Positions 1 to 41,584 of a stretch of DNA of 41,584 nt are shown here, one piece after another. This DNA is from Verrucomicrobiota bacterium (GTDB taxonomy: Bacteria > Verrucomicrobiota > Verrucomicrobiia > Verrucomicrobiales > DEV007). Positions within the stretch are counted from its first letter, which is position 1. Each line of letters starts with the position of its first letter. Both the position numbers and the translations under genes were made by a program. The notes under the pieces were generated by a model that was given only the letters and a program-made list of their open reading frames with translations, made no database searches and had not been told where the DNA came from. The stretch covers positions 24,322-65,905 of the forward strand of contig JAHDID010000021.1 of assembly GCA_020630975.1 (NCBI GenBank), in the 5' to 3' direction.

Positions 1-2
1 CT

Positions 3-317
3 TTCGAACTCCATAAACTAGCGGAAGACAAACTCGGCATGGCAAACGACTCTAAGGGGCTGGCCAAAGTTCGCTCCAAGAGTGGCAATCACCCAGAGGC
101 AGAAAATCAACTGACCGAGCTAATCTCTACCTACCAAGATTTACAAGATAAAGAAGGCGAAGCAGAGACTCTTCAAGCTCTGGGCGATCACTTTGTGACT
201 TACAATGACCTACCAAAGGCTGCAGACTATTATCATCAAGCTCAAGCCTTAGCCACCAAAATGGGTCACAAGCTTTTGGCTCGCGAGATAGACGAAGCGC
301 TCTCTGCTATCTCCTAA
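3..317 (+). CDS. TPR-repeat protein, C-terminal part (5' end outside window)
   Basis: The reading frame is open from the first complete codon at base 3 to a TAA at 315-317. The gene therefore begins before the window, and the internal ATG at 39 is probably not the true start. The visible part of about 104 residues is helical and has the tetratricopeptide pattern: a run with LGDHF...A..YYHQAQALA and regularly spaced Leu/Ala/Tyr positions, with at least two TPR-like helix pairs. TPR arrays are protein-interaction scaffolds. No partner or catalytic domain can be seen in this fragment, so the role is unknown. A 447-bp gene-less stretch follows, so it is not obviously in an operon with purL. Confidence 0.75.
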   Translation, partial: FELHKLAEDKLGMANDSKGLAKVRSKSGNHPEAENQLTELISTYQDLQDKEGEAETLQALGDHFVTYNDLPKAADYYHQAQALATKMGHKLLAREIDEALSAIS

Positions 318-764
318 AATTCCAGAGCCCCCGCCCTCCTAGCCCCCGGAGCCTCTCCTGAAGCGACTGCGCCGAATCGCCTAGATGGAGGATATCTCAG
401 TCAGTGAAGTGGCGCACAAAGCATCTCCACTAAGGCACCACCGCAATGCCCAAATCCCAAAGCCATCCCTATTTTTGACCAAAAACTAGCCAGCTCTTTG
501 GGGAAAAATGGGGTGACTCATTTCTACGCCAGAAACACCCTGACCTTCAATAATTTTGGATTCGCCGTTCTCATCAATCCAATCGATCTCTAGAAAAATC
601 CTGTAAAATCGCGTTAATCCTGTCAAAAACCCTCCCACCTCCGACCAATCTCATTTGAATCTCCCCCAATCCTGCCTAAGGTCGGCGGAACTGAACAGGG
701 TTCACCCCCGATTGAATAGGGTACAATTTCCATTCAATAGGGTACAATCGCCCCACCACCAGCT
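318..764. other. Gene-less stretch upstream of purL
   Basis: No credible reading frame and no tRNA-like fold was seen here. Two features stand out. Bases 597-630 contain two copies of AATCCTGT, 19 bp apart, in an A-rich context. Bases 692-748 contain the 21-bp-period repeat described separately, which ends 16 nt before the purL ATG. The purL promoter should lie here, but no convincing -35/-10 pair could be assigned. Confidence 0.6.
692..748 (+). repeat. Paired 17-bp repeat, 21-bp period (copy A, upstream of purL)
   Basis: ATTGAATAGGGTACAAT lies at 711-727 and ATTCAATAGGGTACAAT at 732-748, separated by TTCC, giving a 21-bp period (two helical turns). A degenerate third unit, TGAACAGGGTTCA at 692-704, matches the core TGAATAGGGTACA at 11 of 13 positions and lies exactly 21 bp before the corresponding core at 713. 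The same paired arrangement recurs at 18586-18623 and 38976-39013. The repeat ends 16 nt before the purL start codon and supplies an in-frame TAG at 738-740, so purL cannot extend upstream through it. Confidence 0.9.
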
Positions 765-3194
765 ATGAGCAGCGTCCTCGACCGCATTACCACCTTTCCA
801 GCGCCGTTTTTCCGCCGCATGCAGATCTCGGATCTCTCCGAGGCCGATCTGGCGGCTGTCAGCCAGGAGATGAAACTCGGCCTGTCTGAAGAGGACATGG
901 TCGCCGTGCAAAAGATCTACGCCGACTGGGGCCGCGAGCCGACCGATGTCGAGCTGGAGGTGATCGCCCAGACCTGGTCAGAGCACTGCAAACACCGCAT
1001 CTTCGGCGCTACCATCGAGCACACGGTAGATGGCCAAAGCGAGACCATCGATTCGCTGTTCAAGACCTACATACGCGACGTGACCTTTCGCATCATGGAG
1101 CAGAAGCCTGACTTCGTGCTCAGCTGCTTTCATGACAATGCCGGCTTCATCAAGCTCGACGATGAGCAAGCGATCTGCCTAAAGGCGGAGACTCACAACC
1201 ACCCCTCCGCCATCGAGCCCTATGCCGGCGCGAATACCGGTCTGGGCGGTGTGATCCGCGATATCCTGGGAGCAGGAAAGGCATCGAAGCCGGTCGCCTC
1301 ACTGGATGTCTTTTGCTTTGGCCCACCGGACACGGACCAGGCCGAGATCAAGGGCAGCGATGTGATCCATCCGCTGGGCATCATGCGCGGCGTGGTGCGT
1401 GGCGTGCGCGACTACGGCAATCGCATGGGCATCCCCACCGTCTGTGGAGCGATCCAGTTTGACCCGACCTATATCTACAATCCGCTGGTCTACTGCGGCA
1501 CCGCAGGCACCATCCCGATCAAGGATATCGACAAGGAAGTCACCGCCGGGCTAAAAGTGATCTCCATCGGCGGTCGCACCGGTCGCGATGGCCTGAAGGG
1601 CGCGACTTTCTCCTCTGCCGCTCTCGGCGAGGCGAGCCACGAGGAGGACCAGAGCGCGGTGCAGATCGGCAACCCGATCGAGGAAAAGAAAGCCGCCGAC
1701 TGCATCCTGGCCGGACGCGACCGCGGCATCATCGAATTTGTCACCGACTGCGGTGCGGGCGGCTACTCCAGCGCCTGTGGCGAGATGCTCGAGGAAGTCG
1801 GAGGCACCATCGATCTCGATACCATCCAGGTAAAGGAAGAGGGCATGGTCAGTTGGGAGCTATTCATCTCCGAGAGCCAGGAGCGTATGGTGCTCGCGGT
1901 GAAAGAAGAGCACCTAGCCGAGTGGCAGGAGCTAGCCGACACCTACCAGACTGAGCTGACCGTGCTCGGCGATGCCGATGGCTCTGGTGTGCTCAAGGTC
2001 GTCCACCACGGCGAGACCGTGTGCGAGCTAAACTGTAATGATCTGCACGGCGCACCTACCCGCCACATGACCGCGACTTGGTCGAAAAAGACTAGCGATC
2101 ATGCAGGCGAGATCAGTCTTTCCGGCAGCCAGGGCGATACGCTGAAAAAAGTGCTCAGTGACTTCGCCATCACCTCGCGCGCACCGATCATCCGCGAGTA
2201 CGATCACGAGGTGCAGGGCAATACGGTGCAAAAACCACTGGCTGGCGCGCAGGGCGATGCTCCGAATGACGCCTCGGTCATGCGTATCGACGGCTCGGAT
2301 CAGCTCATGTCGATGAGCCTCTCCGTGCTGCCCGAGTGGGGCAAGACCGATCCCTACGCCATGGGGACCGCCTGTGTCGACGAGTGCTACCGCCAGCTAG
2401 TCGGATCGGGTGCGAATCCTGAGCGTATCGCCATCCTAGACAATTTCTGCATGGGCAATCCCGACGCCCACGAGGAGCTCGGCGCTCTGGTCGAGACCGT
2501 GAAAGGTATCGCCGCCGCAGCCGAGTGCTATGGCGCGCCATTCGTATCAGGCAAGGACTCTTTCTACAACTACTTCGAGACGCCAGACGGCCCAGTCTCC
2601 ATCCCGGTGACCATTCTGATCAGCGGCATGGGCGTAGTGGAGAAAAAAGAGCACGTCACGCCAGCCCAGCTGCGCCATAGCGACTCCATCATCTGCGCAC
2701 TCGGCGCGACCACCGCCGACATGGGAGGTAGCGTGCTGGCCCGCATCGAGGGGCAGACCGATCACAGCGTGCCCGCCACCGATCTTGAGGGCAATCTCGC
2801 TCGCTACCGTGCGCTCTACCAGGCCATCACCGAGGGCCTCATCCAGAGCGTGCACGATGTCTCCGAGGGCGGCCTAGCCGTCGCTCTGGCCGAGATGGCA
2901 TTCAGCGGCAAAGGCGGTCTGGATATCGATCTCGACAGCCTACCTGTGACCGGTGAGCCATCTGCCACTGCCATACTCTACAGCGAGGCACCGGGCCGAC
3001 TACTACTAGAGATCCGCCCAGCCGACCTCGCCGCTGTCACCGCGATTTTCGCCGACCAGCCATTCGCCCAGATCGGCACCGCTACTGCTAGCCATGCTGA
3101 TCTCAGCATCGAGTGGGGCAAACAATCCATCGTAACCGAACCTATCTCCGAACTCAAAGACCTATGGAAAACAGGCCTCGCGCGCTACTACTAA
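765..3194 (+). CDS. purL: Phosphoribosylformylglycinamidine synthase, synthetase subunit
   Basis: This is the ATP-dependent FGAM synthase large subunit of purine biosynthesis. It converts FGAR to FGAM using ammonia channelled from PurQ. Visible landmarks are SEHCKH around residues 72-77, ETHNHPS at 142-148 (nucleotide and metal binding), the glycine-rich DCGAGG at 328-333 and SGKDSF at 595-600, with AIR-synthase-like halves repeated. The 809-residue length is a little longer than stand-alone Bacillus-type PurL (about 740) and much shorter than the fused PurL of about 1,300 residues. The SEHCKH form is the one I associate with Planctomycetes, Chlorobi and Verrucomicrobia. The protein starts nearly at the linker domain, and no PurS-like domain is visible at its N terminus or just upstream. 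The ATG at 765 is the first start after the in-frame stop at 738. It overlaps purQ by 31 bp. Confidence 0.96.
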   Translation: MSSVLDRITTFPAPFFRRMQISDLSEADLAAVSQEMKLGLSEEDMVAVQKIYADWGREPTDVELEVIAQTWSEHCKHRIFGATIEHTVDGQSETIDSLFKTYIRDVTFRIMEQKPDFVLSCFHDNAGFIKLDDEQAICLKAETHNHPSAIEPYAGANTGLGGVIRDILGAGKASKPVASLDVFCFGPPDTDQAEIKGSDVIHPLGIMRGVVRGVRDYGNRMGIPTVCGAIQFDPTYIYNPLVYCGTAGTIPIKDIDKEVTAGLKVISIGGRTGRDGLKGATFSSAALGEASHEEDQSAVQIGNPIEEKKAADCILAGRDRGIIEFVTDCGAGGYSSACGEMLEEVGGTIDLDTIQVKEEGMVSWELFISESQERMVLAVKEEHLAEWQELADTYQTELTVLGDADGSGVLKVVHHGETVCELNCNDLHGAPTRHMTATWSKKTSDHAGEISLSGSQGDTLKKVLSDFAITSRAPIIREYDHEVQGNTVQKPLAGAQGDAPNDASVMRIDGSDQLMSMSLSVLPEWGKTDPYAMGTACVDECYRQLVGSGANPERIAILDNFCMGNPDAHEELGALVETVKGIAAAAECYGAPFVSGKDSFYNYFETPDGPVSIPVTILISGMGVVEKKEHVTPAQLRHSDSIICALGATTADMGGSVLARIEGQTDHSVPATDLEGNLARYRALYQAITEGLIQSVHDVSEGGLAVALAEMAFSGKGGLDIDLDSLPVTGEPSATAILYSEAPGRLLLEIRPADLAAVTAIFADQPFAQIGTATASHADLSIEWGKQSIVTEPISELKDLWKTGLARYY

Positions 3195-3895
3195 AATATC
3201 CCGGTACCAACTGCGATGCAGAGACCGCCCGAGCACTCGAGGCAGTCGGCTTCGCCACCGAGGTCCTACCCATCGCCCACCTCACCACCGAGGCGCTCGA
3301 TGGCGTGTCTGCCGTTGTGCTCTCCGGTGGCTTCAGCTATGGCGACTACGTGATGTCTGGCCGCTTCGCCAGCCTCGTGACCCAGGCCAAGATAGGCGAT
3401 GCTCTACGCGACTTCCGCGACCAGGGCGGCTACCTACTCGGCATCTGCAATGGCTTCCAGATCCTCACCCAGCTAGGCCTGCTTCCTGCTGGCTCGCTAG
3501 TGCACAATACCAGCGGTCGCTTCCAGTGCCGCTGGGTGACGCTGGAGAACAAAGCCAAGGACGCATCGCCCTTCCTCAGCCAACTGCCTGATACCTTTGA
3601 AATACCCATCGCCCACGCCGAGGGCCGCTTCGTCACCACTGAGGAGAGCGAGGCACAGACCTACCTCGACAATGGTATCGCCGCCCTCACCTACACCACC
3701 GATGTGAATGGCTCCTTCGGCCAGATCGCTGGCCTCCGCGACGAGACCGGCCGAGTCCTAGGCCTGATGCCCCACCCCGAGCGCTTCATCTACCGCGAGG
3801 ATCACTACGATCCCGACTGGAGTGGCGAGGAGGGTGAGAAATGGGGTAGCGGCTACTACCTCTTTGCCGGGATGTATGCAGCGGTGACTGCTTAG
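3164..3895 (+). CDS. purQ: Phosphoribosylformylglycinamidine synthase, glutaminase subunit
   Basis: Class I glutamine amidotransferase of FGAM synthase, supplying ammonia to PurL. The catalytic triad is visible: the nucleophile Cys95 in GICNGFQIL, and His204 and Glu206 in PHPER. The conserved GGFSYGDY motif precedes it. The frame is open from 3113, but the ATG at 3164 starts directly at the conserved family N terminus (RALLLKYPGTNCD) and gives 243 residues, the usual length. It overlaps the last 31 bp of purL in another frame, which suggests coupled translation of the two subunits. Confidence 0.95.
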   Translation: MENRPRALLLKYPGTNCDAETARALEAVGFATEVLPIAHLTTEALDGVSAVVLSGGFSYGDYVMSGRFASLVTQAKIGDALRDFRDQGGYLLGICNGFQILTQLGLLPAGSLVHNTSGRFQCRWVTLENKAKDASPFLSQLPDTFEIPIAHAEGRFVTTEESEAQTYLDNGIAALTYTTDVNGSFGQIAGLRDETGRVLGLMPHPERFIYREDHYDPDWSGEEGEKWGSGYYLFAGMYAAVTA

Positions 3896-3908
3896 AAACC
3901 GATACCAC

Positions 3909-4250
3909 ATGCATCTAGTAGACGCTATTCGGGAGACCCTTTATCGGAATCTCTTCTTTTTCGTCTACCTTGCATTCCTAGCTCCACTTTGTATCGGCGT
4001 ATTCTACCTTGACCGCTACTTAGGTACCGACACCTATCAGCTCACTGCTCTGTGCCTCCTGATTTGTCTAGGAATCGCTTGGTGGTATTCTAGGAAGACA
4101 GCGCGTATCATCAATGGCAATCGCTATTACAAATTTACAGAGGCCATAGCAGAGACCTTTCGAGGCACCGTCATTTTTCTTTCTGCCGTGCCTGGCCTTG
4201 GCTTGATCGCCTTTGTCATACTTGAGCGAATGCCACCTCCCAAGGAATAA
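3909..4250 (+). CDS. Small membrane protein of unknown function
   Basis: 113 residues, starting 13 bp after the purQ stop. Three hydrophobic segments are visible at about residues 13-34, 43-60 and 86-105. A charged loop between the second and third contains RKTARIINGNRYYKF. No family was recognised and no catalytic motif is visible. The close spacing suggests readthrough from purLQ, but its lower GC content and lack of a purine-related motif argue against a purine role. Confidence 0.7.
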   Translation: MHLVDAIRETLYRNLFFFVYLAFLAPLCIGVFYLDRYLGTDTYQLTALCLLICLGIAWWYSRKTARIINGNRYYKFTEAIAETFRGTVIFLSAVPGLGLIAFVILERMPPPKE

Positions 4251-4282
4251 TTGAATCTAGAGCCAATTTCTTCGTAGGAATT

Positions 4283-4681
4283 ATGACTCGAACTGATATC
4301 GCCTTCTTAGGAACATTGCTACTATTTGCTATAGCAATTCCTGCAGCCACCATCTTAAATAGGTCTACTCCGATCCATACCGAGATCTGCAAAGTTATTT
4401 CAAGTCGTTACGTCAAAAACGCAACAATCGTAAAGAAGGTCCCCACGTATTCCGGAGGCCGTTCTCCAAGTAACTCTACAGAGCGGATCGCCGTCGAAAT
4501 CCCAGATCATTGGGAGATCAAAGTTCTATTTGATGGAGACCATCACGAACTACGGCTTAACGAGACCAATAGCCATCTACATAAGGCTACTGAAGTTAAG
4601 ATCACATACCAAGTCCTTAAAGATGGATCTTTGATATTTCTAGAGACCAGCGAAGCGAAAGAGGCAGCATCTACTCCGTAG
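4283..4681 (+). CDS. Hypothetical protein with N-terminal membrane anchor
   Basis: 132 residues. A single hydrophobic segment at about residues 5-24 acts as a signal anchor or uncleaved signal peptide. An extracytoplasmic part follows that alternates hydrophilic and hydrophobic residues and may be a beta domain. The family was not recognised. Its TAG stop (4679-4681) is part of the GTAG tetranucleotide that opens the REP hairpin at 4678. The present C terminus may therefore have been set by insertion of that element. It lies 32 bp after the preceding small membrane gene, so the two may be cotranscribed. Confidence 0.6.
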   Translation: MTRTDIAFLGTLLLFAIAIPAATILNRSTPIHTEICKVISSRYVKNATIVKKVPTYSGGRSPSNSTERIAVEIPDHWEIKVLFDGDHHELRLNETNSHLHKATEVKITYQVLKDGSLIFLETSEAKEAASTP

Positions 4682-4701
4682 AGGTGGCTTTCCAGCCGCC
4701 T
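4678..4701 (+). repeat. REP hairpin, left end of RAYT unit
   Basis: GTAG (4678-4681), stem AGGTGGCT, loop TTCC, stem AGCCGCCT. The stem has one G-T wobble. The GTAG tetranucleotide contains the TAG stop codon of the upstream hypothetical gene. Confidence 0.85.
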
Positions 4702-4723
4702 CATCTGCAATGCGCACACAATC

Positions 4724-5368
4724 CTAGCCCAACTGTGTCGTATAAACCGCCTCCCGATGAACAAACGCCCCTTCTCTCAAACCTGCTTTTGCAGGATTAT
4801 CTCGAATGTACTTTTGAAACGCAACTAGCTGCTCGGTACTGCGAACTATATGGTCGTAGCTCTCTTTTTGCCAGACTACACCCTTCTGCCCGATCACTTT
4901 ATTGATCTCACGAGCAGAAAAACCTTTCACCGATTGGAGAACACCCATCAAATCAAACCCCGGCAAAGGAGTTATCTACGCATGCACATGGTTAGGCATC
5001 ACCACGTAATCACCTAGCAAAAGCCGTGTTTCATGATGAAAAGCTAAAGCATCTGCTACCACCTGAGCCACCTCTGATCGCTCGAGCACACAAGCTCCAT
5101 AACCGCTATCTAATTCCCTGTTGAGGCTGCTCGCAAAAAGTCGCTGATAGCTTCTCCTCTGATCTTCTGGCAGCTCGCTGATGAGTTTGCCCAAACATGG
5201 ATCAGACGGCGATATACCGTGATCGATCAACCAATCGTTTCGCTGGCTGACCAGCTTCTGGAGCACCGCTTTAGGCAGCGAGTCAGCTAGCCGAAATGTG
5301 ACAAAGTAGGTGCACTTCTTGGCGCCAGTGAGGTAAGTTTCCGCCCTCGTAGATTTCAGTTTCGCCAC
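4724..5368 (-). pseudogene. REP-associated tyrosine transposase (RAYT) with in-frame TAG
   Basis: Reading on the minus strand from the ATG at 5368, the protein has the RAYT opening YFVTFRLADSLP and the HUH metal-binding motif in VVMPNHVHA. A TAG at 4978-4976 follows. The same frame then continues ITPLPGFDL..., with WQKESYDHIVR and FQKYIRDNPAKAGL, the region holding the nucleophilic tyrosine of Y1 transposases. The two halves join with no gap or frame change. The stop sits where relatives usually have Leu, one base from TTG. RAYTs are single-strand HUH endonucleases that act on REP sequences. As read, the protein would stop after the HUH motif and lack the tyrosine, so it should be inactive unless the stop is suppressed. 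Confidence 0.88.
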
Positions 5369-5429
5369 GGTGGACGAATGGGCGAAATGGGATGGGGTTG
5401 GCCTCTGGCATTTGGCTCTAATAGATAGA

Positions 5430-5453
5430 AGGAGGCTGGAAAGCCTCCTCTAC
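5430..5453 (-). repeat. REP hairpin, right end of RAYT unit
   Basis: Read on the minus strand: GTAG (5453-5450), stem AGGAGGCT, loop TTCC, stem AGCCTCCT. The 8-bp stem is perfect. It is inverted relative to the left REP and lies 13 bp past the sulfatase stop codon, where it could also act as a transcript-end hairpin. Confidence 0.87.
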
Positions 5454-5466
5454 ATTCTTGCTCCCC

Positions 5467-7401
5467 CTACTCCACCCGCTCCATCTTCGAAAACTCGGTC
5501 TTTGTCCCTTTCGCATAGATCCCTACATAGTGCACTGCATCCAGAGATGCAGGGATCTGGTGCTGGACTGTGGTTTCGCCGATGGTGAGATACATCTTGC
5601 CGTGCTCAAGATCGATCTTGATCTCGGCTTCGAAAAGATCGTCGGGCTGAAATTCGGCTTGCTTACTAGCGCCTATGTTCACATTGGCCCAAGTACCGTC
5701 GAAGGCACCGTGACGGTGCATACCGATCATAGTGCCAGCTTTGTGGAGACGATCGTTGATCGCAGCTGGGCCGAAACAAAAGCAGGCATTGCGAGTCTTG
5801 CTAGTCGTAGCGCTCTGGTATCGGATCCGGTAGGTGGCGGTCTCCTGTATCGGCACTTCCAACTTCTGCACCGCAAAAGCCTCGCCATCGCGTGCATCGA
5901 GTAGATAGCCGAGCTCGCTTTTTGCTACCGTGCCTCCTTTTACCACATCAAAGTCACCTGTCTGGTCGGTGCCATCAGACAGGTTGCCACCGCGCTTTTT
6001 GGTGCCGCCATTCGGCACCTTTCGCCACCACTCGCTAGGGCCCTCCTCCTCCACGCTATTCCAGACTTCTAGGAATTTCGCTTTCATCTCGGCGAGTTTC
6101 TCTGGCATCTGACTGGCGAGGTCGTGCTCCTCCTGCCAGTCTTTCTGGATCTTGTAGAGCTGAAAATTCTGCAACTGCTGGTCAGCCACGATCTTCCAGT
6201 CGCCTATGCGCATAGCCGCATGGCTAGCCGTCGGAGCGATATGCGTGCGCCAAAACAACGGCACAGGCCTCTCGACAGACTGCCCTGCCAAAGCGGGACG
6301 AATATCGACTCCATCGATCGTGCGATCATCCGGCAGTGGTACATCCACGATTCCTAGTACGGTAGAGAAAAGGTCAGAGCCGATGATCGGCACATCGCTC
6401 ACAGTGCCAGGCTCGACATGGCCCGGCCAGCGCACGATGGCTGGCACACGGATACCGCCCTCGTGACTATCCCGCTTTCTACCACGCAGCCCCCCGGTCG
6501 ATCCCCAAGTGCGATTGCGCTGGCTACCGAGGTTCTTCGGATCGCCTTTACCATTGCCCTCAGGACCATTGTCGCTGGTGAAGATCACAAAGGTATCCTC
6601 CCGTAATCCAAGCTCGTCGACAGCTTTCATGATCATGCCAAATGCCGCATCGAGCTGAGTGACATTGCCATGGTGCTGACGGATGCCGGGATTCTCGATA
6701 TGATCGTAGAGCGCCATATACTCTGGGTCACTCTCGATCGGTAGGTGCGGCTCGTGAGTCCAGAGACTCATGTAGAAAGGCTTTTCTCCATCCCTCTCCT
6801 CCCGCAGCCAGCGCACCGCCTCTTCGGCACATAGCGGTGCCGAGTAGCCTTCCAGCGGCCCTACCTCCTCGCCATTGCGCACGAAATTCTTCGGATCTTT
6901 ATGGGTCGGGCTGGCATTGTTCTGCGTGGCAAACCACCAATCAAAGCCATGATCATCTGGCTGCGGCTGCTCAGGACTATTGAAGTAGCCATTGAGATGC
7001 CATTTACCACTATGAATGGTTTCGTAGCCTAGGGGCTGGAGCAGCTCTGGCGCAGTGATCTCGCTCTCGCGCAGGTGCGCCTCGTTGCCCACTGGCAGCC
7101 ACCTCCACACACCATTTCTATAGGGAGTCCGCCCCGTCAGAATCGATGACCGGCTTGGCGAGCAAACCCCACATGCAGAGTACGCCTGTGTGAAGCGCAC
7201 GCCCTCTTTGGCAAAGGCATCGAGGTGAGGTGTCTTGATCTCTGGGTGCCCATAGCAGCCCAAATCTCCCCACCCGAGATCATCAGTGAGAAAGATAATG
7301 AAGTTGGGGCGCTTAGCCTGTTCATCGGCAGCGCAGACACACACAGAATAACTCAGCAAAAAGCAAAGCGATATCGAAACAATCTGAAGGACTCTCATCA
7401 T
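5467..7401 (-). CDS. Secreted arylsulfatase-type sulfatase
   Basis: 644 residues from the ATG at 7401; a TTG two codons earlier is possible. An N-terminal signal peptide of about 25 residues (hydrophobic ...CFLLSYSVCVCA) is followed by the alkaline-phosphatase-fold sulfatase opening RPNFIIFLTDDLGWGDLGCYG. The core motif CSPSRSSILTGR gives the C-x-P-x-R formylglycine signature, so it needs a formylglycine-generating enzyme encoded elsewhere. FTSDNGPEG and the middle metal-binding Asp/His residues fit the family. After the sulfatase fold, about 150 C-terminal residues form a beta-rich extension whose role I cannot name; carbohydrate binding is possible. Such enzymes desulfate algal or host polysaccharides in the periplasm or outside the cell. 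The specific substrate cannot be told from sequence. Confidence 0.93.
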   Translation of the reverse strand: MMRVLQIVSISLCFLLSYSVCVCAADEQAKRPNFIIFLTDDLGWGDLGCYGHPEIKTPHLDAFAKEGVRFTQAYSACGVCSPSRSSILTGRTPYRNGVWRWLPVGNEAHLRESEITAPELLQPLGYETIHSGKWHLNGYFNSPEQPQPDDHGFDWWFATQNNASPTHKDPKNFVRNGEEVGPLEGYSAPLCAEEAVRWLREERDGEKPFYMSLWTHEPHLPIESDPEYMALYDHIENPGIRQHHGNVTQLDAAFGMIMKAVDELGLREDTFVIFTSDNGPEGNGKGDPKNLGSQRNRTWGSTGGLRGRKRDSHEGGIRVPAIVRWPGHVEPGTVSDVPIIGSDLFSTVLGIVDVPLPDDRTIDGVDIRPALAGQSVERPVPLFWRTHIAPTASHAAMRIGDWKIVADQQLQNFQLYKIQKDWQEEHDLASQMPEKLAEMKAKFLEVWNSVEEEGPSEWWRKVPNGGTKKRGGNLSDGTDQTGDFDVVKGGTVAKSELGYLLDARDGEAFAVQKLEVPIQETATYRIRYQSATTSKTRNACFCFGPAAINDRLHKAGTMIGMHRHGAFDGTWANVNIGASKQAEFQPDDLFEAEIKIDLEHGKMYLTIGETTVQHQIPASLDAVHYVGIYAKGTKTEFSKMERVE

Positions 7402-7523
7402 ACGCAAACGTAGCGCACTCCCACGAACAAGCGCATCCCGCCAAGAGGCTATAAGTGGACCTGAGAATCGAGCCCTTCTTGACAGCTGAGATACCGAGAC
7501 CGACCTGTGGACCTAGTCTAGCT

Positions 7524-8096
7524 ATGAAAAAGAAATCGGTCGGCGTCGTCCTCATCATCCTAGCTATCGCCTTTGCGATCGGATCGGTCGGCAGTGCCGT
7601 CTTGGGCGTCATGCCCTTGATCAAATCGTTTAAAAGCCTAGGCAGCGTCGAAGCACCAGGCAAACTAATCGCCACCCTCGAGGAAGCTGGGACCTACTGT
7701 ATTTGGCACGAGCACAGCGGAATGATCGATGGCGTTACCTTTTCCCACAAAGCAAAACTGCCATCAGGATTCAAATTTGAGGTGAAAGATGAAGCCGGTA
7801 ATATTCTCGAGCTCGCCCCATACTCAGGCGCCACCATGTCTAGCGGCAGCTCGGAGAAAGCCTCTGTCGGCACCTTCAAAGTGGATGCTCCTGGGACCTA
7901 CACCATCGATATCGAGACTCCCGACAACCTCACCCGCGTGTTCACCGTGACAAAAGGCGAAATGCTTCAACAGATCGGGCTATTGATCATCGGCATTGTT
8001 ATCTGCTCCCTAGCCAGCTTGCTTGCGTTTGTGATGCTAGTGCTTGGCATCGTCTGCCTGGTCCACAAACCCAAAGAGATACCAGTCTCCGTCTAA
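7524..8096 (+). CDS. Membrane protein with two TM segments and an external domain
   Basis: The frame is open from 7455, but the ATG at 7524 starts MKKKS directly before a hydrophobic segment and gives 190 residues with a sensible topology. TM1 is at about residues 6-29, a beta-rich external domain of about 120 residues follows, and TM2 is at about 153-180 with a short Lys/Pro tail. The central domain resembles pre-peptidase or jelly-roll-like folds only in general composition (EEAGTY..., DAPGTYTIDIE). Function is unknown. It is convergent with the deformylase gene: the two stop codons are 2 bp apart. Confidence 0.72.
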   Translation: MKKKSVGVVLIILAIAFAIGSVGSAVLGVMPLIKSFKSLGSVEAPGKLIATLEEAGTYCIWHEHSGMIDGVTFSHKAKLPSGFKFEVKDEAGNILELAPYSGATMSSGSSEKASVGTFKVDAPGTYTIDIETPDNLTRVFTVTKGEMLQQIGLLIIGIVICSLASLLAFVMLVLGIVCLVHKPKEIPVSV

Positions 8097-8098
8097 AT

Positions 8099-8653
8099 CT
8101 AGGAGCGATAGCCCTCTTGCATCTCCTTGAGACGCTTCTTGAGCTTTAGTTTACGAGCGCTCGACATCCGATCGATGAACAGCTTGCCGAAAAGGTGATC
8201 GATCTCGTGCTGTAGAGCACGAGCAAACAGGCCGTCAGTCTCGATGATCAGTTCCTCGCCATCCAGTGTGGTCACCTTGGCGACGACCTCGCCTTTGCGG
8301 ATCACATCGGCACGGATGTCGGGAAACGATAAGCACCCCTCTGATTCCGATTCTTTCTCGCCCACAGGCTCGATGTAGGGATTGATGAATACCAGAGGGC
8401 AGATATCCTCCAGCTTGGTGTCCTGCCCATTGACTCGGCAATAGGTGACACACTCCTCGTCGTAGGACACATCGACGATCGCCATCTGAATCGGATGACC
8501 GACCTGCTGAGCAGCCAGTCCCACCCCATGAGCGTCCTCCATGGTCTCCATCATATCACTGGCGAGCTGGCGGAGCTCTTCTGTGACCTCTGTGATGACC
8601 TCGCCTTTTTGGCGCAGTACGGGTGCAGGATATTGGACAATGTCTAAGACCAT
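8099..8653 (-). CDS. def: Peptide deformylase
   Basis: Removes the formyl group from the N-terminal Met of nascent proteins. All three family motifs are present. GVGLAAQ is at residues 43-49, EGCLSFP at 105-111 with the metal-ligand Cys107, and HEIDH at 149-153 with the two metal-ligand His and catalytic Glu150. At 184 residues it is the usual size. The start ATG at 8653 opens with MVLDIVQYPAPVLR, the normal PDF N terminus. About 50 bp separate it from the upstream SRPBCC-like gene on the same strand. Confidence 0.97.
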   Translation of the reverse strand: MVLDIVQYPAPVLRQKGEVITEVTEELRQLASDMMETMEDAHGVGLAAQQVGHPIQMAIVDVSYDEECVTYCRVNGQDTKLEDICPLVFINPYIEPVGEKESESEGCLSFPDIRADVIRKGEVVAKVTTLDGEELIIETDGLFARALQHEIDHLFGKLFIDRMSSARKLKLKKRLKEMQEGYRS

Positions 8654-8705
8654 AGTAGGACGATGCAGAGTGTTACCTCTGGCTACGTTTTGTCAACGTA
8701 AGCGA

Positions 8706-9287
8706 TTAATAGCGACGATCCATTTCGGAGCGTAGCGCCAATAGGGTCTCAGGAATTTTTTTGCGCATCGAGCGCTTCACAAACGACTGCGGCGCAAAGA
8801 ATCCCGCATCGAGCTGCAGCTTATAGACCAAAAGCGTCTGATCATCAGAGGTCGTGTGCAGTGTCCAGCTACCGCTCATCGATTTGATACGGCCTTCCTC
8901 GAGCTTAAACTCCATCTTATCTTTGGTGTGATTGGGCAAGTAGCGCACGCTGTATGAGCAGCTAGAAAAGCCCGCTACCTTCACCTTCTGAGCGACCACT
9001 ACAGATTGAGTGTCAGTCGATAAAACTTTTGAGCTCACCATATCCTTGATGAACTTGGGAGCCTCCTCAGGATCGCTGAGCAAGGTCCAGACCTGAGCCG
9101 GGTCCTGATCGAGGAGGATCGCGCCGGTCACGTAACCATCTTCCTCGCCCAGCAGCACAGCCTGCCCCGCTCGGAGTCCCGCCCACTGAGCTTCACCGAG
9201 AGCTGGCACCTGCTCAGCACTTGCGTTAATGGATGATAATATAAAAGAAACGAGGAGAATGGGCAGAAGAAGATAGGATCGGGTCAT
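8706..9287 (-). CDS. Secreted SRPBCC/START-like protein
   Basis: 193 residues from the ATG at 9287. The frame opens further upstream to 9362, but only the internal ATG is followed by a clean signal peptide (MTRSYLLLPILLVSFILSSINASA). The mature part has the helix-grip pattern of polyketide cyclase/START-like proteins: DQDPAQVWTLLSDPEEAPKF, central beta strands, and a long C-terminal helix (KKIPETLLALRSEMDRR). Such domains bind hydrophobic ligands, but no ligand can be inferred here. The AT-rich stretch of about 75 bp upstream, between it and the NfeD-like gene, could hold a promoter. Confidence 0.75.
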   Translation of the reverse strand: MTRSYLLLPILLVSFILSSINASAEQVPALGEAQWAGLRAGQAVLLGEEDGYVTGAILLDQDPAQVWTLLSDPEEAPKFIKDMVSSKVLSTDTQSVVVAQKVKVAGFSSCSYSVRYLPNHTKDKMEFKLEEGRIKSMSGSWTLHTTSDDQTLLVYKLQLDAGFFAPQSFVKRSMRKKIPETLLALRSEMDRRY

Positions 9288-9363
9288 GGATGGCAGATTT
9301 TTAAAAGGGTTAGGCCAAAAATAGCAGAAATAATAATTTTTGCAAAATGTTAGGATCACCAAG

Positions 9364-9828
9364 CTAGGCTTCGGCTTCGACGATCAAAGTGGCACCTCGC
9401 ACGGCCACCACTTTTACGCCTACTCCAGACTCGATCGAGCCCGATTCTGAGAGCGCATCATACTTCTCATCATCTATCTCGATGTGCCCAGATGGCATCA
9501 ACAAAGTCGTAGCGACAGCCTGTCTACCGACTAGATCATTCAACCCATCGTCGGTCGACTGCTCATCTATGGACTCCTGCAGCACCAGCTGCTTGGTGAA
9601 AGGCAGACGCTGGAAATACTTCATCCACAGCGCAAAAACGACGGCACAAAACACGAGCAGCGCAAACAGCGCCACCATGCCTGCAGCAGGGCCAAAGTTG
9701 GTAAACGTGACGACTACGGCCGCGATCAGGCAGCCGATGCCCGCGATACCGATGACACCTCCTGGCAGCACCATCTCCGCTAGGATCAGGATGATGCCGA
9801 CGATCGATAGCGTGAGAATGATGGTCAT
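9364..9828 (-). CDS. NfeD-like membrane protein
   Basis: 154 residues with three N-terminal hydrophobic segments (about 1-20, 23-43, 47-70). A C-terminal domain at about 95-154 has the NfeD OB-fold pattern: LVGRQAVATTLLMPSGHIEIDDEKYDA and VKVVAVRGATLIVEA. NfeD proteins usually work with stomatin/flotillin partners in membrane quality control. No stomatin gene is adjacent, and this is the short form without the ClpP-like protease domain. It starts 12 bp after the secA stop, so it is probably cotranscribed with secA. Confidence 0.88.
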   Translation of the reverse strand: MTIILTLSIVGIILILAEMVLPGGVIGIAGIGCLIAAVVVTFTNFGPAAGMVALFALLVFCAVVFALWMKYFQRLPFTKQLVLQESIDEQSTDDGLNDLVGRQAVATTLLMPSGHIEIDDEKYDALSESGSIESGVGVKVVAVRGATLIVEAEA

Positions 9829-9840
9829 GAAAACGTCGGT

Positions 9841-12800
9841 CTAGATCTTACCACAGCACTGCTTGAACTTCTTGCCACTGCCACAAGGACAGGGGTCATT
9901 TCGTCCGACTTTAGGCTGCTCCCTTATAACGGGTGCCTTAGGTATTTCAATAGCAGGTTGATTGGCTGCATTCGACTCGGCAGCGATCTCAGAGGCACGC
10001 TCCCGATCGCCACTCGCTAGATCTGCCATGATGTCTGGACGGCTGAGAGTCTGATTGATACCACTCAGCATACGGCTGTAGTCATCCTGCGAGGTGATCG
10101 TAGTGGTGCGGAACAGATTCTGCAGCACCTCACCTTTGATCTGGTTCATCAGGCCGACAAACAGGTCGTAGGCAGCTACTTTGTACTCCACCAGTGGATC
10201 TTTTTGTGCGTGGCGATAGTTGCTGATGCCATCGCGCAGACCATCCATCTCATACAGATGCTCCTGCCAGAGGTGATCCACGCTGCTGAGGATGACGAAA
10301 CGCTCCAGATCCTCGATCACATTGGGATCCTCGCTCGCGCACTTGAAGTTGTAAGCGGCCTTGGATTGCTCGATGATGTAATCGACATTCTCCTCTAGCG
10401 AACGATCGGCGAAACCATTCTCCTCGTAGGACAGGCCTAATGGGAATGTGGCATTTAGCCAATTGAGCGCAGGTTCCCAGTCGACAGCACCAGACTCAGG
10501 GTCGTAGTATTCTTCGACCTTGTTGGGCACAGATTCTTCAATGATATCGGTGACCATCGCGTGAGGATCTTCGGTATTCATCACCTCATTCCGATAGCCA
10601 TAGACCACCGTACGCTGATTGTTCATCACATCATCGTATTCGAGGATGTGTTTACGGCTGAGGTAGTTGCGCTGCTCGACTTTTTTCTGAGCATTCTCCA
10701 CCGACTTATTCAGCCATGGGTGCTCAAGCTCTTGTCCCTCTTCCAGGCCAAAGCGCTCCATCATCTTGGTCATCTTTTCAGCCGCGCCGAACTGCATCAT
10801 CAGCTCGTCCTCGAAAGAGACGAAGAAGATCGATCGACCGGGATCGCCCTGACGCGAGCATCGACCACGCAGCTGGCGATCGATACGGCGGCTCTGGTGA
10901 CGCTCCGTCCCCATCACGTAGAGACCACCGAGATCTTTCACTCCCTCACCCAGCTTGATGTCCGTACCACGACCAGCCATATTGGTGGCCACTGTCACGG
11001 CGCCCTTCTGGCCTGCTCGGGCGACGATCTCCGCCTCCTGCAGGTGGAATTTCGCATTCAACACCGAATGCGGGATCTTATCGCGCTTGAGCATGCGCGA
11101 CAGCACCTCAGATGCCTCCACGCTAGCAGTACCCAGCAGGATCGGCTGACCGGTATCGTGTACACGCTTCACCTCATCGATGACCATCTTGAACTTCTCG
11201 CGCTGAGTCTTGAAGATCTTATCATTCTCATCGACTCGAGCGATCGGGCGATTGGTCGGGATGATCATGACATCCGTCTTGTAGATGTCGTGAAATTCAG
11301 CGGCCTCGGTTTCAGCCGTTCCCGTCATACCACCGATCTTCTCATACAGACGGAAGTAGTTCTGGATCGTGATCGTAGCGTAGGTCTGAGTCTCGCCCTC
11401 GATGGTCACGTTCTCCTTAGCCTCCACGGCCTGGTGCAGACCATCCGACCAGCGGCGGCCAGACATCTTACGCCCGGTGTTCTCATCCACGATTGAGACC
11501 TTGTTGTCCTCCACCACGTAGTGTTTGTCCTTCTCGTAGAGAGTGTAGGCCTTCATCAGCTGGGAGATGGTGTGCATCTTTTCAGCTTGCATATTCATCT
11601 GCTGCTGGATCTCGGCTTTCTTCTGCGCCACGTCCTTCGGCGTGAGCGTCTCGTCACCCTCCACTGCGGAGAAAGCAGTCGCCATGTCCGGCAGGATGAA
11701 GGCATCTGGGTCGTCAGGACTCAGATATTCACGGCCTTTCTCCGTCAGCTCAGCCTCATGCGCCTTCTCATCGACGGTAAAGTACAGCTCCTCTTTCAGC
11801 GCGAATAAAGCCTTCTTTTGAGGGTCTCGATACATCTCGAGCTCCGCCTTATCGATCAGCTTACGGATCTCGGCATCCTCCATGGCACGCATCAGCGCGC
11901 GGTTGCGAGGCTGAGCGAGTTTGATTTTATAAAAGACTTGGCCCGCTTCTTCCAGCTCACCTTTCTCGACCAGCTTTTTAGCGTCCGCAGCCAGTTCATT
12001 ACAATGGGACGACTGCTTGCGAAACAGGCTCTGGATTTTGCCTTTGTAGCGATCGTAGAGCTGCTCACCACGCTGGATCACAGGTCCAGAGATGATCAGT
12101 GGCGTGCGCGCCTCATCGATCAGCACCGAGTCGGCCTCATCGATCAGACAGAAATAATGCGTGCGCTGCACTTGCTCCTCTTTGCGCTGGGCCATGCCAT
12201 TATCACGCAGGTAGTCGAAACCAAACTCACTGGCCGTGCCATAAGTGATATCGCGCTGGTATTGCTCCCTACGGTTTTCGCCGTGTTGATCATTCTGGAT
12301 CACACCCACGGTCAGTCCGAGGTATTTGAATAGATGCCCCATCCACTCAGAGTCACGACGAGCGAGGTAATCGTTCACCGTCACCACGTGCACACCGAGC
12401 CCGGTCAGTGCATTCAGAAAGACAGGTAGCGTCGCGGTTAGAGTCTTACCCTCACCAGTAGCCATCTCGCCGATGAAGCCTTTGTGCAGAGCCGTTCCAC
12501 CGATCAACTGCACGTCGAAGTGGACCATCTCCCACTGCACCGGATGATCACACACGATCCACTCGGTGCCACACAGGCGGCGAGCCGCATTTTTCACCAC
12601 CGCATACGCCTCGGGCAGGATGTCTTCGAGATACGCTTTGCGCTTGGCTGGGAATTCGTCCTTCAGATCGTGGAAGGTATGCTGCGCCTCGAGGATCTGC
12701 TCGATCACCTCATCTCCAGACAGTTTGTCGACACCTCTCACATCGACAAAGCTCTCTAGCTTAGAAAACTCTTCGGCAAGCGAAGCAAAACGCTCGGCCC

Positions 12801-13050
12801 ACTTAGTCAGTGTCTCGCGGTTTTCAGCCTCTTCACGGTGCTGCAGCATCCGCGGGCTGAAAAACTCCAACTCGACTCGGTAACGATCGAGGTGATCACG
12901 CCATGCCTGCGTCTTTTCTTTCAGTACCTCCTCAGGCTGCTGCTGCAGCTCCTCCTCGATCTGATTGATCTGCTCCACGATCGGGAGGATCTTTTTGATC
13001 TCCCGCTGGTTTTTATTGCCTACGATGGTTTTGAGGACCCACTTGACCAT
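9841..13050 (-). CDS. secA: Preprotein translocase ATPase SecA
   Basis: The motor ATPase that pushes preproteins through SecYEG. At 1069 residues it is longer than E. coli SecA (901). Walker A is [10 protein letters not shown], with Lys202. Walker B/DEAD is [15 protein letters not shown] around 302-316. The helicase motifs [10 protein letters not shown] and [13 protein letters not shown] are present. The C-terminal SEC-C zinc motif is [13 protein letters not shown], with Cys1054, 1056, 1065 and 1066. The extra length includes a Lys/Glu-rich helical insertion between the DEAD motif and the [16 protein letters not shown] motif, which I associate with SecA of the PVC and Bacteroidetes groups. 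It is 55 bp downstream of the parA-like gene on the same strand. Confidence 0.97.
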
Positions 13051-13105
13051 GATGTTTATTTTGGAAGTGCGAAATTTACGACTATTCTAAGTAAATTCTA
13101 GTAAA

Positions 13106-13891
13106 TTAGTGGACCTCTTGCGGAGTCCTTCGTTCGAGAAATTCTTTGGCTAGATTGCGATAAGCCACTGCACCTGCGCAGGTCGGATCATACTCCAAGA
13201 TCGACTGACCATAACTTGGTGCCTCTCCCAGACGGATGTTGCGTGGCACCACCGTTTGGTAAGTGATGTCTGGGAATACACTGCGCACGTCATTGATGAC
13301 CAGAGTCGATAGATTCGTCCGGTGGTCGGCCATGGTCATCACGATCCCCTCTAGGCGCACATCTGGATTGGCTCCGGACTCACAGATCTGGCGATGGACA
13401 TCGACGATCTTGGACAGTCCCTCCATGCCGAAATATTCGCACTGCAGTGGCACTAGTAGCTCGTCAGCGGCAGCGAGAGAGGACGTCATCACCACCCCGA
13501 GAGACGGCGGGCAGTCCATCAGCAGGTAGTCGGCTGGATCGGTCTGCTTGTATTCCTGGATGAGTTCACGCAGGCGGACCAAGTGATCATCCTCTTTGGC
13601 TAGCTCGATCTCGCAGCCTGCCAGATCCATGTCGCAGGGTATCAGGTGGAGATTCTCATACTTGGTGTCGAGCAGCAGCTCGCCGATATGAGAGTTGCGA
13701 TCCATCAGGTGCTGATAGACCGACGGGTGGTCGCCAGGGGTAAAATCTAGGGCACTCGTGGAGTTAGCCTGGGGATCCATATCCATCACGATGACGGATT
13801 TGCCCAGTTCTGCGAGTGCGGCACCGAGATTGACTGACGTGGTGGTTTTTCCGACGCCGCCCTTTTGGTTGGCGATTGCGATGACTTTCAT
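13106..13891 (-). CDS. parA: ParA/Soj-family partition ATPase
   Basis: 261 residues. The deviant Walker A KGGVGKTTT is at 10-18 with signature Lys10 and Lys15. Walker A' (VIVMDMDPQAN) and Walker B (YLLMDCPPSLG) follow. This is the chromosome-type Soj form without an N-terminal helix-turn-helix, and it segregates DNA with ParB on the nucleoid. No parB lies downstream; the next gene on the strand is secA. The symbol reflects family, and a paralogous role such as cargo positioning is possible. The start ATG at 13891 gives the standard MKVIAIANQKGG opening. Confidence 0.93.
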   Translation of the reverse strand: MKVIAIANQKGGVGKTTTSVNLGAALAELGKSVIVMDMDPQANSTSALDFTPGDHPSVYQHLMDRNSHIGELLLDTKYENLHLIPCDMDLAGCEIELAKEDDHLVRLRELIQEYKQTDPADYLLMDCPPSLGVVMTSSLAAADELLVPLQCEYFGMEGLSKIVDVHRQICESGANPDVRLEGIVMTMADHRTNLSTLVINDVRSVFPDITYQTVVPRNIRLGEAPSYGQSILEYDPTCAGAVAYRNLAKEFLERRTPQEVH

Positions 13892-14120
13892 CTGCTATTG
13901 GGTGATGATGGTAAGATGTTTGCGAAACGTGAATAAGATGGGCGGGCAATTTGCCAAAGAGTTGGCTCAGCGAAAGCAAAAACCTGCCCAGATGCCAGAT
14001 TTTATTATTTGACTCATTCCTTGGAAATATCCCACCCGAACTCCTCTCCAGCTCAAAGAGCCCAATCGCGCCTAAAAGCCAATCGCCATTCCCATAAAAC
14101 TGCTCCATGATGTGCGCTAG

Positions 14121-17100
14121 ATGAGTAGTCTAGAGTCCACCATCCACGCGCTCCCTCAGCCCATCCTCAAAAAGCTGAGGGCCATCGTCTGGCGAGTCCG
14201 CAGACTCCTACTGGTGCGTGGTATCTTCGCGACTCTCGCTGTAGCCCTGATCTGCCTGCTCTCGATCATGGCTATCGATGCCACCATGGTCATCCTCTCC
14301 TCTGCCGTTCGCTGGGCTCTGAGCTTGGGCGGGGTCGTCATCACCGTGCTCGCAGGCTGGTGGTTTCTAGTCCGACCACTTTCCCGAAAACTCAGCCTCA
14401 CCCATGTGGCGCGCATCATCGAGATCCGTCACCCCGAGCTTCAGGAGCGGATCTCCACTGCTGTCGAGCTGATGAGCAGCGACGACCCTGAGGAGATCAA
14501 AGGCTCGCAGGAGCTAATCCAGGCCGTGGTCGATGGCGCGGTGATCGATGTCGAGAAGATCAATCCCCGCCACGAGTTCAAGGCCGGCCGAGCGGCAAAG
14601 TTCGTCGGTATCGCAGCGGCCTGCCTAGCCGTACTAGCTGCGGTACTACTCATCTTTCCCACCCATGGCCTGACCCTGCTGAAGCGAGCCGTAGCGCCCT
14701 TCCTGGATATCGGCAATGCTTATGCGCAGACCATGGTGATCTCTCCCGGCGACGCTCAGATTGCCGAGGGAGGCGAGATCACCATCGAGATGACCATCGC
14801 TCACGACAAGATCAAACGTGCCGAACTACGCCGCCGCCTACCCGATGGCCGAGACTCTGTCGAGCGCATGACGCTGATGGGCAAAACCGAAGATGGCAAA
14901 CAGCGCTTCTCCATGACTTTCCCCAATGTCGAGGAGAGCTTCGCCTACCGAGTGCGTGCCGGCTCTGCCGTCAGCGAGTACTACGATATCACCGCTGTAC
15001 CACCGCCATCGATCGAGAGCCTACAGATCCGCTATGATTATCCAGAGTACACAGGACTGGAGCCAGTCGAGCTGACCGATCCCCCCAGCCGCGAGATCCG
15101 AGCGCTGGCCCACACCCGTGTCACCGTGACAGCGCAGACTAATAAACCGATATCCCAGGCCAGCATCACTCTGAACGATGACAAACCTCTCGGCCGCACT
15201 GAGATCAGTGTTCAGCAGATCACCACCGTTTTCTCCATGAGCCCTCGGACCAGCGGCACTTGGCGCCTCGACTTAGCCGATGCCGACGATCTGACCAATA
15301 CCAAAGAACCCCACTCCATCGTGACCCTGCCAGACAAGTCACCAGTCGTCCGCATCACCAATCCGCAGGACCGCGAGCTACGACTCAAGCCCATCGAAGT
15401 CCTACCCATGCAGTATGAGATCAGCGAAGACTTCGGCTTTAGCGAGATCGCCATCGTCATCACCCCAGATGGAGCAGCGACACCCTGGGAGATCACTCAG
15501 CCCCGTCCCGACAATGCTCCCGGCACCGCCACCTGGCGTGGCTACGCCCCTCTCAATCTCGCCGAGCTAGACCTCAAGCCCGAACACAGAAAACTGCAGG
15601 TACAACTCCGCGCCCGCGACAATCGACCAGCTCAATACGGTGGCCCTAACGAAGGCGTCAGCGAAGTCATCACCATCCTACTCGACCGCAATGCCAAGTC
15701 TCTCGCCGAGCAGACCATCGATAGCCAGAAACGTGAGCTAGAAAAAGCCATCCGTGAAGCCCGCTCCGACCTAGAGAGAGCCAAGAGCGACATGCGCAAC
15801 GCCGAGCGCGAACTCAGCCGCCAGGACGATGTCTCCATCAACGCAGAGCGCCACCTCGATAAATTTCAGGAGGAAGTCGCCAAAGCCGAAGATAGACTCA
15901 CCGACGTGGCTGAAAAGCTAGAGCAAAGCGTCTTCAGCGAGCAGGCTGATGCCCTCGAGCAGATAACCGAGGAGCAACTCGCCGAGGCCAAGGAAAAAGC
16001 CGACCTCATCCCTGTGACCGATGGAAAGCGCGACCGCATGCACGAGGCCCAGACCGCTCGGCAAGAGGTAGAGCAAGCCCTCGCCGAACTCCGCAAGGTC
16101 GAAGAATCCATCCGCCAGGCCAAACCTGAGCTAGACGACATCACCCAACTCAACGAGATGGCCAACGACCAGCGCCAACTTGCGCAAGATGCCCAAGCCC
16201 AAGCTGAGAAAGAGCAGCAACTCGCCCAAAATGACGAGCAAAACCGCCGCAACGAGAACCGCAATATGGAGGCCTTTCAGCGCCGTCAGGAGCAGCTCCA
16301 GGATAAGCTAGGCGATATCCTAAAAGACGATGCCAACGCCCTGCAAGAAGTCCTAGAGGAGCGGCGCCAAGAGGCCGACCAACTAGCCGAAGCCGCTCAA
16401 CAGCTAGCAAAAAGCCAAGAAGAGCTACGCAAACTCACCCTAGACGCCTCAGCCTCTCGCGAAAGTCCAGAGCAAGAAAACGCCATAGCTGAAGCCCTAA
16501 AAGAGCGCCTACAAAAAGAGCAGGAGCATATCGCAGCAGAGACCAAAACCACCCAAGATCTCCTAGAAAAAAGCCCCCATTCTTCCCATGACTCCCATTC
16601 TTCCCCTCCGGACCCAAGCCCCTTAGCCCAAGCAGTCGAGCAGACCCAAAAAGCAGCCGAGGCCATAGCGCAGGAAGACGCCAACCAAGCCAAAGCCAGT
16701 GCAGAAGCAGCCGCCAAAGCTCTCGCACAGGCAGCAAGCGACCAAGCCCAAAAAGCGCAAAGCAGCGACAACGCCCAACCTTCAGAAAGCGCGGACGAAC
16801 CGAACCCATCTCAACAGGCCAGCGACATGGCCAATGCCGAAGCCCAAAACGCAGAAGGATCAGACCAAGCCAGCGACATGGCCAATGCTGAACCCCAAAA
16901 CGCAGAAGGATCGGTCGGATCTGACCAATCCGACGGATCAGACAGATCCGAACCGACGACTGAGCAAAAACCAGAACCCACCTTCGCCGATGGCTTTGCC
17001 CAAGGCATGGCGGAAGCCGCTGCCGAAAGGCTCGCCGATCTAGCCGAACGCCAAGAGGCCATCGCCGACCAAATCGCAGCGATCGATTCGGGCGATATGG

Positions 17101-17975
17101 AGGAAGCGCTATCCCTGATGGAGGAAGAACTCGCCGAGCAATCCAGCGCCCTCTCCGAGCGCGCCGACACCCTGCAGGAAACACTGGAGAATCTCGACCA
17201 ACGCCAGTCTCGCTACGAGGCCAATCACGCCTCCAACTACCTCGAAACCGCCGCCAAACAGGCGCAAAGCGCGCTCAGCGATTTCGAGCGCGCCGAGCAG
17301 GCTCAGGCCCGTGCCGAGCAGTCCGGCGCCACCCCTGAGGGCCAGCTAGCCAAGCCTACCCAGCAGGCCCTAGCACAAGCCCAACGCGACCAGCAGCAAG
17401 CTCAGCGCTCCATGGATACCGCCGCCCGCAGCCTGGAGAAAGCCGCCAACGCCATCGGCCAGACACTCGACAAACTACAGGCCAGCCAGGAGCAAGACTC
17501 CGAGTCAGACGCCATCGCCGACAGCCAGCAGATGGCCGAGAGCTTTCAAGATATGGCCGAGGCGATGCAGTCTCAAAATGCCCAGCAGGCAGCCGACCGC
17601 GCTCAACAAGCTGCCGAGTCCCTTCAGCAGCTCGCCCAACAGGCCATGCAGCAGCTCGGCCAGATGGACTCTGCCACACCTAGCGAGCAACAGTCCTCAT
17701 CCCAGCAAAATTCCGATATGGCCCAACAGGCCGAGCAACAAGCCGGAGAAGGCTCGGAGCCCACACAGGGCGGCCAGATGGCCGATGCCACCAGCCTACA
17801 GGTCCCACCAGAGCTAGAGGACCTCGGCATCTCCGCCAGCGACTGGGCGCGCTTTCGTGGTGCGCTCTCAGGCGGCAGCGCTACCGCTATCGAGAGCGAT
17901 CTGCCTGCCGAGTACCGCGAGCTCGTCGGTCGTTACTTTCAGGTCATTGCCAAACAGGCGAATGAGGGCGAATAA
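14121..17975 (+). CDS. DUF4175-like membrane-anchored coiled-coil protein
   Basis: 1284 residues. Hydrophobic segments at about 35-58, 63-85 and 161-180 are followed by a beta-rich external part to about residue 530. A very long Ala/Gln/Glu/Arg-rich coiled coil then runs nearly to the C terminus. A Pro/Ser/Asp/Asn-rich low-complexity break occurs around 820-955 and includes a 17-residue tandem duplication from residue 900. The N-terminal hydrophobic hairpin and the following HPELQERISTAVEL match what I know of DUF4175-type proteins of Planctomycetes and Verrucomicrobia. These often sit with MoxR/DUF58/BatA and squalene-cyclase-repeat genes. Here only the last partner is present downstream. 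A role at the cell envelope is inferred; the function is unknown. Confidence 0.85.
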   Translation: MSSLESTIHALPQPILKKLRAIVWRVRRLLLVRGIFATLAVALICLLSIMAIDATMVILSSAVRWALSLGGVVITVLAGWWFLVRPLSRKLSLTHVARIIEIRHPELQERISTAVELMSSDDPEEIKGSQELIQAVVDGAVIDVEKINPRHEFKAGRAAKFVGIAAACLAVLAAVLLIFPTHGLTLLKRAVAPFLDIGNAYAQTMVISPGDAQIAEGGEITIEMTIAHDKIKRAELRRRLPDGRDSVERMTLMGKTEDGKQRFSMTFPNVEESFAYRVRAGSAVSEYYDITAVPPPSIESLQIRYDYPEYTGLEPVELTDPPSREIRALAHTRVTVTAQTNKPISQASITLNDDKPLGRTEISVQQITTVFSMSPRTSGTWRLDLADADDLTNTKEPHSIVTLPDKSPVVRITNPQDRELRLKPIEVLPMQYEISEDFGFSEIAIVITPDGAATPWEITQPRPDNAPGTATWRGYAPLNLAELDLKPEHRKLQVQLRARDNRPAQYGGPNEGVSEVITILLDRNAKSLAEQTIDSQKRELEKAIREARSDLERAKSDMRNAERELSRQDDVSINAERHLDKFQEEVAKAEDRLTDVAEKLEQSVFSEQADALEQITEEQLAEAKEKADLIPVTDGKRDRMHEAQTARQEVEQALAELRKVEESIRQAKPELDDITQLNEMANDQRQLAQDAQAQAEKEQQLAQNDEQNRRNENRNMEAFQRRQEQLQDKLGDILKDDANALQEVLEERRQEADQLAEAAQQLAKSQEELRKLTLDASASRESPEQENAIAEALKERLQKEQEHIAAETKTTQDLLEKSPHSSHDSHSSPPDPSPLAQAVEQTQKAAEAIAQEDANQAKASAEAAAKALAQAASDQAQKAQSSDNAQPSESADEPNPSQQASDMANAEAQNAEGSDQASDMANAEPQNAEGSVGSDQSDGSDRSEPTTEQKPEPTFADGFAQGMAEAAAERLADLAERQEAIADQIAAIDSGDMEEALSLMEEELAEQSSALSERADTLQETLENLDQRQSRYEANHASNYLETAAKQAQSALSDFERAEQAQARAEQSGATPEGQLAKPTQQALAQAQRDQQQAQRSMDTAARSLEKAANAIGQTLDKLQASQEQDSESDAIADSQQMAESFQDMAEAMQSQNAQQAADRAQQAAESLQQLAQQAMQQLGQMDSATPSEQQSSSQQNSDMAQQAEQQAGEGSEPTQGGQMADATSLQVPPELEDLGISASDWARFRGALSGGSATAIESDLPAEYRELVGRYFQVIAKQANEGE
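16818..16912 (+). repeat. 51-bp in-frame tandem duplication inside the DUF4175-like gene
   Basis: Two copies start at 16818 and 16869. The second is recognisable for 44 bp with two differences. They encode ASDMANAEAQNAEGSDQ and ASDMANAEPQNAEGS in the low-complexity linker, so length variation in this linker is likely among strains. Confidence 0.9.
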
Positions 17976-17983
17976 CTAGTCAA

Positions 17984-18445
17984 ATGCTAGTCACACCACA
18001 CCACTCGATAGGCGACCTCGTACTCGGTATGCACGAGGAAGACGTCACCGCTATCCTCGGCCAGCCACAGGAGCGCGATGAAGAGATCGATCCCGACGAC
18101 AATGTCTCCATTCACTACACCTACCCGCAGCAAAACCTACAGCTCACCTTCTGGGGCGACTGCGATTTCAAGCTAGGCTCCATCACCTGTGCCGATCCCG
18201 CCGCCACTCTCGATGGCAAAGCCATCGTCGGTATCTCCGAGTCCGACCTCACCTCACAGCACCCCAGCTTCGCCCTAGAAGACTCCATCGACGATGATGA
18301 TAGCGATGACGAAGCCGGCTGGCAAAACTACGAAGATCTCGAACGCGAGCTAAACGCCTGGCTAGCCGAAGGCAAAGTCCAAAACATCTCCATCGGCCCC
18401 GCCTGGCAGGACGATGAAGAAACTCCCATCTGGCCAACTACCTAA
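17984..18445 (+). CDS. Acidic hypothetical protein
   Basis: 153 residues, starting 8 bp after the stop of the DUF4175-like gene and therefore probably in the same operon. No signal peptide or membrane segment is visible. The N-terminal half (IGDLVLGMHEEDVTAILGQPQERDEE...) resembles small cytosolic beta-sheet proteins that begin with a short G-M-s-x-x-D-V-x-x-x-L-G-x-P motif, as in SmpA/OmlA-like and immunity-type folds. The middle has an Asp-rich run (EDSIDDDDSDDEAG). No family was assigned with confidence. Confidence 0.7.
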   Translation: MLVTPHHSIGDLVLGMHEEDVTAILGQPQERDEEIDPDDNVSIHYTYPQQNLQLTFWGDCDFKLGSITCADPAATLDGKAIVGISESDLTSQHPSFALEDSIDDDDSDDEAGWQNYEDLERELNAWLAEGKVQNISIGPAWQDDEETPIWPTT

Positions 18446-18480
18446 ACCCAACGTGCACCCATTACTCACAGCCCCAAAAA

Positions 18481-18513
18481 AGATGTGGCAGCGAGCGTCA
18501 GCGAGTGGACCGC
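18481..18513 (+). repeat. 33-bp dispersed element, copy 1
   Basis: Starts with AGATGTGGCAGCGAGCGTCA and is matched at 28 of 33 positions, same orientation, by 41538-41570. It lies in the 172-bp gap between the acidic hypothetical gene and the squalene-cyclase-like gene. Its internal ATG is in frame with the latter. Confidence 0.8.
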
Positions 18514-18585
18514 CCTACCCCGGCCCATACCCCACTTCAAAAATCAAAAATCACCACTCATCAATCCCCCACAGCAAAAACAGCT

Positions 18586-18623
18586 ATTGTACCCTATTCA
18601 ATAAAAACTGTACCCTATTGAAT
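18586..18623 (-). repeat. Paired 17-bp repeat, 21-bp period (copy B)
   Basis: On the plus strand, ATTGTACCCTATTCAAT lies at 18586-18602 and ACTGTACCCTATTGAAT at 18607-18623, with a 4-nt AAAA spacer and 21-bp period. Orientation relative to the downstream gene is opposite to copies A and C. The second unit contains the TTG (18618-18620) proposed as the start of the squalene-cyclase-like gene. Confidence 0.9.
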
Positions 18624-19673
18624 TTACTCCTCCTCTTCTCCTTCTCTCCCTTTCTCCTCTTCTCAAACCTCAACGCCCAATCCCTCTCCAACGCAGTATT
18701 CCAAAAGCACCAAACCGCCGTCGAGCTAGCCGTCGACCGCGGCCTAAAACACCTCGCCGAAGCCCAAAACCCCGACGGCACCTACGACGACGACTACGGT
18801 CGCTCCACCGGCGTGGTCTCCCTAGTCGGCATGGCCTACCTATCCGCCGGCCACACTCCAGGCTATGGTCAATACGGCAAGTCGCTAGAGCGCTGCATCG
18901 ACTACGTGCTAGCCAGCCAGCGCAGCAATGGCATGCTCGACCAAGGCGACAGCGGCCATGGCATGATGTACGCGCACAATATCGCCACCCTATTTCTCTC
19001 CGAAGTCAGCGGCATGGTCGACCACCAGCGCCAAGACCGCATCGAGCGCGTGCTCGCCCGCGCCACCAAACTACTCCTAGCCGCCCAGGCCGTGCCCAAG
19101 ACCGAAGGTCACGCTGGCGGCTGGCGCTACAAACCCGAATCCAAAGATTCCGACCTCTCCTGCAGCGGCTGGGCACTCATGGCCCTGCGTTCCGCCAAGC
19201 TGAACGGTGCCGCCATCCCCGATCGAGCTATCGACAAAGCTGTGCGCTACATCTTCAAAAACCACAACAAAGAGTCCGGCTCCTTTGGCTACACCAACTA
19301 TTGGAAAAATGCCCAGTCCCTCACCGGCTGCGGCCTACTCTGCCTAGAGCTCTGCGGCTACCACGGCACCGACAGTACCTATCGCTCAGGCGATTTCATC
19401 CTCCAGCATCGCAACGATATCGTCGACAAAGCCCACGAGTACTACGCCAACTACTACAATGCCCAAGGCATGTTCCAGCTAGGTGGCAAATACTGGCAAC
19501 AATACGCCGACTGGATGTACTCCGAGTACCTACCCAAACAACAAATCAACGGCTCCTGGACCAACGGCCGCATCGGCACCACCTACGGCACGTCGATGAT
19601 GGTACTGTCCTTCACCGTACCCTATCGCCAGCTTCCTATTTATCAGCGGGATGAAACGGTGGACGAGAGGTGA
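18618..19673 (+). CDS. Secreted squalene-cyclase/prenyltransferase-repeat protein
   Basis: The frame is open from 18414, but there is no ATG between 18483 and the conserved part. Starting at the TTG at 18618 gives a clean signal peptide (MNLLLLFSFSPFLLFSNLNA) and 351 residues. The alternative ATG at 18483 lies inside a dispersed repeat and would add a Pro/Ser-rich N terminus that does not look like a protein. The mature part is an alpha/alpha-barrel with QNPDGTYDDDYGRS, GGWRYKPESKDSDLSCSGWALMALRS and QQINGSWTNGRIGTTYGTSMMVLS, the QW-like repeats of the squalene/oxidosqualene cyclase superfamily. It has no DXDD catalytic motif, so it is probably a structural or binding member. Its pairing with a DUF4175-like gene is common in PVC bacteria. 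Confidence 0.83.
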   Translation: MNLLLLFSFSPFLLFSNLNAQSLSNAVFQKHQTAVELAVDRGLKHLAEAQNPDGTYDDDYGRSTGVVSLVGMAYLSAGHTPGYGQYGKSLERCIDYVLASQRSNGMLDQGDSGHGMMYAHNIATLFLSEVSGMVDHQRQDRIERVLARATKLLLAAQAVPKTEGHAGGWRYKPESKDSDLSCSGWALMALRSAKLNGAAIPDRAIDKAVRYIFKNHNKESGSFGYTNYWKNAQSLTGCGLLCLELCGYHGTDSTYRSGDFILQHRNDIVDKAHEYYANYYNAQGMFQLGGKYWQQYADWMYSEYLPKQQINGSWTNGRIGTTYGTSMMVLSFTVPYRQLPIYQRDETVDER

Positions 19674-19708
19674 TCACAACGTCTTACACTTTGCGAAACC
19701 AGTAGCCG

Positions 19709-20728
19709 CTAGCTCGGCTCCAAAATAGAACCTGAAAAACAAAGTGGATTTTCCACAGTACCATCTTTTAGTTTGGCCAGATGTTGATTGTGAAAACGGT
19801 CGAACATGAACTCATTGTAGCTAGAGTCCCACGTTAGCTGCATCGGACCTCGGCAGGTTACGGCATTGGTGTCGAGTGGTGGCGACATACCGAGTAGCAG
19901 ATGATTGTTCAGCACGTGTTGCTTTTGCTTCTTTCGGGCAGCATCGCAGTGCACCAGCTGGCTGCAGCACACCCGCCTACCTCGTTTCACGTGTCGCTTC
20001 ACAAAGCTCTTATCTGGGTGATTGTGCCCACCTTTTGTCCCTACCGACACAAAGACTTCGGAGGGTTGGATTTTGTCGAAACACCCTTCGTAGCTAGCTG
20101 CATCCCGTTTGATCGGTGCTCCATGGTGCGGGCCTACCAGCATGAGTGGCTCATCATCTGTGCAGACCTCAGTGAGAGTCTGCATGGATGCATCTCCTGG
20201 CCATATTACCTGCCGCTCGTCGTGGATATCTAGGCAGATGATACCAGATACCTCATTGGGCTTTGGACCTTTTCTTGCCAGATTGTCGATTGCATCCCCG
20301 AAATCCGGGTGAACTGCAGAGATTAGGATCGAGCCATCATCGTTCCAATACAGATGCTTAGGCTGCTCATCTACCTCTAGTCGGCTGAGCTTGATCTTAC
20401 CTTTTGTGTGATAACTTTTCACTATCTGGAGCAGCTCTTTGATCTTCTCTGTATCACGATCGATCATCATGACCAGGCGGTCGATTCGTGTGTGATACCT
20501 CTCTAGCAGATCGTCGAGACAGCCTACATGGTCCTCATCATTATGAGTGATGACAATAGTGTTAATGCTAAGATCTGGCCGCTCGTGCAACCACTCGACA
20601 AGAGCACTGCGCGGCGGCCCTACATCGATGATGAAAAGCTCACCGTTTGGCAGATGGATCACAGAGCAATCGCCCTGCCCCACATCCCAAAAATCAACTT
20701 TAAGCTTGATCGGGCTAGTCTCAGCCAT
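19709..20728 (-). CDS. ComEC-like metallo-beta-lactamase-fold hydrolase
   Basis: 339 residues, soluble, with no membrane segments. The metal-binding motif is THNDEDHVG (His62, Asp64, Asp66, His67). WDVGQGDC at 14-21, WPGDA with Asp179, and PHHGA with His201/202 are the ComEC/Rec2-type MBL signatures. Stand-alone members are candidate nucleases or phosphodiesterases; the substrate is unknown. The start ATG at 20728 overlaps the end of the preceding gene by 8 bp, so it is translationally coupled. It is the last gene of the defence operon starting at hsdR. After the MBL core, about 130 residues have no recognised domain. Confidence 0.87.
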   Translation of the reverse strand: MAETSPIKLKVDFWDVGQGDCSVIHLPNGELFIIDVGPPRSALVEWLHERPDLSINTIVITHNDEDHVGCLDDLLERYHTRIDRLVMMIDRDTEKIKELLQIVKSYHTKGKIKLSRLEVDEQPKHLYWNDDGSILISAVHPDFGDAIDNLARKGPKPNEVSGIICLDIHDERQVIWPGDASMQTLTEVCTDDEPLMLVGPHHGAPIKRDAASYEGCFDKIQPSEVFVSVGTKGGHNHPDKSFVKRHVKRGRRVCCSQLVHCDAARKKQKQHVLNNHLLLGMSPPLDTNAVTCRGPMQLTWDSSYNEFMFDRFHNQHLAKLKDGTVENPLCFSGSILEPS

Positions 20729-21461
20729 TTCGTTTCTTTTCTAGCCTCTCTAGGATGAAGTCTGGAACGTCATCGTTAGTCAGGGCTGGGATCTCGGCAA
20801 GAGCCTGGTCGACGTCTTCGATAGCAGGGCGCGGGGTTACCCCTCTTATTCCGACGATCTCACCGTCATCATCGACGGTAAACCAAGCGCCAAACCTCTG
20901 CCCATCCTCCAAGACTCGCAACTGATTGGCTAGTGCTTCGCTCAATTCGATTCGATCGGTAAGATATTCCAGGAAAACGCGGGCTCGGTCGCGGATGACT
21001 GTCGCCTCGCGATACCTGGGCATCTCTCGACTCTGGCAAAACTGGCGGTAGTCGACATCCTTACAGATGTTTTCGAAACACACTTCCTCGGTCTCAGTTA
21101 GCTCACCTTGCAGCGACTTGCCGTAAAGCTCTAGAAAGCGTCTGCCCACATGTTTGGGTAACTCCTGAATTTCCCGTAGGTCTACCTGTAGCCCCCATCC
21201 GATAATCTCAACAACACCCTCGGCATCGGTTAACCCGATCTTCAGAGACCGATTGGCCCGAAGAGGCTTTACTTCCCCTACTGGAAACGAGGTCCCACCG
21301 TACTCCATCTCCACATCGAATTCTTGATGCGGGATGATTGTTGCAGTCTTGAAATCGGCCTCAACTCGCCATTCCTTCTCCAGCCCTTCGATTAGATCAA
21401 TCGAAGTTGGCTGAGAAGCTAGGCCCTCAGTTATTTTGCCGTCTAGTGTAGCTGCACTCAT
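20721..21461 (-). CDS. Unknown protein, middle gene of the MBL/TIGR04255-like trio
   Basis: 246 residues from the ATG at 21461, whose ATGA overlaps the TGA of the upstream gene. The frame extends 12 nt further, but this start is better. The first 100 residues look beta-rich (EVVEIIGWGLQVDLREI). A helical, charged middle follows with ICKDVDYRQFCQSREMPRYREATVIRDRARVFLEYL, and the C-terminal part includes WFTVDDDGEIVGIRGVTPRP. No signal peptide, membrane segment or known catalytic motif is visible and I do not recognise a family. Tight coupling on both sides suggests it forms a complex with its neighbours or acts in the same process. Confidence 0.8.
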   Translation of the reverse strand: MSAATLDGKITEGLASQPTSIDLIEGLEKEWRVEADFKTATIIPHQEFDVEMEYGGTSFPVGEVKPLRANRSLKIGLTDAEGVVEIIGWGLQVDLREIQELPKHVGRRFLELYGKSLQGELTETEEVCFENICKDVDYRQFCQSREMPRYREATVIRDRARVFLEYLTDRIELSEALANQLRVLEDGQRFGAWFTVDDDGEIVGIRGVTPRPAIEDVDQALAEIPALTNDDVPDFILERLEKKRNG

Positions 21462-22270
21462 CCTTGGAAACAATTTAACGCATCTTCAGAAAATTGCGCT
21501 TGAAACTGACTGAGGATCAATTTGTGGGCGCTGTCTAGCTCTTTTAGAGCCTCAGATAGGGGCTGATCTTCTCGAGCAGACAAGCTGCTATATTCGAACA
21601 CTACGTTGAAACCACTCTCCGCAGCCGATTCGAAGTTGATCTTCAAAACTGCATCATTCCCGACTGGCTGATTCGTTTCGATTTTGAATGGTGCTTGATA
21701 AGCGGCTACTTGGCCATTGGGACTTGGAATAAACGAAAGGATCTTACTCAAAGACAGCTTCCCATTCGCCCAAAGATCAGGGAATCGTCCCAATCCGATA
21801 TCGTTCACATAACGCAGCGTTATGCCTCCCAGATGATCGAGTCCAAATGATTCAATAAAATCAGGGGTCCACCGCTCGACTTCAGATTCTAGCGCGCTAA
21901 ACCGAGTGACATCTTCGGACTGCCGCCATTGAGAGAATCTTAGCACTTGAGGCAGTGGCTTAGCCAGAGGATCGGTTTCGATCGATGGAACAACCTCGAT
22001 CCCCATAACTGGCTTCGAATCAATTTTATTTAACAGTTGGGGGATCTGATAGAGGCGTGCTTTAGGTTTGGGAATACCGCCAGCATCCTCGATCCGAAAC
22101 ATCCAAAACTGGCGAATGTCCTGGGCATTGTACTGACCGTTCTCTGCGACTTTCGCTAACCAATTGGGGATCTCCGACTCGAAGAGCGTCTCATCTAGAT
22201 CAATCTTGATGTCTAGGCACCGTTGGACTACTGGCGAATTTGTAAAGGAGCTGAGGTCTTCGCTGTTCAT
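21458..22270 (-). CDS. TIGR04255-like protein
   Basis: 270 residues, cytosolic. Several features fit TIGR04255, a sporadically distributed family of unknown function. They are a central RFSALESEVERWTPDFIES followed by GITLRYVNDIGL, and a C-terminal helix with LDSAHKLILSQFQAQFSEDAL, matching the family's x-I-G-L-R-Y-x-N and LDxxHxxI..xF....T.EA patterns as I remember them. The N-terminal conserved block is weaker, so the call is tentative. The gene starts 28 bp after the PD-(D/E)XK nuclease gene and its stop overlaps the next ATG by 4 bp. Confidence 0.6.
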   Translation of the reverse strand: MNSEDLSSFTNSPVVQRCLDIKIDLDETLFESEIPNWLAKVAENGQYNAQDIRQFWMFRIEDAGGIPKPKARLYQIPQLLNKIDSKPVMGIEVVPSIETDPLAKPLPQVLRFSQWRQSEDVTRFSALESEVERWTPDFIESFGLDHLGGITLRYVNDIGLGRFPDLWANGKLSLSKILSFIPSPNGQVAAYQAPFKIETNQPVGNDAVLKINFESAAESGFNVVFEYSSLSAREDQPLSEALKELDSAHKLILSQFQAQFSEDALNCFQG

Positions 22271-22298
22271 CGATTGTTAGTAATTAGAGATTCAGTTA

Positions 22299-23369
22299 TC
22301 ACTTCCCTTTAAGAAACGTAACCGTATTTTGAACTACAGGCACAATTTCATTGACTATTGTTCCTTGATCAACATCGAGATCGTCCCAACGTTTTAAGGT
22401 TTCCTTGCCGCGTTCATTCACGGAATTTTTGTACCTTGGAAATTCGTTTTTTATGTTCTTGAGTACTTCTGGTTGGAGCTCTTTTCCTTCTTTCCGGCTC
22501 GCCAAGAGGAACACCCAACCCCGTTCCCAAATCCAAAGCTCGAAGACAATTCCTTGCTGTAAATCAAAGATGACTCCACGTTTTGAGTGTATCCATTGAT
22601 TAATCGATGGATCATCCAGTTCGCGGCGCACCAAATCAGAAATACTAGCTGTTCGAGAACCCAGTTTTTTGATAAACTGATTTTTGATTTTCAACAAATG
22701 ATCAATGCTATCTATATTCGATCTATAAAACTCTTCTTCAGGTGTGAAATCCATACTGCTGGGCTGTGCGAGTTGTTTGGTGGTTTTGATGAAATCTAGG
22801 AGGTATTGCAGCCACTTCGGATCGGCTTGATGGAGGTGTGGGCCTAAGTTGTTTTCCAATTCCTCCCACAACTGGTCGTAGGTGATTGATTGGAAATCGG
22901 GTATTTCCTCAGAGGCTACTGGGTGCAAGCCCAGTACAAATTTAAGGGCTTGGTTGTCGTTTTCTTTTACCAGCTTATCAATAGACTTCGAATAATCGGC
23001 GAAGTCATTGGCTAACCAATGGTAAATCTTATTCTCAATCGCTATGGTATGGGTTTCCGTGTTGATAACCAAGTCGATTCGGTTTCCTTCGTCAGTCGAG
23101 CGTTCACGGTTTATCTCCATGCAATTGCTCGAAATTGCGCCGTCTTTGACTCCTGCCAATTTCCCTAGGGATTGAAGCAGCAGATCTCCGAGGCCATGTT
23201 CCTCTTCGGGGTCGAAGTAGAAACTCAGAATATTGCTGCAGACATTCTCGTAGTGAGGGTAGCCTGCGACCTGCATAATCGTCCGAGAGGAGCGTTCGCT
23301 AGGCAATTGCTCTAACTCAACGAGAAGTTGCTTGTATTTTTCCAAACTATCTACTGCTGTATGGCTCAT
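22299..23369 (-). CDS. PD-(D/E)XK nuclease superfamily protein (PDDEXK_4-like)
   Basis: 356 residues from the ATG at 23369. A TTG at 23405 overlapping the previous gene is an alternative. The nuclease core is RIDLVI (Asp99), a turn, then IAIENKI (Glu112, Lys114), giving D-x(n)-E-x-K. It is preceded by HYENVCSNILSFYFDP, the usual opening of this family, with Glu41 likely catalytic. The remaining about 200 residues are helical with a C-terminal beta region. Such proteins are found in restriction and anti-phage islands and are inferred to cut DNA. GC content is lower than in the hsdR and hsdM genes. Confidence 0.83.
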   Translation of the reverse strand: MSHTAVDSLEKYKQLLVELEQLPSERSSRTIMQVAGYPHYENVCSNILSFYFDPEEEHGLGDLLLQSLGKLAGVKDGAISSNCMEINRERSTDEGNRIDLVINTETHTIAIENKIYHWLANDFADYSKSIDKLVKENDNQALKFVLGLHPVASEEIPDFQSITYDQLWEELENNLGPHLHQADPKWLQYLLDFIKTTKQLAQPSSMDFTPEEEFYRSNIDSIDHLLKIKNQFIKKLGSRTASISDLVRRELDDPSINQWIHSKRGVIFDLQQGIVFELWIWERGWVFLLASRKEGKELQPEVLKNIKNEFPRYKNSVNERGKETLKRWDDLDVDQGTIVNEIVPVVQNTVTFLKGK

Positions 23370-23397
23370 AGGTCTCTGGCGTTTATTCGAGTGACTT

Positions 23398-24393
23398 TCA
23401 CTCAATCGGCCAAAGGACCGTGGTAAGTGGCAAAAGCAACTTTCCTTCCGTGTCGAAGCTCGAATAGTACGTTTCGATCAGTCGGGCTAGACCATCTAGG
23501 TCGAGTAAGGTGATGGGTAGCTCGGAGCGGTCGCCTTCGTATCTGGCATCTTTTGAGAAGCCAACGGTGGATAGGTAGATGCCTCGGTCGCCTTTTCTCA
23601 GAGCTCCGATGAAGCTACGGATATCTTGGGAGCCCATCTTGGTGCCTTTGCGGTGCTTGACCTCGGCTTTGATTCTTGGCTCCTGTAGGCCGAGGCCGTC
23701 GGGCGAGGCCATCACGTCGACTCCGCGATCGGCGCCTATGGGGCTGACGGTGGTGCGGTAGCCCATGGCTCGGAGTACGGCGGCTAGTAGCTCCTCCATC
23801 TGTCGGTCGTCGAGTAGCACGATGCGATCTTTGAGTTTCTCGCGAGCCTCTTGAATCAAGTTATCTCGATCGGCGAATTCTGTGACTTCGTCTTCTGCGG
23901 TAGGTTCGGTAGGATCAGGGGCTTGGGTTTGGCCCTGAGATACACGCAGCATGTCTTGGGCTGCATCCTCGGGTAGCTTGAACAGCGTCAGCGGCGACCC
24001 TAGGGAGTTTTTGGTAGCTACTTTCAGGCTGTCGCGGAATATCGATCGATTGATCCAGTTCACCTTACGCCGATGCGGATTCTCACGGTCGGATAGCTCT
24101 GGGTAGTAGCCACCGACGAATATGCCCGGCCAGTAGCAGCGAGCACCGGCATCGTAGGTGATGATGTGGTCGCCTTCGGAGATGTCGTTGGCGAAGCGGT
24201 AGAGCATACCGACCGGAGTAGCGATCTCTTGCCGCGAGGCATTGGGTAGGCTTTGGGATTTGATCTCGATCAGAGTCTCTTTCGACTTGCCGGTCAGGTC
24301 TTCGTGGATTCCGAAACCGACGCCGACATAACCCGCCTCGAATTCCTCTAGCGATTCACCGCCGTTTGATCTGACCATCCAGATGGTATTCAT
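23398..24393 (-). CDS. Mrr-type restriction endonuclease with N-terminal EVE/PUA-like domain
   Basis: 331 residues. The C-terminal Mrr_cat domain has GADRGVDVMA (Asp226) and IKAEVKH (Glu244, Lys246), followed by SQDIRSFIGAL, the classic D-EVK-Q arrangement of type IV enzymes. The N-terminal about 145 residues (IWMVRSNGG..LEEFEAGYVGVGFG, DHIITYDAGARCYWPGIFVG) resemble the PUA/EVE-like modules found on Mrr proteins, which could read modified bases. The start ATG at 24393 overlaps the hsdS stop by 4 bp, so it is translated with the type I genes. Type IV nucleases normally attack foreign modified DNA, so the HsdM mark presumably has to be tolerated. Confidence 0.9.
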   Translation of the reverse strand: MNTIWMVRSNGGESLEEFEAGYVGVGFGIHEDLTGKSKETLIEIKSQSLPNASRQEIATPVGMLYRFANDISEGDHIITYDAGARCYWPGIFVGGYYPELSDRENPHRRKVNWINRSIFRDSLKVATKNSLGSPLTLFKLPEDAAQDMLRVSQGQTQAPDPTEPTAEDEVTEFADRDNLIQEAREKLKDRIVLLDDRQMEELLAAVLRAMGYRTTVSPIGADRGVDVMASPDGLGLQEPRIKAEVKHRKGTKMGSQDIRSFIGALRKGDRGIYLSTVGFSKDARYEGDRSELPITLLDLDGLARLIETYYSSFDTEGKLLLPLTTVLWPIE

Positions 24394-26144
24394 GATTCTT
24401 TTGATTCTTGAGTGGCTGAGGTGACGATGCTGTCGGTGAGGGTTATTTGAGTAGCTTGGGCAGATGCAAGTCTATTGTGCAGGCGACCGCACAGCGTCAA
24501 AATCTGACTAACCTTTGCGACAATACGATGCTGTTCATTTAAGGGAGGAAGAGGGAATGGTAGTAGATCTATGTCTTTGTTATTTATTTGGGGGACGCTA
24601 GTTCCCGAGTTAAGGCTCGCTAGATCAATGGTATCTAACCAAACCCTTGTCCATTCGAGGCTTACTAGCGAATAAGGAGTTACTGTCATTATATTCAGGT
24701 CAACAAAAATTGACTGAAAAATATACCGCTTCTTATTAGTCGCTATGGCTCCTCCCCTTTTGGGAAATGCAATACTATTTTTTGGGATTAATTGAGCAAC
24801 ATCATTCTCTGATGGGTTAATAAATCTAGTCGAAGTAACCAGCTCTTCTGTGTTTTCAACCAGATTCATGTCTCCCACTTTACAAAATGGATATTTACCT
24901 TTTTCCAATTCCTTTTCCTTTGGGAAAGCTGTTCCACTTTTTAATGTAACACACGTACCGAAGGAGCACCATTCCCAGCCTTCAGGGGGCACGTAGGGCT
25001 GCTCATTAACGGGAGGCAATTTCAATTCTTTTTGCTTCTTTATCTTTCCTTTTTCGATTAACGTCTCTTTCTCGGAATTAATCAGCTTCAATAACTCCGA
25101 AGCAGGCTCATCCTCGGGATCTTGGGGGACTAGTTTGCCCATTACGGCTAGTTGGAGGATGGCTTGTTTTAAGTGGTCGATGCTGGATTCGGTGGTGAAG
25201 AGAAGGTCGAAATTGGATTCCAGTTTTTGCCAGGCTTGTTGAAATTGGGCGGCGTCGTTGGTGGCGGAGGTTAGGGCGTCGAGCAGTGTGGTCACCAGCG
25301 TTTCATGGGTGGCGATTTGGTCTTCGGTTTGTTGCTCCAGCTGGTCGCAGAGAGCCATCAACTCATCCACCTTCGCCACGATTCGCTTTTGCTCGGCTAG
25401 GGGTGGGAGGGGGATAGTGTAGATATTCAGCTTATTCCCGACCAAGTGCTTGATTGTAGAACCGGAAAAATATTCTTCTAAAACTCCCGATCTTGCATCA
25501 GCGGTCAGACACATTTGGAGAAATTCCGGCAAGTTACCCGCTAGTGTTCTCGCTCTATGCAACGCCTTTTGGAAATACATAGGCCCAGTGCTTTCCTCGT
25601 TCCAAATAGCACACCTTCCCGGCTCTCCTCCTTCACAAATTAATAGATCGCCTTTGGTCAGAATGAATTCCTGCTGTTCTTCAGGAGGAATTTTCATCGT
25701 TTTTAAATCATCAAGTTCAAACTGATGCCACTGAACATTTGTGTTTCTCAAATACACGCATTCTTCACCTTTGTTCTTAGCCTTATCCAACATCTTTCCT
25801 AGACGAGAAATAGCAATATCCGAGAAGCGAACCCAAGACCAATTTTCAGGTACAGCATACCTCTTTTCATCAGCTGAAATTGGAGGGAATTCTTTCTGTT
25901 TTTTTATTTCTCCATCTTCGAAAAGTTTCTTCTTTTCGATTTGTGATTCTCTAACCAAATCCTCTGCACACCCGTCTATCGCACTTTGCTCTACCAACAA
26001 TCCCCGAATCGCCAAATCCAATATCAACTCCCGCAGCTTTTTCACACCATACAGCTCCCGCTTTCCGCCACTACCACGGCCACTCGCTTTCTTCTCCCGA
26101 ACGGTCGAAGTCCAGAGTTCCAAGTTATCTGTAATCACATCCAT
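24390..26144 (-). CDS. hsdS: Type I restriction-modification specificity subunit
   Basis: 584 residues with the duplicated layout of HsdS. Two target-recognition domains each end in a conserved helical region: PLPPLAEQKRIVAKVDEL around 244-261 and PLPPLNEQHRIVAKVSQIL around 531-549. An N-terminal helical segment (ELYGVKKLRELILDLAIRGLLV) opens the protein. It selects the bipartite DNA target for HsdM and HsdR. The TRD stretches are visibly AT-richer than hsdM and hsdR, as expected for exchangeable domains. It begins 4 bp after the hsdM stop. Confidence 0.95.
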   Translation of the reverse strand: MDVITDNLELWTSTVREKKASGRGSGGKRELYGVKKLRELILDLAIRGLLVEQSAIDGCAEDLVRESQIEKKKLFEDGEIKKQKEFPPISADEKRYAVPENWSWVRFSDIAISRLGKMLDKAKNKGEECVYLRNTNVQWHQFELDDLKTMKIPPEEQQEFILTKGDLLICEGGEPGRCAIWNEESTGPMYFQKALHRARTLAGNLPEFLQMCLTADARSGVLEEYFSGSTIKHLVGNKLNIYTIPLPPLAEQKRIVAKVDELMALCDQLEQQTEDQIATHETLVTTLLDALTSATNDAAQFQQAWQKLESNFDLLFTTESSIDHLKQAILQLAVMGKLVPQDPEDEPASELLKLINSEKETLIEKGKIKKQKELKLPPVNEQPYVPPEGWEWCSFGTCVTLKSGTAFPKEKELEKGKYPFCKVGDMNLVENTEELVTSTRFINPSENDVAQLIPKNSIAFPKRGGAIATNKKRYIFQSIFVDLNIMTVTPYSLVSLEWTRVWLDTIDLASLNSGTSVPQINNKDIDLLPFPLPPLNEQHRIVAKVSQILTLCGRLHNRLASAQATQITLTDSIVTSATQESKES

Positions 26145-26148
26145 ACCG

Positions 26149-27588
26149 CTATTTCCCAGATAAAACCTCTGATAAAATGCCTTTCAACTGATCGCGCAGA
26201 TCCTGGATCTCGCCTTGCTGCTCGTGATACCTCGCCAGCAATTCCTCGGGATCGTGATCCTCTTCTTCGGCCTGATGAGGATTGGGTATATCGAGGTTGT
26301 AACCGCGTTCTTTGATTTCATCGATCGATACCTTCCAGGCGTGCTCGTTTTCCTCGCGCTTGTTCCACCATGCCTTCTCCGCCTCGAATTCCTCGATGCG
26401 GATGGGCTTGGTTTTGTTGTAGGACTTCACGCCTAGTGGGTAGGGGTGCTCGTAGAACCAGACTTCCTCGGTGGGTTTGCCTTTTTCGAAGAAGAGTAGG
26501 TTGGTCTTGATGCCGGTGTAGGGATTGAAGACCCCATTGGGCAGGCGGACGATGGTGTGTAGGTTGCACTCCTCTAGGAGCTTTTCTTTGATGCGGGTTT
26601 TCACGCCTTCGCCAAATAGGGTGCCATCTGGCAAAACCAGCGCGGCGCGGCCAGTGTCCTTTAGCCGACGGAGGATGAGCACTAGGAAGAGGTCAGCGGT
26701 CTCGCGGGTGCGGTAGGCGCTGGGGAAGTTCGACTCGATGCCGTCCTCCTCTCGGCCACCGAAGGGTGGATTGGTGATGATGATGTCAACTTTGTCAGAT
26801 TTGCCATAGGAGGTGAGTGGCCGGGCCAGGGTATTGTCGTGGCGGATCTGCGAGGGCACGTCGATGCCGTGTAGCAACATATTGGTAACGCATAGCTGGT
26901 GAGGCAGGGCTTTTTTCTCGACGCCGTGGATGGCGGCCTGTAGCTGCCGGCGGTGGGCATCGGAGCTGACCTGCTGGCGCAGATGCTCAATGGCGCAGGT
27001 GAGAAAGCCACCAGTGCCGCAGGCGGGGTCTAGCACCGACTCGCCCAGCTGGGGATCGATCTGGTCGACGATGAACCGGGTGACGGCACGCGGGGTGTAG
27101 AACTCGCCCGCATTGCCCGCTGCCTGTAGATCGCGCAGCAGTTGCTCGTAGAGATCACCAAAGGCGTGGCGATCGTCGGTGGTGGTGAAGTCGATCTCGT
27201 TGAGCTTGTTGATCACCTGCCGCATCAGGTGGCCTTTTTTCATGTAGTTGTAGGCATCCTCGAAGGCGTGCTTGACCACGTGGCCCATCTGATTGGCGTC
27301 GGTGAGGGTCAGGTCCTGCAGGGTGGGGAAGAGATCGTTATTGACGAAGTCGATCAAATCCTCGCCAGTGATGCCCTCGAGATCGGTGGCCCAGGCACGC
27401 CACTGGTAGCCTGCGGGGATGATCGAGACGTAGTCATCGTCCTCGGCCTCTAGCTCCTGATCGCGGTCGTCGTAGATCTTCAGAAAAAGCATCCAGACGA
27501 GCTGCGAGAGACGCTGGGCGTCGCCATCGAGGCCCTCGTCCTGGCGCATGATGTCCTGGATCGATTTGACGGTGGTAGTGAGAGACAT
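26149..27588 (-). CDS. hsdM: Type I restriction-modification adenine methyltransferase
   Basis: 479 residues from the ATG at 27588, which gives the family opening MSLTTTVKSIQDIMRQDEGLDG...LVWMLFLKIYDD. The frame opens earlier, to 27672, but that part runs into an inverted repeat. The SAM-binding motif is DPACGTGGFL at 187-196 and the N6-adenine motif NPPF is at 273-276. It pairs with HsdS to methylate adenine in the target and protects the host from HsdR. Confidence 0.96.
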   Translation of the reverse strand: MSLTTTVKSIQDIMRQDEGLDGDAQRLSQLVWMLFLKIYDDRDQELEAEDDDYVSIIPAGYQWRAWATDLEGITGEDLIDFVNNDLFPTLQDLTLTDANQMGHVVKHAFEDAYNYMKKGHLMRQVINKLNEIDFTTTDDRHAFGDLYEQLLRDLQAAGNAGEFYTPRAVTRFIVDQIDPQLGESVLDPACGTGGFLTCAIEHLRQQVSSDAHRRQLQAAIHGVEKKALPHQLCVTNMLLHGIDVPSQIRHDNTLARPLTSYGKSDKVDIIITNPPFGGREEDGIESNFPSAYRTRETADLFLVLILRRLKDTGRAALVLPDGTLFGEGVKTRIKEKLLEECNLHTIVRLPNGVFNPYTGIKTNLLFFEKGKPTEEVWFYEHPYPLGVKSYNKTKPIRIEEFEAEKAWWNKREENEHAWKVSIDEIKERGYNLDIPNPHQAEEEDHDPEELLARYHEQQGEIQDLRDQLKGILSEVLSGK

Positions 27589-27630
27589 GGGTGTGGAATT
27601 GAGGAATGAAATGATGAGTTTTTCGAGCCC

Positions 27631-27718
27631 AAGGAGGGGCGTGCCTTTAGCCGCCCGGCTAGCTTGGCACAATGGCTTCGGCTCGGGTAGCTGGGCGGCT
27701 GAAGGCGCGCCCCTCCTT
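27631..27718. repeat. Inverted repeat with 30-bp arms between hsdR and hsdM
   Basis: Arms at 27631-27660 and 27689-27718 are complementary at 27 of 30 positions, separated by a 28-bp loop. Each arm carries GGGCGGCT(A/G)AAGGC(A/G)CGCC when read from the inside out. It lies in the 203-bp gap between the hsdR stop and the hsdM start. It could form a strong RNA hairpin that reduces readthrough or protects the downstream transcript. A repeat-derived origin is inferred. Confidence 0.85.
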
Positions 27719-27791
27719 GAGGAAAGTTGTCGGAGCGAGATATTACAGAAAGCGAAACAAAAGGCACGGATTTATTCCTGTGAATGAATAA

Positions 27792-30290
27792 CTAGGCCGC
27801 ATACAGCGCATTCTCCAGATTTCGCACCGAGCGCAGGTACTCCTCCTTGCCGCCGAACAGGCGAAAGATCTCGAGAGGTCGGCCCATGTCGCTGATGGGT
27901 GGCACCTTGATCAATTCTACAGGCTTGGTGTCGAATTCCTTTAGCCCGTGGTCGGCGTATTTGGTCAGCAGGGCGTCTAAGACAGCTCGCGCCTGCTCGC
28001 TGTGCTGGGCGTAGGCTTCGTGCTGTTTGGCTTTCTGTGCGCGCTGACTGCGGGTCAGAGCGGGCTGGTCGAAGGCGTAGTGACAGATCAGATCGAATGG
28101 GTCGTAGTCCTTGCCAATCTTGTCGCGTAGGGCTTCGAGTATAAGGCCCTGCTCTTTTAGCTCGTCTACGATGGCTGTCTTCTGCTCCTCGGCGGACCAG
28201 CGGCTGAGGAAGTCGTCTAGCGACTGAAAGTCCTGGGCGACGGTCTTTTTGGTGTAGTCCTTTAGCGAAGCGGTGATTAGCTTGCCATCGCTACCGAGGT
28301 ACTGGATGCGCTCGGAGATAACCCGCACGTCAACACCTCTGACTCGGTATTTGCGCGGCGGCTCAGTGCCACCGCCTCCCTCACCAAAATCATCGTCAGC
28401 CCCCTCTCCTAGCTCGGGTGAGCTAAAAGGCCCATACTCGCCCTCGGGCTGTGAGTCTTCGCCCCCATCACCTTCGGAACCAGTGTCAGCACCATCCTCT
28501 TCAGGTGGTATCATCGGCCCGTCCTCATCCGGCTCATAGATCTGAACCGGATCGCCATCGAAATCGGGATCGGCAAACAGCTCGGTGGCTTTGCGGAAAT
28601 CGATAATGGTGAAGAAGGTCTTGCCATACTCCTCATTGATACGAGTACCACGACCGATGATCTGTTTGAACTCGGTCATCGATTTGATGGTGCGGTCGAG
28701 CACGATCAACTGACAAGTCTGAGCATCGACACCAGTGGTCATCAGCTTGGAGGTGGTAGCGATCACAGGGTAGTTCGATTCGGGATCGATGAAGTTGTCC
28801 AACTCGGCTTTGCCCTCGGCATTGTCGCCGGTGATCTGCATGACGTATTTGTCATTTTTAGCACAGTGCTCGCCATTGTGATTGACCATGGCCCGCCGCA
28901 TGCGCTCGGCGTGATCGATATTTTCACAGAAGATGATGGTCTTGGCAAAAGGCGTGCCCCGCTCCTCTAAAAACTGAGTCACCTTTTTCGCGACGAGATC
29001 GGTGCGATCATCGATGACCATGGTGCGATCGTAGTCCTTAGCATTGTAAGTGCGGTCCTCGATTTCTTGCCCGAAAACATCGGTCTCACCTTTCTCCGGG
29101 CGATAGCCTTCGGCATCGACATTGAGCACTGGCTTGATCACTTTGTAAGGGGCTAAGAAACCATCGTCGATCCCCTGCTTTAGCGAGTACGTATAGATCG
29201 GATCGCCAAAGTAGTGGATATTCGACGCCGCCTTGGTCTCCTTGGGTGTAGCGGTCAAACCCACCTGGGTGGCCCCGCTGAAGTACTCCAAAATCTCGCG
29301 CCACTCCGAGTCCTCTCGCGCACTCCCACGGTGACACTCATCGATGATGATGAGATCGAAGAAGTCTCGGCTGAACTGCTTGTAGACTTTTTTATCCTCG
29401 GTAGGACCTGTGAGCGCCTGATAGAGAGCGAGGTAAATCTCTCGAGAGGTATCAACTTTTCGACCTGAGGCACTTTTTTCGATAGCGATCTCCTGCTTTA
29501 CCTGTGTCCCATCGCTCCGCTCAATCGTCTTCGACTTGGTCGAAAGCTTGGCCATGGCATCGCCGAGAGGGCGAAAATCATTGACCATGGTCTGGTCGAC
29601 TAAAATGTTTCGATCGGCTAGGAACAGGACACGCTTTTTGCGTTTCGACTTCCACAAACGCCAAATGATCTGCAGAGCGGTATAGGTCTTGCCCGTGCCC
29701 GTGGCCATGACCAGCAGGATGCGGTCCTGCCCGCGAGCGACAGCATCGATCGTCCGATTAATCGCATTTAGCTGGTAGTAGCGGGGCGTCTTGCCCGAGC
29801 CATCAGAGTGAAAATCCTGCGTGATGAGGGGCAGCTGCTCTTTGCCCCACTTCTCGATTTTCTGCCACTGGCTCCACAGTGATTCTGGCGATGGAAACGC
29901 ATCTAAAGTCAGCTCTCGCTCACTAGTGTAAGTCGGCTGAAACAGATCTCGCATGATAAATCCATCGCCATTCGAAGAAAACACAAATGGAACCGGCAAC
30001 ATCCTGGCATACTCCAGAGCCTGCTGCATACCTGCTCCGATGGCCTTGTCATTCCGCTTTGCCTCTATGATGGCTATGGGAATATTGGGCTTGTAGAATA
30101 AAATGTAATCAACACGCTTGCCCTTTTGCCGAGCTGACTGATCTCCGAACACTTGGATTCGACCATTTGTAAGCGGGAACTCCTCATACATCTGAGTCTG
30201 GATATCCCAGCCTGCCTGCTGTAAGGCAGGAGTGATGAACTTGGTGCAAATGTCTCTTTCGCTGAGCTTGAGCTTCTCTTGTTTGTTCAT
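27792..30290 (-). CDS. hsdR: Type I restriction endonuclease motor subunit (EcoEI-like)
   Basis: 832 residues from the ATG at 30290 (MNKQEKLKLSERDICTKF). The N-terminal PD-(D/E)XK nuclease has RVDYILF (Asp61) and IIEAKR (Glu76, Lys78). The superfamily 2 translocase has ATGTGKT with Lys201 and DECH at 317-320, then GLTATPKE and later helicase motifs including IGRGTRINEEYGKTFF. An acidic Gly/Asp/Glu-rich linker precedes the C-terminal HsdS/HsdM-contact region. Length and linker fit the EcoEI-type HsdR. It is the first gene of the island on the minus strand; the upstream 146 bp should contain the promoter. It diverges from the SDR gene. Confidence 0.96.
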   Translation of the reverse strand: MNKQEKLKLSERDICTKFITPALQQAGWDIQTQMYEEFPLTNGRIQVFGDQSARQKGKRVDYILFYKPNIPIAIIEAKRNDKAIGAGMQQALEYARMLPVPFVFSSNGDGFIMRDLFQPTYTSERELTLDAFPSPESLWSQWQKIEKWGKEQLPLITQDFHSDGSGKTPRYYQLNAINRTIDAVARGQDRILLVMATGTGKTYTALQIIWRLWKSKRKKRVLFLADRNILVDQTMVNDFRPLGDAMAKLSTKSKTIERSDGTQVKQEIAIEKSASGRKVDTSREIYLALYQALTGPTEDKKVYKQFSRDFFDLIIIDECHRGSAREDSEWREILEYFSGATQVGLTATPKETKAASNIHYFGDPIYTYSLKQGIDDGFLAPYKVIKPVLNVDAEGYRPEKGETDVFGQEIEDRTYNAKDYDRTMVIDDRTDLVAKKVTQFLEERGTPFAKTIIFCENIDHAERMRRAMVNHNGEHCAKNDKYVMQITGDNAEGKAELDNFIDPESNYPVIATTSKLMTTGVDAQTCQLIVLDRTIKSMTEFKQIIGRGTRINEEYGKTFFTIIDFRKATELFADPDFDGDPVQIYEPDEDGPMIPPEEDGADTGSEGDGGEDSQPEGEYGPFSSPELGEGADDDFGEGGGGTEPPRKYRVRGVDVRVISERIQYLGSDGKLITASLKDYTKKTVAQDFQSLDDFLSRWSAEEQKTAIVDELKEQGLILEALRDKIGKDYDPFDLICHYAFDQPALTRSQRAQKAKQHEAYAQHSEQARAVLDALLTKYADHGLKEFDTKPVELIKVPPISDMGRPLEIFRLFGGKEEYLRSVRNLENALYAA

Positions 30291-30436
30291 CAGGCGGGGA
30301 GGCAAAATGCCGCCCGAACTCTAACATGAGATCCAATCTAAGCGATAAAATCTGCCGATTTTTTAAATGGAAGAATGGCGCAGATGCTCCGTGCATTCCC
30401 CTTTTGTATTCTCTCCGCTAACCATTTCTTATCTCA

Positions 30437-31363
30437 ATGACTCATTCATCGATTCTCATCACAGGCGCAAATTCCGGACTTGGATTCGAAGCCGCACGAC
30501 AGTTCGCTCAGCGGAAAGGAATTTCTAAAATCGTCTTGGCGTGTCGCAACCAAGCCCGAGCTCAAGAGGCTCTTGAGCAACTCGAACAATTAACAGGGAA
30601 GAAGATTTTTGAAATTTTGATTGTAGATGTCGGTGATTTGGAATCGTGTCGGAAGGCTGCAGAAGACCTCAATATCCAAGTCGACGGAATTATACTCAAC
30701 GCAGGCGGCGGCGGTGGAACTGCCCCAACCAGACTCACGAAGGAGGGGGTTATGTTCATCTTTGCGATCAATGTACTGGGACATGTCTATTTAACCGATC
30801 TTCTGATGAAGAACGGAAAGTTATCCAAAAGCGGGGCGGTGATGTATGTTGCCAGCTTTGCCGCCCGGGGAGCTCCGGAGGTCGGTGCTGCTCGCCCCCC
30901 TATCGCAAATGGTTCAATCGAAGAATGGACCTCAGTAGCTAATGGCACAAAATTCGCTGACAACAGGAAATATACAGATATCTACGGGTCCGTAAAACTG
31001 ATGGGCGCATTGTGGACGATGAGCATGGCGCGCAAACATCCGGACATGAGATTTTTGACGGTAGATCCAGGCATGGCACGTGGCACCTCCGGGACCGCGT
31101 CGTTACCTTGGTATCAAAGATGGGTCATGAACACAGCCATATGGGTCATGCAAACCCTCGGGAAAGCCCATACAGTCGATGTTGGTGCCAAACGCTATGT
31201 AGACGTGTTGCTCAGTGAAGACAACTTCAAGTCCGGTGTCTGGTGGGGCAGCAAAAAAGGGCTTACTGGAGAGATGGCTGACCAGTTAGAACATTGGCCC
31301 GAGATAATCGGCAATGAATCCGCTCAAGACAATGTGGATAGCGTCATCCATAGCTTTCTTTAG
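30437..31363 (+). CDS. Short-chain dehydrogenase/reductase
   Basis: 308 residues. The NAD(P)-binding TGANSGLG is at 9-16, a NAG motif ([10 protein letters not shown]) follows, and the catalytic Y-x-x-x-K is YGSVK with Tyr183 and Lys187. SDRs carry out NAD(P)-dependent redox on alcohols or carbonyls; the substrate cannot be inferred. The [12 protein letters not shown] motif after beta-2 favours NADP, as in retinol-dehydrogenase or protochlorophyllide-reductase-like SDRs. It is divergent from hsdR and has no obvious operon partner. Confidence 0.9.
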
Positions 31364-31623
31364 CGATCAGATAGCAACAACGATCCAAATATAACAATAA
31401 AGCTTATAGCCAGCGGTGACGAGGAGGCACAAATCGGTGTCATCACGGCTGTTCTGCAGGCCTAGCTGAATACGCCTAGCAACTACGGGTGAGCGCTACA
31501 GAAGGTGACACTGACGGTAAGGACCTGAACAACCTGCGAACTGCTGTAGGTAAATCGATCAAACCAATGATTAAACCAAAATAATCGATTAACAGTGATC
31601 ATTAAATTGGAGTTTGTAGCATC
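31364..31623. other. Gap with possible gene remnants
   Basis: No intact gene. Two short plus-strand segments look protein-like: 31409-31465 would read ASGDEEAQIGVITAVLQA before a stop, and from the GTG at 31489 a run of about 31 codons ends in TAA at 31582-31584. They are in different contexts with no start signals and may be the debris of a lost gene or chance. Confidence 0.25.
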
Positions 31624-31962
31624 ATGCAATCAAACGAAAACCATTCGGCCGCCTATCTCGTAGCATATGCTCTCGCTCTAGTTGGTTTGTTTATCCTTGC
31701 CGCCAGATATGAGTCCAGCCTACCGGGAGACTTCGAGTGGGGCATTTGTTACGGAGCGGTGTTTATTTTTTCAGCTACCGCCCATTACCTCACTCGTTCA
31801 TATATTCTAGTGCCTCTCATAGCGTTTTTAGCCCCACTTTCGGCACTTGGAATGTTTTTCATCGTCAATATGATCCTAGGCCTGTTGTGTGCAGCACTGG
31901 GATTATCACTCGGATGCGCCATCAGACAAATCAGAGGCTATCGAGCTAAGAAGAAAAAATAA
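31624..31962 (+). CDS. Small multi-pass membrane protein
   Basis: 112 residues with three to four hydrophobic segments (about 9-27, 38-55, 60-79, 80-100) and a Lys-rich C-terminal tail (RAKKKK) that should face the cytoplasm. An AATTGGAG stretch lies about 12 nt before the ATG. No family was recognised. It resembles in style the 113-residue protein after purQ, but the two share no clear sequence. Confidence 0.65.
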   Translation: MQSNENHSAAYLVAYALALVGLFILAARYESSLPGDFEWGICYGAVFIFSATAHYLTRSYILVPLIAFLAPLSALGMFFIVNMILGLLCAALGLSLGCAIRQIRGYRAKKKK

Positions 31963-32014
31963 ACTGTTAACCAGCAGACTTATCTTTCACCTCTATCAAG
32001 CACGACTCACGCCC

Positions 32015-32737
32015 TTATCGCTCATCCGAACCTTTGATGAAGCCGAACTCGATATACCTCGCCAAACCATCGAGATCGGGGAATAGACTGAAGTCGTGGA
32101 AGCCGGATATGGCCAGATTGTAGCGGATCGATGGGGCGAATTCAGGCGCGATGTAGAGCTTGGAAAACTTGCCCTGCAAAGCTGGTGCTTCGTTTACCGC
32201 CTCAAACTGACCGGACTCACGATCGAATCGGGTAACGGTGAACACGCCACCCTGAGAGGTGATCCGCGGAGTGATGTGTGGCGGCTCGTAGACAGCTCCG
32301 ACAGGTGCTTGATCGGGGGCGACTGAAGTGTTCCGCGGATCAATGAGGCTCGACTCATCTGGCCGATACATCCACACCACTCTCGGCTGCCCCTCTCGAC
32401 CGGGCTGCGACACGGCAAACCACAGGGCTGCCATAGCGTGGTGAGACCAGTCTAGCAAACGGGTAGCCAGCCCGTGGTGCTGCGCTAGAGCCGTGAGCTC
32501 CCAAATATCGTCGATCGAGCGCCCGATCAGCGGATAGGCAGCCTTCTCAAAGTCAGTGAGCATCTGCGACTCGGTGAACAAGATATCAAACTCTGAGTGC
32601 ACTCGAGCTAGCTTGGGAAGCAGCGGCCAGTCCTCTCGCTGCCCCCGAAATAGGTGAAAACCTCCACCCTGACACTCCGTGGCTACAAAGTCGGTGTAGT
32701 CACTCAAGCTGCTGATCTCAAATTCCTGTGTCGCCAT
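32015..32737 (-). CDS. FRG-domain protein
   Basis: 240 residues. The FRG signature is complete: LFRGQREDWPLLPKLAR around 29-45 with the F-R-G core at 30-32, ALAQHHGLATRLLDWS at 83-98, AALWFAV, and a later SQGGVFT. FRG domains have no established enzymatic activity. They occur often in anti-phage and toxin contexts. Here the gene stands alone in an accessory stretch about 1.7 kb from the start of the type I restriction island and on the same strand as it. No toxin or antitoxin partner is adjacent. Confidence 0.87.
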   Translation of the reverse strand: MATQEFEISSLSDYTDFVATECQGGGFHLFRGQREDWPLLPKLARVHSEFDILFTESQMLTDFEKAAYPLIGRSIDDIWELTALAQHHGLATRLLDWSHHAMAALWFAVSQPGREGQPRVVWMYRPDESSLIDPRNTSVAPDQAPVGAVYEPPHITPRITSQGGVFTVTRFDRESGQFEAVNEAPALQGKFSKLYIAPEFAPSIRYNLAISGFHDFSLFPDLDGLARYIEFGFIKGSDER

Positions 32738-33044
32738 ATCTTTTGGTGTTCTCGTCTAGCTACCTGTACTCGTGACCGAGCACTCGAAAGGCGCTGCGCT
32801 CCCCAGCCCCTATATCATCGATAGTAGCAGTCGATAGGTGGAGGCCTCCACCGAAAAATAGCGAGAACTTGCCCCCCCTAAATTTTAGTTAACCAAGGTT
32901 GATAGTCATCTCGACTTACTGGTTTGGAGTGATTTGCTTCCGGCCCCTTTCAAACTATCAAGCTTTTTAAGTTCATGATATTTACAGTTTTTAATAGCCT
33001 TAATTTTTCGAATCCGCTATATTTTCTAGGAACACACGGAATAT
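32738..33044. other. Gene-less stretch between divergent FRG and FIST genes
   Basis: No reading frame of note. It contains a 16-bp perfect palindrome at 32837-32852. From about 32880 to 33044 it becomes AT-rich toward the FIST gene, with TATATT at 33018-33023 as a possible -10 but no matching -35. Both divergent promoters should lie here. Confidence 0.55.
32837..32852. repeat. 16-bp perfect palindrome GGTGGAGGCCTCCACC
   Basis: It lies about 100 bp upstream of the FRG gene start and is followed by CGAAAAATA. It may be an operator for a dimeric regulator or a degenerate REP hairpin; the sequence alone does not decide. Confidence 0.6.
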
Positions 33045-34169
33045 ATGACAGTTACCCAGGCACATTGTGGCAATGGGGCGACTCCGCAGTTTGATGCGGA
33101 ACTGGCCCCCGATTGGTTGATGGTACTCGGCCACCAGTCTCAGCTGGCAGGCGACAACCAGGCCATGGCCCATCTAGCAGAGGCTTATCCAGATGCCGTG
33201 GTGACCGGCTGTACGACCGGCAATTTCCTACTCGACTCTCAGCTACGCGACGAGGGTGTCGGTGCTACCGCTATCCAGCTATCGGATGGCTATGTGGATA
33301 GCTACTCCATAGATACCTCCGACGATCCGGCTCGCGATGGACGGATGATCGGCGAGCAGATCCGTATGGATGGCGACCCTAGCGGTCTGTTGGTATTCTA
33401 CGATCTATCCTTCCCTCAGCCGGAGCGATTTATCCGTGCTCTGCGCCAGGCGGTAGGCCCAGGCGTGAGTCTGTCCGGTGCGGTGGCCAGCGATCGCTTT
33501 ACCTTCGATCAGACGGCAGTCTATGATCGCGGCGAGGAACGCTCGCTGATAGTCGTGGCAATTTTTGAGGAGGAGCTGTCTCTAGTCTCGAGCACCACTG
33601 CCGGTATCGAGCAATCGGGCTGCGAGTACACCATCACCAAGAGCGTGGGCAATGTGATCCACGAGATCGATGGCCGACCGGCGCTGGATGTGTTCAATGA
33701 CCATCTGGGAGACGACTTCTTCCGCCTGCCTCTAGCCGCCACCCACTACCCGATCTGGCTGCACAGTGAGGATGGTGAAAATTCCGTGGTGCGCTGTGCT
33801 AATAAATATGGCTTCGCCCGAAAATCTCTGACACTCGGCGGCGATATACCTGAGGCTCCCTGCCGGATCACGCTCTCGACCTACGTCGATCCGAAACAAC
33901 TGCTGCACACTGGCGAGGTATCAGCCCTCGAGCTGGCCAACCTCAGCACTCGGCCGCAAGAGCTAAATCTCTACTTCGGCTGTGCGATGCGCCACGGCAG
34001 CATGGGTGATCCACTGAGCGAGATCGAGTACCAGCAGGCGGTACGTAGGCTGCAGCCCGGCACGCCCAATATGGGCTTTTTCGGCAACGGCCAGATCTGT
34101 CACTTCGACACGCCCTACCGTGCTGAGGTGCACAATCTGAATGTGGCCATCACCTCGCTGCAGGTTTAG
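33045..34169 (+). CDS. FIST N and FIST C domain sensor protein
   Basis: 374 residues made of a FIST N domain (about 25-200; AYPDAVVTGCTTGNFL, GVSLSGAVASDRF) and a FIST C domain (about 205-355; KSVGNVIHEIDGRPALDVF, TTHYP-like LAATHYPIWL, MGFFGNGQI). FIST domains are ligand sensors proposed to bind small molecules such as amino acids, usually joined to histidine kinase, GGDEF or methyl-accepting outputs. Here there is no output domain and no membrane segment, so signalling would need a partner. It is about 95 bp upstream of the L,D-transpeptidase-like gene on the same strand. Confidence 0.88.
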   Translation: MTVTQAHCGNGATPQFDAELAPDWLMVLGHQSQLAGDNQAMAHLAEAYPDAVVTGCTTGNFLLDSQLRDEGVGATAIQLSDGYVDSYSIDTSDDPARDGRMIGEQIRMDGDPSGLLVFYDLSFPQPERFIRALRQAVGPGVSLSGAVASDRFTFDQTAVYDRGEERSLIVVAIFEEELSLVSSTTAGIEQSGCEYTITKSVGNVIHEIDGRPALDVFNDHLGDDFFRLPLAATHYPIWLHSEDGENSVVRCANKYGFARKSLTLGGDIPEAPCRITLSTYVDPKQLLHTGEVSALELANLSTRPQELNLYFGCAMRHGSMGDPLSEIEYQQAVRRLQPGTPNMGFFGNGQICHFDTPYRAEVHNLNVAITSLQV

Positions 34170-34264
34170 TGGCGGATGAGATCGCTTTTTTTCCGACTTC
34201 TGGTCTAAGATTTTAGTACTAGGTTCGCACTTGTGCTCGCCTCGCAATTGCCTAACCTTCAGGG

Positions 34265-35941
34265 ATGTTCCATTTCGGGCATCGCTTCCTCTCTACATTT
34301 TTGCTACTCGCTACAGCCGGTAGCTCCTATCTGCTACTCTCCTCCACCACTCTGCGGGCTCAGGAGGAGGTGATCGGTATAACTGCGCCCGACGGCGAGG
34401 AGCCTGAGGTCGAGGAATCGGTCGAAGAGATGCTAGCACGGCTAAACTACGAGGAGGCCGCTGCCCAGATCCGGCAGGACCTCTCCAAGGAAATGCAGCT
34501 GCTCAAGCTCCCTTTGGCAAAGCGCCTGCGCATCACCCGCATGGCGATAGAGGCCTATCAGATGAACGGCAATCAGCCTCTATGGGATGTCGATGCTTAC
34601 TACGCGGTCGACCGAGAGCTGGTCGAGTTGCTGAAATTTAACGGTATCCCCGACCCGTTGCGAGTCGACTTCGCCTCGGAGGTGAGTGCCTACCGCGAGG
34701 ACAGCAGTCCAGTGGCTACTGATGATCTGCGTATCACCCTGCGTCTGGCAGAGATCTGTCTACTGCTGAAAGAAGGCCCTCACGAGTTCGATTTTGGTTG
34801 GGGCGATGAGTGGTTGCTCGATGATTTCTCTGGCGAGGGCGATACCGGCGATCAGCAGCGACGCCTCTCCTACCACTTCGCCAATCGAGTAGCCGATCAC
34901 CCCGATCAGGCCATGGCGATCGCCATCTCCTACATCCCACGGAATATGGTCTACCGCCGCCTCATCGAAGAGCTGCTGAAGATAAGTGACAGCGACGACG
35001 CGCCGCTTCTGTTCGTGTCAAAAACCATCAAAAAAGGCGATCCCTTCTTTCAGGCGCAGGAGCTGGCTATCTACCTGCAGGAGCTGGGGCATCTCAATGA
35101 ATTCTCTCTTGAGAGTATCTTGAGCAATCCCTCTGGCGTCTACACCGGCGCTCTCTCCGATGCAGTGGCATCTTTTCAGCGCTCAAAAGGGCTGTCTGCC
35201 GACGGCATACTCGGCCCCGCCACGGCCAATCGTATCAGCCGCGGTGCTGAGATCGAGCGCTCACAGATCTGGCTGAACCTGCACCGCGCCCGCTATCTGC
35301 CCAATGATCCAGGCGATCGGTATGTATTAGTGAATCTGCCTTCAGCGCGGGCCTATGCCTTTGATGGCACCAAGAAGAGTCTCGAGACATCGATCGTGTT
35401 TGGCCAAGACGAGGATGGCGCGCGCACACCGATTTTTCGCGATCGACTGGAGTACATGGTGTTTCGCCCTACAGGAAAGATGCGCCTGCCCAGCAGCTTC
35501 GCGAGTGAGCTGGGAGAAGACATAGCCGACATCCTATCAAACAACTACCGCAGTGGCGCCAATGACGATGATGACCCCGCCCGGGTGAAGTTTCTCTTCC
35601 CCAACCCGTATGAAGTGTTTTTCCAGTCCCCGAACGACTACGATGTCTTTAAAGAAAAGACCAATGCCATCATCGAGCGCAGTGTGCAGCTGAAAGACCC
35701 TGAAGATATGGCCAAATGGGTGCTGCAAGATCAGGAAGGCTGGACGGGTAGCACCGTGAGCTCCGCGATGCGCTCGACCCGTACCGATCGCTGGGTGAAG
35801 CTGGAGCAGCCGATCGCCGTCTACATCGTGTATTTCACCGCTTTTCCGAAGATGGATCAGGCCACGGGTATCGATTTTCATCTGGATTGCTACAGCCGAG
35901 ACAGCTCACGGCTGACGAGAGCTTTGGCATCGGCGCAGTAA
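34265..35941 (+). CDS. L,D-transpeptidase (YcbB-type) homologue with decayed catalytic motif
   Basis: 558 residues with an N-terminal signal peptide (to about residue 32). A long helical scaffold follows, then a peptidoglycan-binding-like motif around 278-318 (VASFQRSKGLSADGILGPATANRI) and a YkuD-like fold from about 335. YcbB-type enzymes crosslink peptidoglycan using an H-D-T-P stretch and the S-H-G-C-I-R catalytic motif. Here FPNPYEVFFQSPND (447-457) replaces the first, with Gln454 at the His position. AIIERSVQLKDP (468-479) aligns to AFSHGCIRxENP, with Ser473 at the catalytic Cys and Glu and Arg for His and Gly. Surrounding residues still align, so this is a homologue, probably a pseudoenzyme. 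The alignment is from memory of the family. Confidence 0.78.
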   Translation: MFHFGHRFLSTFLLLATAGSSYLLLSSTTLRAQEEVIGITAPDGEEPEVEESVEEMLARLNYEEAAAQIRQDLSKEMQLLKLPLAKRLRITRMAIEAYQMNGNQPLWDVDAYYAVDRELVELLKFNGIPDPLRVDFASEVSAYREDSSPVATDDLRITLRLAEICLLLKEGPHEFDFGWGDEWLLDDFSGEGDTGDQQRRLSYHFANRVADHPDQAMAIAISYIPRNMVYRRLIEELLKISDSDDAPLLFVSKTIKKGDPFFQAQELAIYLQELGHLNEFSLESILSNPSGVYTGALSDAVASFQRSKGLSADGILGPATANRISRGAEIERSQIWLNLHRARYLPNDPGDRYVLVNLPSARAYAFDGTKKSLETSIVFGQDEDGARTPIFRDRLEYMVFRPTGKMRLPSSFASELGEDIADILSNNYRSGANDDDDPARVKFLFPNPYEVFFQSPNDYDVFKEKTNAIIERSVQLKDPEDMAKWVLQDQEGWTGSTVSSAMRSTRTDRWVKLEQPIAVYIVYFTAFPKMDQATGIDFHLDCYSRDSSRLTRALASAQ

Positions 35942-35957
35942 ACGTGCGAAGAGGCGT

Positions 35958-35981
35958 GTAGCGGCATTTCTGAAAATGCCG
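35958..35981 (+). repeat. REP hairpin, second stem family, left
   Basis: GTAG (35958-35961), stem CGGCATTT, loop CTGA, stem AAATGCCG. Perfect 8-bp stem. It has the same GTAG + 8-bp stem + 4-nt loop build as the RAYT-flanking REPs, but an unrelated stem sequence. It follows the L,D-transpeptidase-like gene by 16 bp. Confidence 0.8.
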
Positions 35982-36013
35982 AGTTCCAAAGCTATCGGGC
36001 GATCAAGCTGGTG

Positions 36014-36038
36014 GCGGAAGATTTAGATCTTCCGCTAC
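36014..36038 (-). repeat. REP hairpin, second stem family, right (inverted)
   Basis: Read on the minus strand: GTAG (36038-36035), stem CGGAAGAT, loop CTAA, stem ATCTTCCG. Perfect 8-bp stem, extended by one C-G pair using the last base of GTAG. It is inverted relative to the left REP and 32 bp away. The two make a BIME-like pair at the 3' side of the L,D-transpeptidase-like gene. Confidence 0.8.
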
Positions 36039-36132
36039 GACGACGAATGAACCTCTAAAAATATTCTATCACGATCACGGCCCCATACCTCTGGTTGATT
36101 TTTTCCTGTTCCTACGTCTATGTTGGAGAGTT

Positions 36133-36603
36133 ATGAGTATTAAACATCTTTTCTTACTGACAGCCTTCGCGATGTTTGGCGCCGTATCAGCCACTGCTGA
36201 AGAGCAGACCCTCTGCCCCATCATGATCGAAGACGAGATCGATCCCGAAGAGGTGGTCGAGTATGATGGCGTGAAGATTTTCATGTGCTGCGGCTCTTGC
36301 GTAAAGGCATGGGCGCTAAACCCTGATTACTACCTGAAAGCTGGCGTAGAAGCCGGTCTGATCCCACAGTTCAAAGACAAGCTGCCTGAGAAAGCCGCCA
36401 AGATCGAGCTGATGAAGCAGCGCTTCTGCCCACTGCGCCCCGACAGCATGATCTGCCCTGAGAGCCCATCAGTGGAGTACAAAGGTAAGAAGATCTACTT
36501 CTTCAAAGAGCGCGACATCTCTCGCCGCTGGGAGCGCGATGCAGACGCAGCTTTTGCTAAGGCTCGTGAAGAAGGCCTACTGCCTCAGTTCGACGAGGAG
36601 TAA
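36133..36603 (+). CDS. Secreted YHS/TRASH-like metal-binding protein
   Basis: 156 residues. A signal peptide (to about residue 22) is followed by CPIMIEDEIDP...YDGVKIFMCCGSC, with Cys28, Cys52, Cys53 and Cys56. This is a Cys-rich YHS/TRASH-type site thought to bind copper or other heavy metals. The C-terminal half (about 98-156) looks like an internal duplication: FCPLRPDS...YKGKKIYFFKERD...EEGLLPQF versus ...EAGLIPQF. The second copy has lost the CC-x-x-C and keeps only Cys99 and Cys108. GGAG at 36125-36128 serves as ribosome-binding site 4 nt before the ATG. A strong terminator follows at 36678. Confidence 0.8.
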   Translation: MSIKHLFLLTAFAMFGAVSATAEEQTLCPIMIEDEIDPEEVVEYDGVKIFMCCGSCVKAWALNPDYYLKAGVEAGLIPQFKDKLPEKAAKIELMKQRFCPLRPDSMICPESPSVEYKGKKIYFFKERDISRRWERDADAAFAKAREEGLLPQFDEE

Positions 36604-36677
36604 GACTCCGGTATCAGGAGAGAGCGCTTGTTTTTAGCTAGCCTCTCTTCTCCTAGCGAATTTTTTACACTCAGGGA

Positions 36678-36704
36678 GTCGCCCATATCGGGCGGCTCTT
36701 TTTT
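36678..36704 (+). terminator. Rho-independent terminator after the YHS-like gene
   Basis: Stem GTCGCCC / GGGCGGC (one G-T wobble) with loop ATATC at 36678-36696, then TCTTTTTT ending at 36704. It lies about 75 nt after the stop of the YHS-like gene. As the next gene is on the opposite strand, it would end the plus-strand transcript. Confidence 0.85.
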
Positions 36705-36807
36705 GTGTCTGAGGAAGAGCTTGGGCTAAATCAAGGATCTAAGTTGGCTTTCGATTCATGTTAAGGCAGTCCCTTGAGGCATTGGTTCTCTGCCCCCTTG
36801 ATAGAGC

Positions 36808-37425
36808 TTAAGCAATCTCGCTGACGAGCTGCTCTAGGCGGTCTAGCTGATAAGCGGGGATCTTATCGATCTCTACCCACTCGCCGCTTTTGAGGACGAT
36901 ATTGAAGATGCCAGCATCGCTGTCGCTGCTGGGTAGCCGCTTGATGCCTCCGTTGACTTGCTCCAAAGGGTAATCGGTGAAATCCACATCCCCTATGAGC
37001 TTGGGATTGAGCACGCAGATACGATGGCTCGTGACGACCACAGACTTGGGAGATGTGAGGCGCACAGCGGCTGTGAGACTCAGGGCCGGCTGCTGCTGGA
37101 CAGCGACGTAGTAGATCTGCTCATTGTCTAGCAGGTGGCTGTTCACCGTAGCGAAGCTATCGGCGACCACCTGAGGGTCCTGCCCATCGTCGGCAAAATT
37201 GGTGATCCGCTCATGCATCTCAAAGACTTGAGACATGGGCTTCCAGCCCGCTAGCTCAGGGTAATAAACATAATCCGAGGCATGGATATGCCCATCATTG
37301 AGCAAACTGACTAGCTGATCCTGACTGTAGGGGCCGATCGGCTCCTGCTGCCCTCGCCTGAGAATGTGAAAAATTTGGTATTCTGGCAACTCGATGGACT
37401 CATTGGTTCTCTCTGGATTGAGCAT
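36808..37425 (-). CDS. GYF-domain plus PH-like domain protein
   Basis: 205 residues, cytosolic. The N-terminal GYF_2 (DUF4339) domain at about 17-70 has QIFHILRRGQQEPIGPYSQDQLVSLLNDGHI and a WKPMSQV end. The C-terminal domain at about 105-200 has the pattern of a bacterial PH-like domain (KSVVVTSHRICVLNPK, ending in LDRLEQLVSEIA). GYF_2 domains are found at the ends of many PVC membrane or secreted proteins and are thought to bind proline-rich peptides. The function is not known. It is convergent with the YHS-like gene, across the terminator, and about 105 bp downstream of the DUF1501 gene on the same strand. Confidence 0.78.
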   Translation of the reverse strand: MLNPERTNESIELPEYQIFHILRRGQQEPIGPYSQDQLVSLLNDGHIHASDYVYYPELAGWKPMSQVFEMHERITNFADDGQDPQVVADSFATVNSHLLDNEQIYYVAVQQQPALSLTAAVRLTSPKSVVVTSHRICVLNPKLIGDVDFTDYPLEQVNGGIKRLPSSDSDAGIFNIVLKSGEWVEIDKIPAYQLDRLEQLVSEIA

Positions 37426-37531
37426 AGTGGTGGCACCTCTCTAGATTTTGGATTGAAACTACATGAAAAATGTAAATACATAGTATTTCTATCCGAGCGC
37501 TGATGTCAATTCAGTTTCACCACTAAGCCAC

Positions 37532-38941
37532 TCACGCGATAATCTCTCTGGCCACCGATCCGTGGACATCGGTCAGGCGGAAGTCTCGGCCCGCGTAGTT
37601 GTAGGTGAGCTTCTCGTGATCGAGCCCCATCAGGTGCAAAATCGTGGCGTGCCAATCGTGGATGTGCATCTTGTTCTCGACGGCCTCGTAGCCGTGCTCA
37701 TCGGTAGCTCCGTAGCTGAAGCCGCCTTTCACACCACCGCCAGCCATCCAGGTGGTGTAGCCCTTGTTATTATGATCTCGGCCATCGCCACCCTGCCCGT
37801 GTGGGGTGCGGCCAAACTCGCCAGCCCAGATCACCAGCGTATCCTTCAGCATATCGCGCTGCTTCAGATCGGCGAGCAGACCTGCGATTGGTTTGTCCAC
37901 CTCGCTGGCATTGCGCTCCATATCGTTGCGCAGATTGCGATGGTGATCCCAGCTACTGGAGTGTGTGATCTCGATGAAGCGTACCCCTGCCTCGGCCAAG
38001 CGGCGGGCTAACAGACATTGTTTGCCAAAGTTATCCGAAGGCCCGTCGCCGATACCATAGAGCGCCTGAGTCGCCTCGGACTCGCCCTCGATATCGATCT
38101 GCTTGGGTAGCTCGTCCTGCATGCGAAAGGCCAACTCGTAGGACTCAATGACACCCTCGATACCGGGCTGATGCACTTTCTGCTCGAGACTGTGGCGATT
38201 GAGAGACTGCACATAGTCGAGGTAAGCCCGCTGCTGGTCACGCGATAGGTGACTGCTCTGGATATTCGGCACCTTCATACCCTGGTCCGACCCGCCCCCA
38301 CGACCGAAACGCCCGAGAGCCGAGCGCGAAGCGATTTTGCTACCCTGATAGATCGCCGGCAGGAAAGAGCTGCCGTAGTTCTGCGCACTGCCAAAAGGAT
38401 TGATGGTCAGAAAGCCCGGCAGGCTGGCATTGTCTGTGCCCAAGCCATAGAGCGACCACGCGCCGAGCGAGGGGCGGACGAATTGAAAACTACCGGTGTG
38501 CATCTGCAGTGTCGCCTGCGGATGATTCGGCTGATCGGTGTGCATGCTGCGCAGTAGGCAGAGATCGTCGGCATGTTTGGCTAGCTCGGGGAAGAGATCC
38601 GAGATCCACAGTCCGCCCTGCCCATGCTGACGAAACTCCCATGGCGACTTCATCAACATCGCACCACGGGTGCTACCATATTTACCTGCCTTGCCATCGT
38701 CTTTGGCGAGCTGGGGCTTGTAGTCAAAGGTATCGACATGCGATGCCGCACCGCGCATGGAGAGAAAGATGACTCGCTTGGCCGAAGCTGGGAAGTGTGG
38801 TGCCTTGGGAGCCAGTGGGCCTGCTGCGGCAGCTCGTGCCTGCTCATCGGCCAATGCGGCAAAGGCCAGATAACCAAAGCCACTGGATACCCCTTTGAGA
38901 GCGCTCCTACGCGAGATAGTCGAGAAAAAATCGGCGTTCAT
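37532..38941 (-). CDS. DUF1501 family protein
   Basis: 469 residues. A twin-arginine signal (SRRSALKG at 10-17 followed by an Ala/Gly-rich stretch) indicates Tat export. The mature protein has the DUF1501 landmarks: VIFLSMRGAASHVDTFDYKP, CLLRSMHTDQPNHPQA, LVIWAGEFGRTPHGQGGDGRDHN and LTYNYAGRDFRLTDVHG. It belongs to the alkaline-phosphatase/sulfatase fold without an assigned reaction. It is nearly always encoded next to a DUF1549/DUF1553 gene, as here: the PSD1 gene ends 83 bp upstream. Both are probably parts of a secreted polysaccharide- or sulfate-related apparatus (inference). Repeat copy C lies between them. Confidence 0.92.
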   Translation of the reverse strand: MNADFFSTISRRSALKGVSSGFGYLAFAALADEQARAAAAGPLAPKAPHFPASAKRVIFLSMRGAASHVDTFDYKPQLAKDDGKAGKYGSTRGAMLMKSPWEFRQHGQGGLWISDLFPELAKHADDLCLLRSMHTDQPNHPQATLQMHTGSFQFVRPSLGAWSLYGLGTDNASLPGFLTINPFGSAQNYGSSFLPAIYQGSKIASRSALGRFGRGGGSDQGMKVPNIQSSHLSRDQQRAYLDYVQSLNRHSLEQKVHQPGIEGVIESYELAFRMQDELPKQIDIEGESEATQALYGIGDGPSDNFGKQCLLARRLAEAGVRFIEITHSSSWDHHRNLRNDMERNASEVDKPIAGLLADLKQRDMLKDTLVIWAGEFGRTPHGQGGDGRDHNNKGYTTWMAGGGVKGGFSYGATDEHGYEAVENKMHIHDWHATILHLMGLDHEKLTYNYAGRDFRLTDVHGSVAREIIA

Positions 38942-38975
38942 ACTTAGTATATAAAATAAAGGGATCCGTCGGTCG

Positions 38976-39013
38976 ATTGTACCCTATTGAATGAAAATTG
39001 TACCCTATTGAAT
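38976..39013 (-). repeat. Paired 17-bp repeat, 21-bp period (copy C)
   Basis: Two identical ATTGTACCCTATTGAAT units on the plus strand at 38976-38992 and 38997-39013, with a 4-nt GAAA spacer and 21-bp period. Read on the strand of the DUF1501 gene, the orientation is the same as copy A relative to purL. The repeat begins 34 nt upstream of the DUF1501 ATG. Confidence 0.92.
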
Positions 39014-39024
39014 TGTGATTAGTT

Positions 39025-41487
39025 TTAGTAAAGAAACCGGAACTCAGCCGCAGAAAAGAGCCCCTGGCAAAAAGCCGACACCGTGGTAAACATCGCCTCG
39101 CGATGCGACTGCCCCTCGGCCATAGCGAGCGGGTGAAAGGTTTTGAAAAACGTGATGGTGCTCTGTAGCTCTGCCTGTGTCGGCTTGCGGCCATAGGTGA
39201 GCTGAAAGGCGAGTCTAGTGCGCTGCTCATTGGTTTTGCCACCATTGATCACGCGCCAGGCCATGGCCTTTGACTGGTCTGCTAGGAATTTGCTATTCAT
39301 CAAATACAGAGCCTGGGCTGGCACATTGGTACTCTCCCTAGTCCCCCGCACCACATCTGGCTCGGCGAAATCGAATAGCGCCAGCGACTCGGGCAGATTG
39401 TCGCGGACGATCGGCAGATACACGGAGCGATACTCAAACGGCAGATCGATGCTGGATTCATTCACCCGTATACCGACCCGCGCATTGCCAAACTCGGCTA
39501 CCTTTGAGCCTCTAGGCCGCTCCAGATCGAGCTGACCACTGGCTGCCAGCATGGTATCGCGGATCGACTCGGCATCGAGCCGACGCTGATTGGCTCGCCA
39601 GAGGTAACGATTCTCGGGATCTTTCTCAAAGTAATCGGCATCGTAGTCGGAGCTCATCCGATAGGTGCGCGAGAGCATGACTTCGCGGATCATCGATTTG
39701 ATCGACCAATCGTGCTCGATCAAGCGGAGCGCCAAATGGTCGAGCAGCTCGGGGTGACTCGGCAGCTCGCCTGTGGTGCCAAAATTATCCGGTGTGCGCA
39801 CCAGGCCCTCGCCAAACAGGTGTAGCCAGATGCGATTGGCCATGACTCTCGCTGTGAGAGGATTTTCCTCCGAGGTGAGCCACTGAGCCAGCTCGCGACG
39901 GCCATTGGCACTGGAGGCGATCTCGGGTGTCTCTTCGTGATGTAGCACCTGCACAAAGCCGCGCGGCACCGTCTGGGCAGGTTTGTCGACTTCGCCTCGG
40001 AATAGCACAGCCGCATCGACTGGGCTATCTAGCTCCTGCACACCCATGGCGAAAGATCGACGCGAGCCATCATCATTGTAAGAATTGATGTCGGCCTCGA
40101 TCAGCTTCACTTGAGAGCGCAGTCGGAGCACTCGCTGGGCGAGGCGCGCCCCCTCATTGCCCTGAAAGCTATCGCGGTCTAGGCGCAGCTCTCGGATCTC
40201 CTGTACGGTTTCGGCTAGCTTATCTTTCTTGGCTGTTAGCTCACTCACAGATATGCCATCGCCAAAAGGATCGTTTAGAGGCAGCTCTAGCAGATCGGAG
40301 GGTCGCTTATTTTGAGCCGCCGTCACCGTGCCAAAAAACGTCTCCGTACTCAGGAAAATACCCGCCAGCGCATAGTAGTCCGTCGTCGGTATCGGGTCGA
40401 ACTTGTGATCGTGGCAGCGCGCACACGAGACCGTGAGACCGAGCACCGATTGCGACACCGTATCGATCTGGTCATCGATCACATCCATCTGAAATTGCCG
40501 CCCATTATCCTGATTCAGGCCTTTCGAGCCGATCGCTAGAAAGCCCGTGGCGATCAGATTTTCCTGCCAATCTTCGTCGGACTTGATCGGCAAAAGGTCA
40601 CCGGCGATCTGCTCGCTCAGGAAGCGGTCGTAGGGTTTATCTTCATTGAAAGAATCGATCACATAATCGCGATAGCGCCACGCGTGTGGGTAGGTCACAT
40701 TGGTCTCTTTACCCGTCGACTCGGCGTAGCGAGCCACATCCAGCCAGTAGCGCCCCCAGCGCTCGCCATACTGCTCAGATGCCAATAGCTGATCCACCCA
40801 GTAGGCCATGGCAGCATCAGGACTCTCTGCCCACTGCTGATGAAATTGGCGCGCCTGATCAGGAGTCGGCGGCAGACCGATCAGGTCGAAAAACAAGCGC
40901 CGCACCATGATGTCTGGCCCAGCATCGGCATTGGGAGCCATCGCCTCGCGATCGAGGCTGGACAGGATGTAGCGATCGATCTCGCCTTTTGGCCAGCTCG
41001 CTTGGCTGACGGCTCCGGGCGCGACTTTCTTGGGCTTTTGGAACGACCAAAACTTTTTGCCCTCCTCGATGTCGATCTCGGTCTTGATGTGGATTTTCTC
41101 AGACTCTCGGGGATCTGGGGCACCCATCTCGATCCATTTTTTGAAGTCGGCGATCACATGGTCGGGCAGCTTCTGTTTGGGTGGCATCTCATAGTCGGCA
41201 TCCTCGTAGTTGATCGCCACCCAGAGCAGACTGTCCTCAGCATCGCCCGGCACGATCACCTCGCCACTATCGCCACCGAGCAGCATCGCATCGCGACTGT
41301 CCAGAGCCAGGCCACCCTTCACTCGCCCGCCTTCATTGGAGTGGCACTCGTAGCAGGCATCTGCCAAGATAGGCCGGATCTTTGACTCAAAGAAAGCCAA
41401 CTGCTCGGAAGTGATGTCTCGAGCAAGCGCAGACAACTGCAGAGCCAGCACTAAAGCGATGGTAATGAAAGTGGGAACGCGGTGCAT
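39025..41487 (-). CDS. PSD1-type protein: cytochrome c-like domain, DUF1549 and DUF1553
   Basis: 820 residues from the ATG at 41487. The frame continues 48 nt upstream, but this ATG begins a clean signal peptide (MHRVPTFITIALVLALQLSA). An N-terminal PSCyt1 haem-binding C-x-x-C-H (Cys45, Cys48, His49) is followed by DUF1549 (GLPPTPDQA, RWGRYWLDVARYAES). A second C-x-x-C-H (CARCHDHKFDPIPTTDYY) comes in the middle, and the C terminus is DUF1553 (LTARVMANRIWLHLFGEGLV, LWRANQRRLDAESIRD, RLAFQLTYGRKPTQAEL). It is exported and presumably binds haem. Its partner is the DUF1501 gene downstream. The pair is abundant in Planctomycetes and Verrucomicrobia; the reaction is unknown. Confidence 0.93.
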   Translation of the reverse strand: MHRVPTFITIALVLALQLSALARDITSEQLAFFESKIRPILADACYECHSNEGGRVKGGLALDSRDAMLLGGDSGEVIVPGDAEDSLLWVAINYEDADYEMPPKQKLPDHVIADFKKWIEMGAPDPRESEKIHIKTEIDIEEGKKFWSFQKPKKVAPGAVSQASWPKGEIDRYILSSLDREAMAPNADAGPDIMVRRLFFDLIGLPPTPDQARQFHQQWAESPDAAMAYWVDQLLASEQYGERWGRYWLDVARYAESTGKETNVTYPHAWRYRDYVIDSFNEDKPYDRFLSEQIAGDLLPIKSDEDWQENLIATGFLAIGSKGLNQDNGRQFQMDVIDDQIDTVSQSVLGLTVSCARCHDHKFDPIPTTDYYALAGIFLSTETFFGTVTAAQNKRPSDLLELPLNDPFGDGISVSELTAKKDKLAETVQEIRELRLDRDSFQGNEGARLAQRVLRLRSQVKLIEADINSYNDDGSRRSFAMGVQELDSPVDAAVLFRGEVDKPAQTVPRGFVQVLHHEETPEIASSANGRRELAQWLTSEENPLTARVMANRIWLHLFGEGLVRTPDNFGTTGELPSHPELLDHLALRLIEHDWSIKSMIREVMLSRTYRMSSDYDADYFEKDPENRYLWRANQRRLDAESIRDTMLAASGQLDLERPRGSKVAEFGNARVGIRVNESSIDLPFEYRSVYLPIVRDNLPESLALFDFAEPDVVRGTRESTNVPAQALYLMNSKFLADQSKAMAWRVINGGKTNEQRTRLAFQLTYGRKPTQAELQSTITFFKTFHPLAMAEGQSHREAMFTTVSAFCQGLFSAAEFRFLY

Positions 41488-41537
41488 ACCTACAATGTAA
41501 CACGAGACAGCCCCGAAGGTTTCGGCCATTGGCAAAG

Positions 41538-41570
41538 AAATGTGGCGGCGAGTGTCAACGAGTGGCCCGC
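41538..41570 (+). repeat. 33-bp dispersed element, copy 2
   Basis: Begins AAATGTGGCGGCGAGTGTCA and matches 18481-18513 at 28 of 33 positions. It lies 51 bp upstream of the PSD1 start codon, near the right edge of the window. Confidence 0.78.
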
Positions 41571-41584
41571 AGAGCCTATCCGCC

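Follow-up and report, generated by a model that had tools for sequence, protein, structure and literature searches.

A type I restriction operon with nuclease cargo and a recurrent three-gene MBL cassette in a Verrucomicrobiota genome

The minus strand of a 41,584-nucleotide stretch of Verrucomicrobiota DNA (the window, i.e., the whole stretch analysed) carries eight intact open reading frames (ORFs) in the same direction. As described in the initial annotation, they encode HsdR, HsdM, HsdS, two further nucleases of the Mrr and PDDEXK_4 types, a TIGR04255-like protein (T4255), an uncharacterised protein (UNK) and a ComEC-like MBL hydrolase (MBL). This raises the question of whether the eight genes form one defence system or a restriction operon to which other genes have been added. 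The explanation that we prefer, with a probability of approximately 0.6 as a whole, is that an intact type I restriction-modification operon of the ordinary kind has collected separate cargo at its 3′ end. In this explanation, the cargo would consist of the Mrr and PDDEXK_4 nucleases and an independent T4255–UNK–MBL cassette, the latter acting as a second DNA-degrading line.

Gene layout and the type I core

All coordinates below refer to the minus strand. The hsdR gene (27792..30305) encodes a type I restriction subunit of the EcoAI/FtnUII family, which matched NCBIfam NF046051 with 1142.4 bits (cut-off 550) and contained the motifs VDYILFYKPNIPIAIIEAK, GTGKT and DECH. The ORF was as annotated initially, except that its called start is the TTG at 30305; the previously given end at 30290 is the next ATG. 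The hsdM gene (26149..27672) encodes the N6-adenine methyltransferase subunit (Pfam N6_Mtase, 285.2 bits; HsdM_N, 39.5 bits), including an NPPF motif. The specificity subunit encoded by hsdS (24390..26144) has two target-recognition domains, matching Pfam Methylase_S in two stretches and PADLOC Specificity_I over residues 3–577. Thus, HsdR, HsdM and HsdS are all intact within one locus.

The genes are closely packed, with gaps of 119 bp (hsdR–hsdM), 4 bp (hsdM–hsdS) and 28 bp (PDDEXK_4–T4255) and overlaps of 4 bp (hsdS/mrr), 8 bp (mrr/PDDEXK_4), 16 bp (T4255/UNK) and 8 bp (UNK/MBL). The hsdS/mrr and UNK/MBL overlaps agreed with those noted previously, whereas a further claimed overlap of 4 bp in the tail is obtained only when UNK begins at an alternative ATG at 21461. 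This is its likely start, giving an ATGA overlap with T4255. A sigma-70 promoter scan found 6 candidates (shuffle mean 8.9) and a terminator scan found 11 (shuffle mean 12.0), neither above chance. Because these scans did not exceed the shuffles, it is the spacing that suggests a single transcript for the eight genes.

Nuclease cargo and the eight-gene arrangement

The Mrr-type nuclease (23398..24393) matched Pfam Mrr_cat with 70.5 bits (cut-off 21) and PADLOC PDC-S02 with 221.4 bits over residues 1–329, and the catalytic pattern D...(E/Q)xK is present as D...EVK (DVMASPDGLGLQEPRIKAEVK). The PDDEXK_4 nuclease (22299..23405) matched Pfam PF14281 with 55.9 bits (cut-off 22.3) and PADLOC PDC-S26 with 263.2 bits. 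Together with the matches of the Hsd subunits and MBL, these profile results bear out the identities that had been assigned from the sequence.

At E 1e-15 among 179 genomes, relatives of Mrr were found in four other genomes and those of PDDEXK_4 in five others, and the neighbour set of the window was not found around either group. None of the four Mrr relatives had hsdS within approximately 1.5 kb. Two of the five PDDEXK_4 relatives followed hsdS, one directly after HsdS as identified by BLAST (locus L040) and the other after an HsdS-like gene recognised by eye (L043). In the cassette locus L081, one weak match to Mrr (31% over a stretch of 116 residues) was located on the opposite strand near Hma genes. 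Toxin-like cargo has been described in type I and III operons, with HEPN, Sir2, ParB and REase-fold proteins named in the available part of the source (PMC3506569). The window resembles such operons in carrying accessory nuclease genes beside hsd, but the cassette is not among the cargo named in that part.

The tight spacing of all eight genes would be consistent with one compound system whose three nucleases and MBL act jointly. The combination, however, was absent both from the 14 nearest hsdM loci and from the 14 other cassette loci. A tblastn comparison of these hsdM loci from other genomes found no Mrr, PDDEXK or cassette gene in any of the 14, with the region beyond hsdS visible in nine, and the genes following hsdS in other type I loci were different ones. 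A blastx comparison of 19 related loci (13 inspected) revealed no restriction-operon gene in the approximately 1.5 kb downstream of the left flank gene. Because of this distribution among hsdM and cassette loci, we rejected the eight-gene unit, which we consider very improbable. The initial annotation had itself named independent scattering of the last four genes as contradicting its claim, and for the eight-gene unit the neighbourhood comparison gave that outcome.

Distribution of the cassette and its defence neighbours

The last three genes, T4255 (21458..22270), UNK (20721..21473) and MBL (19709..20728), were found as a cassette in 15 loci including the window, from 14 Verrucomicrobiota genomes and one IMG/VR contig. 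The whole-genome searches were confined to Verrucomicrobiota, and plasmid, phage and viral-contig records were also searched; with this coverage, we do not claim that the cassette is limited to this phylum. Separate searches of the order genomes with UNK and T4255 retrieved the same 7 of 189 genomes, with the two genes adjoining each time, and wider UNK searches retrieved 6 of 387 (phylum) and 5 of 384 genomes (class). All three genes were intact in 12 loci, where the T4255 and UNK ORFs always overlapped (by exactly 4 bp in nine) and the UNK and MBL ORFs overlapped in 10. Their pairwise identities were correlated (Spearman, n = 12; T4255–UNK 0.63, T4255–MBL 0.69, UNK–MBL 0.76), and values as high arose in 3, 0 and 1 of 5000 permutations, respectively, with the species tree uncontrolled. 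A genome contig scan yielded two contigs that were both already known (L027 = L015; L028 = L016). The MBL profile scan of viral contigs detected L051, found again as L052, and UNK scans of these contigs gave no match. Neither plasmid nor phage records contained a UNK match at E 1e-3 or E 1e-2, and T4255 of L020 had no match in plasmid records. On inspection, without a dedicated search, no DNA-uptake genes were noticed among the listed cassette neighbours.

No restriction operon was seen around the cassette in 11 of the 15 loci, three of which lie on short contigs (3.0–8.1 kb) that leave little visible. These results show that the three genes are inherited together as a unit in a fixed order, which in most loci was seen without restriction genes. 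Since most loci have no visible restriction operon, coupling to restriction is not essential to it. In two loci, L060 and L032, MBL was broken and UNK remained open, with no T4255 seen in L032. Such breaks fit a costly effector, as one might expect, although both are draft genomes and the breaks could be assembly errors.

The remaining four cassettes, including that of the window, run in the same direction as modification-based defence genes and are placed inside their operons or at the end of them; two of these operons are of type I, one is of type II and one is Hma. In L051/L052, the order is hsdR–hsdM–hsdS–GmrSD-like–T4255–UNK–MBL. In L031, type II methyltransferase and restriction endonuclease genes and two further genes precede the cassette, and in L017 the cassette is positioned between HmaB and HmaC, with HmaA further upstream in L081. 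The four loci occupy four separate tree positions, and the cassette has entered DNA-marking defence operons of different kinds on several occasions. Plain scattering does not predict these separate positions, but the clustering of defence genes could produce the same pattern. For the layered or compound system proposed at first, the distribution removes the eight-part unit, whereas the four defence operons at separate positions favour the link between cassette and restriction.

The cassette could instead be an independent defence or conflict module that hitchhikes in defence islands, with no functional tie to restriction. This explanation shares the independent cassette with the one that we prefer and differs only on the coupling. 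The large share of loci without a restriction operon, the different kinds of partner systems, the presence of integrases or recombinases at a distance of 3–17 kb in L030, L051 and L017/L081, and the varying genes after hsdS in other type I loci are all consistent with it. In contrast, placement within a co-directional operon run, in one case between two Hma genes, is tighter than an island neighbourhood, and a predicted methyltransferase is common to all four linked loci. We regard hitchhiking as a serious contender, at slightly less than even odds.

The explanation with a second DNA-degrading line is modelled on PrrC, a toxic nuclease in the EcoprrI type IC operon that serves as a fail-safe when restriction is blocked, according to the accessible parts of three reports (PMC3874165, PMC12707154, PMC3506569). 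By analogy, a cassette next to a restriction enzyme might provide a suicidal or broad DNA-degrading back-up once restriction is blocked or overwhelmed. The window and L051/L052 resemble EcoprrI in having a predicted nuclease gene within a type I operon. However, PrrC is a single anticodon nuclease, whereas the cassette comprises three unrelated proteins with a DNase-like MBL and occurs mostly without restriction genes; Pfam, PADLOC and NCBIfam searches found no PrrC or ABC-type domain in the three proteins.

Predicted roles of the cassette proteins

MBL matched Pfam Lactamase_B with 41.7 bits, and its profile matched the competence protein 9ic4 at E 4.7e-20. The residues H62, D66, H67, D179, H202 and H237, corresponding to the ComEC metal site, were invariant in 10 of 10 aligned rows, and the active-site pattern H-x-D/H-x-D-H ... 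PHHG ... HP is shared with ComEC (PDB 9ic4, 30bt). These features suggest a metal-dependent, ComEC-type DNase activity for MBL, which would be the putative effector, with UNK as its partner. A cassette-specific C-terminal extension (approximately residues 255–339) includes four cysteines (C255, C261, C292 and C330) that were likewise invariant in 10 of 10 rows. In PADLOC, parts of the window MBL were matched by the models RTasMBL (E 2.1e-8), PDC-M48B (E 2.4e-8) and LmuA (E 2.4e-6). Candidate systems examined and rejected were anti-phage 6A-MBL (NCBIfam NF058524; 19.4 bits against 220), Avs1a (NCBIfam; 17.5 bits against 420) and PADLOC PDC-M48, for which only partial M48B matches were found, with neither T4255 nor UNK matching a partner model at E 0.1. 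As judged from sequence, the cassette reaches no named system's threshold in Pfam, PADLOC or NCBIfam, and it was not found in the literature searched, where most subscription journals were outside coverage.

Nuclease–protease pairs have been acquired repeatedly by unrelated defence systems, and HamM–HamA, Avs1a–Avs1b and CanABC likewise employ a ComEC-type MBL effector, as described in the available part of PMC12799240. The cassette could accordingly resemble a gated pro-nuclease of the HamM/Avs1a/CanC kind, with T4255 or UNK as an unrecognised protease that activates MBL by cleavage; the shared effector superfamily and the partial PADLOC matches are compatible with this. The known systems, however, pair MBL with a trypsin- or caspase-like protease and have dual disordered insertions over the active site. 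In the cassette, neither T4255 nor UNK had a protease family match in Pfam, PADLOC or NCBIfam, and both folds are unassigned. Profile residues 4–248 of MBL align with residues 2–245 of the ComEC nuclease domain without a large gating insertion, as far as the alignment indicates, and the cysteine-bearing extension is a further difference. We regard a gated pro-nuclease as quite improbable.

At E 0.1, UNK matched nothing in Pfam, PADLOC or PHROGs, and NCBIfam gave a single row at E 0.073, far under the cut-off. DUF3012 was discarded as a chance-level Pfam row (E 0.05, one of seven UNK proteins). No PHROGs match was obtained for any of the six UNK and T4255 proteins submitted, and the UNK profile found nothing in the PDB at E 1. 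An AF2 model built on a four-row alignment (mean pLDDT 70.1; modelled core 51–220) contains a C-terminal barrel at approximately 151–217, with a best VIA-align Z of 6.1 (below 8; rmsd 2.6 over 60 residues) and a best Foldseek E of 0.058. The model weakly suggests an OB-like C-terminal domain. In ComEC, the OB fold boosts the MBL nuclease (available part of PMC12455585). UNK might similarly pass DNA to MBL by means of this putative domain, the role that the OB fold has within ComEC, although the cassette differs from ComEC in consisting of separate small proteins without a membrane channel.

T4255 of the window had no match to the NCBIfam TIGR04255 model (cut-off 30 bits) even at E 1, and two of the seven aligned T4255 members matched it (best 8.7e-7). 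Profile–profile comparison (hhalign) gave a probability of 95.9 at E 5.8e-9. The TIGR04255-like label thus holds as a distant kinship but not as membership of the curated model. No PADLOC match was found at E 0.1 and no PDB match to the profile at E 1, and Foldseek and VIA searches with the poor predicted model (mean pLDDT 56.8) gave nothing firm. The best structural row came from a CdiA toxin complex, namely its chain B (6d7y_B), with Z 8.4, rmsd 4.4 and 7% identity over 122 residues on this model of pLDDT 57. From the partial title, we take chain B to be the immunity protein. We propose that T4255 is a control or sensor subunit, which would keep the UNK–MBL pair inactive or sense infection.

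The gene overlaps, the position of the effector at the end of the cassette, the broken MBL in two loci and the CdiA-complex match could also indicate an addiction module, in which MBL is the toxin and T4255, with or without UNK, the antidote, stabilising the carrier operon or element. TIGR04255 proteins also occurred in short operons in two of seven loci, with a PIN gene alongside in L049 and, in L044, a HEPN match slightly under the Pfam cut-off; this is compatible with the preferred explanation as well. However, the CdiA-complex match depends on a low-confidence model, and usual toxin–antitoxin pairs are smaller than three genes of approximately 210–340 aa. We consider this toxin–antitoxin explanation unlikely. 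A bolder version of the back-up explanation, in which the cassette is an unrecognised anti-phage 'split ComEC' DNase, made up of an OB-like protein handling DNA and the MBL nuclease under a TIGR04255-type sensor, and repeatedly installed in type I, type II and Hma operons as a fail-safe that would destroy DNA once the main system is blocked, is also doubtful.

Judging from the sequences, the cassette may serve as a back-up to restriction or as a defence module that has so far gone unrecognised. If it does function in defence, ComEC-type MBL nucleases would have a further mode of control besides trypsin- and caspase-type proteases, and restriction operons would offer a second, testable nuclease back-up after PrrC. 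The TIGR04255 superfamily, which was not named in the literature searched, would also be placed in a functional context. The MBL of L020 had no match in plasmid records at E 1e-15 and two matches in phage records at E 1e-6. Distant ComEC-like proteins matched the window MBL in 69 plasmid records, and for 30 of the 69, the matches all stop by query residue 272 of 339.

Eight-gene locus and type I cargo

The eight ORFs at 19709-30305 (−) were all intact in the window, whose genome comprises 158 contigs (7.1 Mb). Profile matches identified HsdR (EcoAI/FtnUII family), HsdM, HsdS with two recognition domains, an Mrr-type nuclease, a PDDEXK_4 nuclease and, at 19709-20728 (−), an MBL hydrolase. The sixth protein, T4255, had only distant kinship to TIGR04255. 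For the seventh, UNK, Pfam, PADLOC and PHROGs searches at E 0.1 returned zero matches, and NCBIfam a single row (E 0.073) far under that model's cut-off. The genes were tightly spaced, either separated by 119, 4 and 28 bp or overlapping by 4, 8, 16 and 8 bp, and an alternative ATG of UNK gives a 4-bp ATGA overlap with T4255, as in other loci. The initial description of an eight-gene block was largely right.

The G+C content of the block (0.51) was lower than that of the left (0.558) and right (0.544) flanks. A conserved left-flank gene, 18414-19673 (+), adjoins the block (junction 19673/19709); in related genomes, it was often followed by a putative lipB (by-eye reading; 7 of 13 loci read), and blastx detected restriction-operon genes within ~1.5 kb downstream of it in none of 19 loci. 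An FRG-domain protein at 32015-32737 (−) (Pfam, 78.6 bits; PADLOC PDC-S15, 227.8 bits), 1.7 kb past hsdR and beyond an SDR gene, is a further candidate defence gene.

A search with hsdM at E 1e-60 matched 40 of 179 genomes, including the window genome. Among the best 14 hsdM loci of other genomes (63-81% identical to the window hsdM), tblastn detected Mrr, PDDEXK_4 or any of the last three genes in none. The region beyond hsdS was visible in nine of these loci, with only 0.9 kb in a tenth (L095), and other co-directional genes followed hsdS in at least five of the nine (L084, L085, L087, L088 and L093). Therefore, these type I operons carry changing cargo at their 3′ ends. The PDDEXK_4 nuclease, too, may be a recurring passenger of type I operons, as two of its five relatives lay directly after HsdS or HsdS-like genes (L040:1504-2577; L043:1000-2100, HsdS assigned by eye).

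The T4255-UNK-MBL cassette

The last three genes, T4255-UNK-MBL, are a unit of their own within the locus. Independent searches with UNK and T4255 across 189 genomes of the order matched the same seven. With a profile, UNK was detected in six genomes among 387 from the phylum and, once the profile was enlarged, in five among 384 from the class; the three lists overlap, and their union is 14 genomes, including the window genome. A viral-contig scan with an MBL profile added one locus, IMGVR_UViG_3300031903_000090 (L051). The cassette was intact and in the same order in 12 of 15 loci. As for the others, the contig ended directly past UNK in L059, MBL was broken in L060, and L032 held UNK and an MBL remnant ending after ~35 residues, with no T4255 seen. 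T4255 and UNK overlapped in all 12 intact cassettes (by exactly 4 bp in nine), and UNK and MBL in 10. Furthermore, pairwise identities correlated among the three proteins (Spearman 0.63, 0.69 and 0.76; n = 12; at most three of 5000 permutations as high, species tree not controlled for). This shows a shared history of the cassette proteins, not function.

Cassettes in modification-based defence operons

Four of the 15 cassettes formed part of a same-strand gene run that included a modification-based defence system. The run in the window contains a type I operon; that of L051 (found again as L052) comprises hsdR-hsdM-hsdS, a GmrSD-like gene and the cassette; and that of L031 comprises a type II methylase and endonuclease, two more genes and the cassette. 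In L017, HmaB and HmaC flanked the cassette and one small gene that followed it, and HmaA stood further upstream in locus L081; Hma is itself a predicted system (PMC8565338). These four copies did not cluster together in the cassette tree: the window grouped with L015 and L016, L017 with L020 and L019, and L031 with L030, and L051 formed a separate basal branch of the L058/L019/L017/L020/L059/L060 group. This scattering suggests that the cassette has been installed repeatedly in such operons. None was seen around the remaining 11 cassettes, among which L059, L016 and L029 were on contigs of 3.0-8.1 kb that left more distant neighbours out of view. In L020, a cytosine methylase lay ~4 kb from the cassette on the opposite strand. 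The Hma-containing locus (L017/L081; G075:C32) also carried a large TmtA-like gene and a phage-type integrase upstream, and a weak Mrr-like match near the Hma genes on the other strand.

The eight genes had been proposed as one transcript encoding a layered or compound defence system rather than plain type I restriction. That reading was partly right, but for another reason: the recurrence of the cassette in defence operons favours it, whereas the eight-gene combination was seen in the window genome alone when the 14 best hsdM loci were compared. In G082, hsdM and the cassette were both present, on separate contigs. What merits follow-up is the cassette. Precedents have been published: MBL pro-nucleases and proteases move together among Hachiman, AVAST, Lamassu and DRT (Tuck et al., PMC12799240); PrrC of EcoprrI provides the model of a type I enzyme keeping a toxic nuclease in check (PMC3874165, PMC12707154); and the presence of toxin-like genes in restriction operons was put forward as a general theme in 2012 (PMC3506569). 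The cassette resembles the systems of Tuck et al. in its logic and in partial PADLOC matches of the window MBL to RTasMBL and LmuA, but has no recognised protease, and its MBL has no large gating insertion.

Predicted properties of the cassette proteins

In profile comparison, the MBL matched ComEC nuclease-domain structures (9ic4, E 4.7e-20; 30bt, 1e-19), and the ComEC metal-site residues H62, D66, H67, D179, H202 and H237 were kept in all 10 aligned cassette MBLs. A C-terminal extension from residue ~255 to 339 contains four invariant cysteines and might bind metal or act as a regulatory lid. Its invariant residues were C255, C261, C292, C330, D310 and H316 (10 of 10). ComEC-like plasmid proteins did not align with it, all of the best 30 of 69 records ending by residue 272.

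The predicted UNK structure had a core of fair quality, in which residues 151-217 resembled OB/S1-type barrels at Z ≤ 6.1, scores that chance arrangements often reach. Because the OB fold of ComEC binds DNA and markedly enhances its MBL domain (PMC12455585), it is reasonable to propose that the putative OB-like domain of UNK and the MBL protein could form a split OB-plus-MBL DNase.

Structure prediction gave a poor model for T4255. TIGR04255 itself occurred at seven loci in 5 of 145 genomes, followed in six by at least one short same-strand gene. Such neighbours, which include a PIN-domain gene and a HEPN match just below the Pfam cut-off (20.5 versus 22 bits), would suit a regulatory or sensing role. 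In L049 and L044, the TIGR04255 gene formed short operons with the PIN-domain and HEPN-like genes, respectively. In L046, L047 and L050, it overlapped a following second unknown gene, which had zero Pfam matches at E 0.01 and, by eye, a shared ‘WDG’ motif.
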